From NCBI RefSeq assembly GCF_033170155.1, contig NZ_CP137079.1:496001-560000 (forward strand): a DNA stretch of 64,000 bases. Reading direction: 5' to 3'. The DNA comes from Raineyella sp. W15-4 (GTDB lineage: Bacteria > Actinomycetota > Actinomycetes > Propionibacteriales > Propionibacteriaceae). The notes beneath the pieces are model-generated. The model ran no database searches and had not been told where the DNA came from. It worked only from the letters and a program-made list of their open reading frames with translations. The translations under genes and the position numbers were made by a program. Of the stretch, positions 1 through 64,000 are shown in pieces (the first letter of the stretch is position 1; each line of letters opens with the position of its first letter).

Positions 1-486
1 CCCACGCCCACACCGACCTACTCCTGCACCCCGGACCCGGCGGGCGCACCGTGCACGGCGGAGTTGGCCGCTGCACAGGCCGAGGAGGCCAAGGCGTACG
101 AAGAGGCGATCTTTGCCTACCAACAGTTTACCAAGGAGCGAAATCGCCTGCTACATGCTGGCGGCACCGCAACTGCCACAGCAGAGCTGGAGAGATTCGG
201 AACAGGCCTCTATCTTGAGGCGATGGTTGGTGACTTGAGGACCGTTTATGGAAAAGGGTGGAGTACAACAGGTGATGTTGTTGTAAGGGACTTCGGTCGC
301 CATCATTTCGAACCGAATCGGTTGGAGTTCTTCCTTTGTGAGGATGCCACTGCTGTGAGGCTGATCGGTTCTGAAGGAGAGCAACTGACACTCGGCCGCA
401 AGGGACGCCTGCGTGTGACCGCCACCGGTGAAGCTGGGGAGCGGCGCATCGCGGATACAACCGTAGTGGAGGACTGGGAATGTTGA
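1..486 (+). CDS. Hypothetical protein, 5' end outside the window
   Basis: The frame is open from the first base to the TGA at 484-486, so the start lies upstream of the window. The visible start is Pro/Thr-rich and has two cysteines, followed by an Ala/Glu-rich helix (EEAKAYEEAIFAYQQFTKER) and a mixed alpha/beta part that resembles an NTF2- or lipoprotein-like domain. I do not recognise the family. The stop overlaps the start of the next exported protein, so the two are probably co-transcribed and may act together at the cell surface. Codon use is less GC-biased than in the metabolic genes downstream. Confidence 0.6.
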   Translation, partial: PTPTPTYSCTPDPAGAPCTAELAAAQAEEAKAYEEAIFAYQQFTKERNRLLHAGGTATATAELERFGTGLYLEAMVGDLRTVYGKGWSTTGDVVVRDFGRHHFEPNRLEFFLCEDATAVRLIGSEGEQLTLGRKGRLRVTATGEAGERRIADTTVVEDWEC

Positions 487-1367
487 TGAGACGAGCGACT
501 CGCTCGGTGGTGGCAGGAGTCGGAGTCGTTCTTTTCTCCGTGACACCAGCGGCCGCCGAGGATCGGCCAGATTTCTTGGATACCAGGGTGGTGGCAGCCA
601 AGGATTCAGCTACAGGATCTATTCGGTCTCAGGGAAAGCTGGCGGGTAGCCAGTCTGCGAAATGGGTGGGTCAAGGGACTGTATCAACCGTCAACAAGAC
701 GAATGGGAAGTCAGGATTCGCTGACCGGTGGGGGATCGGTGTTGATCCGGCGTCGATCCCTGGCGCCCAGCTACGTCAGCTTCTGCTGGAGCGCCAGCGG
801 GCCTTCTATGGATTGAGTGACCCGTCGAACTACCTGTGGAACAACTTGGTTCCACTGAAAGGTACAAATCAGCCGGGCGGAGCCGCGCTGCCGCCAGTCG
901 ATCCCGCCGTTCTCGCCCGTGAAGCGGCGGCCACCCTCCGACTCCCGACCCAGACCGTGCGGATCGGTCCCGAGCCGTCGCTTAACCAGTGGAATATGAT
1001 GGCGGTCGGGTATCCCATATGGTTGTGGCGTGAAGGGGCGAGCACCACCAGCGAGACTGTGTCGCTTGCCGGAGTCACCCTGGACATGACCGCGCGCCAC
1101 CAGTCGACGACCTTCGACATGGGCGACGGCACGAAGGAGACCTGCACGGCCTCAACGCCCTGGGTTGCCGGTGCCCGGCCGCCCGGGACCCCCTCGCCGA
1201 ACTGCGGTCACGTCTACTCCAAACCGGGCAACTACACGATCACCGCCACCCACCACTGGCAGCTCTCCTGGACAGCGCTGGGGCAGTCGGGTGCCCTGCC
1301 GATGTCCAACACGTCGTCGGCCGACCTGGTCGTCGGCGAGCTGGCCTCGGTCGTGGTCGAGCGCTGA
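480..1367 (+). CDS. Exported protein with PKD-like C-terminal region
   Basis: The 295-residue product starts with a classical Sec signal peptide: Arg residues at 4-5, a hydrophobic core, and an AAA-type cleavage site near residue 26. The C-terminal 80 residues contain DMGDGT, GHVYSKPGNYTITATHHW and a long Thr/Ser-rich tail, which resemble a PKD/Ig-like beta-sandwich. The two cysteines near the CTAS and SPNCGH segments could form a disulfide. ATG 480 overlaps the previous stop; ATG 486 is an in-frame alternative. The role is unknown; an extracytoplasmic structural or binding function is the most one can infer. Confidence 0.7.
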   Translation: MLMRRATRSVVAGVGVVLFSVTPAAAEDRPDFLDTRVVAAKDSATGSIRSQGKLAGSQSAKWVGQGTVSTVNKTNGKSGFADRWGIGVDPASIPGAQLRQLLLERQRAFYGLSDPSNYLWNNLVPLKGTNQPGGAALPPVDPAVLAREAAATLRLPTQTVRIGPEPSLNQWNMMAVGYPIWLWREGASTTSETVSLAGVTLDMTARHQSTTFDMGDGTKETCTASTPWVAGARPPGTPSPNCGHVYSKPGNYTITATHHWQLSWTALGQSGALPMSNTSSADLVVGELASVVVER

Positions 1368-1571
1368 TCCGGCCCTGGAGTCGTCGCGTACGATCGGGGA
1401 ATCGCTGGGGTGCATGGCCTGCGCGGCCAGGGGCCTGGTCCGCGGCATGCTGACCTCGCGGCTCGGCTGCCCCTATCTCGCCGGCTCTTGGTCCCGGACC
1501 CACCGGTCTCGGACCCACCGGTCCCGACCATCCGGTCGACACCGCACGAGGATCCCGAGAGGACGAGGAGC

Positions 1572-1916
1572 ATGTCCGACTTTCACGTCCGCTTCAACCC
1601 GGACCGATCCCGCTGGGAGGCCCTGCTGGACGGGGACGAGATCGGGTTCCTCGACTACCAGGTCAACTGCGGGATCGTCGAGATGTCCCGCACCGTCGTC
1701 GACCCCGCCGGGACCGGGCAACCGACCGAGGCCGTGCTGACCGGGCTGATCCGTGCCGGTCTGGAGCAGGCGCGCGAGGACGGGCTGACCGTGCGGACCA
1801 GCAGCTCTGAGGTGGAGGAGTTCCTCGCGGAGCACGGCGATATCGCGGAGGATCCCGACGACCACCGGGAGAGCGAGGACGACGAGCATCGCGAGGATGG
1901 CAGCGACCTGGTCTGA
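1572..1916 (+). CDS. Small GNAT-like (YjdJ-type) acetyltransferase-fold protein
   Basis: The protein has 114 residues. The start is ATG 1572, preceded by a GAGGACGAGGAG purine stretch that serves as ribosome-binding site. The sequence RWEALLDGDEIGFLDYQV, followed by a later LTGLIRAGLEQAREDGL helix, matches the small stand-alone GNAT-fold family (GCN5-related, YjdJ-like). These proteins lack most of the usual acetyltransferase. The last 35 residues are very acidic (DDHRESEDDEHREDG) and probably disordered. No substrate can be assigned. It precedes lysC on the same strand but is separated from it by about 200 bases with a hairpin. Confidence 0.75.
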   Translation: MSDFHVRFNPDRSRWEALLDGDEIGFLDYQVNCGIVEMSRTVVDPAGTGQPTEAVLTGLIRAGLEQAREDGLTVRTSSSEVEEFLAEHGDIAEDPDDHRESEDDEHREDGSDLV

Positions 1917-2018
1917 CAGTCCGCCAGTCCGCGCGAAGCGTGACGGCCCACGTGCTGCGAGGACCAGCCTGCTGTGGGATGTCGGCGAAGAGTGCGGACC
2001 GCCGCGGACGACTCCCGA

Positions 2019-2035
2019 GCTTGCCTCCGGCAAGC
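2019..2035. terminator. Short GC hairpin upstream of lysC
   Basis: A perfect 7-bp inverted repeat (GCTTGCC / GGCAAGC) with a 3-base loop lies between the GNAT-like gene and lysC. It has no U-run. It may end the upstream transcript or attenuate lysC; the sequence alone cannot distinguish these. Confidence 0.4.
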
Positions 2036-2122
2036 AGGGGGCCGCGCAGGACGGATCGGTGTCCGGTCTGTTGACCGGCCCGATATCGTGTTCCCGACTC
2101 AAAATGCACAAAGGAGGGCCGC

Positions 2123-3397
2123 ATGCCCCGCATCGTCCAGAAGTACGGCGGATCGTCGGTGGAGGACGCCGAGGCCATCAAGCGCGTGGCTCGTCGGGTC
2201 CTGGCCGCCAAGCAGGCGGGCAACGAGGTCGTCGTCGTCATCTCGGCGATGGGCGACACGACCGACGAGCTGATGGACCTCGCCCTACAGGTCTCGCCGA
2301 TGCCGAAGGCCCGCGAACTGGACATGCTGCTGACCACCGGGGAACGCCAGTCCGCCGCCCTGCTGGCGATGGCGCTGGGTGACCTTGGGGCGGAGGCCCG
2401 CTCCTACACCGGTTCGCAGGCCGGCGTCATCACCACCGCCAAGCACGGCGATGCCCGGATCATCGACATCACCCCCGGCCGGATCGAGAAGGCGCTCGGG
2501 CTCGGCAACATCGTCATCGTCGCCGGCTTCCAGGGCGTCTCCCAGGACACCAAGGACGTCACCACACTCGGCCGGGGCGCCTCCGACACCACCGCCGTCG
2601 CCCTCGCCGCGGCGCTCGACGCCGCCTACTGCGAGATCTACTCCGATGTCGACGGCGTCTTCACCGCCGACCCCCGGATCGTCCCCAGCGCCCGGCGGAT
2701 CCCGGAGATCTCCTACGAGGAGATGCTGGAGATGGCCGCCAACGGCGCCAAGATCCTCCACCTGCGCTGTGTGGAATACGCACGTCGCGAACATGTCCCG
2801 GTGCACGTACGCTCGTCGTTCACGGACAAGCCCGGTACGTGGGTCAAGGATCTGAAAGACGTCCAGAAAGGACCAGGCATGGAACAGGCACTGATCACCG
2901 GCATCGCCCACGAGCGCGGCGATGCGAAGGTCACCGTGGTCGGCGTCCCCGACCAGGTCGGCCGGGCCGCGGCCATCTTCACCGCCCTGGCCGAGGCCGA
3001 CATCAACATCGACATCATCGTCCAGAACGTGTCGCGGGTGGACACCTCCCGTACCGACATCTCTTTCACCCTGCCGACGAAGGACGCCCGCAAGGCGATC
3101 GCGACGCTGAAGTCGATCCAGGAGTCCGTGCAGTTCCAGGAGTTGCTGTACGACGACCAGGTCGGCAAGGTGTCGGTCATCGGCGTCGGTATGCGCTCGC
3201 ACCCGGGCGTCACGGCGAAGTTCTTCAAGGCGCTGGCCCAGGCCGGCGTCAACATCGGGATGATCTCGACCTCCGAGATCCGCATCTCGGTCGTCGTCGA
3301 CCAGGACGACCTCGACACCGCCGTCCGGGCCGCACACACCGCGTTCGGACTGGACGCCGAGGGCGAGGCCGTGGTCTACGCCGGCACCGGCCGCTGA
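2123..3397 (+). CDS. lysC: Aspartate kinase (alpha and beta forms)
   Basis: The 424-residue aspartokinase phosphorylates L-aspartate in the first step of lysine, threonine, methionine and diaminopimelate synthesis. The N-terminal amino-acid-kinase motif [11 protein letters not shown] is at residues 5-15. The nucleotide-binding region includes [15 protein letters not shown] and [18 protein letters not shown]. Two C-terminal ACT domains (about 265-410) contain the feedback site, with [18 protein letters not shown] in the expected position. A near-perfect AAAGGAGG Shine-Dalgarno precedes ATG 2123. The usual partner asd is not downstream; a glutamate dehydrogenase gene follows instead. As in Corynebacterium, an internal start at 2879 probably yields a separate beta subunit. 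Confidence 0.97.
2868..2881 (+). promoter_or_regulatory. Internal ribosome-binding site and start for the lysC beta subunit
   Basis: Within lysC, an AAAGGA sequence is followed after a 5-base spacer (CCAGGC region) by ATG 2879, which is in frame with lysC. Translation from it would give a protein of about 172 residues made of the two ACT domains. This is the arrangement described for the overlapping lysC-alpha/lysC-beta genes of corynebacteria. Confidence 0.6.
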
Positions 3398-3648
3398 CGG
3401 AGGTCTGAGCAAGTCGGCCCGGGCCCGGAGGAGGATGTGGGCGGACACGAGCGCCATCCCGGGTGGCCCCGCTTCCGCAGCGGCTCCTCCTGCCCGCAGC
3501 GGCGCTCCCCGATCCCGTGGTGGCGGCCCGGCGCTGGCGCCGCGTTCCTGGGGGGGCCGCGTTCCCGGGGCGCCGCCCGTTCCGTTCGTCGCACGGCCGC
3601 AACACCGAGGTGACCTGACCGACCTATTGCCTGGCTACTGTCCGGCAC

Positions 3649-6600
3649 GTGACGTACAGCATGGAGTCTTCCGGAGGTGACCGCGCCGAGCCCGGCCACG
3701 CACTGCAGATCCTGGACCACGATCCGGCTCCCGAGACCGGGGCCCGTGCCGAGGCCGGTGAGGATGCCCGCGTCGCGGCCGGGCTGGCCCGCGGCGGGCT
3801 GGGCGTCGTCCTGCACCGGCCTCCTGCTCCCGGAACGCGGACAGGTCGTCTCAAGCTGTACTCGCACCAGGTGCTCGGCCTGAGCCGGATCCTGCCGCTG
3901 TTGGCCGCCCTCGGCCTGGAAGCCATCGATGAGCACACCTACGTCACCAGTGGGCCTGACCGGCCCGCGGTCCGGGTCCACGACATCGGCTTCCAGGCGC
4001 CCGCCGGGGTCAGGTGGGATGCGCCGGACGTGGCGGAGCGGCTGGCCGATGCCATCGTGGCCGAATGGCAGGGGGCCAGCGAGTACGACAGCCTGGATGC
4101 GTTTGTCCTGACCGCTGGCCTGACCTGGCGCGAGGTCGCGTTGCTGCGCGGCATCGGCGCCTACCTCCACCAGGTGGGCGCGCCCTTCTCCCGTACGTTC
4201 ATGCGGACGGCGCTCGTCGCCCACCCGGAGATCGCCCATGACCTGGTCGACCTCTTCACCGCCCGGTTCACCCCGGAGACGTACGGTCCCGATGCCGCAG
4301 CGGCCGCGCGGGGGCGCGCGGTCGAGACCCTGGAGGCACGCCTGACGGCCGCGATCGACGCGATCGACTCCCTCGAGGAGGACCGGGTCCTGCGTCGTTA
4401 TCTCGACGTGGTCCGGGCGACGCAGCGCACCAACTGGTTCTGCCGTGCCCGCGAGACGCCCGATGACCCGCGGACGACCCGTCCGACCCTGGCGCTCAAG
4501 ATCGCCTCCGGCCGGGTCCCCGGGATGCCCGATCCGGTGCCCGCCGTCGAGATCTGGGTCTACTCGCCCCGCGTCGAAGGTGTGCACCTGCGGTTCGGCC
4601 CGGTGGCCCGCGGCGGCCTGCGCTGGTCGGACCGGCGCGAGGACTTCCGGACCGAGATCCTCGGCCTGGTGAAGGCGCAGATCGTCAAGAACGCCGTAAT
4701 CGTCCCGACCGGGTCGAAGGGCGGGTTCTTCGCCAAGCATCTCCCCGATCCCCGCGCCGACCGGAAGGGCTGGCTGGACGAAGGGGTCGCCGCCTACCGC
4801 CTGTTCATCGGTTCGCTCCTCGACCTCACCGACAACCTCGTCGACGGATGCGTGGTGCCGCCGGCCCGGGTGATCCGCTACGACGGTGACGACCCCTACC
4901 TGGTCGTCGCCGCGGACAAGGGCACGGCCACCTTCTCCGACCTCGCCAACGCAGTGGCGCGATCCTACGGCTTCTGGCTGGACGACGCCTTCGCCTCGGG
5001 TGGCTCGGTCGGTTTCGACCACAAGGCGATGGGGATCACCGCGCGCGGTGCCTGGGAGTCGGTCAAACGACACTTCCGCGAGCTGGGCGTCGACACCCAG
5101 CGCGAGGACATCGCCGTCGCAGGGATCGGTGACATGTCCGGCGACGTGTTCGGCAACGGCATGCTGCTGTCGGAGCACCTGCGGCTGGTGGCCGCGTTCG
5201 ACCATCGCCACATCTTCGTGGACCCCGATCCGGACCCCGCCCGGTCCTTCGCGGAGCGGCACCGGCTGTTCGCCCTGCCGCGGTCGTCCTGGGCCGAGTA
5301 CGCCCCGGCGCTGATCTCCGCGGGCGGCGGGGTCTGGCCGCGGTCGGCGAAACAGATACCGGTGAGCCCGCAGCTGCGCGCCGCGCTGGGCCTCGCCGAC
5401 GAGGCCGAGGTGGTGACACCGGCGGAGCTGATCCGGGCGATCCTGCTGGCCCCGGTCGACCTGCTGTGGTTCGGCGGGATCGGCACGTACGTCAAGGCGA
5501 CGGAGGAGTCCCACGCCGACGTCGGTGACCGGGCCAACGACGCGATCCGGATCGACGGCTCCCGGCTGCGCGCCCGGGTCGTCGGGGAGGGCGGCAACCT
5601 CGGCATGACCCAGCGCGGCCGGGTCGAGGCGGCCCGCCGCGGGATCCACGTGAACACCGACGCGGTGGACAACTCCGCCGGCGTGGACACCTCCGACCAC
5701 GAGGTCAACCTGAAGATCCTGCTCACCGACCTGGTCCGCCACGGTGGGATGACCATGGCCGAGCGCGACGCCGTCCTCGCCGGGATGACCGACGAAGTGG
5801 CCGGCCAGGTGCTCGCCGACAACCATGCCCAGAACTCGGTGCTGGGTTTCCTCCGGCTGCGGAGCGAGTCGCGGTCACTCCAGGCGTACGTACGGACCAT
5901 GCATGCCCTCGAGGACCGCGGGCTGCTCGACCGGGAGCTCGAGTGCCTGCCGGGAGACGAGGAGCTCGCCGCCCGGACCGGCCCCGGCGTAGCCCTGACC
6001 TCACCGGAACTCTCGGTGCTGATGGCGTACGTGAAGCTCGCTCTCAAGCAGGACATCGCCGCCGCCGCGCTGCTCGACGACCCCTGGTGCCGGGCCGAGC
6101 TGCTCGGCTACTTCCCGGCCCGGATCCGGGCGGAACGGGCCGACCTCGCCGAGCGGCACCCGCTGCGCCGCGAGATCATCACCAATCGGATCGCCAACTC
6201 GCTGGTCAACCTCGGCGGCATCACCTTCGTCCAGCGGGTCGTGGAGGAGACCGGCGCCGATGCCGGGGCGATCGCCCGGGCGTTCCTGATCGCCCGCGAG
6301 GTGTTCGACATCCCCGGCGTGATGCGTCAGGTGGACGACCTCGACGGCCGGGTGTCACCCACGGCTCAGGCCGACGTGATCGACCAGGCGCGGCGGCTGC
6401 TGGCCCGGGCGACCCGCTGGTTCCTGCTGGAACGGCCCGGCGAGGCAGGCATCGCCGCCGAGATTGACCGCTATCGGCCGTTGGTCGCCCGGCACGCCGC
6501 GCGGATCGGGGATCTGCTCCGCGGCGACGAGCGGGAGCGGTTCGTGCTGCGTCGCAACCAGCTGGTGGCGGAAGGGCTGCCGGAGGAGCTCGCCGCGACG

Positions 6601-7014
6601 ACGGCGGGCCTGCTCGACGCGTACGCCCTGCTCGACGTCGTCGACCTGGCCGGTGCCGGTGCGGTGGCCGCCGACACCCTGGTGCCGCTGCATTTCGCGG
6701 TCTCCCAACGGTTCGGGATCGACCGGGTGCTCCGCCACATCGCGGCGCTGCCGCGCGACGACCGGTGGGATGCGCTGGCACGCAGCGCCCTGCGCTCTGA
6801 CACGTACGCCACCTGGGCCAAACTCACCGGTGTCGTGCTGAAGGCGCGGCCGGACGGGACCGTCGACGAGCGTCTCGGGGCCTGGGTGGACGCCAACGCC
6901 GCTCCAGTGGCCCGTGCCGAGGAGGTCCTCGCCTCGGCCGACGCTCTGGACACGCCGCGGATGGCGCCGGTCGCTGTGGTGCTGCGTACGCTGCGGTCGA
7001 TCGCCTCGCGCTGA
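3649..7014 (+). CDS. NAD-specific glutamate dehydrogenase, large short-form type
   Basis: This 1121-residue protein belongs to the Bac_GDH/NAD-GDH family, which oxidatively deaminates glutamate to 2-oxoglutarate with NAD. The catalytic core is clear: GGLRWSDRREDFRTEILGL at about 321-340 is followed by the PTGSKGGF glycine-rich segment. GIGDMSGDVFGNGML and RVVGEGGNLGMTQRGR mark the dinucleotide-binding part. The classical bacterial enzyme has about 1600 residues with several N-terminal ACT-like repeats; this one lacks roughly the first 450, like the 115-kDa class. The 250 bases upstream are too short to hold the missing part. The start is uncertain: GTG 3649 or ATG 3661, and neither has a strong ribosome-binding site. 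Confidence 0.9.
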   Translation: MTYSMESSGGDRAEPGHALQILDHDPAPETGARAEAGEDARVAAGLARGGLGVVLHRPPAPGTRTGRLKLYSHQVLGLSRILPLLAALGLEAIDEHTYVTSGPDRPAVRVHDIGFQAPAGVRWDAPDVAERLADAIVAEWQGASEYDSLDAFVLTAGLTWREVALLRGIGAYLHQVGAPFSRTFMRTALVAHPEIAHDLVDLFTARFTPETYGPDAAAAARGRAVETLEARLTAAIDAIDSLEEDRVLRRYLDVVRATQRTNWFCRARETPDDPRTTRPTLALKIASGRVPGMPDPVPAVEIWVYSPRVEGVHLRFGPVARGGLRWSDRREDFRTEILGLVKAQIVKNAVIVPTGSKGGFFAKHLPDPRADRKGWLDEGVAAYRLFIGSLLDLTDNLVDGCVVPPARVIRYDGDDPYLVVAADKGTATFSDLANAVARSYGFWLDDAFASGGSVGFDHKAMGITARGAWESVKRHFRELGVDTQREDIAVAGIGDMSGDVFGNGMLLSEHLRLVAAFDHRHIFVDPDPDPARSFAERHRLFALPRSSWAEYAPALISAGGGVWPRSAKQIPVSPQLRAALGLADEAEVVTPAELIRAILLAPVDLLWFGGIGTYVKATEESHADVGDRANDAIRIDGSRLRARVVGEGGNLGMTQRGRVEAARRGIHVNTDAVDNSAGVDTSDHEVNLKILLTDLVRHGGMTMAERDAVLAGMTDEVAGQVLADNHAQNSVLGFLRLRSESRSLQAYVRTMHALEDRGLLDRELECLPGDEELAARTGPGVALTSPELSVLMAYVKLALKQDIAAAALLDDPWCRAELLGYFPARIRAERADLAERHPLRREIITNRIANSLVNLGGITFVQRVVEETGADAGAIARAFLIAREVFDIPGVMRQVDDLDGRVSPTAQADVIDQARRLLARATRWFLLERPGEAGIAAEIDRYRPLVARHAARIGDLLRGDERERFVLRRNQLVAEGLPEELAATTAGLLDAYALLDVVDLAGAGAVAADTLVPLHFAVSQRFGIDRVLRHIAALPRDDRWDALARSALRSDTYATWAKLTGVVLKARPDGTVDERLGAWVDANAAPVARAEEVLASADALDTPRMAPVAVVLRTLRSIASR

Positions 7015-7057
7015 CCCCTCGGGACCAACGCGCGCCGTCGGGACCAGCGCGAGGGCC

Positions 7058-8551
7058 TCAGTGCCCGCCGGCGGCGCGGTACATCTCCCGGGCCTGCTCG
7101 AAGCCGATCACCCAGCCGGTCTGCCGGATGCTGCGGTAGAGCGGGGTGGTGAGCATCCGCCCCGCGGTGTCGTACACCTCCGGGAAGCCGCCGTCGCGGA
7201 CCATCGCGGTGCCGTACGCCGCCAGCTGCCGGCCGGCCTCCTCGAGGTAGCCGTCCTCGCCGGTGGCGCGGTGCAGCAGCAGGAGCACCTTGATGTACTC
7301 CATCCCCCAGAAGCTCCACACGGAGTCGCCGCCGTACGAGGGTGCGGCCAGCCGGACCACCGGATACTGCCGGTGCGCCCGGGTGTCGACCTGGTACTTC
7401 ACCGCGAGCGGCTCGGCGACACCGGTGGCCCGGATGTGCTGCACCGAACGGGTGAAGTAGTCCCGTTCGGCCGGGTCGGCCGGGTCGAGGAAGCCGGTGG
7501 CGAGCACGATCAGCCAGTCCGAGGAGTAGTACCCGCCGCGGATCGCCTCCGGCGACAGGTCCTCCAGGAAATGACCCTGCTCCGGCAGCCAGAAGGTCGC
7601 CAGGATCCGCCGCTTCAGCGCAGCCTGGGCCGCCTCGTCGACGGGCACCAGACCGAGCCGGCCGGCGAGCTGGGTGGTCTTCCACAGGATCACGTTGTCG
7701 TAGAAGGCCGACGCCCGGCGGGTGATGTCCTTGGCCCCGGACAGCGGCCGGTCGGTGCGCACCAGCCCGGTCGCCGGATCGAGGACGGTCTCCCGGTAGG
7801 TCGCGTAGTGCCGGGCCAGCGCCGGCCCATAGCAGGCCATCAGGTCCGCGGCGGCCTCCCCGGTGGCCAGTTCGTGGCGGTCGGCGCCGTACGCCACCGG
7901 CCGGGCCGGCTCGATCCCGGCCAGTGCGGCCACGGCGTAGAGCATGCCGTAGAGGGTGTCGGAGGGGTAGGCGTAGATGTCGACGCAGGTCGCCGCGCGC
8001 GGCCCGGTCGCCACGATCGTGGTGGTCAGCTCCGGCTGCCGGGCGAACACCCCGAGCGCGTAGCCGACGGTCTGCAGGTACACCAGCTGGCGGGCCTGCC
8101 AGTCCGACTCGTCGCCCGGGATGGCGCGGTCGAGCATCGGATAGTAGAAGACCCCCAGGTTGCGGACGAACAGCGCGCTGAACTGGTCGCCGGAGATGAG
8201 CAGCAGCCGTTCGGGGTCGAACCGCAGCGCATGGATGTCGCTGATCACCCCGTCCACGGTCGTCGCGCCGGACCGCGGGCTGGTGAGGTAGCGCGTCCGC
8301 AGCACGTTCACCGCGCAGGTGTAGTAGGCCAGCGCCCGCCACAGCGGATGCTGCCGCAGCACCAGCCGGTCGTTGTGGTCCACTGTCTCCAGCCGCCCGC
8401 CGACGAACCGCGCCGTGTAGGTGTTGCGGACGATCGTGAAGCGGGAGAACGGGTTGGTGACGTACGCGAACGCCACCGATCCTGCGGCGAGGATACTGGA
8501 CCCCGCGGCCAGGAGCCGGACGGGCAGACGGAACACTGTTGGGGACCCCAC
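7058..8551 (-). CDS. Membrane-anchored protein with six-hairpin glycosidase-like fold
   Basis: The protein has about 497 residues. A single hydrophobic segment follows the start (LLAAGSSILAAGSVAFAYV), consistent with a signal anchor. The rest is alpha-helical with repeated aromatic segments (DNVILWKTTQLAGRLGL, YYSSDWLIVLATGFLD, GGDSVWSFWGMEYIKVLLLL), as in (alpha/alpha)6-barrel proteins acting on carbohydrate. I cannot name the catalytic residues or substrate. The start is uncertain: GTG 8551 is used because it keeps the hydrophobic segment near the N-terminus, and GTG 8536 is possible. It is convergent with the dehydrogenase gene and divergent from the jet operon. Confidence 0.7.
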   Translation of the reverse strand: MGSPTVFRLPVRLLAAGSSILAAGSVAFAYVTNPFSRFTIVRNTYTARFVGGRLETVDHNDRLVLRQHPLWRALAYYTCAVNVLRTRYLTSPRSGATTVDGVISDIHALRFDPERLLLISGDQFSALFVRNLGVFYYPMLDRAIPGDESDWQARQLVYLQTVGYALGVFARQPELTTTIVATGPRAATCVDIYAYPSDTLYGMLYAVAALAGIEPARPVAYGADRHELATGEAAADLMACYGPALARHYATYRETVLDPATGLVRTDRPLSGAKDITRRASAFYDNVILWKTTQLAGRLGLVPVDEAAQAALKRRILATFWLPEQGHFLEDLSPEAIRGGYYSSDWLIVLATGFLDPADPAERDYFTRSVQHIRATGVAEPLAVKYQVDTRAHRQYPVVRLAAPSYGGDSVWSFWGMEYIKVLLLLHRATGEDGYLEEAGRQLAAYGTAMVRDGGFPEVYDTAGRMLTTPLYRSIRQTGWVIGFEQAREMYRAAGGH

Positions 8552-8779
8552 GGTGACGGAGACGGACGGCGACAGACTCCAGGGTACGGCCCTTCCGGCC
8601 CGCGGCGGGCAGGCCCGGCGGGCCGCGCCGGAGTCCGGGACCGGCGGACCGGCGCTCGCCGGGGACGGTCGACGGATTTCGGTCCGGGCCGTTCCCCTGA
8701 GAGAATGGCCCGTCACCGGAACGCCCCCTACCGGGACGGGACGGGACTGACACCGCACTGTCGTACGAACCGAGGGCAC

Positions 8780-10246
8780 GTGACCGATGAACCGCTCGAC
8801 CCGGCACGGGTCCGTGGCGCGCTCGACAGCCCGACGCTGAAGCTGCTGTCGGCGCACACCGCGTGGTGGGTGCTGCCGCTGTTCTCGGAGCATCTGGAGC
8901 CCGCGCAGGGGCCGGTCTCCGCGGCGTGGTTCCACCGGCGGGTCGCCGAGGCGCTCCAGGCGCTCGGGCTGCCGGACAGCCCGACCCCCGCCGAACACTG
9001 CCGCAAGTGGGTCGACCAGGACCACTGGCTGGTCCGCAGCCGTGACGCCGACGACGGCCGGCTGCTCTACGAGCTGTCCGACAATGCGCTGCGGGCGATC
9101 CAGATCGTCCGCGACACGTCGGGGGAGTCGTCCACCGTGTCGGACTCCCGGCTCGGTTCGATCACCGACGCGGTGCGCCGGCTGGCCGACATGGCCAGCC
9201 CCGACATCGCCGCCCACATCGCCCGGATCGACGCCCGGATCGCCGAGCTGGAGGAGCGCCGTGCGGCGCTGCGGGCCGGCGACATACGTCCCGCCACCGA
9301 CGAGGAGATGCGCCGGCAGTTCGACGAGGTGCGTCGGCTGCTCGCCTCGCTGCCGGCCGACTTCCGGGCGCTGACCACGATGATCGAACGGCGCCACCAC
9401 GCCGTGGCCGCCGGCATCTCCAGCACCGGCACGCCGAAGGGGGCGGCCGTCGAGGAGTTCCTGCACGAGCACGACCTGCTCGCCCAGACCCCGGAGGGCC
9501 GCGCCTACCGGGGCTTCTCCGACCTGCTGGTCTCCCGGGAGGCGGAGTCGCTGCGGGGCGACATCGATCTGATCCTCGACCAGGACGCCGCCGCCACCGC
9601 GCTGGGTGACGGGGACCGGGCCGCGCTGCGGACGCTGATGTCCACCCTGCTGGAGGAGGAGCACGAGGTGGAGGCCGCCTACACGCGGTGGACCGCGTCG
9701 CTGCGGCGCTTCCTCACCCGGTCGTCGGGCGGGCGTCACCAGCGGCTGCTCACCCTGGTCGACCAGGTGCTCGAGGCGGGCGACGCGCTGAGCGCTCGGC
9801 CCGGGCGCCCGATGATCGACGACGTGCTGGGCGTCGGCACCCTCGACGTCCGCGACATGTCGCAGGCGGCGCTGTGGCAGCCGAGCCAGGAAGTGAAGGC
9901 CCAGCCGCTGCGCCCCCTCAGCCCCACCGGGATGCTGCCGGAGGACCGCGAGCTGATGATGATCCAGGCCGGCACCTCGACCCGTGCGGTCGCGGCCACG
10001 GTGAACGACCTGGTCACCGCCGGGCCGACCACCGGCGCGAGCGTGTTCGCCGCCACTCCCGAGGCCTGCCGGCGGCTGGTGGTGCTGCTCGGCGTGCTGG
10101 ACCTCGGGCTGGCGCACGGCCGGGTCGAGGACGGCGCGACCGAGCGCGTCACCCTGGTCACCCCCGGCGGCCGGGAACGCACCGTCCTGGTCCCGCTGGT
10201 GCATTTCGACCGACCCCTCCCGATCAAGGACGGTGGCAATGACTGA
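8780..10246 (+). CDS. jetA: JetA/MksF-like kleisin (DUF3375)
   Basis: The 488-residue protein is the kleisin-like subunit of an SMC-like complex of the Wadjet/MksBEF class. The N-terminal winged-helix part (DSPTLKLLSAHTAWWVLPLF, then HYRKWV-like and LYELSDNALRAIQIV) and the long helical middle (IARIDARIAELEERRAAL) are typical of DUF3375. GTG 8780 is preceded by CGAGGG. The gene opens a three-gene operon, and its last codons overlap the start of jetB by 8 bases. Family knowledge: such complexes extrude loops of circular plasmid DNA, and in complete Wadjet systems JetD then cleaves it. No jetD gene is present here. Confidence 0.88.
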   Translation: MTDEPLDPARVRGALDSPTLKLLSAHTAWWVLPLFSEHLEPAQGPVSAAWFHRRVAEALQALGLPDSPTPAEHCRKWVDQDHWLVRSRDADDGRLLYELSDNALRAIQIVRDTSGESSTVSDSRLGSITDAVRRLADMASPDIAAHIARIDARIAELEERRAALRAGDIRPATDEEMRRQFDEVRRLLASLPADFRALTTMIERRHHAVAAGISSTGTPKGAAVEEFLHEHDLLAQTPEGRAYRGFSDLLVSREAESLRGDIDLILDQDAAATALGDGDRAALRTLMSTLLEEEHEVEAAYTRWTASLRRFLTRSSGGRHQRLLTLVDQVLEAGDALSARPGRPMIDDVLGVGTLDVRDMSQAALWQPSQEVKAQPLRPLSPTGMLPEDRELMMIQAGTSTRAVAATVNDLVTAGPTTGASVFAATPEACRRLVVLLGVLDLGLAHGRVEDGATERVTLVTPGGRERTVLVPLVHFDRPLPIKDGGND

Positions 10247-10961
10247 CCCGCAGACCCAGGACGCGTTCGGTTCCCGTCCCGAGGCGTACGCCGAGGACGC
10301 GTTCGGCGCCGCCCCCGACCCGGAAGTGCTGCCGGACCCGGCGCGCCGGGCGCTGGCGACGCTGCTGACCTCCCGGTTCATCACCCGCGGCGGGCACGCC
10401 GCGGCCTGGGAGGGGCTGATCGACCACGAGCCGCGGATCCGTGCCCGGCTGGCGGACATGTTCCTCGAGCTGGTCATCGACCACGACCACGAGGTCGCGT
10501 TCAAACGCCAGGTGGACGACCCGGATGCGCCGGTGGTGCTGCGCCGGGAGAAGCCGCTCGGCAAGGACGCGACGCTGCTGCTGGTCCACCTGCGCCAGTT
10601 GCACGCGTTCACCGACGCGTCCGACGCCGCGGTGGCGATCACGGCGAGCGAGGCGACCGATTTCCTGGCCCGGTTCCGCGATCCGAATGACACCGACGAG
10701 GCGGGCTTCCAGCGGGATGTCGAGACGGCGCTGCGCGGGGTCGAACGGCTGGGGCTGATCCGCCCCGACCCGGACGTCCCGGACACCTGGATCGTCTCCC
10801 CGGCGGTCGTCGCCCTGGTGACACCCGACCGGCTGGCGGCGATCCGGGACCAGCTGCAGGGCCTCGCGGGCGGCGAGCCGGCGGCGGGGGCGCGGCCGGC
10901 CGGGTCGGACGGGGACGAGGACACTGACCCGGCAGGAGCCGAGGACGGAGGGGACGCATGA
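10239..10961 (+). CDS. jetB: JetB/MksE-like subunit (DUF4194)
   Basis: The protein has 240 residues. ATG 10239 has an AAGGA eight bases upstream and overlaps the 3' end of jetA. The middle has the DUF4194 features: DPARRALATLLTSRFITR near residue 30, then ADMFLELVIDHDHEVAFKRQ and RREKPLGKDATLLLVHLR. The last 35 residues are acidic and low-complexity. This is the winged-helix MksE/MukE counterpart that bridges kleisin and SMC heads. It shares an ATGA overlap with jetC, so its expression should be translationally coupled. Confidence 0.88.
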   Translation: MTDPQTQDAFGSRPEAYAEDAFGAAPDPEVLPDPARRALATLLTSRFITRGGHAAAWEGLIDHEPRIRARLADMFLELVIDHDHEVAFKRQVDDPDAPVVLRREKPLGKDATLLLVHLRQLHAFTDASDAAVAITASEATDFLARFRDPNDTDEAGFQRDVETALRGVERLGLIRPDPDVPDTWIVSPAVVALVTPDRLAAIRDQLQGLAGGEPAAGARPAGSDGDEDTDPAGAEDGGDA

Positions 10962-13900
10962 CCGAGGACGAGTTGCTCGCCGACGGCCCGGACCAGTGGC
11001 GGATCAGCGCGGTCCAGGTGGTGAACTGGGGCGGCTACGGCGGCCACCACATCATGCACGTCCGCCGCGACGGGACGGCGATCCTCGGGCCCACCGGGAT
11101 GGGCAAGTCGACCATCCTCGACGCGATGTCCGCGGTGATGATGCCCAATCCACCGGCCTTCAACCGGGCCGCCCGCGACGACGGTGGCAAGCGGTCGGAG
11201 CGTACGGTCTACTCGTACGCCCGGGGCAAGATCGACGACGTGCTGGCCGCCGACGGCCGGACGACCCGCACCCAGTACCTGCGGCCGCCGGGGGAGCGGC
11301 CCTTCCCGTCGGCCGCCGCGATCACCTGGACCAACGGGCTGGACGAGCACATCACCGGCGCCCGGGTGGTCTGGGTCGGGGCGGACGCCGCGGCGAACGC
11401 CGAGCTCAACACCACCACCCGCTACCTGCTGGTCCGCGGGCCGTTCGACCTGTCGCGGCTCAACGAGGCGATCGACCAGCCGCTGCGAGGCAGCCGCACC
11501 TGGCCGCTCGACACCAACGCGCTCAAGCGGCTGCTCAACCCCAACCGCGACCTGGTCACCTCCTCCCAGCCGGAGTTCGAGAAGGAGATGTGCCGGCTGC
11601 TCGGCATCGGCCGCAGCGACGAGTCGTCCCGGCGGGCCCTCGAGCTGCTCCGCAACGCCCAGGCGTCCAAGGGCATCTTCTCGATCAACGCGCTGTTCAA
11701 GGACTTCGTCCTGGACCGGCCGCTGGCCCTGGAACGCTGGGAGACCGCGTTGGCCACCTATCGCGAGGCGGCCCAGCTCTACGACGTCTTCGAGGACGCC
11801 CGGACCCGCTTCGAGGTGCTGCGGGAGGTGCCCGCGCTGGCCGAGCGCTACCGGTCCGCGATGGCCGACTCGGCCACCGAGTGGCGGCTGCTCGGCCCGG
11901 CCGGAGTGGGCCCCGACGGCGCAGCCGGGGCCGGCGACGCGTCGGAGTGGGCGGAGGACGCCGACGACCGTCCCAGCCCGCTGGAGCTGTGGAACGCCGA
12001 ACACCTGCTGGAGTGGGCCGCGGCCCGGATCGACGACAACCGCAGCCGGGCCACCGAGCTGGGAGCGGTCGCCAAGCAGCACGACGCCGAGGCGATCGCC
12101 GCCCGTGACGAGGAGGAGGCGCTCACCCAGCGCTACTACGCCAAGGGCGGCGGCGACTCCGAGGATCTGGTCCGGCGCCGGCAGCAGGCCGCCGCCGACC
12201 TGGCCGAGCGCACCGCGGCCCGGCAGGCGTACGTCGACCGGGCCCGGTGGCAGGGCTTCGAGGAGCCGGCCGACGAGCCGGCCTTCGCGACGCTGGTCCA
12301 GGCCATCCACGAGCGGCTGCGCGGGCTGCCCGGCCAGGACGCCGAGTGGAAGACCGCTTCCTACGATGCCGCCTCCGCCCGCGGCCGGGCCCGCGACGAG
12401 CTGAGCGCGACGGCCGACGAGATCGCCTCGCTGAAGCGTCGCCGGTCGAACGTGCCGGCCGAGGCCGACCGGGCCCGCCGGGAGATCGCCGAGGCCTGCG
12501 GGATCGACCCGGCCCGGTTGCCCTATGTCGGGGAACTGCTGGAGGTCCGGCCCGAGGAGCGTCGGTGGGCCACCGCCGTCGACCGGGTGCTCGGCCAGCT
12601 GGCGCAGAACATCATCGTCGCCCCCGACGACTGGCGGACCGTCACCCGCTACGTCAACGACCACCGGATGCGCGGCCGGGTGGTGCTGTTGCCGGCCCGG
12701 CCGGCGCACAACGCGACGCCGCGCGTGCTGCCCGACTCGGTGCCGGCCAAGCTGCGGCTGGACGAGTCCGGGCCGTACGCCGAGTGGCTGCTCGACCACC
12801 TGGTCGGTGGCTACTCGGTGCTCTGCGTGGAGGACGCCGCCGGGCTGGACGCCCCGCGCCCCGCCGGCTACACCGGGGCGGTCACCGTCGCCGGCATGCG
12901 GACCGCCGCCCAGGGCCGGGTGATCAAGGACGACCGCAAGCTGCCGTCCTGGCTGGGCCTCGACAACGCGGCCACCATCGCCTCCCTGGAGGAGAGGGTC
13001 GAAGGGCTGCGCGTCGCGATCGGCCGCTACAACGCCGAGCTGGAGGACCTCGACAAGCGGCGCCGCGAGGGCATCGACGTGGCCGGCGAGCTGCGCTGGC
13101 TGTCCGAGCAGACCTGGGCGTCGATCGACGTCGCCTCCGCCCGGGCCGCCGAGGCGCACGCCGCCGAGCTGCTCGGCCGGTTCACCCACGGCCACCGCAC
13201 CCTCGACTCGCTGAAGGCCGAACGGGCCGCGGCCCGGGACCGCTACGTCACCCACACCACCGCCGCCGCCAGGGCCCGCGAGCAGCGCGCCGGGCTGGAC
13301 GAGGAGTGGGGCGCCCTGGTCGACCTGCAGGACGAGATGTCCGACATCGCCTCCCGTGGGACGCTGACCGAGGCGGACCGTACGACGCTGGGCCGCCTCG
13401 GCTTCCCGGAGCCGGAGAACGCCGCCCGGGCCCGCGGCACTCTGGCGATCAGCGCCGAGCGGCTGCGGGCACTGGCCCACGAGCACACCGGTGCGGTGGA
13501 GCTGGCCGAGACCGCCCTGGTCGGCATCTTCCGCGAGTATCTGCGGGTCGACCCGCGCGCCGAGATCGACGAGACGATCGCCTCGCTGCCCGCGGTGGAG
13601 GCGATCCTGGCCGACCTGGAGTCCGACGACCTGCCCCGTGCCCGGGCCGAGTGGCTGGCCAAGACCCGCGAGGACATGCAGCGCAGCCTGCGGACGCTGC
13701 TGGTGCAGATCGAGGAGGACCGCCGCTCGATCCGCGACGGCCTGCTGCCGGTCAACCGGGCGCTGGCGGGTGTCGAGTTCCGGGACGGCTCCCGGCTGCA
13801 GATCGAGGACCGGCCGATCCCGACCGCCGACCTGGACGACTTCCGGGCGACGATCACCCGCTACACCACCGTCGGGACGACCGACCTGGACGAGACCGTG

Positions 13901-14383
13901 ACCGAACAGCTGTTCGTGGCGATGCGCCGCGACCTGGCCCGGCTCGACGAGCAGTCGACCACCGCCGAGGCGTGGCGGCGACGGGTGTTCGACGCCCGCG
14001 AGCACGTCGAGTTCCGGGCCGTCGAGCACCGGCCCGACGCCGAACCGATCGTCCACGACGGCGTCTCGGGCAAGTCGGGCGGCGAGGGGCAGGAGCTGAT
14101 CGCCTTCATCCTCGGCGCCGCGCTGCGCTACCAGCTCGGCGACGGCACCGACCAGGCGCCCCGGTTCGCGCCGATCGTGCTGGACGAGGGCTTCGTCAAG
14201 GCCGACTCCGAGTACACCGGCCGCGCCCTGCACGCGCTGCAGAGCCTCGGCTTCCAGCTGGTCATCGGGGCGCCGCGGGACAAGGCGGCCGCCTTCGAGG
14301 ACTACGTCGGGTCGATCGTCTACGTCAACCGCAATCCGGAGCGCGCCGGTGAGGTCCGGCTGTACGAGTTCGCCATCGACTGA
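10958..14383 (+). CDS. jetC: JetC/MksB-like SMC ATPase
   Basis: The 1141-residue ATPase of the complex has a Walker A (GPTGMGKST) at residues 44-52 and a C-terminal signature ([14 protein letters not shown]) near 1036. The Walker B/D-loop region ([14 protein letters not shown]) lies near 1073. Between them are long Glu/Arg/Ala-rich coiled coils interrupted by a hinge-like region around residues 520-700 ([30 protein letters not shown]). ATG 10958 overlaps the jetB stop and follows a GGAGGGG site. It is the last gene of the operon: only 115 bases with a hairpin separate it from an unrelated crotonase gene, so no jetD follows. Confidence 0.93.
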
Positions 14384-14433
14384 TTCCGGGCCTGCGGGCT
14401 GGTCCTGCGGACCGGGCCTGCGGCAGGATCGGA

Positions 14434-14450
14434 ACTGCCGGATCGGCAGT
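14434..14450. terminator. Hairpin after the jet operon
   Basis: A perfect 7-bp inverted repeat (ACTGCCG / CGGCAGT) with a 3-base loop lies in the 115-base gap between jetC and the enoyl-CoA hydratase gene. There is no U-tract. Confidence 0.45.
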
Positions 14451-14498
14451 GCCCGTGTCCGTCGTCAGTCAGTACCGTCGCCAGGAAGTGAGCCCGTC

Positions 14499-15275
14499 AT
14501 GACCGCGCCCGAGAACATCCTCGTCGAGACCCGGGGCCGGGTGGGCCTCATCACCCTGAACCGGCCCAAGGCCCTGAACGCCCTCAATGCCGCCACGATG
14601 CGCGAGGTGGTGGACGCCGCCCGCGCTTTCGACGCCGACGAGGCGATCGGCTGCCTCGTCATCACCGGGTCGGAGCGCGCCTTCGCGGCCGGGGCCGACA
14701 TCAAGGAGATGGCCTCCCGCTCGGCGACCGAGATGTTCCTCGCCGACTGGTTCGCCGACTGGGAGGAGCTGACCCGGGTCCGTACGCCGATCATCGCGGC
14801 GGTGTCCGGCTACGCACTCGGCGGCGGCTGTGAGCTGGCGCTGATGTGTGACACGGTGATCGCCTCCGACACCGCCCGGTTCGGCCAGCCGGAGATCAAC
14901 CTCGGCGTGCTGCCCGGCATGGGAGGCTCGCAGCGGCTCACCCGCGCCGTCGGCAAGGCCAAGGCGATGGACATGGTGCTGACCGGCCGGATGATGGACG
15001 CCGAGGAGGCCGAGCGGGCCGGGCTGATCAGCCGGATCGTGCCTGCCGTGAACCTGCTCGACGCGGCGCTCGAGATGGCCGGCACCATCGCTCGGAGGTC
15101 CCGGGTCGCCACCCTGCTGGCCAAGGAGGCCGTCAACACCGCGTTCGAGACCACCCTGCAGCAGGGCGTACGCCACGAACGACGACTCTTCGACATGGCT
15201 TTCGCCTCCGCCGACCAGACCGAGGGGATGGCCGCCTTCGTCGAGAAGCGTGACCCGGTCTTCCGGCACCGCTGA
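14499..15275 (+). CDS. Enoyl-CoA hydratase (crotonase family)
   Basis: The 258-residue protein would hydrate trans-2-enoyl-CoA esters in fatty-acid or branched-chain acyl-CoA degradation. The oxyanion-hole segment [11 protein letters not shown] is near residue 65. Both catalytic glutamates are present, in [13 protein letters not shown] and [16 protein letters not shown]. The length is normal for the single-domain enzymes. ATG 14499 has a CAGGAAG site about 11 bases upstream. The neighbouring branched-chain amino acid transporter would fit a role in valine/isoleucine catabolism, but this is inference from position only. Confidence 0.93.
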
Positions 15276-15473
15276 GCGGCGCAGGCCGCAGCGGCGGCGC
15301 CCGGGCCGGCTCCCCGGCGCCGCCTGTTCCGGCCGGGTAACAGTCGCGTTGCGCGCGAGGACAGAAATCTGAGCGACCCGGTGGTGTAACACGAACGCAT
15401 GAATCGCCTCCTAGCGTTCCGGGCATCCGCAGGCCCACCTTCGCCTGTCGGCCCGAAATGGGAGGAACCTACT

Positions 15474-16694
15474 GTGACCAGACGACGTCGCTTCCTTGCG
15501 ATGGGGATCTCCGGCCTGGTGATCGCCTCGCTGAGCCTCACCGCCTGCGGTACCCGGGCGAACACCGCTTCCGGCAACCCCAGTGCCACGAAAATCGTCA
15601 AGATCGGTGTCATCGCACCGCTGTCGGGCAACCTGTCCTCGATGGGCACCGGCATCCAGAACTCCGTCGATCTTGCCGTCAAGCAGGCCAACGCCAGTGG
15701 TGCGCTGCCCGGCTGGACGATCCAGATCGACGCCCAGGACGACCAGGCGTCGCCCGACGTCGGCAAGAACGCCGCGACGAAGCTGGCCGGCGACAAGGAC
15801 GTCGTCGCCGTCGTCGGGCCGCTGAACTCGTCGGTCGGCCAGGCGATCCAGCCGATCCTCGATCCGTCGAACATCTCGTTGGTGTCGCCGGCCAACACCA
15901 GCCCGACCCTCACCCGTGGCGCGGACGCCTCGACCAACCCGAAGCGTACGTACGCCAGCTACTTCCGCACCTGCACCACCGATGCCATCCAGGGCCCGTT
16001 CGCCGCCCAGTACCTGCTCGACCAGGGCATCAAGCAGGTCGCGACCGTCCACGACAAGAAGGCGTACGGCCAGGGCCTGGTCACCGAGTTCACCAAGGCG
16101 TTCACCGCCGGCGGTGGCACGGTCGTCGCGGCCGAGACGGTCAACCCGGACGACAAGGACTTCGCCGCGGTGATCGCCAAGATCAAGCCGACCGCACCGC
16201 AGGCGCTCTACTACGGTGGTGAGCACCCGGTGAGCTCGCTGCTGACCAAGCAGATGAAGGACGCCGGCCTGAAGATCCCGCTGATGGGCGGCGACGGCAT
16301 GTACGACCCGGCCTACATCACCAACGGTGGTACGGCCACCGAGGGTGACCTGGTGACCTCGGTCGGTGCCCCCGCCGAGTCCCTGCCGTCGGCCCAGAAG
16401 TTCGTCAGTGACTACCAGGCTGCCGGCTACTCCAGCGGCTTCTCGACCTACGGCCTGTACGCGTACGACGCCGCCAATGCGATCATCAACTCGCTCAAGG
16501 TGTCGCTGCCCACCGCGAGCGACGCCTCCGCCGCCCGCCAGCCCACGGTCGCCGCTCTCGACAAGGTCAGCTTCGAGGGGGCCAGCGGCAATGTGGCGTT
16601 CGACGAGTTCGGCGACAACAAGACCCGCGTGCTGACGGTCTACAAGGTCGAGAACGGGAAGTGGGTGCCGAACAAGACCGGCGAGTTCAAGTAG
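15474..16694 (+). CDS. livK: Branched-chain amino acid ABC transporter, substrate-binding lipoprotein
   Basis: The 406-residue lipoprotein has Arg residues at 3-6, a hydrophobic stretch and the lipobox LTAC, with Cys25 as lipidation site. The mature part begins IVKIGVIAPLSGNLSSMG, the usual start of Leu/Ile/Val-binding periplasmic-fold proteins, followed by VVGPLNSSVGQAIQPIL. GTG 15474 follows a GGGAGGAA site. It is the first of five liv genes. A 140-base gap with a long palindrome separates it from livH, which probably allows the binding protein to be made in excess over the membrane components. Confidence 0.95.
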   Translation: MTRRRRFLAMGISGLVIASLSLTACGTRANTASGNPSATKIVKIGVIAPLSGNLSSMGTGIQNSVDLAVKQANASGALPGWTIQIDAQDDQASPDVGKNAATKLAGDKDVVAVVGPLNSSVGQAIQPILDPSNISLVSPANTSPTLTRGADASTNPKRTYASYFRTCTTDAIQGPFAAQYLLDQGIKQVATVHDKKAYGQGLVTEFTKAFTAGGGTVVAAETVNPDDKDFAAVIAKIKPTAPQALYYGGEHPVSSLLTKQMKDAGLKIPLMGGDGMYDPAYITNGGTATEGDLVTSVGAPAESLPSAQKFVSDYQAAGYSSGFSTYGLYAYDAANAIINSLKVSLPTASDASAARQPTVAALDKVSFEGASGNVAFDEFGDNKTRVLTVYKVENGKWVPNKTGEFK

Positions 16695-16744
16695 GCCGGA
16701 CCGGCACACCTCTCGTACTTCGCACCTCTTTCCCCGTTTCCCCG

Positions 16745-16786
16745 CCGGGGGTGGTCCCGGGCCGATCGGCCCGGGACCACCCCCGG
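16745..16786. terminator. Perfect 42-base palindrome between livK and livH
   Basis: The two 21-base halves are exact reverse complements, starting CCGGGGGTGG and ending CCACCCCCGG around a central CGATCG. It is GC-only and not followed by a U-run. It would form a very stable hairpin in the mRNA, acting as a partial terminator or as a 3' stabiliser of the livK message. Confidence 0.7.
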
Positions 16787-16836
16787 TCGGAGGGCGCACG
16801 GTACGGCGACTCCACCCCCGGTCGCCGGGAAGGCAC

Positions 16837-17795
<959 letters not shown>

Positions 17796-17799
<4 letters not shown>

Positions 17800-19661
17800 C
17801 CACCACCTCCTCCTCCGACGCCGGGTTCGCCGCTGCGGCGGCCGGCGCCCAGACCGCGACCACGGTCGACACCGCCGCCCGGGCCCGGGCCACCGGCGGC
17901 GGGCCCGCCCCGACGCCCGGTGCCCCGGAGCGGCGCTGGTCGCGGTTCGCGCCGGCCGGCCGGGTCGCCGCCGTTGTCGGCGCCCTGCTGCTGATCGGCA
18001 CTCCCTACCTGCCGTGGGCGTACGCGCCCGAGGCGCTCGACGACATGACCTACACCGGCGGGCCGTCCGGGCTGCAGCTGTTCTCCCTCATCGGCGGCGT
18101 GACGTTGCTGGTCCTGCTGCTCGCCCCCTTTCCTGCCCGGCGCTTCCTGCACGGTCGCAAGCAGGACCGGGTCAACTGGAACCGCGGCGCCCGTGCCGCG
18201 GCGATCGGCGCCACCGTCTACCTGGCGGTGATCCTCGCCGCCATCGCGCTCGAGCTCGGCGGCCTGGTCAACGTGCAGCCGGGCGGTTGGCTGGCATTCT
18301 TCGGCGCCGGCCTCGCCCTCGCCGGGACGCTGCCCCTGCCGCGGGGGGTCACCCCGACCCTGCAGTGGGTGCGGTCGCCGCACTGGTTGCAGATCCTCGG
18401 CATCGTGGCGTCCATGGCCGGGGTGCTCCTCGCCGCAGCGTACGGCCTGGGACAGGACGACGGCGGGTCGTTCATCGCCTTCGCCGTCTTCCTCGGCTCG
18501 GCGATCTATCTGATCAAGGACAGCGGCGTCCTCGGTTGGCTCAGCACCGCCGCCGCGCAGAACCGCAAGGTGCTCGTGCTGTCGGCGTTCGTCACCGCCT
18601 TCGCGTTCCCGTTCACCCAGAACGGGTCGGACGCCAACATGTCGATCGCCTCACAGGTGCTGATCTTCGCGGCGACCGCGATGGGCCTCAACATCGTCGT
18701 CGGGCTGGCGGGTCTGCTCGACCTCGGCTACATCGCCTTCCTCGGCGCTGGCGCCTTCACCGCCGCCACCCTGTCCACGTCCGCCTTCGCGACGATCAAC
18801 TGGCATCCGCCGTTCATCGTCGTGGTGCTGATCTCCGGCGCAGTCTCCGCGACGCTGGGCCTGATCATCGGATCCCCCACCCTGCGGGTCTCCGGTGACT
18901 ACCTGGCCATCGTCACACTCGCCTTCGGCGAGATCTTCCGGATCACCATGAACAACCTCGACGGTCAGGACGGCCCGAACCTGACTCACGGCTCCAACGG
19001 CATCCCCGGCATCCCGAACCTGGCGATCTTCGGCTTCGACTTCGGCAAGCCGCACGACATCCTCGGCGTGACCATCGGGCGGTTCTCGAACTACTACTGG
19101 CTGATGCTGCTGGTGCTCGGCCTGATCATCCTGGTCTTCACCAATCTCAACCACTCCCGGATCGGCCGCGGCTGGGTCGCCATCCGCGAGGACGAACGGG
19201 CCGCCGAGGCGATGGGCGTCAACGTGTTCGGGCTGAAGCTGCTGGCGTTCGCCGGCGGCGCATTCCTGGCCGGCGTCGCCGGGGCGGTCAAGGCGCACCA
19301 GGACGTCTCGGTCACCCCCGACCAGTACATCTTCATGGAGTCCGCGTTCCTCGTCGCCGGCATCGTGCTGGGCGGCATGGGCACCGTCGGCGGAGTGCTC
19401 GTCGGCGCCTCGATCCTGAAGCTGTTGCCGGAGAAGCTGCGCTTCTTCCAGGACTACCGGCTGTTGATGTTCGGCATCCTGCTGGTGGTGATGATGCGGA
19501 TCCGGCCCGAGGGCCTGATGCCGGATGAGCGCCGCCAGTTGGAGTTCCACGACGAGGACGAGGAGCTGGCCGATGAGATCGGCGAGGACCTCGAACACCA
19601 CGTCGTGCCGTCCCTGGCGGGCGCCCAGGCCGTTCCCGAGCGAAGGAAGGACCACCGATGA
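17796..19661 (+). CDS. livM: Branched-chain amino acid ABC transporter permease LivM, with long N-terminal extension
   Basis: The 621-residue protein is nearly twice the usual LivM length. The conserved permease begins about residue 285 (QVLIFAATAMGLNIVVGLAG, LLDLGYIAFLGAGAF) and includes the EAA-like loop VAGIVLGGMGTVGGVLVGAS. The first 280 residues hold an Ala/Gly/Pro-rich cytoplasmic start and about five extra membrane segments. These include LPWAYAPEALDDMTYTGG and a long loop rich in basic residues. The C-terminal tail is acidic (DEDEELADEIGEDLEHH). ATGA overlaps couple it to livH and livG. Confidence 0.93.
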
Positions 19662-20683
19662 CCAGCACCACACTCGAGACCGGCCCCGCCGGCGCCGCGG
19701 CGGCCGGGGAGCCGGTGACGCTGCTGGACGCCCGGCAGGTGACCATGCAGTTCGGCGGTCTGACGGCCGTCAACAAGGTCGACCTGACCGTGCACACCGG
19801 CGAGATCATGGGGCTGATCGGCCCCAACGGGGCGGGCAAGACGACGTTCTTCAACTGCCTGACCGGGATGTACAAGCCGACCTCCGGTGAGGTGCGGCTG
19901 GACGGAGAGGTGCTGCCGCCGAAGCCCCGCCGGGTAGCGATGGCCGGCGTGGCCCGTACGTTCCAGAACATCCGGCTGTTCCAGAACATGACTGCGCTGG
20001 AGAACGTGATGGTCGGCCGGTACTGCCGGACCCGGACCAACGCCCTCGACGCCGTCTTCCGGCTGCCACGGCACCGCCGCGAGGAGGTCGAGACCCGCGA
20101 ACACGCCCTGAAGTGGCTCGAGTTCGTCGGGCTGGCGGGCTCCGGCGACGCGCTGGCCCGTAACCTGCCGTACGGTGACCAGCGCCGGCTGGAGATCGCC
20201 CGGGCATTGGCCACCGATCCGAAGCTGTTGCTGCTGGACGAGCCGACCGCCGGGATGAACCCGCAGGAGACCCGGGATGCGGAGGCCCTGATCACCCGGA
20301 TCAGGGGGCTCGGCCTGGCGATCCTGGTGATCGAACACGACATGCGGTTCATCTTCAGCCTCTGCGACCGGGTCACCTGTTTGGTCCGCGGCGAGGTGCT
20401 GGTCGCGGGGGACCCGGCGACCGTCCAGAACGACCCCCGGGTGATCGAGGCCTACATCGGATCAGCGGTGGAGGACGACGAGGACACGGGTCCCGCGGCG
20501 GACACCGACGCGGCGGCTGCGGGCGCCACGGCTGCGGGCGCCACGGCTGCGGACACGGCGCCGGACTCTCCGCCATCCGGCAGGGTGCCGCCGCCGAGCC
20601 GGCCGTTGCTGGAGATGCCGCCGAACGCGGCCAGTCGGCACACCCAACCCCAGAGCGAACGAGCGGAGGACGATCATGCTTGA
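19658..20683 (+). CDS. livG: Branched-chain amino acid ABC transporter ATP-binding protein LivG
   Basis: The 341-residue ATPase has Walker A GPNGAGKTT, the LivG-type GVARTFQNIRLFQNMTALEN segment, signature LPYGDQRRLEIARAL, and Walker B LLLLDEPTAGMNP. The H-loop is in VIEHDM. The usual domain ends near residue 265. The remaining 75 residues are an Ala-rich low-complexity tail with a tandem 15-base repeat (GCTGCGGGCGCCACG at 20516-20545), likely a recent replication-slippage expansion. It overlaps both livM and livF. Confidence 0.95.
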   Translation: MTSTTLETGPAGAAAAGEPVTLLDARQVTMQFGGLTAVNKVDLTVHTGEIMGLIGPNGAGKTTFFNCLTGMYKPTSGEVRLDGEVLPPKPRRVAMAGVARTFQNIRLFQNMTALENVMVGRYCRTRTNALDAVFRLPRHRREEVETREHALKWLEFVGLAGSGDALARNLPYGDQRRLEIARALATDPKLLLLDEPTAGMNPQETRDAEALITRIRGLGLAILVIEHDMRFIFSLCDRVTCLVRGEVLVAGDPATVQNDPRVIEAYIGSAVEDDEDTGPAADTDAAAAGATAAGATAADTAPDSPPSGRVPPPSRPLLEMPPNAASRHTQPQSERAEDDHA

Positions 20684-21389
20684 GGTCAAGGATCTGGTGG
20701 TGGCGTACGGCCGGGTCGAAGCGGTCAAGGGCATCTCGTTCGAGGTCGGCGAAGGCCAGATCGTCTGCCTGCTCGGGACCAACGGTGCGGGGAAGACCAC
20801 CACGCTGCGCACCATCTCCGGACTGATCAGACCGGTCAGCGGCTCGATCAGCTTCGAGGGGAAGCGGATCGACAGCCTTCCGGCCCACAAGGTGGTGCAG
20901 TTGGGCATTGCCCAGTCACCGGAGGGGCGCCGGCTCTTCCAGCGGATGAGCGTGGAGGACAATCTGATGCTCGGCGCCTACACCCGGCGGGACCCGGCCG
21001 GTGTCCGGGCCGACATCGACAAGGTGTACTCGCTGTTCCCGGTGCTGGGGGAGCGCCGCCAGCAGGCCGCCGGACTGTTCTCCGGCGGGGAGCAGCAGAT
21101 GCTGGCGATCGGCCGGGCACTGATGAGCCGCCCGCGGCTGCTGATGCTGGATGAGCCGTCGATGGGGCTGTCGCCGATCATGACCCGGACGATCATGCGG
21201 ACGATCGCCGACCTGAAGGCGACCGGGACGACCATCCTGCTCGTCGAGCAGAACGCCCAGGCCGCCCTCGCCCTGGCCGACCAGGGATACGTGCTGGAGG
21301 TCGGGTCGGTGGCCTTCGCCGACACCGGTGCGGCCCTGCTGGCCGACGACCGGGTGCGTCAGACCTACCTGGGCGTCGAGGCCGCCTGA
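20676..21389 (+). CDS. livF: Branched-chain amino acid ABC transporter ATP-binding protein LivF
   Basis: The 237-residue ATPase begins MLEVKDLVVAYGRVEAVKGI. It has Walker A GTNGAGKTTT, the LivF-specific IAQSPEGRRLFQRMSVEDNL, signature FSGGEQQMLAIGRALM and Walker B LLMLDEPSMGLSP. It overlaps the end of livG by 8 bases and is the last gene of the liv operon. Confidence 0.96.
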   Translation: MLEVKDLVVAYGRVEAVKGISFEVGEGQIVCLLGTNGAGKTTTLRTISGLIRPVSGSISFEGKRIDSLPAHKVVQLGIAQSPEGRRLFQRMSVEDNLMLGAYTRRDPAGVRADIDKVYSLFPVLGERRQQAAGLFSGGEQQMLAIGRALMSRPRLLMLDEPSMGLSPIMTRTIMRTIADLKATGTTILLVEQNAQAALALADQGYVLEVGSVAFADTGAALLADDRVRQTYLGVEAA

Positions 21390-21439
21390 GGAAGGGCCAT
21401 CCGAGGAAGGTGGGTCCGCAAGGTCTGGGCTCGCCGGCG

Positions 21440-21494
21440 CCCATACGGTGAAGTATGGGTACCAGGACAGTCGCCATAGGGAAGGTTTATGGCG
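21440..21494. terminator. Two tandem hairpins after the liv operon
   Basis: Two perfect 7-bp inverted repeats stand one after the other: CCCATAC/GTATGGG at 21440-21459 and CGCCATA/TATGGCG at 21472-21494. They share a CCATA core, so they could also be paired protein-binding sites. Their place after livF suggests operon termination. Confidence 0.4.
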
Positions 21495-21641
21495 CCGTGT
21501 CGGAGACCCGATCTCGCGGCGGACTCGCCTTCCCGGCCGAGCCAACCCGCCGCCACACACGGTGGGGTCATGACCAAGGTTCACGATGTTTCTCAGCTCA
21601 GCGTCTCTCAGCTCAGCCGCTCGTACGGCATCGGCGAGGGG

Positions 21642-21670
21642 TTGCCGGACGCGCGACAGCAAGGTAACTT
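21642..21670 (+). promoter_or_regulatory. Sigma-70-like promoter for the toxin/antitoxin-like pair
   Basis: TTGCCG (21642-21647) and TAACTT (21665-21670) are separated by 17 bases. The GTG at 21678 lies 7 bases after the -10 box, so the message would be leaderless or nearly so, which is common in actinobacteria. Confidence 0.45.
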
Positions 21671-21677
21671 GGCGCCT

Positions 21678-21908
21678 GTGAGTGATGAGCCGATCGTTGC
21701 CGCGTCGGCTCTGAAACACGGTTTGGAGGTGTACGACATCCTTCACGCCTATCGAAACCCGATCCGGGCCTGGGATCTCGGCGAGGGGTTCACGATGGTG
21801 GTCGGTGCGGACGCGGCGGCCAACCTCCTCGAAGTCGGCTATGTCCAGGGCGCCACCGCCGTTGTTGTGGTGCATGCGATGCGCGCCCGCAAATCGTTCC
21901 TCAGGTGA
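21678..21908 (+). CDS. Small toxin-like protein of a possible type II TA pair
   Basis: From GTG 21678 the product has 76 residues: a helical start (AASALKHGLEVYDILHAYRN) followed by a strand-rich end ([31 protein letters not shown]). This layout is like small BrnT/RelE-like toxins. An upstream in-frame ATG at 21570 would add 36 residues containing a repeated QLSxSQLS segment; it is disfavoured because a promoter-like element sits just before 21678. The stop overlaps the next gene, which has a DNA-binding helix. The TA role is inferred from size and context; the exact family is not recognised. Confidence 0.6.
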   Translation: MSDEPIVAASALKHGLEVYDILHAYRNPIRAWDLGEGFTMVVGADAAANLLEVGYVQGATAVVVVHAMRARKSFLR

Positions 21909-22183
21909 TGACTATGCCCAGAACTGTTGATGAGATCCTTGCCCACGCTGATGAGATGGCTGCTGTGTTCGAGCAGTACGAGCCGAATAGTGCCGATGAG
22001 GTCGACGCGGCGGCAGTGTTGGCCCTTCGACGGGCTGTGCAGGAGCGCTCCTCCGCGGAGCTGCACCTCGTCGAGGCCGTCCGCCAGGCGCGCCGGGCGG
22101 GCTTGTCCTGGGCCGCCATCGGCGGGCTGGTGGGGACCAGCGGCGAGGCCGCCCGGCAGCGGTACGCCAAGAGGGTTGCCTGA
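21905..22183 (+). CDS. Antitoxin-like helix-turn-helix protein
   Basis: The protein has about 92 residues. It starts at GTG 21905 (ATG 21908 and 21914 are alternatives) and overlaps the preceding gene by 4 bases. The second half contains SWAAIGGLVGTSGEAARQRY, a sigma-region-4-like helix-turn-helix. The first half is acidic and helical, as in antitoxin regulators that bind a partner. The gene order toxin-then-DNA-binding is found in several TA families. It converges on helR. Confidence 0.65.
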   Translation: MMTMPRTVDEILAHADEMAAVFEQYEPNSADEVDAAAVLALRRAVQERSSAELHLVEAVRQARRAGLSWAAIGGLVGTSGEAARQRYAKRVA

Positions 22184-22208
22184 CGGCGCTGCCGCAGACC
22201 CACGTCGC

Positions 22209-24404
22209 TCAGCAGGGCCGCCGGGCGGGGTCAGCGGGCGGGGTGAGGATGACCAGCTCCCGGGTGGTCCGGGTCATCGCGACGTAACGGTCGACGGTGC
22301 CCTCGATGCCGGTGCCGAAGCGGTCCGGGTCGACGAGGACGACGAGGTCGAACTCCAGGCCCTTGACCCGGCCGGGCGGCAGCGACCGGATCCGGTCGGT
22401 CGCCCGGAAGGTCGGGTCGCCGACCACACAGGCGACGCCCTCGTCGTGCTCGGTGAGCCAGCCGGCCAGGATCGCCTCCAGTTCGCTGGTCGACCCGTAG
22501 CGTACGGGGATACCGCCGCGGCGGATGGAGGTCGAGACGTCGGCCTGCGGTAGCACCGCCCGGATGACGGGTGCCGCCACCGCCATCACCTCTTCGGGGG
22601 TCCGGTAGTTGATGGTCAGGGTGGCCCGGCTGATCACGTCGAAGCCCACCCGTTGCAGCCGGTCCTGCCAAGACTCGGTGAAGCCGTGTCGGGCCTGGGT
22701 GCGGTCGCCGACGATGGTGAAGCTGCGCGACGGGCAGCGGCGCAGCAGCAGCTGCCATTCCGCGTCGGTGAGCTCCTGGGCCTCGTCGACGACGACGTGG
22801 GCGAACGGGCCGGCCAGCGGATCCGCGGCGGCGTCGGGCAGCCGGTCGTCGTGGACCAGGGACTGCCGGATGCTGTCCCGGCGCAGCAGGTTGAAGGAGC
22901 TCTCCGGGTCGTCGTCCGCCTCCAGCAGGTCCTCGACGACCCGGTCCATATAGTCGCGGTCCTCGGCCAGCGCCGCGTCGCGCTGCCGCCGGCGCCGCGA
23001 TGCCTCCGGATCACCGAGCCGCTGCCGCATCGCGTCCAGCAGCGGCAGGTCGGACACCGTCCACGGGGAGCCCTCAGGGCGACGCAGCAGACGCCGCTGC
23101 TCCGGGTCCAGCCAGGGCGCGCAGTGACGCAGGTAGGCGGGGACCGCCCAGAGGTCGGCGACGAGGTCGGTCGGCTGCAGGATCGGCCAGGCCTTGCGGA
23201 AGGCGTCGCGCAGGTCCTCGTTGTGCTGCACCGAGCGCCGTAACGACTCCCGGGGCACGTCCTCGTCCTCGCTGTTGTCGAGCAGGATCTCCACCAGCGC
23301 GTCCCACACCTCGTCGCAGGCCTCGTTGTGCGGGGTGCCCGGATCGGGCGCCTCGAAGGCTTCCGCCCAGTCGTCGGCGCTGAGCGGGATGTCGGACCAG
23401 TCGGTCTCGACCACCATGCCCTCGCCCGGAGGCTCCTCGTACAGGGCAACCGCCGGGTCGATCGCCGACACCATGGCGACGGTCGCCTTCAGCCGGGCGA
23501 CCTCGGGGTCGGCCTCCACGCCGGCGGTGGCACCCTCCGGCACCAGCTCCCGCAGCAGGCAGGTCACCACGCCGTCCTCGCCCAGGTCCGGCAGGATGTC
23601 GGCCACGTAGTCGAGGTACGCCTGGTGCGGGCCGACGAACAGCACCCCGCCGCGATGCCCCTCCAGCCGTGGATCGGAGTAGAGGAGGTACGCCGCCCGG
23701 TGCAGCGCCACCACGGTCTTGCCGGTGCCCGGGCCCCCGTCCACGACCAGGGCGCCGTGCGAGCCGGCGCGGATGATCGCGTCCTGGTCGGCCTGGATCG
23801 TCGCGAGGACGTCCCGCATCCGTGGCGTACGGGCGCCGCCCAGACTGGCGATGAAGGCTGACTGGTCGTCCAGTGCGGCCCGACCCTCGAGTCCCTCCAG
23901 GGAGAACACCTCGTCCCAGTAGTCGACGACTCGTCCGCGGTGCCAGCGATACCGACGACGGCTCACCAGTCCCATCGGGTCGCCGTGTGTCGCCGCGAAG
24001 AACGGCTCGGCCGCCGGGGTCCGCCAGTCGAGCAGCAGGTGGGCGCCGTCCGGGTCGACCAGCCCCAGCCGGCCCACGTACACCGGCTCGGGGCCATCGG
24101 CGGCGACCATCCGGCCCAGGCACACCTCCGGGCCGAACCGTTGCAGCACCCTCAGCCGGCCCGACAGTTCGTGGATCTCCAGGTCGCGTTCCAACGCCTG
24201 CGGGCCGCGGCCGCCGGGGGAGCGGCGCAGCGCGTCCAGCCGGTCCGACAGGTGGCTGACCTGCTGCCGGAGGGTCCGGGCGATCTGGGCGAAGTGCGCT
24301 TCGTCCAGGTCGATGAGGGCCGGGGCGGCCTTGTCGGCCAGCCGCGGGGGAAGGTCGAAGATCGGGCGGGTGTCATCGAGGATCGGATGAGTGTCGGGGG
24401 CCAT
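22209..24404 (-). CDS. helR: RNA polymerase-recycling motor ATPase HelR (UvrD/HelD-like)
   Basis: The 731-residue superfamily 1 ATPase starts at ATG 24404 behind an AAGGGAG site. The N-terminal coiled coil (FAQIARTLRQQVSHLSDRLD) is followed by HelD/HelR landmarks YVGRLGLVDPDGAHLLLDWR and PMGLVSRRRYRWHRGRV. Walker A VVDGGPGTGKT is near residue 225. Later helicase motifs include VVDEAQELTDAEWQLLLRRC, GDRTQARHGF, TINYRTPEEVM and VKGLEFDLVVLVDP. Family knowledge: HelR proteins dislodge stalled RNA polymerase and protect it from rifamycins by displacing the drug. The upstream RAE supports HelR rather than generic HelD. Confidence 0.9.
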   Translation of the reverse strand: MAPDTHPILDDTRPIFDLPPRLADKAAPALIDLDEAHFAQIARTLRQQVSHLSDRLDALRRSPGGRGPQALERDLEIHELSGRLRVLQRFGPEVCLGRMVAADGPEPVYVGRLGLVDPDGAHLLLDWRTPAAEPFFAATHGDPMGLVSRRRYRWHRGRVVDYWDEVFSLEGLEGRAALDDQSAFIASLGGARTPRMRDVLATIQADQDAIIRAGSHGALVVDGGPGTGKTVVALHRAAYLLYSDPRLEGHRGGVLFVGPHQAYLDYVADILPDLGEDGVVTCLLRELVPEGATAGVEADPEVARLKATVAMVSAIDPAVALYEEPPGEGMVVETDWSDIPLSADDWAEAFEAPDPGTPHNEACDEVWDALVEILLDNSEDEDVPRESLRRSVQHNEDLRDAFRKAWPILQPTDLVADLWAVPAYLRHCAPWLDPEQRRLLRRPEGSPWTVSDLPLLDAMRQRLGDPEASRRRRQRDAALAEDRDYMDRVVEDLLEADDDPESSFNLLRRDSIRQSLVHDDRLPDAAADPLAGPFAHVVVDEAQELTDAEWQLLLRRCPSRSFTIVGDRTQARHGFTESWQDRLQRVGFDVISRATLTINYRTPEEVMAVAAPVIRAVLPQADVSTSIRRGGIPVRYGSTSELEAILAGWLTEHDEGVACVVGDPTFRATDRIRSLPPGRVKGLEFDLVVLVDPDRFGTGIEGTVDRYVAMTRTTRELVILTPPADPARRPC

Positions 24405-24531
24405 GTGATCCACTCCCTTGGCGGTTTTTGGGCAAGTCCCTCGGCGGTGTAGGGCGGGGCCGTGATCGTCGCCGGCGGTCGTCCTGGCGTCGAGCTCACC
24501 GGTCGGGCTCACCGATTGTGCGCCGCCCCCT

Positions 24532-24550
24532 GGGCCTTGCGGCAAGTCCC
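24532..24550. promoter_or_regulatory. Rifamycin-associated element (RAE) upstream of helR
   Basis: The 19-base imperfect palindrome GGGCCTTGCGGCAAGTCCC differs at two positions from the RAE consensus I recall (GGGGCTTGCGGCAAGGCCC). It lies 128 bases upstream of the helR start and 92 bases upstream of the divergent GntR gene. The right half, GGCAAGTCCC, is repeated exactly at 24431-24440. RAEs mediate rifamycin-induced expression of resistance genes in actinomycetes. Confidence 0.8.
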
Positions 24551-24583
24551 CCGCTGTGCCATAACCTGGAGGTGGCAGGGCAA

Positions 24584-24609
24584 TGGATTCCACCGGACGC
24601 CGGAATCCA
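24584..24609. promoter_or_regulatory. Inverted repeat in front of the GntR regulator gene
   Basis: TGGATTC and GAATCCA form a perfect 7-bp inverted repeat with a 12-base spacer, 33 bases before GTG 24642. It may be an autoregulatory operator or an mRNA leader hairpin. Confidence 0.35.
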
Positions 24610-24641
24610 GGTCCGACGTTCCGGACGGTTAAACTCAATCT

Positions 24642-25343
24642 GTGAAGGAATCGGAGGAAGGCGCCGCCCAACTGTTGGGCCCGATCCGGGCGAAGGCGCT
24701 CCCCGACGACGTCTACGATGCCTTGCTCGACATGCTTACCTGGGGTGCCCTCGAACCGGATGCCCCGCTGTCGATCGACGGTCTGGCGCAGTCGCTCGGC
24801 GTCTCGCCGACACCGGTACGCGAAGCGCTGGCCCGGCTGGAGCCGACGGGGCTCGTCCGCCGTACGGTGCGACGGGGGTACCGGGTGTCACCGCCGATGT
24901 CCCGAGAGCAGATGTACGAGCTCGCCGATGCGAGGCTCGTGCTGGAAACCGGGGCCATCGAACGCGCCATGCGCCGCGTCGATGCGCTCCTGCCCGACCT
25001 TGAAGCGGCGTACGCCCGCCACGAACAATCTGCGCGAGTATTGCTCGAGCCGGGCCGCCAGAATGAGCATGAGTTCGTCCGCCGATACTTCGAGGCCGAC
25101 TGGTCGTTCCACGAAGCGATCCTCAAGCACTGCGGCAATCGCTACATCGCCCAGGCCGTCGACGCCCTCTCGTTCCGGGTGCACCGGATGCGCCAGACCA
25201 TCGGCATCGGCGTCTCCGATGCCGGAGATGCCGTTCCCGAGCACTTCGCCATCCTCGAGGCCGTACGCCGACGGGACACCGCCGCCGCGGTGGAGAAGAT
25301 GCGCATCCATCTCACCAAGCTGGAGGCCCGGGTCTCTGCCTGA
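24642..25343 (+). CDS. GntR-family regulator, FadR/FCD subfamily
   Basis: The 233-residue regulator has an N-terminal winged helix (SIDGLAQSLGVSPTPVREAL, residues 45-64; then LEPTGLVRRTVRRGYRV). A C-terminal all-helical FCD ligand domain (MYELADARLVLETGAIERAM; FHEAILKHCGNRYI; HFAILEAVRRRDTAAAVEKM) contains the metal-binding Asp/His residues typical of the family. The start is GTG 24642. It converges on the six-gene carbohydrate operon and is its likely regulator, with a sugar or sugar phosphate as effector; that link is inferred from position. Confidence 0.9.
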   Translation: MKESEEGAAQLLGPIRAKALPDDVYDALLDMLTWGALEPDAPLSIDGLAQSLGVSPTPVREALARLEPTGLVRRTVRRGYRVSPPMSREQMYELADARLVLETGAIERAMRRVDALLPDLEAAYARHEQSARVLLEPGRQNEHEFVRRYFEADWSFHEAILKHCGNRYIAQAVDALSFRVHRMRQTIGIGVSDAGDAVPEHFAILEAVRRRDTAAAVEKMRIHLTKLEARVSA

Positions 25344-25501
25344 GGCAAGGGATGTGCGTCACGTACGTTCAGGCCAGTAGCGGGCGGACACCTCGTCGGC
25401 GGCTCGAGGATTGCTGGCGGCCGGGGTTCCTGTCGACGCCGAGCAAGGGGCGCACCACCCATCGATGTGGATCGCGCGCCCCAGTGCGACGGCAACAGTA
25501 G

Positions 25502-26284
25502 CTAGTGCATGTGCTTGCCTCCGTCGACGTTCATGCAGACGCCGTTGACAAAGCCTGACTTCTGACTCAGCAGGAACGCCACAACTTCAGCGATGTCGAT
25601 GGGCTGGCCGACCCGCCCCAAGGGGATGTTGGATGACATGACATCCTTGCGATCGTCAGTGAGCTTGCCCCCCATGATGTCGGTGTCGATAGGTCCGGGG
25701 AGGATGCTGTTGCACGTGATCCCGAACGGTCCCAGCTCGCGCGCTCCACCTCGTGTGAGCCCCATGATGCCGGCCTTGGCCGTGGCGTAGGCGAACTTGG
25801 AGAACGTGCCTCCGCCATCGAGAGCGGTGATGGAGGAGAAGTTGACGATTCGACCGGATCCAACGTCCTTCATCCGAAGAGCAGCGTGCTTCATCATCAG
25901 CATGGTCCCGCGAAGCGTCACCTGGATGACTCGGTCGAACTCCGCAGTATCGATTTCGAAGATCGACTTCGGGCATGCGATTCCCGCGACGTTGGCCTCA
26001 CCCACAACCGGAGGCATCGACTGATCCAGTGACTTGAAAGCCTGGACCACCGCCTCCTCGTCCGAGATGTCGAACCGAAGAGCCTTCACCTGGTCGGTCG
26101 AGTATTCGCGCTCCAACTCTTCACCGAAGTCGAGCACGGCTTCATTGACATCGACGACTGCCACGCTCCAGCCATCCTCGAGCAGCGTTCGAGCTACCAC
26201 CCTCCCGATCCCTCGTGGGGCCCCACAACCACTTACTACTGCGGTGCGATCCTCGGGAAACTGGACAGGGACACTCTGTGTCAT
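25502..26284 (-). CDS. Short-chain dehydrogenase/reductase, possible tetritol dehydrogenase
   Basis: The 260-residue SDR has a slightly unusual nucleotide-binding loop (VSGCGAPRGIGRVVA), NVAG in place of NNAG, and the catalytic set Ser (IVNFSSITAL) and YATAK. The C-terminal HHMDGG-like motif is MNVDGGKHMH. It is the last gene of the minus-strand operon, 36 bases after the MFS gene. In the tetritol pathway of Mycobacterium smegmatis an SDR oxidises D-threitol to D-erythrulose, so an equivalent polyol or sugar oxidation is a reasonable guess here. GC content is lower than in the isomerase genes. Confidence 0.85.
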   Translation of the reverse strand: MTQSVPVQFPEDRTAVVSGCGAPRGIGRVVARTLLEDGWSVAVVDVNEAVLDFGEELEREYSTDQVKALRFDISDEEAVVQAFKSLDQSMPPVVGEANVAGIACPKSIFEIDTAEFDRVIQVTLRGTMLMMKHAALRMKDVGSGRIVNFSSITALDGGGTFSKFAYATAKAGIMGLTRGGARELGPFGITCNSILPGPIDTDIMGGKLTDDRKDVMSSNIPLGRVGQPIDIAEVVAFLLSQKSGFVNGVCMNVDGGKHMH

Positions 26285-26320
26285 TTCTGATTCTCCTCGA
26301 TTTGAAGTGGAAATTCGTGT

Positions 26321-27706
26321 CTAGTGGGCCGCTGCTGATGCTTCATTCTGGATCGCCGCTGCCCGGTTTTCTGCATCGGACTGGTGAAACAGCTTCAGGC
26401 CGAGGACCAGAGCGAAGCCAAGCAGGCCGGCGATTCCCAGGATGAAAAGTCCGGCCGCCTCATTCGGGGCAGCGGTGGTTCCCCATACCTTCTCGGCAGC
26501 CCATGTCCGAAGATTCGGTGCGAGCCATCCTCCAAGATTCCCGATGGCATTGATCAGGCCAGTGGCGCCAGCCAGTGCTGCGCCGCTCAGGTAACGTGTC
26601 GGAAGCTGCCAGAAGATCGGCTGTGCCGAGACGAACCCCACTGCAGCGATCGACAGAGCCACCAATGCGGGCTTCGAAGAGTGAAGGAACAGGCCCGAGG
26701 CGCCGATCCCGAGTCCGGAACACAGCATGAGGATTGCCAAGAAGCTCTTGTATTTCAGCGACTTATCCGCGAGACGCGGAAGAATGATCACACCGACGAG
26801 TGCAATGGACCACGGGATGGCGGTTACGAGCGACGCCATCAATCCTGCACTCTGGCCTGTCATAGTGGTCACCTGCTTCGGGAGGAAGAATGTCAGCCCG
26901 TAGACTGACCCTTGGATGCAGAAGTAGATGAGGCAGAAGTACAGGATTCGAGGGTCAATGATCGCCTGTTTCCAACTGATCGGTTTGGCTGTCTCCTTGG
27001 CGGCCTCCTCGATCTCTATCTGACGTGACAGGTGAGCTTTCTCCGTAGATGTCAGCCACCGAGCACGGTCGGGACGGTCCACCAGGAAATAGGGGCACAG
27101 GATGCCGACGAGGACGGCGACCCCGCCTTCGACCAGGAACATCCACTGGACTCCGGAGAGGCGGGCCGTACCGTCCAATTCCAGAAGTCCCCCAGAAAGC
27201 GGGTTTCCGATCATGTTGGCGATAGGGAGACCCATGTAGAAGAGTCCAGATGCCCAAGCGCGACGTGCCGCCGGATACCAATACGTGAGGTAGAGCATCA
27301 CGCCCGGAAAGAACCCCGCTTCGGCGACGCCGAGCAGGAATCTCAGAGTATAGAAGCTGGCCACTCCGCGCACAAACATGAAGCAGATGGCAACCAGACC
27401 CCAGGACACCATAATCCTGGTCATCCACCAACGCGCGCCGACTCTGTGCATGATCAGATTCGAAGGCACCTCGAAGACGGCGTACCCGATGAAGAACAGG
27501 GTCGCCCCAAACGTGTATGCCATCGTCGAAATACCGTAGTCGGCATGCCACTTGGCTTGCGCCCACCCCAAATTTGTGCGATCGAGAAACGCGATGACGT
27601 ACATCAGCAAAAGGAACGGGATCAGGCGGGTCGTCACCTTCTTCAGTGCCGCTGCGACAACTTCGGGCGACGCCTTGTCAATTTTGAGTTGATTCACTGC
27701 GCTCAT
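26321..27706 (-). CDS. MFS transporter, anion:cation symporter-like family
   Basis: The 461-residue protein has 12 predicted membrane segments. The first is LIPFLLLMYVIAFLDRTNLGWAQ and carries the DRTNLG motif of the ACS/hexuronate-tartrate transporters. YWYPAARRAWASGLFYMG follows helix 4-5, as usual in that family. ATG 27706 sits behind a strong AAGGAGGT site. Such transporters usually import sugar acids or small organic acids, so the imported compound may be a tetronate rather than a tetritol. Its codon use is less GC-rich than that of the kinase and isomerase genes, suggesting a different origin. Confidence 0.9.
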   Translation of the reverse strand: MSAVNQLKIDKASPEVVAAALKKVTTRLIPFLLLMYVIAFLDRTNLGWAQAKWHADYGISTMAYTFGATLFFIGYAVFEVPSNLIMHRVGARWWMTRIMVSWGLVAICFMFVRGVASFYTLRFLLGVAEAGFFPGVMLYLTYWYPAARRAWASGLFYMGLPIANMIGNPLSGGLLELDGTARLSGVQWMFLVEGGVAVLVGILCPYFLVDRPDRARWLTSTEKAHLSRQIEIEEAAKETAKPISWKQAIIDPRILYFCLIYFCIQGSVYGLTFFLPKQVTTMTGQSAGLMASLVTAIPWSIALVGVIILPRLADKSLKYKSFLAILMLCSGLGIGASGLFLHSSKPALVALSIAAVGFVSAQPIFWQLPTRYLSGAALAGATGLINAIGNLGGWLAPNLRTWAAEKVWGTTAAPNEAAGLFILGIAGLLGFALVLGLKLFHQSDAENRAAAIQNEASAAAH

Positions 27707-27778
27707 CTGTGACCTCCTTGTCACGATCGTGCGTGCTTGGTGTCGTACCTGTGGAGAGAAGTCAGTCGAAATCTGGAG

Positions 27779-28771
27779 TTAGGCCTCGGCGCCGGCCAGG
27801 GCCCGGTCGACTTCCTGGCCGCCGAGCCCGGTGCTGCGACCCTCGATCAGGCTGCGGGCCTGTGTCAGCACCTCGCGGATGTAGCGGGCGTTGGTGGCCC
27901 CGACACCCAGCCAGTCGCTGCCGTAGTGCTCGGTCATGAACGGACCCGCATAACCGAGGCGCAGCGCCCGGCGGATGACGGTGCGGTAGTCGATCAGGCC
28001 GTACTCGAGGGGCACCGGCGCGGAGAAGAACGCCCCGGTGGCCGGGTCCTCGTCGCGCAGGTAGTTCTTGATGTGCCAATAGTTCGCGTACGGCAGCACC
28101 TGGTCGTACATCACGTCGTACTTCGGCATCGGGCGGTGCAGCCGGATCAGGTTGCCGATGTCGGGGTTGATGCCCAGCGCCGGGTGGTCGACGTCCTTCA
28201 GGAACGAGATCGCACCCTCGGGCGTGCCGAGATAGGTGTCCTCGTACATCTCCAGGCTGACCCGCAGACCGCGCCGCTGCGCGTGGTCGGCCAGCTCCCG
28301 GACCCGCTCGACCGCAAGCGGCCGCAGGGCAGGATCATCGTGGTGGCCGTCGGCCAGCCAGAACCACAGCGCGTCCTTCTGCGGTGAGGTGAGCGCCTGC
28401 ATGAAGCCGACGTTGACGATCGTCGACCCGAGATCGGCGGCCCGGTCGACGGTGGCGTGGATGGTGGCGAGGTTGCGCTCGCCGTGCTCCCGGTCGACCA
28501 CACTGTTGCGGCCGATCGAGATCGCGGCGACGTGGAGCCCGAACCGGTCCAGCGCCCGGCGGAACTCCTCGAACCGCTCCGGGGAGAGCTCGGCGATCGG
28601 GATCCAGTCGTCCATCGGGTCGATCTCGGTGAAGCCGGCCGCCGCCACCTGGGCGAGCTGGTCCTCCCAGACCCGGACCGGGGCGTCGCCGATCGGCGTG
28701 CCGTCCTCGGCGCGCGGGCCGAAATTCATCTTGCACGCGATCGGCCAGTTCGCTGGCGTATACGTATCCAT
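27779..28771 (-). CDS. Sugar phosphate isomerase/epimerase (EryC-like TIM barrel)
   Basis: The 330-residue AP-endonuclease-2/xylose-isomerase-like TIM barrel has putative metal ligands in SLEMYED (Glu), GINPDIGNLIR (Asp), NYWHIKNYL (His) and FMTEHYG (Glu). In Brucella erythritol catabolism, a protein of this family (EryC) interconverts D- and L-erythrulose 1-phosphate. It acts just before a TPI-like and an RpiB-like isomerase, the two genes next to it here. The family covers many epimerases, so the assignment rests on operon context. The start ATG 28771 has only a weak pyrimidine-rich leader complement. Confidence 0.85.
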   Translation of the reverse strand: MDTYTPANWPIACKMNFGPRAEDGTPIGDAPVRVWEDQLAQVAAAGFTEIDPMDDWIPIAELSPERFEEFRRALDRFGLHVAAISIGRNSVVDREHGERNLATIHATVDRAADLGSTIVNVGFMQALTSPQKDALWFWLADGHHDDPALRPLAVERVRELADHAQRRGLRVSLEMYEDTYLGTPEGAISFLKDVDHPALGINPDIGNLIRLHRPMPKYDVMYDQVLPYANYWHIKNYLRDEDPATGAFFSAPVPLEYGLIDYRTVIRRALRLGYAGPFMTEHYGSDWLGVGATNARYIREVLTQARSLIEGRSTGLGGQEVDRALAGAEA

Positions 28772-28884
28772 GGTGTCCTCTTTTCTCTTGGGTTTCTCTC
28801 GGTGACGTTCGGGTGCTGGATCGCTGCTGACCGACCCGTCGCGGTGGACGAGTCGCGATGGCGGGTCCGGGTGGCTGGGGCCGG

Positions 28885-29661
28885 TCAGCGGATGGCGTGA
28901 CCGAGCAGGGATGTCGCCTCGTCGATGACCGCGGCGACATTGTGTGGATCGTGGACGAACCGTCCGAGGAAGAGCCCGTCGACGGCGTCCCCGAGTGCGG
29001 TCAGGGTGCCCGGCCCGGCGCTACCGCCGTAGAGCATCACCAGACCGGGGTAGCGGTCCTGCAGTTGTTCCCGGGCCGGCCCACAGACCTCTCGGACGTA
29101 CGCCGCCGGTGCCGGCTCGGCGGCCCCGATCGCCCAGTGCGGTTCGTACGCGATGATCACCTGCCGATCCGGGGTGTCGCGCAGTGGCCCGGACAGCGCG
29201 GCATCCACCTGATCGACGACGACCCGGGCGGCCGCCGCGTCCTCCGGCTCCCGCTCACCGACGCAGAGCACCGGCGTCAGCCCGCGGCGGAGCGCCACGG
29301 CACATTTCGTCGCGATCGTCGCGTCGGTCTCCCCGAACAGCCGCCGTCGTTCCGCGTGTCCGATCTCGACGAGGCGTACGCCGATCTCGGCCAGCTCGGC
29401 CGCGCTCACCTCGCCGGTGAACGCGCCGGGTTCGGCGGCGGCCACGTCCTGGGCGGCGACCGGATGCGGGGCGAGGATCCGCACCGTCTCGGGCAGTGCC
29501 GGGAAGGCGGGGGCCACGAAAAACTCGACCCGTCCGTCCGCGACTGCCGGGGAGGCGGCGAGGATCTCCGCGACGGCCTGCGCCCACTGCAGCGTCTGCT
29601 GGTGGCCGAAGTACATCTTCAGGCTCGTGCCCAGCAGGATCCGGGGCCGGGAGCGCGCCAT
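28885..29661 (-). CDS. Triosephosphate isomerase-like L-erythrulose-1-phosphate isomerase
   Basis: The 258-residue TPI-fold protein has all three catalytic residues: Lys in GTSLKMYFG (instead of GNWKMN), His in EIGHAERRR and Glu in IAYEPHWAIG. The phosphate loop is LYGGSAGPG. The GTSLKMYF start and the second-shell changes mark the EryH/LerI branch, which converts L-erythrulose 1-phosphate to D-erythrulose 4-phosphate, rather than glycolytic TPI. ATG 29661 shares its A with the stop codon of the rpiB-like gene (TGATG), so the two are translationally coupled. Confidence 0.88.
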   Translation of the reverse strand: MARSRPRILLGTSLKMYFGHQQTLQWAQAVAEILAASPAVADGRVEFFVAPAFPALPETVRILAPHPVAAQDVAAAEPGAFTGEVSAAELAEIGVRLVEIGHAERRRLFGETDATIATKCAVALRRGLTPVLCVGEREPEDAAAARVVVDQVDAALSGPLRDTPDRQVIIAYEPHWAIGAAEPAPAAYVREVCGPAREQLQDRYPGLVMLYGGSAGPGTLTALGDAVDGLFLGRFVHDPHNVAAVIDEATSLLGHAIR

Positions 29662-30137
29662 CAGGCGCCTTTCTCGTAGTCGCGCAGCACCTGCACCTTG
29701 GCGTTCGACGGGCTGCCCGGGTCGAACCGGTAGCCGAGCCATTCCCGGGCCAGCCGACGGGCCAGTTCCAGGCCGATCACCCGCTCGCCCATGCAGAGGA
29801 CGTGGGCGTCGTTGGACAGGATGGAGCGCTCGACGGAGTAGGAGTCGTGGGCCGTGACGGCGCGGACGCCGGGCACCTTGTCGGCTGCCATCGCCACGCC
29901 CAGGCCGGTGCCGCAGATCAGGATGGCCCGGTCGGCCTCGCCGCGACGGATCATCTCGGCGGCGGCGATCGCCACGGACGGGTACGGTGTGTGGTCCTCG
30001 GCCCCGACACCCACGTCCACCACGGTGGCGACGCGGGCGTCGTGCTCGGCGTCCTGCTTGATCCGCTCCTTGTAGTCGAAGCCGGCGTCATCGCTGCCGA
30101 CCACCAGGCGCAGCGCCGTATCGGAGGGGTTCGTCAT
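29661..30137 (-). CDS. RpiB-like D-erythrose-4-phosphate isomerase
   Basis: The 158-residue RpiB/LacAB-family isomerase starts [19 protein letters not shown] and has [16 protein letters not shown] and [16 protein letters not shown]. The GTGLG in place of the RpiB GTGIG, and [10 protein letters not shown] in place of the usual GSDHAG, match the EryI/DerI group that interconverts D-erythrulose 4-phosphate and D-erythrose 4-phosphate. The product enters the pentose phosphate pathway. It lies between the kinase and TPI-like genes. Confidence 0.9.
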
Positions 30138-30171
30138 CGAAGCTTCCTTTCGTCAGTACTCAACACCGCCC

Positions 30172-30200
30172 CCGCCCCCCTGTCGGCGACCGGGGGGCGG
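30172..30200. terminator. GC hairpin between kinase and rpiB-like genes
   Basis: CCGCCCCCC and GGGGGGCGG form a perfect 9-bp stem with an 11-base loop in the 80-base gap inside the minus-strand operon. It may lower expression of the isomerase genes relative to the kinase or protect the kinase mRNA. Confidence 0.5.
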
Positions 30201-30217
30201 TCCAGGGGGCGTACGAC

Positions 30218-31963
30218 TCAGTGGGCCGTCGTGGGGATCGCCATCAGGTCACCCAGAGCGGTCACGATCAAGGCGAAGGAGACCGCGCCCGGATCCGGTG
30301 TCCCCACGGACTTCGCGCCGTGTGTGCGGGCACGACCGAGCGTCGGCAGCATCGCGGCGGTGCCGTCGGCCCCCTGGCGGGCCGCCTCGGCGGCCCGCGT
30401 CCAGGCGACGTCCAGGGGAATCGCCGGGTCCCGGTCGAGGGTCGCGGCGAACGGTGCCAGGGCATCGACCAGGGTCTTGTCCCCCTCGTGCGCGCCGCCT
30501 TGCGCCATCACCCGGGCGCAGGCATCACGGGCGCCGCGGCGGACCGCCTCCGCGGTGGGGGCGGTGGCATTACCGATCGCGTCGGCGACCGAGCCCAGGA
30601 TCAGCCCCCACAAGGCGCCCGAGGTGCCGCCCGCCTCGTCGGCCCAGGCATCGGCCGCCCGGCGCAGGGTGGTGCCCGCTCCGGCACCGGCGTCACCGAC
30701 CGACCGTGCCGCCGCCAGTGCGGCATGTGCCCCGCGCTGCATGCCGAGTCCGTGGTCGCCGTCGCCGGCGACGGCATCGATCCGGCCGAGCTCGTCGGCA
30801 TGCTCGTCGACGGTCCGGCTCAGCGTCTCCAGGGCCCGCCGGATCAGTGGAACGTACGCCCGGGACTGCTCGGCCGCCTCCGGCAGGTCCGAGCCGGGCC
30901 CATCGGGCTCCCTCGACGCCCGGTCGGACAGATCGACCGCCCGGAGTGCACCGTCGGTCGGGCTGCCCTGCAGATAGCCGGCGGACCGCGCGGGAGCGCG
31001 CCACAGGGCCTCGAGTTCCTCGTCGGGCCAGAACAGGGTGAGGGAGAGTCCGCTCATCTCGAAGCTCGTGCAGAACTCGCCGACCTTGGCGTCGACCAGT
31101 TGCAGGCCTCTCCCCGCCAGGCCGCGGCGCACCTCGTCGAAGACGACGTACAGCTCCTCGTACTTGAAGGCTCCCAGCCCGTTGAGGATCGCGATGACGC
31201 GCCGTCCCTGCGGGGATCCACCACCGGGGACCTCCTCGAGCAGCCTGCCGACCAACAGTTCCGCGAGTCCGCGAGCGGTCGGGACATCGACATCCTCCAG
31301 GCCCGGCTCGCCGTGGATGCCCAGTCCGATCGACATCCGGCCCTCCGGGACCCGGAACAGCGGCTGGTCGGCGCCGGGGAGCGTGCACCCGCTGAACGCC
31401 ACGCCCAGCGAGCGGGTGGCGGCGTTGGCTGCATCAGCGACCCGGGCCACCGTGTCGAGGTCGTGGCCGGCCGCCGCGGCGGCTCCGGCGATCTTGAACA
31501 CGACGAGATCGCCGGCGATCCCGCGTCGCTTCGATGCCTCCTCGGGCGGAGCCGACGAGATGTCGTCGGTGACCGCCACCGACCGGACCGGGATCCCGTT
31601 CTGCCGGAGTCGTGCGGCACCGGCGCTGAACTGCAGGACGTCACCGGCATAGTTGCCATAGCTGAGGAGGACACCGCGGCCCTGCTCGGCGCACCGCGCC
31701 ACATCGGCCACCTGGTGTGCGCTGGGGGAGGCGAAGATGTTGCCCAGCACCGCGCCGTGTGCGAGGCCCGGCCCGACCAGGCCGCCGAACGCCGGGAAGT
31801 GACCCGAACCTCCCCCGATGACGACCGCGACCTCGTCCGTTCCGCTCCGGGTCGTCCGGACCACGCCGCCCGGTACCTGCTGGACCAGGTCGCCGTGTGC
31901 AGCCACGAATCCCGCGGCAGCCGCTGCCGCGAACGCTTCGGGGTCATGTTCCAAGAAGGCCAT
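30218..31963 (-). CDS. Fused DhaK-DhaL-type ketose kinase (erythrulose or dihydroxyacetone kinase)
   Basis: The 581-residue ATP-dependent kinase has an N-terminal DhaK domain (VVIGGGSGHFPAFGGLVGPG; LSYGNYAGDVLQFSA) with the substrate-binding His in GLGIHGEPG. The C-terminal DhaL domain has the ATP/Mg motif DAVAGDGDHGLGMQRGA, then GGTSGALWG and GDKTLVDAL. Single-chain DAK kinases phosphorylate dihydroxyacetone; in mycobacteria the DerK/LerK branch phosphorylates erythrulose. The neighbouring tetrulose-phosphate isomerases favour erythrulose. ATG 31963 has GAGGAG six bases upstream and is preferred over GTG 31969. It is the first gene of the operon. Confidence 0.9.
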   Translation of the reverse strand: MAFLEHDPEAFAAAAAAGFVAAHGDLVQQVPGGVVRTTRSGTDEVAVVIGGGSGHFPAFGGLVGPGLAHGAVLGNIFASPSAHQVADVARCAEQGRGVLLSYGNYAGDVLQFSAGAARLRQNGIPVRSVAVTDDISSAPPEEASKRRGIAGDLVVFKIAGAAAAAGHDLDTVARVADAANAATRSLGVAFSGCTLPGADQPLFRVPEGRMSIGLGIHGEPGLEDVDVPTARGLAELLVGRLLEEVPGGGSPQGRRVIAILNGLGAFKYEELYVVFDEVRRGLAGRGLQLVDAKVGEFCTSFEMSGLSLTLFWPDEELEALWRAPARSAGYLQGSPTDGALRAVDLSDRASREPDGPGSDLPEAAEQSRAYVPLIRRALETLSRTVDEHADELGRIDAVAGDGDHGLGMQRGAHAALAAARSVGDAGAGAGTTLRRAADAWADEAGGTSGALWGLILGSVADAIGNATAPTAEAVRRGARDACARVMAQGGAHEGDKTLVDALAPFAATLDRDPAIPLDVAWTRAAEAARQGADGTAAMLPTLGRARTHGAKSVGTPDPGAVSFALIVTALGDLMAIPTTAH

Positions 31964-32008
31964 CGCCACTCCTCGTCGTTGAGGTCACTTACGCTCTGGA
32001 ATATGAAG

Positions 32009-32022
32009 GATCCTATAGGATC
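32009..32022. promoter_or_regulatory. Perfect 14-nt palindrome, probable operator of the tetrulose operon
   Basis: GATCCTATAGGATC is an exact palindrome 46 bases upstream of the kinase start, in the intergenic region shared with the plus-strand membrane protein gene. ATCCTATAGGAT-type sites are of the sort bound by FCD-type GntR regulators, and one is encoded just beyond the end of this operon. Confidence 0.55.
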
Positions 32023-32142
32023 TACGAAATGATGGCAACGAGATCGACGCCACATGAAGCTCGGCCCCGTGCTGTCGGCCGGTAGGCTGATCCCGTACCA
32101 CCGGGTGTCCTCCCTGGAGAACTCCGCCCCGAGGAGCATCGG

Positions 32143-33210
32143 ATGAGTGAGCCCCACGCCGGTCCCGATCAGGCGGCGCCGTCGGAGTCTGCCGCACGGT
32201 GGCCGCTCGGCGGGCGACTCCGCTCGGCGGGCGTCGCCATCCTGCTGGTCGTCGGCACCCTGCTCGTCCCGCTCGGCGTCGTCGCGGCTTGGGCACGCCC
32301 GCTGCTGACCGACACCGACGCCTTCGTCGCCACCTTCGGCCCGCTGGCCGAAGACCCGCAGATCCAGTCGTACGTCACCGATCTGACGACCGACGCGATC
32401 GTGCGGCGGGCGGACGTGGACGGTCTGATCGACCGGGTGGTCGGCGGCCTGGCCGATCTCGTGCCGGGACAGCCAGGCATTGCGGCGGCGCTCCGCTCGC
32501 TCGGACTGCCCGCGGCCGACAGCGTCCGTTCGCTGGTCCGCAGTGTGACCGTGCAGATCGTCTCCGCCGACTCCTTCTCGCAGGTCTGGGGAGAGTCTCT
32601 CCGGCTCTCGCATCGCACCCTGGTCGCTGCGCTGCAGGGCGATCCGCAGGCCACTGTGACGATTGCCGCGGAGGGGATCGGCATCCGGCTCGCCCCGCTC
32701 GGTGAGGCGGCCAAGGGTGCCCTCGTGCAGAGAGGTCTCCCGTTGGCCTCGTCGATCCCGGTGCCGGACACGACCATCGTCGTTGCGCCGGGTGCGGACC
32801 TCCGGACGCTGCGGGTGGTGTACCGCGGCCTCGTCCTGGCCGGCGGGTGGCTCCCTGCGGTAAGCGTGGTGCTGCTGCTGGGCGGCGTCGCCCTGGCTCG
32901 TCGGCGGGCACGGGCGTTGCTGGTGGCCGCCGTCTGTGGGGCGGCGGGCGGTCTCCTCGTCCTCGCCGTGCTCCCGATCGGTCGACTCCTGCTCCTCGCC
33001 CAGGCTCCGGCGGACGCGGTGCCGCCGGAGGTCGTCGGTGTCCTGTACGCGACCGCCACCACGGGGTTGGCCCGGGTGGCCACCGCCACTGCCGTGCTCG
33101 GTGTTGCAGTGGCGGTAGTGGCACTCGGGGTGAGCGGGATCCGCTCCCTGTCGGCCCGGCGGGACGATCAGGCCGAGCCTCCTGGCGGCGATCCGGGCCG
33201 TGCGGCATGA
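32143..33210 (+). CDS. Conserved actinobacterial integral membrane protein
   Basis: The protein has 355 residues. There is one membrane segment near the N-terminus (GVAILLVVGTLLVPLGVVAA) and three or four near the C-terminus (WLPAVSVVLLLGGVALA; ALLVAAVCGAAGGLLVLAVL; VATATAVLGVAVAVVAL). Between them lies an extracytoplasmic helical domain of about 180 residues (DTDAFVATFGPLAEDPQIQS). This arrangement is common in actinobacteria but has no assigned function. ATG 32143 follows the divergent spacer containing the operon palindrome. Confidence 0.8.
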   Translation: MSEPHAGPDQAAPSESAARWPLGGRLRSAGVAILLVVGTLLVPLGVVAAWARPLLTDTDAFVATFGPLAEDPQIQSYVTDLTTDAIVRRADVDGLIDRVVGGLADLVPGQPGIAAALRSLGLPAADSVRSLVRSVTVQIVSADSFSQVWGESLRLSHRTLVAALQGDPQATVTIAAEGIGIRLAPLGEAAKGALVQRGLPLASSIPVPDTTIVVAPGADLRTLRVVYRGLVLAGGWLPAVSVVLLLGGVALARRRARALLVAAVCGAAGGLLVLAVLPIGRLLLLAQAPADAVPPEVVGVLYATATTGLARVATATAVLGVAVAVVALGVSGIRSLSARRDDQAEPPGGDPGRAA

Positions 33211-33300
33211 TCGCGGCCGCGCGCCTGGGGAGGCCGTGACATCGTGGGTCGTACGGGATGGGTGGTCGGCCGGTCCACCATCGAGACGGAGGAGAGATCA

Positions 33301-33630
33301 GTGAGCGCGACGGTGAGCAACGGTTTCCTGCTGTTCGGTCAGCAGTTCCCGGCGACGGCGAAGGCCCACATGGCGTTCGTGCAGGCAAAGGCCGAGGAAT
33401 CGAGCCTGGACGAGAAGACCAGCCACTTGGCCTACCTGGCCGTGCTGGCCGCTGCCGGCCTGGCCGGCGGGATCGGTTTCCACGTGCAGCTGGCGCGACA
33501 GGCCGGGGCGAGCCGAGATGAGGTCCTTTCAGCTTGCCTGGTGGGCCTGCCCGCGGTGGGCCTGCAGGTCCTGGACGGTCTCGCGGCGGCGGTCGACGCG
33601 CTCGACAGTGAGGACCGTACGGCTGAATGA
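33301..33630 (+). CDS. AhpD/carboxymuconolactone decarboxylase-fold protein lacking CxxC
   Basis: The 109-residue all-helical protein has the CMD-family layout (DEKTSHLAYLAVLAAAGL, FHVQLARQAGASRDEVLSAC). The redox CxxC of AhpD is replaced by Gly/Ala (LAGGIGFH), so peroxidase activity is unlikely. The His in GFHVQLA corresponds to the conserved AhpD His. GTG 33301 lies right after a GGAGGAGAG site. A longer form from 33244 is possible but has no such site. Confidence 0.75.
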   Translation: MSATVSNGFLLFGQQFPATAKAHMAFVQAKAEESSLDEKTSHLAYLAVLAAAGLAGGIGFHVQLARQAGASRDEVLSACLVGLPAVGLQVLDGLAAAVDALDSEDRTAE

Positions 33631-33671
33631 CCTCCGGCTCGCCGCGGACCTCGCGCTCGCGACGACCCGGT

Positions 33672-34823
33672 TCACCCGGAGTGCGCAGTACTTCGCGAGA
33701 ACCCCGGGGCGGCGGCGCCGGTCTCCGCCACGAGCTGGCGGGCCACGTCGTGCAGATCGTGGCCGGCGGCAAGCGTGCGCTGGCGCAGGTAGGACGGGCC
33801 GCGTTCGGCCAGCTCGGCGGCGAAGGACAGTTCTTCGACGCACCCCAGGTCGCGTGCCACCGGGGTGAGTCGCTCCAGCCACTCGAACAGGTACTCACGC
33901 AGCGGGTGGACCCGCCGGCGCCGCTCAGAAGTGATGACCTGGGCATCCACCCCGTAGCGGGCGGCACGCCATTTGTTCTCCCGTACGAACCAGGGTTCCA
34001 GCGTGACCAGTTCGCGTCCCTCGTCGAGTTCGCGCACAACGTGCTCGGTCAGGCATTGGGTGAGTGCGGCGATGGCCCCCAGCTCCGCCAGAGTGGGCAC
34101 CGAGTCCGCCGTCCGGTTCTCCACCGTCCCGAAACGCGGGGACGGCCGTACGTCCCAGCGGATCTCGCTCGGGGTGGAGACCATGCCGCTGTCGATGAGT
34201 TCCTCGGCGAAATCCTCGAACTGGGACCACTCGGTCAGCTGCCAGGGCAGACCGTTCGTCGGAAGCTGCTGGAAGAGCATCGTGCGCTGGGAGGCGTAGC
34301 CGGTGTCCTCACCCTCCCAGAAGGGGGAGGAGGCGGACAGTGCGAGGAAGAAGGGGTAGAAGCGACTCAGCCCGTTGACCACCGGCATCGCATACGCCTT
34401 GCCGGTGATCCCCACGTGCACGTGGATCCCGCAGATCGCCATCCGGCGGCCCCACCACTGGTTGCGTTCGGTCACCACGTCGTAGCGAGGCGTCGCGAAC
34501 GGCTTCTGGTCGCTCGCGAGGCTGAACGGGTGGCAGCCCGAGCCCATCAGCGCGACTCCCTGGGCGCTTGCCACCCGGTTGACCTCGGCGAGCCGCCCGG
34601 CGAGCTCCTGCACCGCGTCCCCGATGTGTTCGTGCGGGGCCGAGACGAGCTCGATCATGTTCTGGAGGTACTCCTTGCGCACCGGTCCGTCCGTCTCGGC
34701 GCCGAGCGCCTCGAGCAGCGGCGCGGCGGCCGGGGTCAGCTCGAGGGTCTGTGCGTCGACGAGAGCGAGTTCCCACTCGATGCCCACTGTGGCGCGCCGC
34801 GAACCGGTGAAGTCAATCTGCAT
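33672..34823 (-). CDS. YbdK-type carboxylate-amine ligase (glutamate-cysteine ligase family 2)
   Basis: The 383-residue GCS2-family protein starts ATVGIEWELALVDAQTLELT and has SGCHPFSLASDQKPF, CGIHVHVGI, and FGTVENRTADSVPTLAELGA, all landmarks of YbdK/glutamate-cysteine ligases. It would form a gamma-glutamyl-type amide with ATP; the true substrates of this subfamily are often unknown. ATG 34823 has an AGAGGTGG site 7 bases upstream. It is convergent with the AhpD-fold gene. Confidence 0.9.
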   Translation of the reverse strand: MQIDFTGSRRATVGIEWELALVDAQTLELTPAAAPLLEALGAETDGPVRKEYLQNMIELVSAPHEHIGDAVQELAGRLAEVNRVASAQGVALMGSGCHPFSLASDQKPFATPRYDVVTERNQWWGRRMAICGIHVHVGITGKAYAMPVVNGLSRFYPFFLALSASSPFWEGEDTGYASQRTMLFQQLPTNGLPWQLTEWSQFEDFAEELIDSGMVSTPSEIRWDVRPSPRFGTVENRTADSVPTLAELGAIAALTQCLTEHVVRELDEGRELVTLEPWFVRENKWRAARYGVDAQVITSERRRRVHPLREYLFEWLERLTPVARDLGCVEELSFAAELAERGPSYLRQRTLAAGHDLHDVARQLVAETGAAAPGFSRSTAHSG

Positions 34824-35052
34824 TGTTCGCCACCTCTTGGCTGCGGGGGAGTTGTCGGCAAGCTTATTGGTTGCCGGCACTGCTCGTCCCGTGGGTTGCG
34901 AGCGCCTGCTGGGACAGCGGCTCCTGCGCGGCGAGCGCGCGCATGATTTGTAGCACCGATGTTCGGACCGGAGTCAGGGCAGCGCGTGTTGTTTGCTCGC
35001 GCGAGATCCGCTGGCTCGGCTCGATCACTCCTCCTCTGGACAGGACACCGCC

Positions 35053-35260
35053 ATGCACCCCGTAGAAGCGCTCCTCAGGCCCGTCGGCCGGATGCTCCGC
35101 CGCAAGCATGCCGATGAGTCGGCCGGGCTTGCGGCCGGTCTGGAGCCCGCGAACGCGCCTCGGATTGCGCTCCCGGACTGCACCTGATCGCCGAGATCCC
35201 GGCGCGCGGCGGCGTCTCGGACGGCGCACTGAACCTCGGCGCCGGCGACGTCGAACGTCA
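35053..35260 (+). pseudogene. Decayed PEBP-family (YbhB/YbcL-like) gene
   Basis: From ATG 35053 the frame reads MHPVEALLRPVGRMLRRKHA and then APRIALPDCT before a stop at 35185. This resembles the start of actinobacterial PEBP proteins. The +1 frame just after the stop continues LIAEIPARGGVSDGALNLGA, like the later PEBP segment with the GALN motif. About 60 residues that should lie between are missing, and the rest of the domain is absent. The relic marks a place where chromosomal sequence was lost next to the accessory region. Confidence 0.5.
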
Positions 35261-35298
35261 TCAAGAGCGCTCAACGGCGACCAGCTGCACTGGAGAGT

Positions 35299-35730
35299 GT
35301 GTCCAGAACTGTCCAAACGCCCCTCAGAGGCAATGCGAAAGGGCCCTCTGATTTCAGCGTTTCGGCTGGTCAGAGGGCCCTTCGGCTGGTCGGCCTCGTC
35401 CTCTCGACTTGGAAGAATCGGTACCTCTTGGAGAATCTGGCCTCCTACCTGGACAGGGCGGCGTCAGCGCCGAGGTTGGCGGACGACGTGTCGCGGGACG
35501 AGGCTTCTACGAGTCGCTGCTACGTCCCGTTCAAGCTCGATCAGCGGCTTGACGCCAAGGAGCGCGCAGACCTAGTGGACTACTACTGCGAGGGGCACTC
35601 GGGCCGAGAGACGGCCCGTCGGTTCGGCGTCGGCAGGACCGCCGTCTTGGCGATAGTGCGTGACGCGGGGGTCGCCCCGCGGCCACCGCACCAGAAGCTT
35701 CTGGCTCCGATCGTGAGAGCAGGGGGATGA
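35299..35730 (+). CDS. Helix-turn-helix protein of resolvase type
   Basis: The recognisable part is the last 60 residues: KLDQRLDAKERADLVDYYCE followed by GHSGRETARRFGVGRTAVLA, a Hin/resolvase-like helix-turn-helix. Such modules occur as the C-terminus of serine recombinases or as small stand-alone proteins in actinobacterial islands. The open frame starts at GTG 35299, but a terminator-like hairpin lies inside its first third. The real start may therefore be a later codon such as GTG 35488. It may be a remnant of a larger recombinase. Confidence 0.5.
   Translation: MSRTVQTPLRGNAKGPSDFSVSAGQRALRLVGLVLSTWKNRYLLENLASYLDRAASAPRLADDVSRDEASTSRCYVPFKLDQRLDAKERADLVDYYCEGHSGRETARRFGVGRTAVLAIVRDAGVAPRPPHQKLLAPIVRAGG
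35339..35382. terminator. Strong hairpin at the left edge of the accessory region
   Basis: AAGGGCCCTCTGA (35339-35351) and TCAGAGGGCCCTT (35370-35382) are perfect 13-bp complements with an 18-base loop. The A-rich 5' side and TT at the 3' side make it a possible bidirectional terminator. The loop and downstream flank share TTCGGCTGGTC. Confidence 0.65.
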
Positions 35731-35910
35731 TGCTGGCTCATGGCGCGACCCCGTGGCGGTTGTGACATGGTGCCGTGACGACGCCCGGTTGAGCCTGTTC
35801 ACAGGCTGCTGGTTGGCGTGATCGGACTCCCTCACGGCCGCCCTCGCGGGCCTCGGGCTGATCCCTCGCAACGTTATTGTGAGCTGCCTCGGCTACCCGA
35901 CAGGTTCCCC

Positions 35911-37434
35911 ATGGTTCGTAGCGCTGTGTCACTCAATGCCCAGCAGATTGCCGTCCTCGACTGGATCAAGGCCGGCTGCCCTGAAGGGGTCTACGACGAT
36001 GACACGAACTACTCGCACCGCACGAGCGCCCGGGCACTTGCCAATCGCGGACTGGTCACGATCCATGGCCATGGCCCGACCTGGACGGCCACACTGACAG
36101 CGCGCGGGAAGGTCTGGCCGGACGCGACCACCGAGGAAAAGTCGGTGCGCCAGCGCCTCGCCGAGCGAGACCGGCGGCGCTCCTCCGGCACGCTGTCCGA
36201 TTCCAGTCCCGGCGAGCCACCGTCCCGCCCGAGGGCCTCCGCTAAGAGCAGCAAGACCACAGAGCGGAAAGCGGGCCCCGTCAACATCCGACCGGCTCGC
36301 ACCGCCGCTCCAGCTGCCGAAGTCGCAGCGGAATTGGCGGCTGCTGATCGCTTGATCACCCAGGTCCTGGAGGCAGGCGGATGGCTGGTACTCCCGGAGG
36401 ATCCGGCAGTCATCGCTGAGCACGAGCGCCTGGTGGCTGCCAGCCTCAGGTCCTCCCTGCGGCCCAAAGGCAAGCGTCTCGCGATCGTTTCGGTCGGTGA
36501 GTGGGGCCGGGGTCCGAAGGCAATCGAACTTACCGAACACTTCGACGAATGCGTGCAGGCCCGGCCCGTGCCGGTCCTGAAGCACGTCGGCACCTACCAC
36601 CCGATCGTCAAGGCGTATCTCGCTAACAAGGACGGGCAGTACGTCACTGCCGAACACCTGACCCGGGCCGCTCACATCCTGCAGGCAGTCGCCGCGGAGG
36701 CCGGCAAACGAGGCCTCGACGTCTTCACGGCAGAACGAGGCCTCAAGGAAGTGAATCAGCACTCGTTAGCCACTGTGCGCGAGGCGCACCTCGTCCTCCG
36801 TACCCCCGCCGGCGTCTACGGACTCCAGATCCGGGAGATATCGGCGCCGGGGGGAGCGAAGCTGGCGCGCCGCAGCTGGAACGCGCCGAAGACGATGCCG
36901 GACTGGCAGGAACGGCGCGGGCGAGAGTTCATTAGCACCGGAAAGCTGGATCTGGTCGTGCGCGGGCCCTGGGCGCCAGGCGGAGATCACTACCGCGACG
37001 CGAAGAGTTGGACAGTAGAGGATCTACTTCCCGAGGTCTTTCGATCGTTCGAGATCAACAAGCTCCGCAGCGACGCGTCCGAACGGGAACGCAAGCGCAG
37101 GGAGGATGAGCGCCGACGACAGTGGGAAGTCGCGATGGCATCGGCCAAAGAGGCGTACGCGGTTCATGCCCGCTGGGAGCGATTCAAAGGGCGCTCCAGC
37201 GACTGGCACGAGATCCAGCAGCATCGAGCCTTCCTTGCCGAGGCAAGGCGCGTAGTCGAGCGCTACGACGGCGAAGACCGCCAGGTGCTTATCGAACGAC
37301 TGGCGGAAGCGGAGTCCGGCCTCAATGCGCGCGACCCGATCCTGCACATCGAACGCCTTGCAGCCGATCCACCCCAGCCGCGCCCAGAAGAGTTGAAACC
37401 GTTCCTGAAGGGGTGGAGCCCGTACGGTCCCTGA
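35911..37434 (+). CDS. Unrecognised accessory protein with N-terminal winged-helix-like region
   Basis: The 507-residue protein starts at ATG 35911. Residues 8-60 (NAQQIAVLDWIKAGCPEGVY, TSARALANRGLVTIHGHG) look like a winged-helix DNA-binding segment. A basic, disordered linker rich in Ser/Arg/Lys follows. The central part (RLITQVLEAGGWLVLPEDPA; EHLTRAAHILQAVAAEAGKR) and the charged C-terminal coiled coil (ASERERKRREDERRRQWEVA) are not assigned to a family I know. It lies in an island of defence-like genes, so a role there is possible but unproven. Confidence 0.7.
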   Translation: MVRSAVSLNAQQIAVLDWIKAGCPEGVYDDDTNYSHRTSARALANRGLVTIHGHGPTWTATLTARGKVWPDATTEEKSVRQRLAERDRRRSSGTLSDSSPGEPPSRPRASAKSSKTTERKAGPVNIRPARTAAPAAEVAAELAAADRLITQVLEAGGWLVLPEDPAVIAEHERLVAASLRSSLRPKGKRLAIVSVGEWGRGPKAIELTEHFDECVQARPVPVLKHVGTYHPIVKAYLANKDGQYVTAEHLTRAAHILQAVAAEAGKRGLDVFTAERGLKEVNQHSLATVREAHLVLRTPAGVYGLQIREISAPGGAKLARRSWNAPKTMPDWQERRGREFISTGKLDLVVRGPWAPGGDHYRDAKSWTVEDLLPEVFRSFEINKLRSDASERERKRREDERRRQWEVAMASAKEAYAVHARWERFKGRSSDWHEIQQHRAFLAEARRVVERYDGEDRQVLIERLAEAESGLNARDPILHIERLAADPPQPRPEELKPFLKGWSPYGP

Positions 37435-37765
37435 TGCCCCATATCGGGTACTGCAACTCCGACCGTCGCTGACGTCCAAGGCCGGTGGTCACGTGCTGTT
37501 GGCCGGCTGACTGAGGCGCTTCTTGGACGTCGCCTGAACTACGCTGCTGTGATTATGTCTGCAGGGTGCCTTATGATCCTCACAGAACGACCATAAGCCT
37601 GACAACCGGTCAGGTGGACCGGAGTCAGGCTCAAGCTCTACTTGGCGGTAGGCCTTGAACCTATGGCAAACGTGGGCGCCCGCGCAAGCGGCGCGGCCAA
37701 CCTTGCAGCTCCCGATCCCGTGACGTTCTCTGACTGCTCCTACGGGAGCAAGGAAGGAGCCAACC

Positions 37766-37951
37766 ATGGCTTCGAACGCCAACAAGCCGGGTACTCCGGC
37801 GCCCAAGTCCGGACAGTACGTCCCGGTCGGTCCTCGCGGCGGCAACGCCGGTAGCAGCGAGATCACCGCGGTCCAGGGCAAGCCGCTGCCGCCCACGCCG
37901 AAGTCCGGGCAGCAGTGGAACCTGACCGACGCGACGAAGCACAAGCGCTGA
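37766..37951 (+). CDS. Small YjzC-like protein
   Basis: The 61-residue protein has an excellent AAGGAAGGAG site before ATG 37766. The layout (KPGTPAPKSGQYVPVGPRGG, then KPLPPTPKSGQQWNLTDATK) resembles Bacillus YjzC proteins, small basic proteins with a conserved GxYxxxGxxG and a Trp near the C-terminus. The function of that family is unknown. A strong terminator follows directly, so it is a single-gene transcript. The upstream 330 bases hold no other gene. Confidence 0.65.
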   Translation: MASNANKPGTPAPKSGQYVPVGPRGGNAGSSEITAVQGKPLPPTPKSGQQWNLTDATKHKR

Positions 37952-37957
37952 GTTGGT

Positions 37958-38005
37958 GATCGTGGGAGCGGTGATGTGATCTGCCGCTCCCACGATCCTC
38001 TCTTT
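37958..38005 (+). terminator. Rho-independent-like terminator after the yjzC-like gene
   Basis: GATCGTGGGAGCGG (37958-37971) and CCGCTCCCACGATC (37984-37997) form a perfect 14-bp stem with a 12-base loop. The following CTCTCTTT is U-rich. Confidence 0.8.
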
Positions 38006-38048
38006 CAGGATTTGACTTTCCCACAAGAACCCTTTCGGAAGAGTAGTC

Positions 38049-38762
38049 GTGAATCCCGTGAACCCTGACGACGTGAGCACTTGGCCGGCGCGACTGCTTG
38101 AAGTAGTCCAGGCGATTGCCGTCCAGGTGCCACCGGGGACATTCGGGTCAGATGTCACTGTCCCGATCAACGACTCGCAATTTGTCAGACTGATGGATGA
38201 ACGTCCCTTGCTGGCATACCATGCCACGCGCCTACTTCCACATGAACTGGAAGATATTCGCTCTCGAGGTCTTCATTCGCTTTCACTGCAGCACGTCGAA
38301 CGCCGACTTGAGGATGCTGTCGGCGCTGACGTATTTTCCGCGTCGGAAGCCGACCGCCTCCGACGAAACGGCGTACACCTGCGGCATGCGCCCGGGGAGC
38401 GCGACGGGAGGGTATGCGCCGTCGTCGGACTCTCCTCCTTCTCGGAAGACGTAAACGGTATCCGCCCCCTGCTCTCAACCTGGGGCGGCGAGGCCATCTA
38501 CTGGGGCGCCTCCGAGGTAGACAGACCCAAGCTGAGTGCGGTAGGTACGCCATCGATCGTGGTCGTCTCACTGTCACTTGAGCGCGCACGGTTCTTCGCC
38601 TTTCCGCAGCTTATCCAGGTCTTCGTGGCACACCTCGCGAGGCTCGAAGGTCATCGCGGGGAGATCCATTACCTGTCAGACGTGCCACGCCACGCAATCC
38701 AGGAGATCTGGCAACCAGGCGACTCGGAGTACGACCGGTTCAGTTCATTGCCTCACAGGTAG
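38049..38762 (+). CDS. Hypothetical protein with YHATR motif, possible ADP-ribosyltransferase-like fold
   Basis: The 237-residue protein starts at GTG 38049 behind GGAAG. The middle contains PLLAYHATRLLPHELEDIRS followed by RGLHSLS, and later GGEAIYWG and FPQLIQVFVAHLARLEGHRG. A YHxT segment followed by a helix and an 'IRSRGL' turn is seen in ART-fold proteins, but no complete R-S-E or H-Y-E triad can be pointed to. Treat it as unrecognised. It stands between terminators and its neighbours are also unassigned. Confidence 0.6.
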   Translation: MNPVNPDDVSTWPARLLEVVQAIAVQVPPGTFGSDVTVPINDSQFVRLMDERPLLAYHATRLLPHELEDIRSRGLHSLSLQHVERRLEDAVGADVFSASEADRLRRNGVHLRHAPGERDGRVCAVVGLSSFSEDVNGIRPLLSTWGGEAIYWGASEVDRPKLSAVGTPSIVVVSLSLERARFFAFPQLIQVFVAHLARLEGHRGEIHYLSDVPRHAIQEIWQPGDSEYDRFSSLPHR

Positions 38763-39342
38763 CGGAAGCCGGCGATCCTCACGGAGGCATTCCGATGGTG
38801 GATGACATCGAACTCGGAGCCAGCGCCGAGATAGGCGAGGCCGCGGTCGTGGGCGGAGCCGGACTCATCGCGAGCTGGCATCGATGGAGGCGCCGCGAGG
38901 GACCCACCAGCACCATCACTGGGGGCGGGGCCATCACTCACCTCGAAAACCAATTTGGCCAACTCATGGGCCGCCGGCCCTGTCTGGCCGTCTCCTCTCG
39001 GATCAGGCCGGCCCCCTACACACCGTTATTCCGACAGTCCCGACACTGGCGCGGCAGCGGGGTGAGTCCGGAATGGCTCGAGGTTCTTGGACTGGTGCAT
39101 CTCGATTCGACCCAAGTTGTCGGCGGCGGTTGAAGACTGGTCGGTAACGGCGCGGTGGTTTCCACCGGTGGTCGCAACGTGAAGCGCCTGTAAGTGTCTG
39201 TGGTGGCTGGCCTGGTGCTGGCGGGCAGGGTCGGTGCCGTGTACTCGGCGACGGGTCCACCGGGCTGGTGCTCGCGCGGTCCCGGGCGCCGTGTCCGCGC
39301 GTTCAAGCTGTAGTGGCCGAGCGGACCAGTAGGGTGGAGCGT
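38763..39342. other. No confident gene
   Basis: This 580-base stretch holds one short plus-strand frame (ATG 38795 to 39133, 112 codons) with a GGAGG-like site upstream. Its composition is not protein-like after residue 50, and I do not support it as a gene. No tRNA, terminator or insertion-sequence end is visible. Confidence 0.4.
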
Positions 39343-39954
39343 ATGGGAATGGTGCCCATGACAGGGGAAGCTCTTCACGATCTTGGCCGTGAGGGAGCGC
39401 GGCGAGCGAAGCACTGGCTGGAGTCAACGTCGCGCGTAGACGCATGCTGGGTAAACCCGGACAAGGGGGCCGCGCAGAAGCTTACGTTCGGCTGGCCGGA
39501 AGGTGGCCACTCGTTCTCGTTCGACTTGGGCGGCAAGCTACGCTATGGCGACTTCGATGGCCAGCTGTTCTACGCTGAAGTGAAGAAGTACTCGGCTGTC
39601 GGCGACCTGAACGCCCACTACAAGGCCTTCCTGGCGAAGTGCTACGTCGCCTACTTGAAGGTGCCCAACTTCGCCGACCACTTCATGTGGGTGTCGTGGA
39701 CGCCGCATGGCACTTCCCGTTGGGCGACACTGACCAGCACCGCCGAGGTGCGGGCTGCCGTGATAGAGCACGCCGACCGTATCTTCCCCGCCGGGACCGA
39801 CCCTGTCACGTCCGTCGACGAAGACGCATGCAAGGCGGTTTCGGACAGGTTATGGCTCCTGATCCTCAGCAACAAGCAGGAGTCCCTCGTACCATTCGTC
39901 GAACACCTCGAACTCATCCACTCGCACGAGTTGAGGAAGGCGATGACACCGTGA
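39343..39954 (+). CDS. PD-(D/E)XK-like nuclease-fold protein
   Basis: The 203-residue protein starts at ATG 39343 (GGTGGAG upstream). After an N-terminal helix (EALHDLGREGARRAKHWLES), the segment KLRYGDFDGQLFYAEVKKYS places Asp and E-V-K as in the PD-(D/E)XK catalytic core. AHYKAFLAKCYVAY follows as the usual helix. It resembles restriction-type nuclease domains rather than known housekeeping nucleases. Its stop overlaps the next gene by 4 bases (GTGA), so the two form an operon and probably one system. The fold call rests on motif spacing only. Confidence 0.65.
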   Translation: MGMVPMTGEALHDLGREGARRAKHWLESTSRVDACWVNPDKGAAQKLTFGWPEGGHSFSFDLGGKLRYGDFDGQLFYAEVKKYSAVGDLNAHYKAFLAKCYVAYLKVPNFADHFMWVSWTPHGTSRWATLTSTAEVRAAVIEHADRIFPAGTDPVTSVDEDACKAVSDRLWLLILSNKQESLVPFVEHLELIHSHELRKAMTP

Positions 39955-41414
39955 AGACTCTCGAACAGCGAGTCGAAGACGCCCTGCTCGACCGGGATCC
40001 GCGTGAGTCCGAGTTCCGGGTGAAAGAGACGGTCGCAGACGCCCTGTCAACGTTCGACCCCTCCGCCACTGTGAAAGTAACGAGCTACTTCAACCACACA
40101 TTTGCGCCGGACATCGTCTTGTCATGGGGCAAGGCGGAGCGACCTGTCTTCCTGCGGTTCACCGACAACCTGCCAGAACTAGGCGAGGACATCGAGTTGT
40201 TGGACCGGAAGGATCCGCTCATGTTCGGCCTGTCCACCCCTCCGATCGAAGGGGTACAGGAGAACCGATTGGATGAACGGACTCGGGCCGCTGACATTCT
40301 CCTGACTACCCCTGCGGCAGTGGACGAACTGTCCGCGCGGGTGACGCCGGCAGCCACAGACCGGATGCTCCGAAACTCCCTAGCGCATGGTGGACGTGGC
40401 GCGCTCGTAGGCAAGGCCGAAGCGAACCGGCTCGCAGACAGCTTCGATACCGGATTCACGGCGGCTTCTCGCGGGCAGGTGGAGGCGACACGGCTGGCAC
40501 TGACAGCCATCGGCGACCACTTCGCCGGTGGGCAGGCCCGCCGGTTGAACCGGGTCGTGCAGGCCGTCTGGGAAGGTGGCGGCTCGGGCATTGACCAGTA
40601 TCCCGGCGACCCAGACTTGGCCGCCGAGGTAAGCAACCTGTCGCTGATCTACCTACTCCAGTACATGGATACCGCCAATCCTGCGTTCTGGCGCGGCGTC
40701 GGACGCGCTCTCACCCTCGACCAACTTGTCGCCCTCGCACACGCGGACGCCGCAGGACTCAACAACTTCCAGCACCTAGTGAACGCCAATCTGGACGTTC
40801 TCCGCGCCCGCGCGTGCTTGGTCCTCGATATGAGCATGTACGACAACGAGGAGCCCCTCGACCTCAGCTGGGCCGTCGACCTGCCCGTCCGTGACGCACC
40901 GCCCGCCCTTACCCTGCGAGGGCCGGGTTTCCATGCGTTCGTGACCCGCAAGAAGGAAGACTTAAAGCCGCGACTCTCGCCCTCCGCAGGCGGCCTGTCG
41001 GTGACCGAGTTCCTGGATCGGACGGCAACCGCGCACGTCGCGGCTGTCAACGCCAGCGTCGGCGACAGGCACATCAGTCTCAGTGACGACAGCGGAACCA
41101 CGGACACGGACTTTGTGCAGGCCGCCACCAGCGGGCTTCCCGACGCCCAAGTCGACCGCGCCACGGTTTCCACACCTAGCGGACGCATCACGGTCGACTT
41201 CGCCCAACGGACCGGGACCGGCGTCACACGCAGCGACACCCTGGTCGTAGACCTACTCCTCGCCACCACCAGCCTGCTCGTTGACTTCACGGCCGAACAG
41301 CGCGAAGCGCTTACCGCGTTCCTCACCATTACCACGCGGGCACCCGCAACAACCCCGGAGACGCTCAACTTCAACGAGAACGACGCTGACCACGCAAGTC
41401 CGGCAAGGGAGTAG
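39951..41414 (+). CDS. Unrecognised 487-residue partner of the nuclease-like protein
   Basis: GTG 39951 overlaps the stop of the nuclease-like gene. An N-terminal part (LEQRVEDALLDRDPRESEFR; FNHTFAPDIVLSW) also has a PD-(D/E)XK-like feel (E..., PDIVL, then a VFLRF strand) without a clear lysine. A helical middle (GQVEATRLALTAIGDHFAGG; YLLQYMDTANPAFWRGVGRA) and a beta-rich C-terminus (DRATVSTPSGRITVDFAQRT) follow. No ATPase or membrane motif is present. I do not recognise the family. The pair is flanked by a gene-poor spacer on the left and a converging ATPase gene on the right. Confidence 0.65.
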   Translation: MKTLEQRVEDALLDRDPRESEFRVKETVADALSTFDPSATVKVTSYFNHTFAPDIVLSWGKAERPVFLRFTDNLPELGEDIELLDRKDPLMFGLSTPPIEGVQENRLDERTRAADILLTTPAAVDELSARVTPAATDRMLRNSLAHGGRGALVGKAEANRLADSFDTGFTAASRGQVEATRLALTAIGDHFAGGQARRLNRVVQAVWEGGGSGIDQYPGDPDLAAEVSNLSLIYLLQYMDTANPAFWRGVGRALTLDQLVALAHADAAGLNNFQHLVNANLDVLRARACLVLDMSMYDNEEPLDLSWAVDLPVRDAPPALTLRGPGFHAFVTRKKEDLKPRLSPSAGGLSVTEFLDRTATAHVAAVNASVGDRHISLSDDSGTTDTDFVQAATSGLPDAQVDRATVSTPSGRITVDFAQRTGTGVTRSDTLVVDLLLATTSLLVDFTAEQREALTAFLTITTRAPATTPETLNFNENDADHASPARE

Positions 41415-41540
41415 CCGGCAACCAACCACCAAGATAAGGTGATCGCGACGGAGTCTCAAGTGTCAAGTTACTTCAGTACTGACTCCCTGCCAACAGAACA
41501 GTGAGTCGCGCTAGACATTGACTAACGTCTTCTAGCGTGA

Positions 41541-44051
41541 CTACGCAGATGAACGGCCGCTGTCGAGTGCGCCGGGGAGTAGTTTCTTCGTAGTTCCGCG
41601 GGACTCGAGTGGCAGCTCTCGAACGGAGCCCAGATCAGCTTCATCTATTGCCTCAAGAAGCTTCGCGCTGTCCAGCTTAAGCGCCTCACACATTGCGTCA
41701 AAATGTTCAGGGTCGATCCTGTTGATTAGGCCATAGACGGACCTTACGATCACGGACGCTTCCCCCCTGCGGAAGCCCCTGTTCGTATCGACATACTCAT
41801 TATGGGAGTACTGATGGAGGTACCAGACCATGCGTGTACGGCTAGCCCCATTGTCCAACTGATCGATCGCAAGTTTCATCTGATCTCTAAAGTTGCCCAT
41901 CTCCTGAGGATATCGATAGCTAAAGAAGCCTTCCAAAAGGCGACGGCAAACGTTTGGGGCGATCGCAGCTAGGTCTGCCTCATCCTCAGGACGGATAGGG
42001 CCCACTTGGCTGGAAGTCAGAATGTCCGCTGCCTTCCAAAAGAGGTAGTGGTACTCTGACCGTAGCTTTGTGCGTACGGTCTTGTTGCCCATGGAGGCGT
42101 CCCACTCTATCCATTTGGGGCGTCGCGAAAGCGCTCCTTCTGGCGTTGAGTGTGCTTGGGCGCGCAACTCCAATATACGGTAAGTCATACCATGATTGGG
42201 ATTGCCGTGGTACGAACTCGGGAGCCGATCCAGTTGATTAGTCCAGAGGCGGAAGAGTTCGAAACTGTGGGTGAATAGAAAGACTTGACCGCAGGCCCGT
42301 CGCCAGTTCTTCGCCTCTGAGCACGTGCATGGGCGCTCTTCGCCGCAACCACATACCTCCGGCTGAATAAGCTCCGCCCAGAGAAGACTCGAGATGCCGA
42401 CCGTTAGCCCGTCATCGAGACTTGAGACTGGGTCGTCGATGACAATAGTGAGGTTGCTTCGTTCTTTTCCTCCGTTTGTGAGAGATTTGAGGAAGTAGAG
42501 AAGCGAGATGGCTGTCTTTTCACCTTCGCTCAGATTTGTGGCAGGTTCGCCGTGACGTAGCAATGCGTACAGGTTCGAGTTCGTCGGGCGAACCTCGAGT
42601 TCTGTTCGTCCAAGTAGACGGTGTAGGCGGTCGGTAAGCCAACTCGCGGGCGGCCCTGGATCGAGCTCCTCATGCTCCAATTCTGCAATCTTCCCGCGCA
42701 TGGCTTCGACTTGCCGTTGAAGCCCGCTGACCGCCTTGGCGCTTTCCTCGGCCACCTTCGTTGCCTCAAACAGCTCTTGGGCCGACTCGCCGATGAGATA
42801 CGCCTCTACCAGATCAGCGGCCATTAGGCGCTGCCCGGCTAGATCCTCTGTGACCAGATTGTGTTTCTTCAGTATCTCTAGGATGCAGGTAGGTGATGGC
42901 GGGACTATTAGAGGGGCTTGAAGCTGCGGTGGATCGACTTCCTCAAATACGTTCTTCGACTTTCGATCCAACGAGAGGGCGACAGTGGCGAGGGCGGATG
43001 ACGTCTGTCTTGCGACCTCGGCATAGGAAGCCAAGGCAGCCGTGTAGTCTTCTCTTAGGTGGTTATAGATCAATTCTGGATCCGGCCAAGATGACATATT
43101 CGCGCATGCCTGTTGGGCCTGGGAGACTCCGCTTTGGAGGTCCTTAATGTCGCTTTCGAGTCTGCGGGTGCTTTCATCGAAGTGGCGCTGAAGTTTCGAA
43201 AGGCGCTCGGCCGTAAGAGGCGCAAGACAGAATTGGCAATTCTGTTGCCCTTCATGGAGCGACATGCCCCGACTTACCCACTGTGCGAGCTCGGGGTTTT
43301 GAGTAAGATGTGGAATGGGGGAGGCTGTTGGGACTCGATGCAAGACCTCCGCTACAAGCTCTAGGTTAATAGCTGGCCAGACGAGACTTGCACCTGACTC
43401 TGGACGCAAAGGCTTAGGGGACGATTGAACGATCTGAGTGTTCGCCTCTAGGTTGAATGCGTGCCGATCACTCTTCGACATTGCCTTGGTCAAGTTCTTC
43501 TGAACCCGAGTGGCATTATAGGAGCGCGCTTCGTAGCCTTTTACGGTTGAAAGTCGTGCCGTCACCTGTTGGCCGATACGCTTCTTGATCTTATCTGGCT
43601 CCTTCGAGTCCTTGACAGCTTTCCACTGACCCTCAGGGAGCAATTTACCAGTCAGTTCTTGGAGGCGGATTCGGTATTCTTTCAGCTTCCTTTCTCGATC
43701 CACATCCTTCTTTCCGAGGGCCATTAGGGCTACCGCTTCGCCGGAGTCGAAATCGATCACCTCACGCACATAACGACGATTAAAGAGGGCCACATTCCCG
43801 AAGAATGGATCTTTGGAGTCGCTCAGCAACCGCGCCTGACCGTCTTGCACCTCCTTCAGTGTGAAAGAGACCCCAGAGGCCCAAGCGCTTTCCGAATAGG
43901 CCGGAGCGAATAGCTCACAGAGAGTGGACTTGCCGGACCCGTTGTCGGCGTAAATCAGGTTGATGTCACGAAATCCTTCAAAGTCCTCCCCAGGCTTCCA
44001 GTTTGAGAAGATCCGGTGATTCTTGATGGATGTTATGTTCTTGACTAGCAC
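41541..44051 (-). CDS. RloC-like AAA ATPase with zinc-hook motif
   Basis: The 836-residue ABC/AAA_13-type ATPase resembles RloC/PrrC anticodon-nuclease ATPases. Walker A YADNGSGKST is at residues 34-43. A coiled-coil region is interrupted by CQFC (Cys272, Cys275), matching a Rad50/RloC zinc hook. The signature LSEGEKTAISLL is near 513 and Walker B LTIVIDDPVSSLDD near 540. An unusual CGCGEERPCTC cluster at 567-577 may bind metal. The C-terminal 150 residues (RRLLEGFFSYRYPQEMGNF; WYLHQYSHNEYVDT) would hold any nuclease site, which I cannot confirm. The start GTG 44051 has a weak site. GC content is clearly lower than the chromosome. It lies next to a broken type I restriction locus. Confidence 0.8.
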   Translation of the reverse strand: MLVKNITSIKNHRIFSNWKPGEDFEGFRDINLIYADNGSGKSTLCELFAPAYSESAWASGVSFTLKEVQDGQARLLSDSKDPFFGNVALFNRRYVREVIDFDSGEAVALMALGKKDVDRERKLKEYRIRLQELTGKLLPEGQWKAVKDSKEPDKIKKRIGQQVTARLSTVKGYEARSYNATRVQKNLTKAMSKSDRHAFNLEANTQIVQSSPKPLRPESGASLVWPAINLELVAEVLHRVPTASPIPHLTQNPELAQWVSRGMSLHEGQQNCQFCLAPLTAERLSKLQRHFDESTRRLESDIKDLQSGVSQAQQACANMSSWPDPELIYNHLREDYTAALASYAEVARQTSSALATVALSLDRKSKNVFEEVDPPQLQAPLIVPPSPTCILEILKKHNLVTEDLAGQRLMAADLVEAYLIGESAQELFEATKVAEESAKAVSGLQRQVEAMRGKIAELEHEELDPGPPASWLTDRLHRLLGRTELEVRPTNSNLYALLRHGEPATNLSEGEKTAISLLYFLKSLTNGGKERSNLTIVIDDPVSSLDDGLTVGISSLLWAELIQPEVCGCGEERPCTCSEAKNWRRACGQVFLFTHSFELFRLWTNQLDRLPSSYHGNPNHGMTYRILELRAQAHSTPEGALSRRPKWIEWDASMGNKTVRTKLRSEYHYLFWKAADILTSSQVGPIRPEDEADLAAIAPNVCRRLLEGFFSYRYPQEMGNFRDQMKLAIDQLDNGASRTRMVWYLHQYSHNEYVDTNRGFRRGEASVIVRSVYGLINRIDPEHFDAMCEALKLDSAKLLEAIDEADLGSVRELPLESRGTTKKLLPGALDSGRSSA

Positions 44052-44181
44052 TCTTTATCACCAATCACAAATCATCATTTTTGACCCCTGAAAGCCCAAA
44101 GAACCGCTCAAAGAAGGAACCCAGCTTCGCCAACACCCGCTGCTTCTTCTCCGCGTGGCCGCCCTGGGACGAGAAGCGTCG

Positions 44182-45773
44182 CTATGGCGGGAGCACCTTG
44201 GTGATCGCTGTCCCCGTGACCTGGATAGCGCCATCGCGGAAGGCCATCTCGATGAAGGCTCGGGGCGCGTCCGGCCGAAGGCCCTCGGACTCGATGATCG
44301 TGTCCAGCTCAGCCTCACGACGGACAGCGATGAAGGCTCGCCACTCCTCGTCGATCTCGCCGCTCGCGGATACGGAGTCGATGAGGGCTTCGATGAGGTC
44401 CTTCTTGTTGCGCAGGCTCGGGCTGGCGTCGACGGCCCGGCTATCTCGGCGCGGATCTCCTTATCTTGGCCGTTGCCTCGCTCATCGCGGTACTTCTGGA
44501 CGAGCATGAGGATGTAGTCGACGTTGATCTCGACCTGCTTTATAAGCTCGATCTCGAAGACGTCGTCGTCGTTGATCGACTCCTTATCCGCATCGGTCTC
44601 GCTGCGGAACTCCGCGTACAGGTCGAGGTAGCGGCTGCGGTCGTCCTGGGCCTGTCGCTCGGTCAGGATCTCGTCGCCGGCGAAGTCGTCGAACGAGGTC
44701 AGGATGTTCTGCAGCCGCAGGATGGCCCCGAACAGGACGATGAACGCCTTCTTTGCCTCCTCCCCGACGATCGGGGCTCCAACCGGGCAGGTGTCGAGCA
44801 GCTCGGCGACCCTGTCGGCGTACTCGCTGTAGTACTCGCCGCACGGCTTGAGCAGCACGATGCCACCGGCATCCTTGTTCCCGAACAGCGCGATGGCATC
44901 GTTCGTCTCGTCCTCGAGGTCACGGAACGACACGATGTTGCCGTACGTCTTGACTGAGTTGAGGATGCGGTTGGTGCGTGAGTACGCCTGGATCAGCCCG
45001 TGGGCGCGCAGGTTCTTTTCGGCGAAGAGCGTGTTCAGGGTGGTGGCGTCGAAGCCGGCCAGGAACATGTTGACGACGATGACCAGGTCGACCTCGCGCT
45101 GCTTGAGCCGCAGCGACAGATCCTTGTAGTAGTTCTGCAGTTCGGAGACCTCCTGGGGCGTGTACTCACCACCGGACTTGCCGGCGGCAGAGGCATACAT
45201 CCGCATGAGGTACTCGTAGGATTCGCCGAAGGTGTCTATGGTGTGGTCGGAGAAGTTGCCCAGGTCGAGGTCGCCGACGGCGTCGAGGAGTTTGACGAGC
45301 TTCTCGTTGCGCTTGGCGATTGTGGCGTCGAGCTTGGCGGACTTGACGTCGAGGTCGTCGAACAGGCCCTTCAGATCATCTTCGGAGTCGGTGCCGAAGG
45401 CGGATCGCTCGATGTTGTTGAAGAACCGCTCAAGCCTTTCGTTGAGGTCCTCGTCACGCGGGGCACGCTCGCGTATATTGACGAACAGCTCCGAGGGCAG
45501 GATGTAGAAGCCCTTCTCCGCCACGGTGTCCTTGCGGCCGTACTCCGCATCCGAGTCGCCGAGACCGGCGTAGTCGAAGTCAGTGTCACCGGCTTCGCGC
45601 TCGCTCTTGTTGAGGTATGCGGTCAGGTTCTCAGAGATGAACCGGTAGAACAGCATGCCCAGCACGTAGCTCTTGAAGTCCCAGCCGTCGACGCTGCCTC
45701 GTAGGTCGTTCGCGATCCGCCAGATCGTCTTGTGGAGCTCGGCGCGCTGTGCTTCCTTGGTCGCTCCAGCCAT
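44182..45773 (-). pseudogene. hsdM-hsdR fusion remnant of a type I restriction-modification system
   Basis: From ATG 45773 the frame encodes the HsdM N-terminus ([40 protein letters not shown]) up to [12 protein letters not shown]. There, near 45135, it joins in frame to the HsdR helicase C-terminus ([40 protein letters not shown]). HsdM's methylase domain, hsdS and the HsdR nuclease and front helicase parts are missing. Near 44440 a frameshift moves the HsdR tail ([18 protein letters not shown]) to another frame, where it ends at the TAG at 44182. The unshifted frame runs on to 44058. Restriction and modification activity must be lost. Confidence 0.88.
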
Positions 45774-46051
45774 CTCCGTTCGTCTACTCCTTCGCACCAA
45801 GAGTTGCCCACCGAGTGCCCCGGCATCGATTCCATGGGCGACGATTCTCAACGTATCAGCGGCTACTAACCGAGCGCGCGCAAGCTGATCGGTGTGCCCG
45901 TCACAGGGTTTCAGGGGGAGGCCTGATGTCACGCCCACCGTGGACAGTCCCCTAACCGTGACGTACGCCCCCGGGGACGAAGGAAGGGTGCTCAGGCACC
46001 TCCGCGCGCTCTGTCATCGATTGGCACCGTCAGAAATCGATGACGACAGGT

Positions 46052-46270
46052 CTAGGCGTCTTGTAGCAGCTCTCTCGGATCCACTCCCAGCTCCTCCGCC
46101 AACCGCTCCAAGCTCTGCAAGGTGAGGTTCCGTTCACCTCGCTCCAGGCCGCCCATGTAGGTGCGGTGGACGCCGAGTTGGTCGGCGAAGGCCTCTTGGC
46201 TCAGTCCGCGGGCTTGCCGGTAGGAACGTAGGTTTTGCCCCACGATCCTCTGCAAGTCCCCGACGGTCAC
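46052..46270 (-). CDS. XRE-family regulator, left copy
   Basis: The 72-residue Cro/C1-type helix-turn-helix (GLSQEAFADQLGVHRTYMGG, LERGERNLTLQSLERLAEEL) starts at GTG 46270. All but the last few codons lie in the left arm of a perfect 249-bp inverted repeat. It is therefore identical to the right copy (48201-48416) up to GVDP, after which it ends RELLQDA. Such small XRE proteins are often controllers of restriction-modification or TA loci and bind just upstream of their own gene; the AGTCTACAGACT site at 46301-46312 is a candidate. Confidence 0.9.
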   Translation of the reverse strand: MTVGDLQRIVGQNLRSYRQARGLSQEAFADQLGVHRTYMGGLERGERNLTLQSLERLAEELGVDPRELLQDA

Positions 46271-46324
46271 GCCTTCGAGCGTTCCGGTCCGCTACTTGAG
46301 AGTCTACAGACTTATAAGTAGCAT
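46076..46324 (+). repeat. Left arm of a perfect 249-bp inverted repeat
   Basis: This 249-base stretch is the exact reverse complement of 48147-48395 at every position I compared. It holds most of an XRE gene, its start and the promoter/operator region (CTACTT...AAGTAG around AGTCTACAGACT). The arms enclose about 1.8 kb. Confidence 0.92.
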
Positions 46325-46394
46325 CAGGTTGTCAGAGTCACCTGATGGGGGAGGGCACGATGAGCGGCGGAGAGTAAGAACGACCAAAGGTCTA

Positions 46395-47588
46395 TCAGGC
46401 TGCCTCGCGGCGTTCAGCGTCGCGGGGCAGTTCCGTCTCCAGCGTCCAGGTGAAGGCGAAGCCGGATTTCGGCATGAGCCAGCCGGGTACCTCGACGGAG
46501 ATGACCTTCCCCGGAACGGCGGCCGGTGTCCGGGTTACGCGCGCCGAGCGGGCGGTCGCGACGGTGTCGCTCACCCGGATCTGTGCGATGGCGGTGTCGG
46601 TGTAGTCGAGACTGAGCGACAGGTTCTTGCCTGGTTGGGGTAGCTCGAAGAACAGCCGGTGTCCCCACGTGGGCGTAACGGTACGGAAGACCTGCCGGAT
46701 GCGGACCGGGTGTCCGGACATGGCGTTGGCGTCCAGTCGGACGGAGTAAGTCTGGCCGGTCTTGCGTGATGTGCGGCGAATCGTTTGCGGCACGCCGTCG
46801 ACGCTCAGATCGAGCAGCTCGTAGAAGTCCCGGCTGCTGGCGTCCATGCCCGGCCGGGGTGTCATCAGCCAAACCGAGGTCGCCGGGACGTCTTCGCGAA
46901 GCTCGTCATACTCCGCCCGATCAGCGACACAGGCGAAGCGGCGGGTCGGCGCGCTCGGGATCGTGGTGTATTCCCATTCCACAGTAACGTCAAACAGAGG
47001 AGCACCTTCGGTGCTCCTCTCTACTGCAGTAGAGAGCCGAACTTTTACGTCGACGTCGTGCCAGCGCTCGGCGGCGCGGATCGCTTGGTCACGGATGTCG
47101 GCATAGAGCTCGCGGGCGAACTGCTCGTCGCCAAGGCGCAGGCTCATGACGTTGGCGGCGATGTCGTCGAGCAGCTCCGGGTTGGCGACGCGGCGCAGGT
47201 CCTCTGGGTGGATGGCGAAGCCCTCGACGACCGCATCCCGCATGGTCGGCGCCTGCTCCTTGATGATGTCGCGAAACTGCGCGACAGTCTCCTCCTCTTG
47301 ATCGCGCCGGAAGCTGTACTCGAAGAGGGTGCCGAGCAGTCCCGCGCCGAAGAGTGTGCCGCCCAGTTCGCCAAGCGGGAGGGCGTGCAGCCAGCCCCAG
47401 GCGCCAAGATTGAGCGTACTCAGCCAGGCGTTGGCCATGATGAACAAGATACCGGCGAGCGTCAGACCGACCGCCAGCAAGGCCGCTTTTGCTTTGCGGA
47501 GTCTACGTAAGGGAGATGATCGATGTTTGTGGGCCATGTTACTGTCGCTATTGTACGAGAATAGCGACAGAACCTCAATGCCGCTCAC
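46395..47588 (-). CDS. Membrane protein with coiled-coil and beta-rich cytoplasmic domain
   Basis: Two membrane segments lie near the N-terminus (ALLAVGLTLAGILFIMANAW; LGGTLFGAGLLGTLFEYSF). A charged helical part (DQEEETVAQFRDIIKEQAPT) and a C-terminal domain of about 200 residues rich in beta strands follow (RIRQVFRTVTPTWGHRLFFE). GTG 47588 overlaps the GNAT stop (GTGA), giving 397 residues. ATG 47537 is an alternative with 380 residues that would start after a hairpin. I do not recognise the family; two-helix anchors with a sensor-like domain are common in membrane-acting effectors of defence loci. Confidence 0.75.
   Translation of the reverse strand: MSGIEVLSLFSYNSDSNMAHKHRSSPLRRLRKAKAALLAVGLTLAGILFIMANAWLSTLNLGAWGWLHALPLGELGGTLFGAGLLGTLFEYSFRRDQEEETVAQFRDIIKEQAPTMRDAVVEGFAIHPEDLRRVANPELLDDIAANVMSLRLGDEQFARELYADIRDQAIRAAERWHDVDVKVRLSTAVERSTEGAPLFDVTVEWEYTTIPSAPTRRFACVADRAEYDELREDVPATSVWLMTPRPGMDASSRDFYELLDLSVDGVPQTIRRTSRKTGQTYSVRLDANAMSGHPVRIRQVFRTVTPTWGHRLFFELPQPGKNLSLSLDYTDTAIAQIRVSDTVATARSARVTRTPAAVPGKVISVEVPGWLMPKSGFAFTWTLETELPRDAERREAA
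47542..47570. promoter_or_regulatory. Hairpin at the start of the membrane protein gene
   Basis: CTGTCGCTATT and AATAGCGACAG form a perfect 11-bp stem with a 7-base loop between the GNAT stop and ATG 47537. It could control translation of the membrane protein or fix the choice between the two starts. Confidence 0.5.
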
Positions 47589-48094
47589 GTATTTTCGGTC
47601 AATAATCCAAGAATGTGGACGTCGCAGCGCTTCCCGTTAAAGAAATAGCGCTCACGAAGGATTCCCTCGTTGACGAAGCCAAGCCGGGTGAACAGGCGGA
47701 GCGAGGCGAGGTTGTCCGCGTTGACCCAGGCTTCGAGGCGACGCAGCCCGAGGTATCCGGTGGCCCAGTCGATGACGGCCTGGGTAGCGGTGACCCCGTA
47801 GCCCCGCCGACGATGGGCTGGGTTCCAGACGCAGACGCCGACGTGGGCGACACGGTTGCGCCAGTCGATGGCATGCACGGAACACTCGGCGACTAGATCC
47901 TCACCGTCGCGAAGGACGAAGGTGTAGTCGCTCGAAGGCTGTGGTCCGGCCGTGAGATTGATCCTCCGCCGTAGTTCGGCCGCGCTACGCGGCCGCCAGT
48001 ACGGCGCCCCGTATTGGGCCAGTTCCTCCCAGTCCCAGCAGGCGTTCAAGATCTCCGGAATGTGTGCCTCGCTCAGCGCCTCGATCGTCGGCAT
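47585..48094 (-). CDS. GNAT acetyltransferase, RimJ/RimL-like
   Basis: The 169-residue protein has the acetyl-CoA loop NPAHRRRGYGVTATQAVIDW and the RimL-type tail WVNADNLASLRLFTRLGFVN, EGILRERYFFNGKRCDVHIL. The start ATG 48094 is preceded by a G-rich stretch. It is transcribed divergently from the right XRE copy, so its promoter lies in the repeat arm. It is translationally coupled to the membrane protein gene. Its target is unknown; GNATs in such settings can be TA toxins acting on aminoacyl-tRNA or housekeeping modifiers. Confidence 0.88.
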   Translation of the reverse strand: MPTIEALSEAHIPEILNACWDWEELAQYGAPYWRPRSAAELRRRINLTAGPQPSSDYTFVLRDGEDLVAECSVHAIDWRNRVAHVGVCVWNPAHRRRGYGVTATQAVIDWATGYLGLRRLEAWVNADNLASLRLFTRLGFVNEGILRERYFFNGKRCDVHILGLLTENT

Positions 48095-48146
48095 CGGCGT
48101 CCCCCCGCCTTCATCGCGCGTCCGGCCAGGACCGGATCCTTCGGGC

Positions 48147-48395
48147 ATGCTACTTATAAGTCTGTAGACTCTCAAGTAGCGGACCGGAACGCTCGAAGGC
48201 GTGACCGTCGGGGACTTGCAGAGGATCGTGGGGCAAAACCTACGTTCCTACCGGCAAGCCCGCGGACTGAGCCAAGAGGCCTTCGCCGACCAACTCGGCG
48301 TCCACCGCACCTACATGGGCGGCCTGGAGCGAGGTGAACGGAACCTCACCTTGCAGAGCTTGGAGCGGTTGGCGGAGGAGCTGGGAGTGGATCCG
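48147..48395 (-). repeat. Right arm of a perfect 249-bp inverted repeat
   Basis: This is the exact reverse complement of 46076-46324. It contains the start and most of the right XRE gene and the shared divergent promoter/operator (AGTCTGTAGACT at 48159-48170). Confidence 0.92.
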
Positions 48396-48416
48396 GTGAG
48401 ACTGCTGCAGGATTAA
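48201..48416 (+). CDS. XRE-family regulator, right copy
   Basis: The 71-residue protein starts at GTG 48201. It is identical to the left copy except at the C-terminus, where the reading leaves the repeat after GVDP and ends VRLLQD. It is divergent from the GNAT/membrane-protein operon and probably represses both directions from the palindromic site between them. Confidence 0.9.
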   Translation: MTVGDLQRIVGQNLRSYRQARGLSQEAFADQLGVHRTYMGGLERGERNLTLQSLERLAEELGVDPVRLLQD

Positions 48417-49512
48417 CCCGCCCGGCCTCCCCTGCTGGAGAAACGCTCGAAGCGCCGCGCCTCGCCGTCGTACACGGGGGCCAACTCGTCTGGGACTTCT
48501 GGGCCACAGATCGGCGGTTCGACGATCTGAATGCTTACCTAGGCGCGCAAGAGGTCACGAGCCAATGCGACAACCGGTCCGTTGCATTTCTGATGGTGAT
48601 GCTATTAGCCCAATGATCGCCGTCATCGGCGTGTTCGCGAAGGCCCAGAAGGCTCGCCGCATCACCCTAATTCTAGCGGCCAGGATCCACTGATTCGAGG
48701 CTGTCACAACTGCGCGATCCGGCGACACACGATGTCGACTGACACGCAGCGGTGTCCCAGGCGGAGATCTTGGTTAGATCTTCACTTCCGGGGCCCTCCC
48801 AAGTGCGACCAGTTAACTATACGGCAGCGTCCGACAGGGAGGCGGATACGCCCTTTTGTTCTTGCCGTGGCCGTTCGCTCGGGGGCTCACTGTGCCATCT
48901 TTGAGGAGGTTCCATCCGGACTAGTCGCCCACCCTCGGCAAATCGGTGTTGCCCTCTGCTTCCCAGTCCCTTGAATCCACCCACGCGATCATGCAGGCCC
49001 CAGGTGCGCGCTGAACCCTGTCAGGCGGCGGCTCCAGGCCGCGGCGTTGAGCTGGTCAAGCCCGCCCCTTGCCGGGGTGGTCTCGTGGTCGTGGTCCCAA
49101 GATCTACTCGTACGCGGAGTAGCCGACGCCGGAGCGCTCATGCATGTCGGCGAGAGTGACATTGTCGGCGGACTTGACGTCGACACGGCCCTGCAGGAGG
49201 TCGGAGTGGTAGCGATGTGTGAAGCCGCCCGACCCTCGGCGCAGTGTCAGTGGATGGGTGGTGTGATGGTCATGGTGAAGATCCGTCGCCGGTCCTCGGG
49301 CGGTCGAGGGAAGCGCGAGCGGCTGGCAGCCATACTCAGGTGAATGTGGCGCGCTTATCCCGCCGCGTTCTGCTCTCAGAAGGAGCTTCGAGCACGCGAC
49401 TGCGGGGCGACACCAGTATGCTGCCCAACCTCGCTTACCGACCTCGGCTCGGTTAGGCTAAACGGCATAGTGATGGACGCGTTTCGACGAAGAAGTCGTA
49501 CACGGAGCATGG
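48417..49512. other. Gene-poor 1.1-kb stretch
   Basis: No convincing gene is present on either strand. Short frames (for example 48732-48974 plus and 48989-49186 minus) have non-coding-like composition and no ribosome-binding sites. A minus-strand fragment around 49110-49200 reads VDVKSADNVTLADMHERSG and may be the remains of a protein gene. The stretch looks like decayed sequence between island cargo modules. Confidence 0.5.
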
Positions 49513-50154
49513 ATGATTGGGGCTGACATGAGGGCTTCCTTCACTATCTCTCCTTTCTTGCCTGACGGCCGCGGGAACAAGCTAGAGCGTTTCGAAGTAC
49601 GCGACCATGGCAACTACTCGGATTCACTTCTACTTCTTTGCGGTTCCGACGAGGTTGCTGGCCAGGTGCGCCTATCGGTCGACAATGATCTTGAGAACGT
49701 GATACTCGGCCCAAAGTCTAGTAAGAAGTGGACTCACGCATTCTTCTTCCCCAAAGGGGTACCCCAGGAGATCATTACCCTCTGCGAGCATCTGACAGAG
49801 TGGCTGACGATTCCTTGCAGTCCCGGCATCGATATCACATTGAGCCTCGACTGGTACAAGCAGCCCGGCAACTCCGGAGAACTGGTTCTAACCGAGGCTG
49901 GGAAATTGATTCAGTGGACGAAGTATGCGGCTTTTCCAGATGGTTCCAGCTCGCACCAAGCACGCAAAGACCTGATGGCCGCACTGGGCGAGACAATTCG
50001 TATTCATCCGGTTCTTTCTGCGGCAGTCGTTGCCACATCTCATCCTAGCAGCAAAGGGGATTGGGCGAGTTTCGGTGAAAGATTGGACTGCGATGTCGCG
50101 GCTAGAGTCGGAAAGAGGTTTGTTCCGACAAGCGGGCTAACACGTGAAGAATAA
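49513..50154 (+). CDS. Protein with phosphoribosyltransferase N-terminal part, truncated by a stop codon
   Basis: The 213-residue product starts at ATG 49513 (ATG 49528 is an alternative). The first 130 residues form an unrecognised beta-rich domain (LLLLCGSDEVAGQVRLSVDN; WTHAFFFPKGVPQEIITLCE). The last 70 (DLMAALGETIRIHPVLSAAV; RVGKRFVPTSGLTREE) look like the first half of a ComF-like phosphoribosyltransferase. The TAA at 50152-50154 is followed in the same frame by the rest of that domain. The gene therefore appears to carry a nonsense mutation, unless the halves work as two chains or by read-through. Confidence 0.6.
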   Translation: MIGADMRASFTISPFLPDGRGNKLERFEVRDHGNYSDSLLLLCGSDEVAGQVRLSVDNDLENVILGPKSSKKWTHAFFFPKGVPQEIITLCEHLTEWLTIPCSPGIDITLSLDWYKQPGNSGELVLTEAGKLIQWTKYAAFPDGSSSHQARKDLMAALGETIRIHPVLSAAVVATSHPSSKGDWASFGERLDCDVAARVGKRFVPTSGLTREE

Positions 50155-50340
50155 AAGGGGGAAATCGCCCACCATGTGCGGAACGACTTCCAGCTCGATG
50201 AGGTTATGCAAGGGACTGTCATCCTTATCGGCGACGTCTTCCACACCGGAACCACACTGGAATCGACGGCCCTGGCTGCCCGCCGAGCTGGAGCATCCCA
50301 GGTGCTGGCGCTCACCGCTGCGAGGACGATACGGAGGTAA
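50155..50340 (+). pseudogene. C-terminal half of the phosphoribosyltransferase, after the stop
   Basis: Directly after TAA 50152, the same frame encodes EIAHHVRNDFQLDEVMQGTV and then ILIGDVFHTGTTLESTALAA, the PRPP-binding motif (hhhhDDxxxTG-T) of type I phosphoribosyltransferases. It ends ALTAARTIRR before TAA at 50338. A GTG at 50176 could start it as a separate chain of about 54 residues, with no clear ribosome-binding site. Confidence 0.7.
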
Positions 50341-50346
50341 GGACGT

Positions 50347-51186
50347 TTGACTGAGCAACTGGAGCTGGCCCTCGCGGCGTTCGAGACCCTTAAGACCCCT
50401 TCGCGAGTAGCTGGTGCACTCCGCGAAGGGGGCGCCTCTGCGCTTGAGACGGAGTACGCAGGCCTCCCCTCTGGCACCCGGAACTGCGTGGATCAGAAGG
50501 CTCGTGAGATGCGACGGAACCACATCGACGTCGTCCTGTTCGGGACGAAGGACTTCCCGGGCATCCTGGTTTCGGATCGACGGCCTGTTGCGCCAGTTAT
50601 CCTCTTTCGCGGCGCCAAAGACCTCTTCTACAGGGACGGCATCGGTATTTGCGGATCACGCCACGTCAGTGACCGCGGCCTGGACGCGGCCTCGCGTTAC
50701 GGGAGGTACGCGACGGAGATGGGACTCACCGTCGTCTTGGGCTACGCGGCGGGAGTGGACGCTGCGGCGCTCCGCGCGGGTGGCAGCACCGTCATCGTGC
50801 TTGCCGAAGGCATGGACCACTTCCGCATCAATCGCGCGTTCGCTGGCGACTTCGACTGGGATGGGATCCTTGTCCTCTCACAATTCCCGCCGTCACAGCC
50901 TTGGATGCCACGCGCGGCGATGGCGAGGAACGCGATCATTTTCGGCCTGCCGAAGGCCTTGCTCGTGGTCGAGGCAGGTGAGCGCGGGGGGACCTTGGCT
51001 GCGGGCGAGGGTGCCCTGAAGCTCGGGCGCGCCGTGATAGCGGTCGACTTCGGCGACGAGACACCGCCGGGTAACCGCATACTCATTGAGAAGGGTGCCC
51101 GGCCGGTCAGGACGCCGCCCCAACTGAGGGCGGCCGACGAGGTGCACTCGGCCCCATTCGTCGACGATACGCCCACGCTCTTTTAG
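50347..51186 (+). CDS. DprA/Smf-like SLOG-fold protein
   Basis: The 279-residue protein starts at TTG 50347 after GGAGG/AAGGA sequence. The Rossmann-like core has GIGICGSRHVSDRGLDAASR and LTVVLGYAAGVDAAALRAGG, corresponding to the DprA GSR and GID-AAH motifs. VVEAGERGGTLAAGEGALKL follows, as in DprA. It lacks the C-terminal winged helix of true DprA. It directly follows the phosphoribosyltransferase-like gene. Pairing of SLOG proteins with phosphoribosyltransferases has been noted in nucleotide-based conflict systems, so a defence role is more likely than transformation. Confidence 0.8.
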   Translation: MTEQLELALAAFETLKTPSRVAGALREGGASALETEYAGLPSGTRNCVDQKAREMRRNHIDVVLFGTKDFPGILVSDRRPVAPVILFRGAKDLFYRDGIGICGSRHVSDRGLDAASRYGRYATEMGLTVVLGYAAGVDAAALRAGGSTVIVLAEGMDHFRINRAFAGDFDWDGILVLSQFPPSQPWMPRAAMARNAIIFGLPKALLVVEAGERGGTLAAGEGALKLGRAVIAVDFGDETPPGNRILIEKGARPVRTPPQLRAADEVHSAPFVDDTPTLF

Positions 51187-51225
51187 CGTGGCCGGGTGTC
51201 CAGTGTTTGAACGGCGCTGATGTCG

Positions 51226-51570
51226 TTAGACCGGGTCAGTGGAGGAGCTTGACATCGACCCGGAATCTGGGTAATCCTGCCCGTCGGAATCGTTCTCGGA
51301 AGGAAGGTCGTATTCCTTCTTGGGGCGGGTGATGATCTGGATCACTCTCTTCTTAAATTCGGCCCTGAGTCGTTCGTTATCGCTAGGGATGAGTTCATTA
51401 GAATTCGGGTCAACTCCGTACTTCTCCCGCATGGCGAGCAGGTCGGACGATAGCTGAACAGTTTCAGGATCGAGTATCCCTTCCCAGCCTAGCCGTTCCC
51501 ACCCGTTTTCGGATTCATATATATGTGAATGCCAGAACGACTCTGCTGGCTGCGCTTTTCTCCCATGCAT
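51226..51570 (-). CDS. Small acidic hypothetical protein
   Basis: The 114-residue protein starts at ATG 51570, with GGAGGTGAA directly upstream. It is hydrophilic, with SFWHSHIYESENGWERLGWE near the start, a helix (VQLSSDLLAMREKYGV) and a Ser/Asp-rich tail. No family is recognised. It lies 71 bases downstream of the membrane protein gene on the same strand and is probably in its operon. Confidence 0.6.
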   Translation of the reverse strand: MHGRKAQPAESFWHSHIYESENGWERLGWEGILDPETVQLSSDLLAMREKYGVDPNSNELIPSDNERLRAEFKKRVIQIITRPKKEYDLPSENDSDGQDYPDSGSMSSSSTDPV

Positions 51571-51640
51571 TTCACCTCCGCTCTCAATGTGATAAAAGTC
51601 ACCTATGCGCTCTAATAGTGTCACAATTTACTCCCCTGAG

Positions 51641-53101
51641 TCAAGACATATTGTCCGCGGTGCTTTCGCCGCCTTCAGTGACCCTTCTGTACGCGCCGAG
51701 GACCCTTGCATACCGAAAAACGGATGCGGCGACAATCAGTGAGCCAACAATTGATCCAACGAGGCCGAGCCACCGAATCGGGCTCGCGGGAACGAGCGAT
51801 ACCGCAAAGGTAAGGGTGGCGAGCGAAAGAATGAAGCTCAAGATACGAATTTGAATTGGAGAACCGAAACGGGCTCGATCGCTTCCCTGCTGAAACGAAT
51901 CTGCGGCCGCTAGAACCAGCGCAAGTATCGCCAGCACGAGAGCTGGTTGTATGGCGTTGCCCGGGGGGAGGATAATACCGGCCCACGGTAGTATGTAGAG
52001 GGCCCACATGACAACCATCATAGTCACTGAGGCAATCACTAGTCGCAATGATGGTCCGCCAAGGTTCTCCACATGCTGAAAGGTGACATGGAGTGCGTGA
52101 TCCGCTCGTTCTCGATACCCATTTCCAATGAAGCAGTGGGCATTGATCCCACTGCTCGAGTTTCTCGACCACAGCACACCTTCCCCAGGAAGCGTGTCGA
52201 AGGAATCTCCTTCTGGCGTGCGCTTGTGAGCACGTATCCTATGGTGGGTGATGAATACTTCGCGAGGGGCTTCGCAAAACAACTTGTAATCTGAGGTTCG
52301 CTTGGCCCATGGCACGTGAATCCTCATGTGGGTCGGAGGGACGCCAAAAAATGCTCGAAAGAAGTTCTTGGCGGAATTCCAGGCAGCGGAAAGTCCTCCA
52401 ATTCTGGCTCGAACTGGGTGCTGATTGTATTCTTCAATTGCATGGCTATGCCTGTATCTGAGTAGGCAGGGGCGATTTTCGTGTTGCTCCACCTCAATTA
52501 GGACCAAATAACGCTCAGTAAGCATTTCACAGAGAGCGTACAACCCCTTTATTCGATCCGCCGTGAAAGGGATTTTCAATTCGGGAAGCAGCTCAGGCTC
52601 ACCATCTTCAACCTTGAATACGCTATCCAATGCCAGGCGAGCCTTGGCGACGTTATTTTCCTGGGGGATCTTGAGCAGGGTTTCCAGTGCGTCCAGGAGG
52701 TGTTCGAGGGTGGAATCGACCCCAGGTGCAGAAAAATCTGAATCCGAATGATCGTTAAGGGTGATTGGTCGTATTAGACTCATGAATCGAAAGTAAATCA
52801 AGTACTGCGCCACCCAGATGTGGCTCGCATGGTCTATTCGAGTTGCCTGTTCCGGAGGGCTCAAAATTTCAAAGTTGAGCAGTTTTCCCTTCTTTGGGTG
52901 CGCTATGTCGATGACTGCGGGGGATTGGTGTGTCTCTAGGCTACTACTGCTTGCTTTTGAGGAAAATTCTATCTCTATTTCCCGGGTGTCCAGTCGACCT
53001 GTAATTTCGCACACTTCGCGAACCTGAGATATGTGCCTCTCCGGTTCCCGCATTAGGGCAAGCAGGCTTACGGCCATTACCTGATCATCTTGATGCTTCA
53101 C
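51641..53101 (-). CDS. Hypothetical protein with C-terminal membrane segments
   Basis: From GTG 53101 (GGGGGG six bases upstream) the product has 486 residues. The first 350 are cytoplasmic-like and include HVAQYLIYFRFM-type and KIPFTADRIKGLYALCEMLT helices and an HIRVPWAK-like strand region. About four membrane segments follow (LVIASVTMMVVMWALYILPW; ALVLAILALVLAAADSF; ILSFILSLATLTFAVSLVP; LGLVGSIVGSLIVAASVF). GC content is markedly low for this genome. No family is recognised. A cytosolic sensor joined to a membrane bundle is the layout of several abortive-infection proteins, but that is speculation. Confidence 0.7.
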   Translation of the reverse strand: MKHQDDQVMAVSLLALMREPERHISQVREVCEITGRLDTREIEIEFSSKASSSSLETHQSPAVIDIAHPKKGKLLNFEILSPPEQATRIDHASHIWVAQYLIYFRFMSLIRPITLNDHSDSDFSAPGVDSTLEHLLDALETLLKIPQENNVAKARLALDSVFKVEDGEPELLPELKIPFTADRIKGLYALCEMLTERYLVLIEVEQHENRPCLLRYRHSHAIEEYNQHPVRARIGGLSAAWNSAKNFFRAFFGVPPTHMRIHVPWAKRTSDYKLFCEAPREVFITHHRIRAHKRTPEGDSFDTLPGEGVLWSRNSSSGINAHCFIGNGYRERADHALHVTFQHVENLGGPSLRLVIASVTMMVVMWALYILPWAGIILPPGNAIQPALVLAILALVLAAADSFQQGSDRARFGSPIQIRILSFILSLATLTFAVSLVPASPIRWLGLVGSIVGSLIVAASVFRYARVLGAYRRVTEGGESTADNMS

Positions 53102-53599
53102 TCTCGTACCCCCCAAAGGTACCGCCTATTCACGGCTAGCACAGGAATGTACTTCAACAACAGCCGCTACTCACCCGAACGAACTCTTGTTTGGAGACCC
53201 CCGGTTGACGCATGGTGCCCACAACAGTCATATGCTCAATTGAAAGATGGGAGTCTTCAACGTGACAAGCGTAGGGGCTTCTACTCTAGATGTCACGCAG
53301 ACGACGAGAGTCATGCGGGCCATCAGGAGGTGACTTCAGGTCTTCTCAGGTGGCGATGCGTGCCAGCCAGTGGTGCTGCTGTCAGCTGGGGCGTCCCGTG
53401 ACCACGCCTCACGCCGACGGTGTCGCATACCGACGTCGGACTCAGCTCGACTTGCTTTAGCGCTGTCGGTGGCTGATCCAGGACTTCAGTGTCGGTCCGA
53501 GGCCGAGCCGGGGGATGAAGGCGGCCTGAGTCAGCGGTCGAGTGGGTAAGATCGCGACGACCGGCCCCACGCATCTGTCGTGGTCTTTGGTTACAATCC
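53102..53599. other. Spacer without confident gene
   Basis: About 500 bases between the membrane protein gene and the IS110 relic. I see no gene, repeat or terminator with confidence. Its minus strand near 53600 blends into the transposase relic. Confidence 0.4.
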
Positions 53600-54210
53600 G
53601 ACAAATTGACGACGGGGCCCAAGATCAAGCGTGGTTCTTTGAGAGTGGCGCGGTGCGGACTGTGCTGGCTCGCGATGTCGCCCACGATGCTGGCGGCGTC
53701 TTGGCCGGGGCGGGTGGTTGTTGAGCGTTGGCTGTTTCCAGCGTCATCGTGGGCGACCTGTTCAGAGGCGATGACCTTGCACCGGCGAGCCGCGTCGTCA
53801 ACCGCGCGAGTTTGCGGAGCACGACTGGGGGTCTGGTAGTCGGTCAGCAGCACGGCGCGTAGGCGAACGCGCGCTCCGGGGCTGGAGATAGTGGTCCGAG
53901 AGCACGTCACGAAGCCGGTTGACCATCCGCACCCGATCGGCGACCAGATCGGTGCGGTGGGCAACCAACTACCGCGACTCGCTCACCAGCGCCGCCGGCA
54001 CCTTGACGTCGGTCAGGTCGTGGCGATGACGGATGTTCACGGCGATAGGTGTCCTCACGGGCACCGGCCTCACCTCACCCTCGCAGGCAGTCGCTGTCCG
54101 ATCTGGCCGTGCGCTCGGGCACGTACTTGACCCGCTGGCCGCTCGCGGGCGAGCAACACAAGCAAGCAGCCCGGAGATCGTCCCGGTTACGGAGCGAAGT
54201 ACTTCATAGC
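53600..54210 (-). pseudogene. IS110-family transposase relic
   Basis: On the minus strand, fragments of an IS110-type DEDD transposase can be read across several frames. They are GQRVKYVPERTARSD near 54120, HDLTDVKVPAALVSESR followed by an in-frame TAG at 53969-53971 and then LVAHRTDLVADRVRMVNRL, and further on LLTDYQTPSRAPQTRAV. The order matches the family, but frameshifts, the stop and the missing N-terminal catalytic part show it is inactive. IS110 elements lack typical terminal inverted repeats, and no ends can be defined. Confidence 0.7.
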
Positions 54211-54212
54211 CG

Positions 54213-54917
54213 TCAGCTTGCATTATCTAGAGCCACCTGAATATGACTCCCAAGCGACCGCGTGAGCACCCCTCTACTGATGTGTGCGTCTAGGTCTAAC
54301 TCGAACAGCGGCCAGAGCTCCCCGTGCCAGATCACCGACACGATGAACGGCGTGGTCGAAGGGAGGAGCGCCGCTCCCTCGGTGGTGTCGTACGCGTCGG
54401 ACTGGCCGTGGCGCCAGTCGATGGCCTGGATGGTGCGTTGGTCCTCCTGCCAGAGGGAGAGCTCCGGGGTGCGCATGTCGATGAAGTAGTACCGGCGGGC
54501 AGATACGTGTACCCAGACGTGATCCTCGTCTGGGGTCGTCAGGGTGAGCGTGAGTTTGGGTGAGGCTACGAGGACCCACTGGCTGGAGAGGTATGAGGCG
54601 ATCTGCCGGAGTCCTTTGTCGCTGTAGCGGCGGACCTGACGCTGGTCGTAGCCCTCGGCGGTGCCGAACTCGGTGAGGCGATCGAGATGGGTCGACCCGC
54701 TGGCTGCAAACCCGAGCGAGGCGGCCGCGGCGCGAATGGCGGTCGTCTGATCGAGCGACAGGATGGCGTCGCGCAGAGCGGTGTATGCGATATCGGGATT
54801 GCCCGCTCCGAGAATGTGGCAGATCACCGCGCAGTCGGCGACGCCGGTGGGCGTGACGCCGTCGGCTCTGCGGCGCAGTGCTCGAAGCTCGGTGAGGACT
54901 TGCTCGTCGAGTGCCAT
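54213..54917 (-). CDS. Hypothetical protein at the edge of the mobility module
   Basis: The 234-residue protein starts at ATG 54917. The N-terminal half is helical (LTELRALRRRADGVTPTGVA; ALRDAILSLDQTTAIRAAAA), with a later GYDQRQVRRYSDKGLRQIAS segment. The C-terminal half is strand-rich with many aromatics (VWVHVSARRYYFIDMRTPEL; FIVSVIWHGELWPLFELDLD). No family is recognised. It is divergent from the mobility operon, a position often taken by a regulator of the element. Confidence 0.65.
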   Translation of the reverse strand: MALDEQVLTELRALRRRADGVTPTGVADCAVICHILGAGNPDIAYTALRDAILSLDQTTAIRAAAASLGFAASGSTHLDRLTEFGTAEGYDQRQVRRYSDKGLRQIASYLSSQWVLVASPKLTLTLTTPDEDHVWVHVSARRYYFIDMRTPELSLWQEDQRTIQAIDWRHGQSDAYDTTEGAALLPSTTPFIVSVIWHGELWPLFELDLDAHISRGVLTRSLGSHIQVALDNAS

Positions 54918-55052
54918 CCGCTCGACCTTCCCTGGGGACTACTTCCCGTGTCGGAGGCCTCCACGGTGTCACTTTCGTGTCACGACGAGATGGGGGTTCG
55001 GGGACTGGAATCGGGTTGTCAGCAAGACCATCTTCCGAAAGGACCGACTGAC

Positions 55053-55391
55053 ATGTCCGAAATCCAGCCCTACACCGGCGGCGCCGCCCTTGCGCCGACC
55101 AGTTCGGCGCCGTGGACATCCCACGGCCGAGCGATCTCCCGTCTGAGCGCCTCTACCGAGCTCGCGACGCTGAAGGCGACCGCCCAGGCCCAGGTCGAGC
55201 AGGCCCGCCTAGATGCGATCGATCAGGTGGCCGCGCGCGGCATGCAGGGGGTTGCCATGGTGACGCAGTTCGAGCAGCAGCTTGCCCAGGCGGTGCCGTT
55301 GGCGGCGTCCCGGCTACAGGCGATCGGGGACATGCACGCCCTGCAGGTGGCGATGGAGATCTCGTCGTTCACCAGGGGACTGGGGCGGTGA
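55053..55391 (+). CDS. Small helical protein, first gene of the mobility operon
   Basis: The 112-residue protein starts at ATG 55053 with GAAAGGA upstream. The Gly/Pro/Ser-rich start (YTGGAALAPTSSAPWTSHGR) is followed by a long amphipathic helix (STELATLKATAQAQVEQARL) and a second helical part (VTQFEQQLAQAVPLAASRLQ). Similar small proteins open mobilisation operons in actinobacterial integrative elements; the function is unknown. The stop overlaps the next gene. Confidence 0.65.
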   Translation: MSEIQPYTGGAALAPTSSAPWTSHGRAISRLSASTELATLKATAQAQVEQARLDAIDQVAARGMQGVAMVTQFEQQLAQAVPLAASRLQAIGDMHALQVAMEISSFTRGLGR

Positions 55392-55615
55392 GTGCCGTGG
55401 TCACGGTGTTGATCGCCCTGGCTTTCCTGTTCGTGGGGCTGGTCGTCGCGTACACCGCTCTGGTCGTGATGGAGGTCGTCGCGCGGGAGCGGCGCCGTCG
55501 GGCGGCGCTGGTCCGTGCTCAGCAGGCCGAAGCGCGCATCCACGCGGCGTCGGCGCAGGCGGTGCAGCAGATGCTGCAGGTGGCGCGTCAGGTCCAGAAC
55601 ACGGACCGTCCGTAG
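55388..55615 (+). CDS. Small single-pass membrane protein
   Basis: The 75-residue protein starts at GTG 55388, overlapping the previous stop by 4 bases. One membrane helix at residues 5-27 (VLIALAFLFVGLVVAYTALV) is followed by a cytoplasmic, highly charged and Ala-rich helix (ARERRRRAALVRAQQAEARI). A role in the transfer apparatus is plausible from context. Confidence 0.7.
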   Translation: MSAVVTVLIALAFLFVGLVVAYTALVVMEVVARERRRRAALVRAQQAEARIHAASAQAVQQMLQVARQVQNTDRP

Positions 55616-55648
55616 CTCCCGTCTGGCCCCTCCGGCTGCCTCGATCAA

Positions 55649-55683
55649 GGTGGGCTCAGGTGTTCGCAGCGCCTGAGCCCACC
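55649..55683. terminator. Hairpin inside the mobility operon
   Basis: GGTGGGCTCAGG and CCTGAGCCCACC form a perfect 12-bp stem with an 11-base loop between two operon genes. No U-run follows. It may be a partial terminator. Confidence 0.6.
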
Positions 55684-55743
55684 CGGGCAGACCAGCTCCA
55701 CCCCTCAACCCTCTCTCGCCAAAGAAAGGCTCGTGGTATCGCC

Positions 55744-56331
55744 ATGTCCACATTCACTCTCGCAAGCACCGCTGTCTCGGACAAGTCCTCGACGCCGCTG
55801 TCGGCCTTCGAGTTGCAGGCGGCACGTCGGCAGCTGTCGGCGTTCGTCGATGCCCAGGCGGATGACCTGGCCGCTCGTCTCGGCTTCGGCAGGGCCCCGG
55901 TGGTCGCGGCCCCGTCGACCTACCAGCAGCTGCGCGGCGCACTGGACCGCTCGCTGACCACGAAGGACCCGCTGCCGGTCTCGTCGGAGAACAGCGCGAC
56001 GGTGATCTACGACCGACCGGAGGTGAACTTCGCCTTCCGGTTCTGGCATGACGTCTCCCACGTCCAGCACGGCCTGTCGTTCTCGCTGGAGGACGAGCTA
56101 GAGCTGGCACTGTGGCACCTCGGGGTCCTGGAGCATGGCGGCCTGTCGCCCGAGTCATTGGCCTACCGCCTGTTCCAGGCCGACGTGCTGGGGCAGCTGC
56201 TCCTGATGGGCCTGGCCGGTCGGTTCCCGTTCGACCAGGAGAAGTTCGTCATCGGCTGCGTGGTCCTCGGGCTTGACCAGGGTCTACTCGCCGAGATCCG
56301 CCGCACTCCCGGCGAGGCCCGCGATGAGTGA
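55744..56331 (+). CDS. Hypothetical protein of actinobacterial mobile elements
   Basis: The 195-residue protein starts at ATG 55744. The N-terminal helix (SAFELQAARRQLSAFVDAQA) is followed by a conserved-looking core (IYDRPEVNFAFRFWHDVSHV, QHGLSFSLEDELELALWHLG, SPESLAYRLFQADVLGQLLL). The HDxxH arrangement could bind metal, but no family is recognised. It overlaps the next gene by 8 bases. Confidence 0.7.
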   Translation: MSTFTLASTAVSDKSSTPLSAFELQAARRQLSAFVDAQADDLAARLGFGRAPVVAAPSTYQQLRGALDRSLTTKDPLPVSSENSATVIYDRPEVNFAFRFWHDVSHVQHGLSFSLEDELELALWHLGVLEHGGLSPESLAYRLFQADVLGQLLLMGLAGRFPFDQEKFVIGCVVLGLDQGLLAEIRRTPGEARDE

Positions 56332-56521
56332 TGGGCCTGACCCCGGGGGCTGGATCGGGCGGATTGTCGGGTGGTGCTTCGCCCTGCTCGTCGGCGCCAT
56401 GGCGCTGTCCGCGGCGGTGGACATCATCCAGGGCATCTGGTGGCAACTGTGCGTCGGCGTGCTCGTGGCCCTGGTGGTGGCGGTCGTTATTGCCATTCTC
56501 CGGCACCGCTCGCGCTTCTGA
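56324..56521 (+). CDS. Small two-helix membrane protein
   Basis: The 65-residue protein starts at ATG 56324, inside the end of the previous gene. Two hydrophobic segments (RIVGWCFALLVGAMALSAAV; LCVGVLVALVVAVVIAIL) are joined by a short aromatic loop (GIWWQ). It probably belongs to the transfer operon. Confidence 0.7.
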   Translation: MSDGPDPGGWIGRIVGWCFALLVGAMALSAAVDIIQGIWWQLCVGVLVALVVAVVIAILRHRSRF

Positions 56522-56589
56522 CCGCAAGAAGGCTATCTGTGACGTGTTGTAAAAACTACAAGCCATTATTCCGCAGCTCGTCATCTTGC

Positions 56590-56618
56590 TTGACAGATAT
56601 TCCGGTCGGTGATGTACG
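56590..56618 (+). promoter_or_regulatory. Possible promoter for the coupling-protein genes
   Basis: TTGACA at 56590-56595 is a perfect -35 element. The -10 position 17 bases later (TGTACG) is poor, so the call is tentative. The 207-base gap containing it separates the small membrane genes from the coupling ATPase operon. Confidence 0.3.
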
Positions 56619-56728
56619 TGCGCGCTCATCCTCTTGCATTACTTGGGGTGGGCGCGCATAGTACGCCGCACCTTACGGCGAAGTCAGGCAAGGAAATGCC
56701 GGGCGCGTCAAGAGAGGAAGGAGGAATC

Positions 56729-56953
56729 ATGCCGGAGAAACCCGTCACACCCCGGAAAGGGCAGAAACCGCGCCAGCCCGCACGCCCGGGTCGCCCCGGT
56801 CGGCCGAAGAAGGACCAGCACATCGTGGTGCGTTCCGAGCCTCGCGCCGAGCCGGATTACCGGCTGCTTGCCCGGGCGGTCATTCGCGTGGTCCTCGACG
56901 AGCAGCGCCGGGCCGCCGGCGGCCCGGAGGAGGACGACCATGACCCGTCCTGA
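56729..56953 (+). CDS. Small basic protein preceding the coupling ATPase
   Basis: The 74-residue protein starts at ATG 56729 after a strong GGAAGGAGGA site. The first half is Lys/Arg/Pro-rich and disordered (RKGQKPRQPARPGRPGRPKK). The second is an acidic-ended helix (YRLLARAVIRVVLDEQRRAA). It overlaps the coupling ATPase start by 14 bases, so they are co-translated. DNA binding near the transfer origin is one possibility. Confidence 0.65.
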   Translation: MPEKPVTPRKGQKPRQPARPGRPGRPKKDQHIVVRSEPRAEPDYRLLARAVIRVVLDEQRRAAGGPEEDDHDPS

Positions 56954-59093
56954 TCTCAACTGGGTCGGCCTGGTCTTCGAGCAGAGCGTGGACGTCGACC
57001 AGGTCCGTGACGCCCTGACTGCACTCGCTGTCCTGCCGTTCGCGCCACTGATCGCGCTGGAGGTCATCGCTCGGCGTGGGCACGTGCAGTGGCGGGTCGG
57101 CACCGCCGGCAAAGACGTCATGGCCGTCACCCGAACCCTGCTGGCCCACCTACCAGGACTGCGCCTCTCCAACGTCACCGCGGATCCAGCCGTCAAGCTC
57201 CAGCAGGCCGCGACGGTCCGCCTCGGCCACTCCCAGAGTCTGCCGTTGCGTAAGGATGCGGCCGAGCCTGTCACCCGCAGCCTCTACCGGGTGCTCGCGG
57301 CGACGCGGGGCCACGACGTCGTCCGCATCCAGATCGTCCTCGGTCAGCGCTTCGCTCCCCGAAGCCTGTCTGCCGACGAGTCCTCCGGGGCGGAGGCCGC
57401 CCGGCACGCTGCCCAGCATGGCTTCCGCGTCAGCGTACGCGTGGGTGCCGGAGCCCGGAGCGAGGCGCGGGCTGCGCAGCTGATCCGACAGGTGGGTGCG
57501 GCGTGGCGGGGCCTGGAGGTTCCCGGCGTGATCGTCGAGCTGTGGCGCATCCGGTCACGGGCCCTCACCGAGGCGCGCGCCCCGGGCTGGTGGTCGCTGC
57601 GGCTGCGGGTCGATGACCTCGCCCGTCTCGTCGGCTGGCCACTCACTGAGGAGCTACCCGGTCTTCCCGCCGCCCATCCGCGTCTGCTCGCTCCCGTGAT
57701 CTCTCCCGCCAAGGGGCGTCGACTGGGCCTGGCCGCTGTCGACAAGAAGACGCCGGTGCGGCTCATGGTCGATGATTCGTTGCGCCACCTGCACGTGATT
57801 GGGCCGACAGGCGTGGGCAAGTCCACGCTGCTGGCGAACCTGGCGCTCCAGGACGCAGCCGAGGGGCGCGGCCTGGTCGTGGTCGATCCGAAGGGCGACC
57901 TGGTGGGAGACATCCTGGCCCGCCTCCCGCAGGATCGCCGTGACGATGTCGTCGTCCTCGACCCGACCGCCGAACGGGTGGTGGGCATCGACACGCTCGG
58001 TGGCCCGTCGCCGGACCTGGCCGCCGACACGATCCTCGCCGTCCTCCATGCACTCTTTGCTGATTCCTGGGGCCCGCGCACCGGCGACATCCTGCACGCC
58101 AGCCTGCTCACCCTGGCCCGTTCGGGTGGTCTGCCCGTGGCTCTCGTCCCGGCACTCCTGACCAACGACGGCTTCCGCCATCAGCTGGTTGGACGGGTCG
58201 CACCGGCCGACCCGCTTGGGGTGGGCGCCTTCTGGAGCGGATACTCCGCCCAGAGTGAAGCTGCCCGCGCCCAGATGATCGCGCCCCTGATGAACAAGCT
58301 CCGGCCCCTGCTGATGCGCCCCGGCCTGCGCGCCACGTTCGGCCAGATTACACCCCGCCTCGCCCTCGCCGACGTCTTCACCCGCCGGCGCATCGTCCTG
58401 GTCTCACTCGCCAAGGGCACCCTCGGATCGGACGGAGCCCAACTCCTCGGATCGCTCGTCGTCGCACTCCTGTGGCAAGCCGCCCTGGAACGCGTGGCGA
58501 TCCCGGCCAACCGGCGCCATCCCGTGATGATCTACATCGACGAGGTCCAGGACTACCTGCGGCTGCCTGGCTCGCTGTCCGACGCCCTGGCCCAGGCCCG
58601 CGGCCTCGGGGTCGGCTTCACCCTGGCCCATCAGCATCTCGGCCAGCTGCCGACCAGCCTCAAGAGTGCGCTGCTCGCCAACGCCCGGTCCCGGGTCAGC
58701 TTCACGCTGCCGCACGAGGACGCGAAGGTCATCGCACCGACCACCGACGGGACGCTCGCTCCCGAGGATTTCACCGCACTCCCGGCCTTCCACGCCTACG
58801 CCCAGCTGCTCCACCACGGCAGCCGCCAACCACCCGTCTCCCTGGTCACCGAACCACTCGCCCCGGCCACCGCGGACGGGCGCGACCTCGCGACCGCCTC
58901 GGGCCGGACGTACGGGCGGACCGTCGCCGAGGTCGACGCCCGCCTCACCGACCTGATCAACGGGGCACGGCCGCCGGATCCCAATGGTTCGCACCCGCCG
59001 CCCGCAGGCACTCCGGCCAGCACCGAACGGTTCGGCCGGCGCCGCATCACCCCAACCCCACGAAAGGAGAACCATGATGACGACACACCCTGA
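56940..59093 (+). CDS. VirD4/TraD-like conjugative coupling ATPase
   Basis: The 717-residue protein has an N-terminal region of about 270 residues without membrane segments. A RecA-like motor follows: Walker A HVIGPTGVGKSTLLANLAL near 290, VVVDPKGDLVGDIL after it, and Walker B VMIYIDEVQDYLRLPG near 528. The sequence GLGVGFTLAHQHLGQLP is the VirD4/TraG sensor segment. Such proteins couple relaxosome DNA to the transfer channel. The lack of an N-terminal membrane anchor is notable; the small membrane proteins upstream could supply it. The Pro-rich tail overlaps the next gene. Confidence 0.9.
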   Translation: MTRPDLNWVGLVFEQSVDVDQVRDALTALAVLPFAPLIALEVIARRGHVQWRVGTAGKDVMAVTRTLLAHLPGLRLSNVTADPAVKLQQAATVRLGHSQSLPLRKDAAEPVTRSLYRVLAATRGHDVVRIQIVLGQRFAPRSLSADESSGAEAARHAAQHGFRVSVRVGAGARSEARAAQLIRQVGAAWRGLEVPGVIVELWRIRSRALTEARAPGWWSLRLRVDDLARLVGWPLTEELPGLPAAHPRLLAPVISPAKGRRLGLAAVDKKTPVRLMVDDSLRHLHVIGPTGVGKSTLLANLALQDAAEGRGLVVVDPKGDLVGDILARLPQDRRDDVVVLDPTAERVVGIDTLGGPSPDLAADTILAVLHALFADSWGPRTGDILHASLLTLARSGGLPVALVPALLTNDGFRHQLVGRVAPADPLGVGAFWSGYSAQSEAARAQMIAPLMNKLRPLLMRPGLRATFGQITPRLALADVFTRRRIVLVSLAKGTLGSDGAQLLGSLVVALLWQAALERVAIPANRRHPVMIYIDEVQDYLRLPGSLSDALAQARGLGVGFTLAHQHLGQLPTSLKSALLANARSRVSFTLPHEDAKVIAPTTDGTLAPEDFTALPAFHAYAQLLHHGSRQPPVSLVTEPLAPATADGRDLATASGRTYGRTVAEVDARLTDLINGARPPDPNGSHPPPAGTPASTERFGRRRITPTPRKENHDDDTP

Positions 59094-60027
59094 CACCACC
59101 CCAGACGGCAGCCTTCCGGCCGCTGCTCCGATCGGCTCAACTACACCGAGCGCATCTGACGAAGCCACGCCCACACCGGGCACAACAATGGCGCCGAATA
59201 CCGACGTTTCGTCGGTGCCGTCTCCCCGCAGGATCGGCGGGCGGGCACTGACCAAGCTGCGCCGCGACCTGACCGATCGCGACTGGCAGATCCTGCGGCT
59301 GATCGGCGACCACCGCTACCTCACCACCCGCCAGATCGAAGGCTTCTGTTTCACCAACCTCGGCAGCCCCGAGTCGGCCGACCGCACCGCCCGCCGGGTC
59401 CTTGCCCGCCTCGCCAGCGGCGGCGTCCTGCGCACCCTGGCACGCCGCATCGGTGGCGTCCGGGCCGGATCGAGCGGCACCGTCTACCTGTTGGCACCGG
59501 CCGGCGCCCGGCTGCTGGCCGGCGACGACGGGCGGCACTTCCGCAGCCGTGAGCCCTCGGAGCGCTTCCTGGCCCACTGCCTCGCGATCGGCGAGACCCA
59601 CCTCGACCTCAACGACCTCACCACCGCCGACGACATCGAGCAGGTCACCGTCGCGCTCGAACCGGCCTGCTGGCGCCCCTACACCGGCCCCGGCGGGGAA
59701 TGCCACAGTCTGCAACCTGACCTGGCCCTCACCATCCACGGCACCGACTACGAGGACCGCTGGTTCCTCGAGGTCGACATGGGCACCGAGTCGATCCCGA
59801 CGATCCTCACCAAGTGCGCCCAGTACGACACCTACCGGCGCACCGGGGCCGAGCAGACCGCCCACGAGGTCTTCCCCAGCGTCTGCTGGCTGATGCTCGG
59901 CGCCAAGGCCGACACCCGCACCGCCCAACTGCGCGAGCGGCTACGCGCCCTTCGCCACCCCGAGGGGATGTTCCACGTCTGCACCGAAGACCAACTGCGT
60001 CTCACCCTGACCGGAGTAGTGGCATGA
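59074..60027 (+). CDS. Replication-relaxation family protein
   Basis: The 317-residue protein starts at ATG 59074 (GAAAGGAGA upstream), inside the end of the ATPase gene. After a disordered start, TKLRRDLTDRDWQILRLIGD, HRYLTTRQIEGFCF and RTARRVLARLASGGVLRTL form the winged-helix part typical of replication-relaxation proteins. The later DRWFLEVDMGTESIPTILTK, CAQYDTYRRTG is the nuclease-like (E-V-D...K...Y) part. These proteins occur on actinobacterial plasmids and integrative elements and are thought to act at the transfer or replication origin. Confidence 0.88.
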   Translation: MMTTHPDTTPDGSLPAAAPIGSTTPSASDEATPTPGTTMAPNTDVSSVPSPRRIGGRALTKLRRDLTDRDWQILRLIGDHRYLTTRQIEGFCFTNLGSPESADRTARRVLARLASGGVLRTLARRIGGVRAGSSGTVYLLAPAGARLLAGDDGRHFRSREPSERFLAHCLAIGETHLDLNDLTTADDIEQVTVALEPACWRPYTGPGGECHSLQPDLALTIHGTDYEDRWFLEVDMGTESIPTILTKCAQYDTYRRTGAEQTAHEVFPSVCWLMLGAKADTRTAQLRERLRALRHPEGMFHVCTEDQLRLTLTGVVA

Positions 60028-61067
60028 GTGGGCCACGCAACCAGATCCTCCAGGGCGACGCCGTCCAGCGTCTCGGCGAGCTGCCCGCCGGGTGGGTCGA
60101 CCAGATCATTACCAGCCCGCCGTATTTCCGGCTCCGCAACTACGACGCGGACGGCCAGTTCGGCCTGGAAGACACGGTTGAGGACTACGTGGCGACCCTG
60201 CGGGCCTGCGTCGCCGCGATGCGCCGGGTCCTCGCCCCGACCGGCACTCTCTGGCTCAACCTCGGCGACAGCTACAGCCTCCGCCCCAAGGACGGCGCGG
60301 CGCGTAAGAGTCTGCTCGGCGCTCCTGAACGCCTGATGCTCGCCCTGATCGCCGACGGCTGGACGCTGCGGAACAAGATCATCTGGGCCAAGACGAACCC
60401 GATCCCGACGAGCGTGGCCGACCGTCTCTCGACCACCCACGAGGTCATCTACCTCCTCGCTGCCGGTCCCCGCTACCACTTCGATCTCGACGCGATCCGC
60501 CAGCCGCACCGCACGCCGCCGCCCACAAGCAAAAGGCGTCCGCGTCAGCCGGGACGGCCGGGGTATCCGAAGCGCACTCGGCCCGGGTGGCTCGGCCCCA
60601 ACGGAGACGGGGACGACGGGCTCGCGGCCCTGAAGGCCCGTGGCGCGGTCGGTCACCCACTCGGCAAGAACCCCGGTGACGTGTGGCAGCTCTCCCCGAG
60701 CCACTTCCGCGGCGCCCACTTCGCCACGTTTCCCGAGGCGCTCGTCCAGCCGATGATCCAGGCAGGCTGCCCCCGACTGCGCTGCAGTCGCTGCCGCGCC
60801 CCGTACGCGCACGCCGTCGTCCGCCACGACGACACGGCCGAGCGTCAGCCTGAGCGGCCCACCTGCGGCTGCGACAGCCCACCCGAGTCCGGACTGGTAC
60901 TGGATCCGTTCCTCGGCTCGGGCACCACCGCCGTCGTCGCCGAAGCCGCGGGCCGCGACTGGCTCGGCATTGAGCTCAATCCCCGCTACATCGCCATGGC
61001 CCAGCAGCGCATCACGGCTGCTCGTGCCAACAACAACTCAGCACCTCTGAAAGGAGGACCATCATGA
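60024..61067 (+). CDS. SPPY-type DNA methyltransferase (N4-cytosine or N6-adenine)
   Basis: The 347-residue protein starts at ATG 60024, overlapping the previous stop (ATGA). Catalytic motif IV is IITSPPYFRLRNY near residue 30, and the AdoMet motif I region DPFLGSGTTAVVAEAAGRDW lies near the C-terminus, a beta-class order. TSPPY is most often found in N4-cytosine enzymes. A CxRCRAPY / CGCDS cysteine cluster near 255-290 may bind zinc. There is no restriction gene beside it, so it is an orphan methylase that could protect the element's DNA during transfer. Confidence 0.9.
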   Translation: MSGPRNQILQGDAVQRLGELPAGWVDQIITSPPYFRLRNYDADGQFGLEDTVEDYVATLRACVAAMRRVLAPTGTLWLNLGDSYSLRPKDGAARKSLLGAPERLMLALIADGWTLRNKIIWAKTNPIPTSVADRLSTTHEVIYLLAAGPRYHFDLDAIRQPHRTPPPTSKRRPRQPGRPGYPKRTRPGWLGPNGDGDDGLAALKARGAVGHPLGKNPGDVWQLSPSHFRGAHFATFPEALVQPMIQAGCPRLRCSRCRAPYAHAVVRHDDTAERQPERPTCGCDSPPESGLVLDPFLGSGTTAVVAEAAGRDWLGIELNPRYIAMAQQRITAARANNNSAPLKGGPS

Positions 61068-61654
61068 CCGACAACCACGAACCACAGCCCGACGACGCCG
61101 AGCGCGAACACGAGGCCCGCCGCCACCCGCGCATCTGGATCGCCTCACTCGCTGACTACAACGCCGGACTGCTCCACGGCGCCTGGATCGACGCCACCCA
61201 GGACCCCGAAGACCTGCACGCCGCAGCACAGGAGATCCTGGCCACCAGCCGCGAACCCGGCGCTGAGGAATACGCCATCTTCGACTACGACGAGTTCGGT
61301 AGCTACCGGGTCGGCGAATACGAACGGCTCGACGACGTCAGTGTCATCGCGAAGGGCATCGCCGAGCATGGCGACCCGTTCGCCGTCTGGGCCGAACTCC
61401 ACGACGGTGACCCGGCCATGATGGCCGCCTTCGAGGACAGCTACCTGGGCACCTACGACAGCGCCGTGCAGTGGGCCGAACAACTCCTCGACGACGAGGG
61501 CATCCCCGGCCTGCTCGACAAGGCGATCCCCGAGGACCTGCGCCCCTACGTCTCCATCGACTACGACGCCTGGGCACGCGACGCCGTGGCCAGCGGCAGC
61601 ATCGACATCGAAGACCTCCCCGACGGCCGCGTCGTCATCTTCGACATCGCCTGA
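61064..61654 (+). CDS. ardA: Antirestriction protein ArdA
   Basis: The 196-residue acidic protein starts with RIWIASLADYNAGLLHGAWI and has EYAIFDYDEFGSYRVGEYE and FEDSYLGTYDSAVQWAEQLL, the signature blocks of ArdA DNA mimics that inhibit type I restriction enzymes. The strongly acidic composition fits DNA mimicry. ATG 61064 overlaps the methylase stop, and AAAGGAGG precedes it. Together with the methylase it forms a counter-restriction unit. Confidence 0.95.
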   Translation: MTDNHEPQPDDAEREHEARRHPRIWIASLADYNAGLLHGAWIDATQDPEDLHAAAQEILATSREPGAEEYAIFDYDEFGSYRVGEYERLDDVSVIAKGIAEHGDPFAVWAELHDGDPAMMAAFEDSYLGTYDSAVQWAEQLLDDEGIPGLLDKAIPEDLRPYVSIDYDAWARDAVASGSIDIEDLPDGRVVIFDIA

Positions 61655-61798
61655 CCCCCTTCCAGCAAGGCCCCAGCTCGTCGGGAGACCGCAGCCGACC
61701 CGTGATCCTCCTGGATCGCCGGCTGCACCATCCCGAGGAGATGGGCCCGGGACCCGTACGAGTCCCGAAGCGAAATCCCGAGGAAGGAGGAACCCGTC

Positions 61799-62071
61799 AT
61801 GAAGACACTCGCCATCCGCCTGGAAGACGACCAGCACGCCAAGCTCACCATGCTGGCCCGCCTGGCTGGCATCTCCGTCACCGACGCCATCCGCACCGGC
61901 GTCGAGAACCAGATTGAGACCATGGCCGCCGATCCCCGGATCGCCGCCAAAGCCGACGACCTGCAGGCCGAGATCGAACGGGAAGCCCGCGAAGCTGCTG
62001 CCGCCCTCAGCGCCATGTTCGGCACGAGCAAGCCCAAGCCTCGTACTGGCACACCCAAGACGTCCTCGTAG
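61799..62071 (+). CDS. Ribbon-helix-helix-like small protein
   Basis: The 90-residue protein starts at ATG 61799 behind AGGAAGGAGG. The start MKTLAIRLEDDQHAKLTMLA, RLAGISVTDAIRTGVENQIE fits a CopG/MetJ-type ribbon-helix-helix DNA-binding fold. A helical, Lys/Pro-ending tail follows. No toxin gene is next to it, so it may be an autoregulator of the ardA region or a lone antitoxin. Confidence 0.8.
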   Translation: MKTLAIRLEDDQHAKLTMLARLAGISVTDAIRTGVENQIETMAADPRIAAKADDLQAEIEREAREAAAALSAMFGTSKPKPRTGTPKTSS

Positions 62072-62397
62072 GGCGCCCCTCCACCCCAACACCCGGATGA
62101 GGACTTGAGCTGCTCACCACGAGCCGCTCAACCTCATCCGGGCAACTACCCCGACCAGCACCGAGGACGCATGCAAGGAATAGGGAGAACCTTACGTTGC
62201 CAAACATTCCCCCTATTTCAATTGCGTCCCATAATTTCATATAATAGGGATGTAGAAAACCGTAAACATGAAGATGTGAAACGGCTGCATGTATCTCCAT
62301 CGGGGTCGAGACCACTCAACAGGAACAATCTCCAGGAAGCCACTCACTACAAGGGGTGGTTCTTGTACCCGTCACCACCATAAAAGGAGAACTCATC
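62072..62397. other. AT-richer intergenic region upstream of the recombinase, with a promoter-like TATAAT
   Basis: No gene is supported here. The middle part is much richer in A/T than its surroundings. TATAAT at 62240-62245 is a perfect -10 box, with TTTCAA 18 bases upstream as a weak -35. CCCTAT and ATAGGG flank it as an inverted repeat. The recombinase ribosome-binding site (AAAAGGAGA) lies at the end. Attachment-site sequences of such elements often lie near the recombinase gene, but none can be identified without the other junction. Confidence 0.5.
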
Positions 62398-64000
62398 ATG
62401 AGTAGCTACCGACAGAAGAAGCGACCCGCGGCAGAGGATGAGAAGCGCAACTGCGTCCTCTATCTTCGGGTGTCGACCGCCAGCCAGACGTACACCGCAC
62501 GCGACATCAGCAAGGACGGCAACTCGATCGCCGTCCAACGCGAAGAGACGATGGCCAAGGCCAACGAGCTCGGGCTGGTCGTTGCCAAGGAGTTCGTCGA
62601 ACCGGGCCGCAGCGCCCAGACGATGGAGAAGCGCCCGGTCTTCCGCCAGATGTTGGCCTACGTCTCCGAGCATCCCGAGGTCGGCGCGATCATCGTTTAC
62701 AGCCGCTCACGTGCTTTCCGCAACGTCGAGGACGCCATGCTCACCCGGCGCAACCTGCGCATGCTCGGCGTCAAGCTCATCTCCACCAAGGAGGACTTCG
62801 GCGACAGCTTCGAAGGCGACGCCATGGCCACCATCACCGATGCGATGAACGAGCTGCAGTACCGCCTCAATGGCCAGGACGTGAAGCTCAAGATGGCACA
62901 CAAGGCAAAGAACGGCGGCACCATCACCCGCGCCCCGATCGGCTACCTCAACACCCGCATCACCATCGACGGCCACCTGGTCAACAGCATCGGTATAGAC
63001 AACGAACGAGCGCCGCTAGTCAGGCTCATGTTCGAGCTCTACGCCACGGGGGAGTACACCATCCCGCAGCTCACCGAGGCCATGCAGGATCAAGGACTCG
63101 AAGCACGGCCCACCGGCCGGCACCTCGCCCCACGTCCGATCACCCGCGACACCGTCGAGCGCGTCCTGGGCGATCCCTACTACGCCGGGTGGATCTACTA
63201 CGACGACCAGCTCTACGAAGGCCGCCATGAAGCCCTCGTCGACCAAGAGCTCTTCGACCGTGTCCAGGACGTCCTCGACGCCCGGTCGGGGATCGGCATG
63301 CATATGCAGGTCCATCACCACTACCTCAAGGGCATCCTGTGGTGTGACCGCTGCCATGAAGCCGGACGAGAGAACAGGCTCATCTACATGGAAGCCAAAG
63401 GCGGCCAGTATGCCTACTTCTTCTGCGTGGGACGCTACCAACACGTCTGCGACTTGCCCTTCCTCCGGGTGGAGGCCGTCGAAGACGCCATCGAGCGTCA
63501 CTACACCACGCTCCCTCTGCCAGCTCGCTACGGCGATAACCTCCGTGCCGCTCTCGAAGAGGCCATGGATGCCCAACAGCACATCCAGCACGATTTGGTC
63601 ACCAACCTGACCCGGGAGTTGGCGAACCTAGACGAGCAGGCCGATCGGCTGCTCCACGCCCTTATGAACGGCCTGTCCGCCGAGGACAAGGTGCAACGGC
63701 TGCTGAACGACATCCAGCTCAAACGCCGCAGTATCGAAGGCCGGATCGCTCGAACCGAAGATCACCTCACCGAAGGACTGGAACTCACCAAGACCTGGAT
63801 CACACTGGCTGAGCATCCACAAGACTTCTACGGGCAAGCAGCCCCCGATGTACGGCCCCAGCTCAACCGCGGCTTCTTCCATCGCCTGCGACTCGACCTC
63901 GACGACAGCGGCCGTGTCCAGGTCGAGCATGAGCTTCGCGAGCCGGTTGCCAGTCTCTACCGAACGGCCAATGAATTGTCCGAAGGGGATCGCTCGCGCC
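62398..64000 (+). CDS. Large serine recombinase, 3' end outside the window
   Basis: At least 534 residues are encoded and no stop occurs before the window ends. The resolvase domain begins NCVLYLRVSTASQTYTARD with the catalytic Ser26. SRSRAFRNVEDAMLTRRNLR contains the conserved arginines. A recombinase domain (GYLNTRITIDGHLVNSI; ITRDTVERVLGDPYYAGWIY) and a zinc ribbon (ILWCDRCHEAG ... FFCVGRYQHVCD) follow. A coiled coil comes next (LVTNLTRELANLDEQADRLL). This is the usual integrase type for excision and integration of actinobacterial mobile elements. ATG 62398 has an AAAAGGAGA site. Confidence 0.95.
   Translation, partial: MSSYRQKKRPAAEDEKRNCVLYLRVSTASQTYTARDISKDGNSIAVQREETMAKANELGLVVAKEFVEPGRSAQTMEKRPVFRQMLAYVSEHPEVGAIIVYSRSRAFRNVEDAMLTRRNLRMLGVKLISTKEDFGDSFEGDAMATITDAMNELQYRLNGQDVKLKMAHKAKNGGTITRAPIGYLNTRITIDGHLVNSIGIDNERAPLVRLMFELYATGEYTIPQLTEAMQDQGLEARPTGRHLAPRPITRDTVERVLGDPYYAGWIYYDDQLYEGRHEALVDQELFDRVQDVLDARSGIGMHMQVHHHYLKGILWCDRCHEAGRENRLIYMEAKGGQYAYFFCVGRYQHVCDLPFLRVEAVEDAIERHYTTLPLPARYGDNLRAALEEAMDAQQHIQHDLVTNLTRELANLDEQADRLLHALMNGLSAEDKVQRLLNDIQLKRRSIEGRIARTEDHLTEGLELTKTWITLAEHPQDFYGQAAPDVRPQLNRGFFHRLRLDLDDSGRVQVEHELREPVASLYRTANELSEGDRSR

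What the first reader, a model, noticed from the sequence alone, without database searches (positions are those of the whole stretch)
46076..48395. Perfect 249-bp inverted repeat carrying two XRE genes around a two-gene cargo
The arms 46076-46324 and 48147-48395 are exact reverse complements. Each contains the promoter/operator (AGTCT-N2-AGACT) and nearly all of an XRE regulator; the two proteins differ only in their last residues. Between them lie a GNAT gene and a membrane protein gene, driven from the right arm. Identity without a single change implies recent duplication, or continued homogenisation by recombination, which would also invert the cargo while always leaving one arm to drive it.
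Basis: seen in the sequence. Interest (0 to 1): 0.75.

Follow-up and report, generated by a model that had tools for sequence, protein, structure and literature searches.

The report
Twin-controlled GNAT and membrane-protein cassette
A gene cassette found in scattered actinobacteria here carries two mirror-image copies of its own small switch protein, and gene conversion appears to have kept the copies identical; the cargo they flank is not the usual restriction-modification system but an acetyltransferase and an undescribed membrane protein of unknown purpose.

Summary
In detail: 46076-46324 and 48147-48395 are exact reverse complements, each holding an operator and most of a 71-72 aa XRE gene. 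The XRE is a restriction-modification controller (C) protein by homology (C.AhdI, C.BclI); its C-box operator core occurs only at these two places in the 3.96-Mb genome. The cargo is a GNAT and a 380-aa putative membrane protein without Pfam, NCBIfam or PADLOC match. Nine relatives in Gordonia, Mycobacterium, Actinomyces, Tsukamurella and Brevibacterium show a recurrent GNAT + membrane-protein + C-protein cassette, mostly with one C gene. Intact or decayed operators lie at both cargo ends in 7 of 10 loci. Beyond the arms the two C genes differ abruptly, partly at synonymous sites, and a similar abrupt boundary occurs in Actinomyces glycerinitolerans (256-bp pair, 96.9%). That favours gene conversion between older copies over fresh duplication. 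Inversion of the cargo is possible but not shown, and should be nearly neutral for expression because both arms present the same operator side inwards. The membrane gene probably has its own promoter. Cargo function (defence or addiction) is inferred, not shown.

The parts
46076..46324 (-). left arm, 249 bp: operator plus codons 1-65 of XRE-L
   Evidence: exact reverse complement of 48147-48395
48147..48395 (+). right arm, 249 bp: operator plus codons 1-65 of XRE-R
46052..46270 (-). XRE-L, 72 aa C-protein-like regulator, downstream of the membrane gene and on the same strand
   Evidence: PADLOC Control_protein 9.3e-21; Pfam HTH_3 7.1e-16
48201..48416 (+). XRE-R, 71 aa C-protein-like regulator, divergent from the GNAT
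   Evidence: PDB phmmer: C.AhdI 2e-12, C.BclI 1.8e-10
46291..46325 (-). left C-box operator GATGCTACTTATAAGTCTGTAGACTCTCAAGTAGC
   Evidence: matrix scans; its 19-bp core occurs only twice in the genome with up to 3 mismatches
48146..48180 (+). right C-box operator; its back side faces the GNAT
47585..48094 (-). GNAT acetyltransferase, 169 aa
   Evidence: Pfam Acetyltransf_3 1.7e-19; nearest solved relatives by sequence are diamine and spermidine N-acetyltransferases
46395..47537 (-). putative membrane protein, 380 aa: hydrophobic helices about 9-40 and 55-79, then a helical and a beta-rich domain; uncharacterised family
   Evidence: no hit in Pfam, PADLOC or NCBIfam; 28 relatives; AlphaFold mean pLDDT 77.6; membrane location is read from the sequence, no topology program was run
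47550..47555 (-). -10-like element TACAAT, 12 nt before the membrane gene's ATG
46360..46377 (+). micro-ORF MSGGE* with a strong ribosome-site-like sequence, on the back side of the left operator
   Evidence: similar micro-ORF at this place in 11 of 29 loci, against 38 of 8,700 random segments

Best explanation
This is a cassette, apparently spread horizontally among actinobacteria, in which a C-protein-type XRE regulator sits with cargo that is not a restriction-modification system: a GNAT and a putative two-helix membrane protein. A C-box operator lies at each end of the cargo, in inverted orientation, so one regulator could bind both: one next to the GNAT promoter, one after the membrane gene. 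Here a C gene is retained at both ends. The two C genes are older copies, and gene conversion has overwritten operator plus DNA-binding domain, keeping both regulators specific for both operators. Shown by sequence: the architecture, the C-protein homology, the operators found nowhere else in the genome, and the abrupt end of identity in two lineages. Inferred: gene conversion itself, DNA binding and autoregulation, delayed expression after transfer to a new host, and a defence or addiction role in which the membrane protein is the effector and the GNAT its partner.
For: Arms identical over 249 bp, with 9 differences in the next 18 coding bases; 3 of the 5 differing codons there are synonymous. 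The right tail matches the left at 4 of 6 residues; 57 of 200,000 random in-frame pieces do as well. A second case in L077: no difference in CDS bases 0-170 and 8 in 170-207, the first five differing codons all synonymous. Copies within each pair are 94% identical over the whole CDS and at most 75% to the other 12 XRE genes compared, the other double locus included. A C-protein-like XRE lies within 1.5 kb of the membrane gene in 21 of 28 relatives. Operators or decayed operators lie at both cargo ends in 7 of 10 GNAT-bearing loci, by a matrix from 7 sites outside this set. With XRE operators elsewhere in the locus kept out of the control, all 12 end scores of the 6 non-window loci exceed every one of 1,000 random segments per locus, L074 narrowly (14.7 against 13.4). 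The operator core occurs exactly twice in this genome and 8 times in all in 6 other genomes, all 8 in the cassettes by coordinates.
Against: The window tail is only 18 bases long, and the cut at base 170 in L077 was chosen after seeing the data. The L077 arms are not identical: there is also one difference inside the operator. L077's left copy sits next to a DUF6907 gene, not after the membrane gene, so it is not the same left end. Three of the 10 GNAT-bearing loci (L075, L078, L083) have a different XRE class and no matching operator at either end. Of the 9 GNAT-bearing relatives, 6 have one XRE in the stretch held; L083 has two in tandem, L074 a second about 5 kb away, L077 the inverted pair. 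7 of 28 membrane-gene relatives have no XRE within 1.5 kb at E 1e-6, and 19 of 28 lack a GNAT match. Three of the 28 (L088, L097, L099) were rows of the query alignment. No regulation or function was measured.
Confidence: 0.6

Rival explanations
1. A fresh inverted duplication: one arm was recently copied to the other end and is too young to have diverged.
For: No difference in 249 bp; most GNAT-bearing relatives have one XRE close by.
Against: Reading frame and residues continue beyond the arm on both sides, with synonymous divergence; arm limits coincide with the functional unit, operator to near the stop codon; a similar pattern recurs in L077.
Confidence: 0.22
2. An invertible switch: recombination between the arms flips the cargo and changes expression.
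For: Long inverted repeats can recombine (general knowledge); the membrane gene and GNAT are differently oriented to each other in L076 and L077.
Against: Both arms present the same operator side inwards, so flipping should leave cargo transcription nearly unchanged; the closest resolvase-family match (in a 655-aa open frame) lies about 14 kb away, and none of the 5 tyrosine-recombinase matches of the genome is in the window. Other recombinase families were not searched.
Confidence: 0.06
3. XRE-L is the controller of the neighbouring type I restriction system and only lies beside the cargo by chance.
For: XRE-L is upstream of, and on the same strand as, an HsdM-HsdR fusion ORF; one other hsdM locus, L107, has an XRE upstream.
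Against: Of the 30 hsdM loci examined (of 41 matches, flanks of up to 1.5 kb), 1 of 29 others has it, while 13 of 28 membrane genes have an XRE on the same strand within 240 bp downstream.
Confidence: 0.07
4. Assembly artefact.
For: Perfect inverted repeats can mislead assemblers.
Against: Single-contig genome; the different tails anchor each arm in unique sequence; a similar, not identical, pair exists in another genus.
Confidence: 0.03

Closest known systems
C (controller) proteins of type II R-M systems: C.AhdI, C.BclI, C.Esp1396I
   Same: size, HTH family by homology, a roughly 35-bp pseudo-symmetric double operator before its own gene; C.Esp1396I also acts on separate operators for the C/R and M genes (PMC3758141, abstract to methods read; PMC3115060, passages)
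   Different: the cargo is a GNAT and a putative membrane protein, not endonuclease and methyltransferase; two C genes in inverted orientation with identical arms
RptR, regulator of a defence island around a type I R-M system (PMC12255303, abstract and outline read)
   Same: a small dedicated regulator of a defence island
   Different: by its abstract a repressor with a TAGCTA site in direct repeats; no inverted pair is mentioned there
Inverted-repeat homogenisation by template switching (PMC8604942) and palindrome gene conversion (PMC3723533); start of abstract in a search listing only
   Same: arms kept alike, spacer may invert
   Different: yeast and human examples; here the arms are limited to an operator plus DNA-binding domain

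Membership tests
C-protein (R-M controller) family | small single-domain HTH protein homologous to C.AhdI | tested here: met
   71-72 aa; C.AhdI 2e-12, C.BclI 1.8e-10; PADLOC Control_protein 9.3e-21
C-protein (R-M controller) family | C-box operator just upstream of its own gene | tested here: met
   35-bp operator with central GT in both arms, and similar sites upstream of several close homologues; by sequence only
C-protein (R-M controller) family | controls an adjacent endonuclease and methyltransferase | tested here: not met
   cargo is a GNAT and an unknown protein; the neighbouring type I ORF is a fused remnant, and 1 of 29 other hsdM loci examined has an XRE
C-protein (R-M controller) family | binds the operator and autoregulates | not testable with these tools
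   needs gel-shift and reporter assays
Inverted-repeat transposon | transposase between the repeats and a target-site duplication outside | tested here: not met
   neither cargo protein has a transposase match in Pfam; flanks outside the arms do not match as direct repeats (by eye)
Site-specific inversion switch | invertase gene close by | tested here: not met
   nearest resolvase-family match at genome position 558455, about 14 kb from the right arm; no PF00589 match in the window
Type II toxin-antitoxin | known toxin family next to an XRE antitoxin | tested here: not met
   membrane protein has no NCBIfam, Pfam or PADLOC match; XRE hits the Y4mF antitoxin model only below cut-off, 42.6 of 71.65 bits

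The most novel reading that the evidence does not exclude
A new kind of selfish or defence module that has taken over the R-M controller circuit: the C protein delays a membrane effector (guarded by a GNAT) on entry into a new host, with inverted operators at both ends serving also as recombination anchors by which the regulator gene moves between ends and is kept uniform by gene conversion; a conserved micro-ORF M(x)GG(G)D/E read off the back of the operator would be part of the circuit.
Probability: 0.3. Interest if true: 0.82.

Novelty: new variant of a known kind. Interest (0 to 1): 0.62.

Why it matters
C proteins are known from restriction-modification systems, where they can delay a toxic nuclease. 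Finding what looks like the same circuit on unrelated cargo suggests that this GNAT and membrane protein also need delayed or balanced expression, a testable pointer to a toxic effector. The double locus also offers a natural case in which regulator and operator appear to be maintained together by gene conversion.

Tried and rejected

Led nowhere: membrane protein in plasmid and phage records (no match); PDB by profile (no match at E up to 1); Foldseek against the PDB: the 50 rows listed, of 670 matches, are mostly M1-aminopeptidase-like and ribophorin-like beta domains at E 1.4e-5 to 3.4e-4, but with TM-scores of 0.13-0.31, so only a hint; a dyad between GNAT and membrane gene in the window (47542-47570) was not found in the 12 other loci compared; GNAT matches in 146 related genomes reach at most 43% identity among those listed, own copy aside. 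One viral contig carries the membrane gene at its end; the sequence after the gene is that of Gordonia L075 by eye, and no XRE was found in the 5 kb held. In 396 genomes of the phylum 2 had the membrane protein at 1e-30, own included; the other, L134, has a divergent XRE upstream. XRE homologues in plasmids and phages are all under 60% identical (34 and 8 records); their neighbourhoods were not read.

Limits: the first control could sample the XRE operator in L076 and L077; one search repeats it with those kept out. In one search some membrane-gene ends were approximate (L099 was missed there but seen), so 11 of 29 is a lower bound. One search used 20 of 29 loci; some start codons there are uncertain. 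Gene neighbourhoods use a simple ORF caller, and part of the output was cut. L079 is a MAG labelled Saccharibacteria whose cassette resembles Actinomyces L080, so a binning error is possible. Neighbours scanned were 10 hand-picked proteins: 3 gave clear defence-type matches, the rest weak or none. Literature: searches showed no description of this cassette in the listings of the held open-access library; subscription papers, including the 2009 C-box survey cited in the papers read, were not seen.

Full report
Observation. The two 249-bp arms are exact reverse complements, and no other copy exists in the 3,962,933-base single-contig genome. Each runs from the start of a 35-bp operator to codon 65 of an XRE gene. 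The genes point outwards; XRE-L ends RELLQDA, XRE-R ends VRLLQD. Between the arms, both on the minus strand, lie a GNAT (47585-48094) and a 380-aa putative membrane protein (46395-47537).

What the regulator is. The XRE matches the R-M controller proteins C.AhdI (2e-12) and C.BclI (1.8e-10) in the PDB and PADLOC Control_protein (9.3e-21). The operator GATGCTACTTATAAGTCTGTAGACTCTCAAGTAGC resembles the roughly 35-bp two-operator C-protein sites with a central GT described in PMC3115060 (passages) and PMC3758141 (abstract to methods). Similar sites precede several close XRE homologues in other genomes. Its 19-bp core occurs only at the two arms in this genome, allowing 3 mismatches. An 18-bp pattern with up to 2 mismatches finds 8 sites in 6 other genomes, all of which I placed inside cassettes by comparing coordinates. 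So this looks like a dedicated local regulator.

What the cargo is. The GNAT is of the Acetyltransf_3 kind, nearest to spermidine and diamine acetyltransferases among solved structures. The membrane protein has no Pfam, NCBIfam or PADLOC match. AlphaFold on 29 sequences (mean pLDDT 77.6, pTM 0.62) gives long helices at 9-40 and 55-79, low confidence at about 75-117, and a mostly confident beta-rich domain from about 159. That the first helices span a membrane is read from the sequence. Foldseek finds only weak likeness to M1-aminopeptidase and ribophorin beta domains.

The cassette elsewhere. A pattern scan of the 84,980-species collection found 28 relatives of the membrane protein (three were rows of the query alignment), in Mycobacterium, Gordonia, Actinomyces, Tsukamurella, Brevibacterium, Nocardioides, Kribbella and others. 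A C-protein-like XRE lies within 1.5 kb in 21 of 28: 15 downstream on the same strand, 13 of these within 240 bp as XRE-L is, with other genes between in L076 and L077; and 6 upstream on the opposite strand, as XRE-R is. L091, L092 and L098 have only weaker matches. The GNAT is within 2.5 kb in 9 of 28. Of these nine, six have one XRE in the stretch held, L077 an inverted pair, L083 a tandem pair, L074 a second about 5 kb off. Among related genomes the family is rare: 6 of 146 at E up to 0.001, of which 4 (own included) are strong, and 2 of 396 in the phylum at 1e-30, own included. Patchy presence in distant genera suggests horizontal transfer; mobility was not tested.

Two ends, two operators. 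In the 10 loci with GNAT and membrane gene (window, L074-L078, L082-L085) I scored the stretch upstream of the GNAT, reading away from it, and downstream of the membrane gene. The matrix was made from 7 operator sites in loci outside this set. In 7 of 10 an operator or a decayed operator lies at both ends: both intact in the window and L085, one intact and one decayed in L074, L077, L082 and L084, both decayed in L076, whose intact operator lies elsewhere in the locus. With XRE operators elsewhere left out of the control, all 12 end scores in the 6 non-window loci exceed 1,000 of 1,000 random segments; the weakest are L074 (14.7 against a maximum of 13.4) and L076 (13.7 against 11.7). L075, L078 and L083 do not score; they have another XRE class. 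This fits an ancestral cassette with an operator at each end and one C gene usually lost, though other histories are possible.

Homogenisation. In the window, identity is complete through codon 65; then 9 of 18 bases differ, with three synonymous codon changes. A random in-frame piece fits the left tail as well as the right tail does in 57 of 200,000 trials, so the tails are probably homologous and older than the arms' identity. In Actinomyces glycerinitolerans (L077) a second inverted XRE pair, 256 bp at 96.9%, flanks a DUF6907 gene, a coiled-coil-like ORF, the membrane gene and the GNAT. There, CDS bases 0-170 have no difference and eight fall in bases 170-207 (cut chosen after inspection), the first five changed codons being synonymous; one further difference lies in the operator. 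Whole-CDS identity within each pair is 94%, and at most 75% to the other 12 genes compared. I read both as gene conversion between older inverted copies. The L077 left copy is in a different context, so the two cases are probably independent.

Expression. The GNAT start is about 50 bases from the back of the right operator. An extended -10 within 35 nt of the membrane-gene start is found in 14 of 20 loci tested, against 73 of 10,000 random segments and 16 of 269 other ORF upstreams. The window has TACAAT without the TG and is among the 6 misses. Flipping 46325-48146 would set the same operator side beside the GNAT, so I expect little effect on expression.

Function. C proteins can delay the endonuclease when an R-M system enters a new host (review PMC3874152, passages). 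By analogy, the membrane protein may be the harmful effector and the GNAT its partner. Surroundings would fit a defence island: a fused HsdM-HsdR remnant and an AAA_13 protein matching candidate defence family PDC-S06 in the window, and, among 10 hand-picked neighbours elsewhere, Fic, Old-like and RhuM proteins in 3. This is inference only.

Verdict. Observation confirmed; homogenisation favoured; inversion possible but not shown. The cassette appears to use a C-protein circuit but is not an R-M system. No description was seen in the listings of searches of the held open-access library.

Noticed in passing
46360-46377 (+); L074, L076, L077, L079-L082, L084, L085, L097 downstream of the membrane gene: Recurrent micro-ORF, ribosome-site-like sequence plus M(x)GG(G)D/E/S and stop, read off the back of the operator side; 11 of 29 loci against 38 of 8,700 random segments. 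Longer forms between XRE and GNAT in L075 and L078.
   Followed up: partly
44061-45776 (-): ORF fusing an HsdM N-terminal part to an HsdR C-terminal part: a collapsed type I restriction system.
   Followed up: partly
41541-44051 (-): AAA_13 protein matching candidate defence family PDC-S06 (4e-117).
   Followed up: no
39268-41414 (+): Two genes that look similar, by eye, to two neighbours of the Brevibacterium cassette (L085 8235-10278); no alignment was run.
   Followed up: no
50347-51186 (+): DprA-like protein matching PADLOC PsyrA and ShosA (6.2e-37, 2.7e-26).
   Followed up: no
62455-62919 (+): Resolvase-family match within a 655-aa open frame, possibly a large serine integrase.
   Followed up: no
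47542-47570: Perfect 11-bp dyad with 7-nt loop around the membrane gene's -10-like element; not found in the 12 other loci compared.
   Followed up: partly
L077 4754-5077, L076 7256-7642, L085 7471-7860: DUF6907 genes near three of these cassettes (the L085 one is exactly at the Pfam cut-off).
   Followed up: partly
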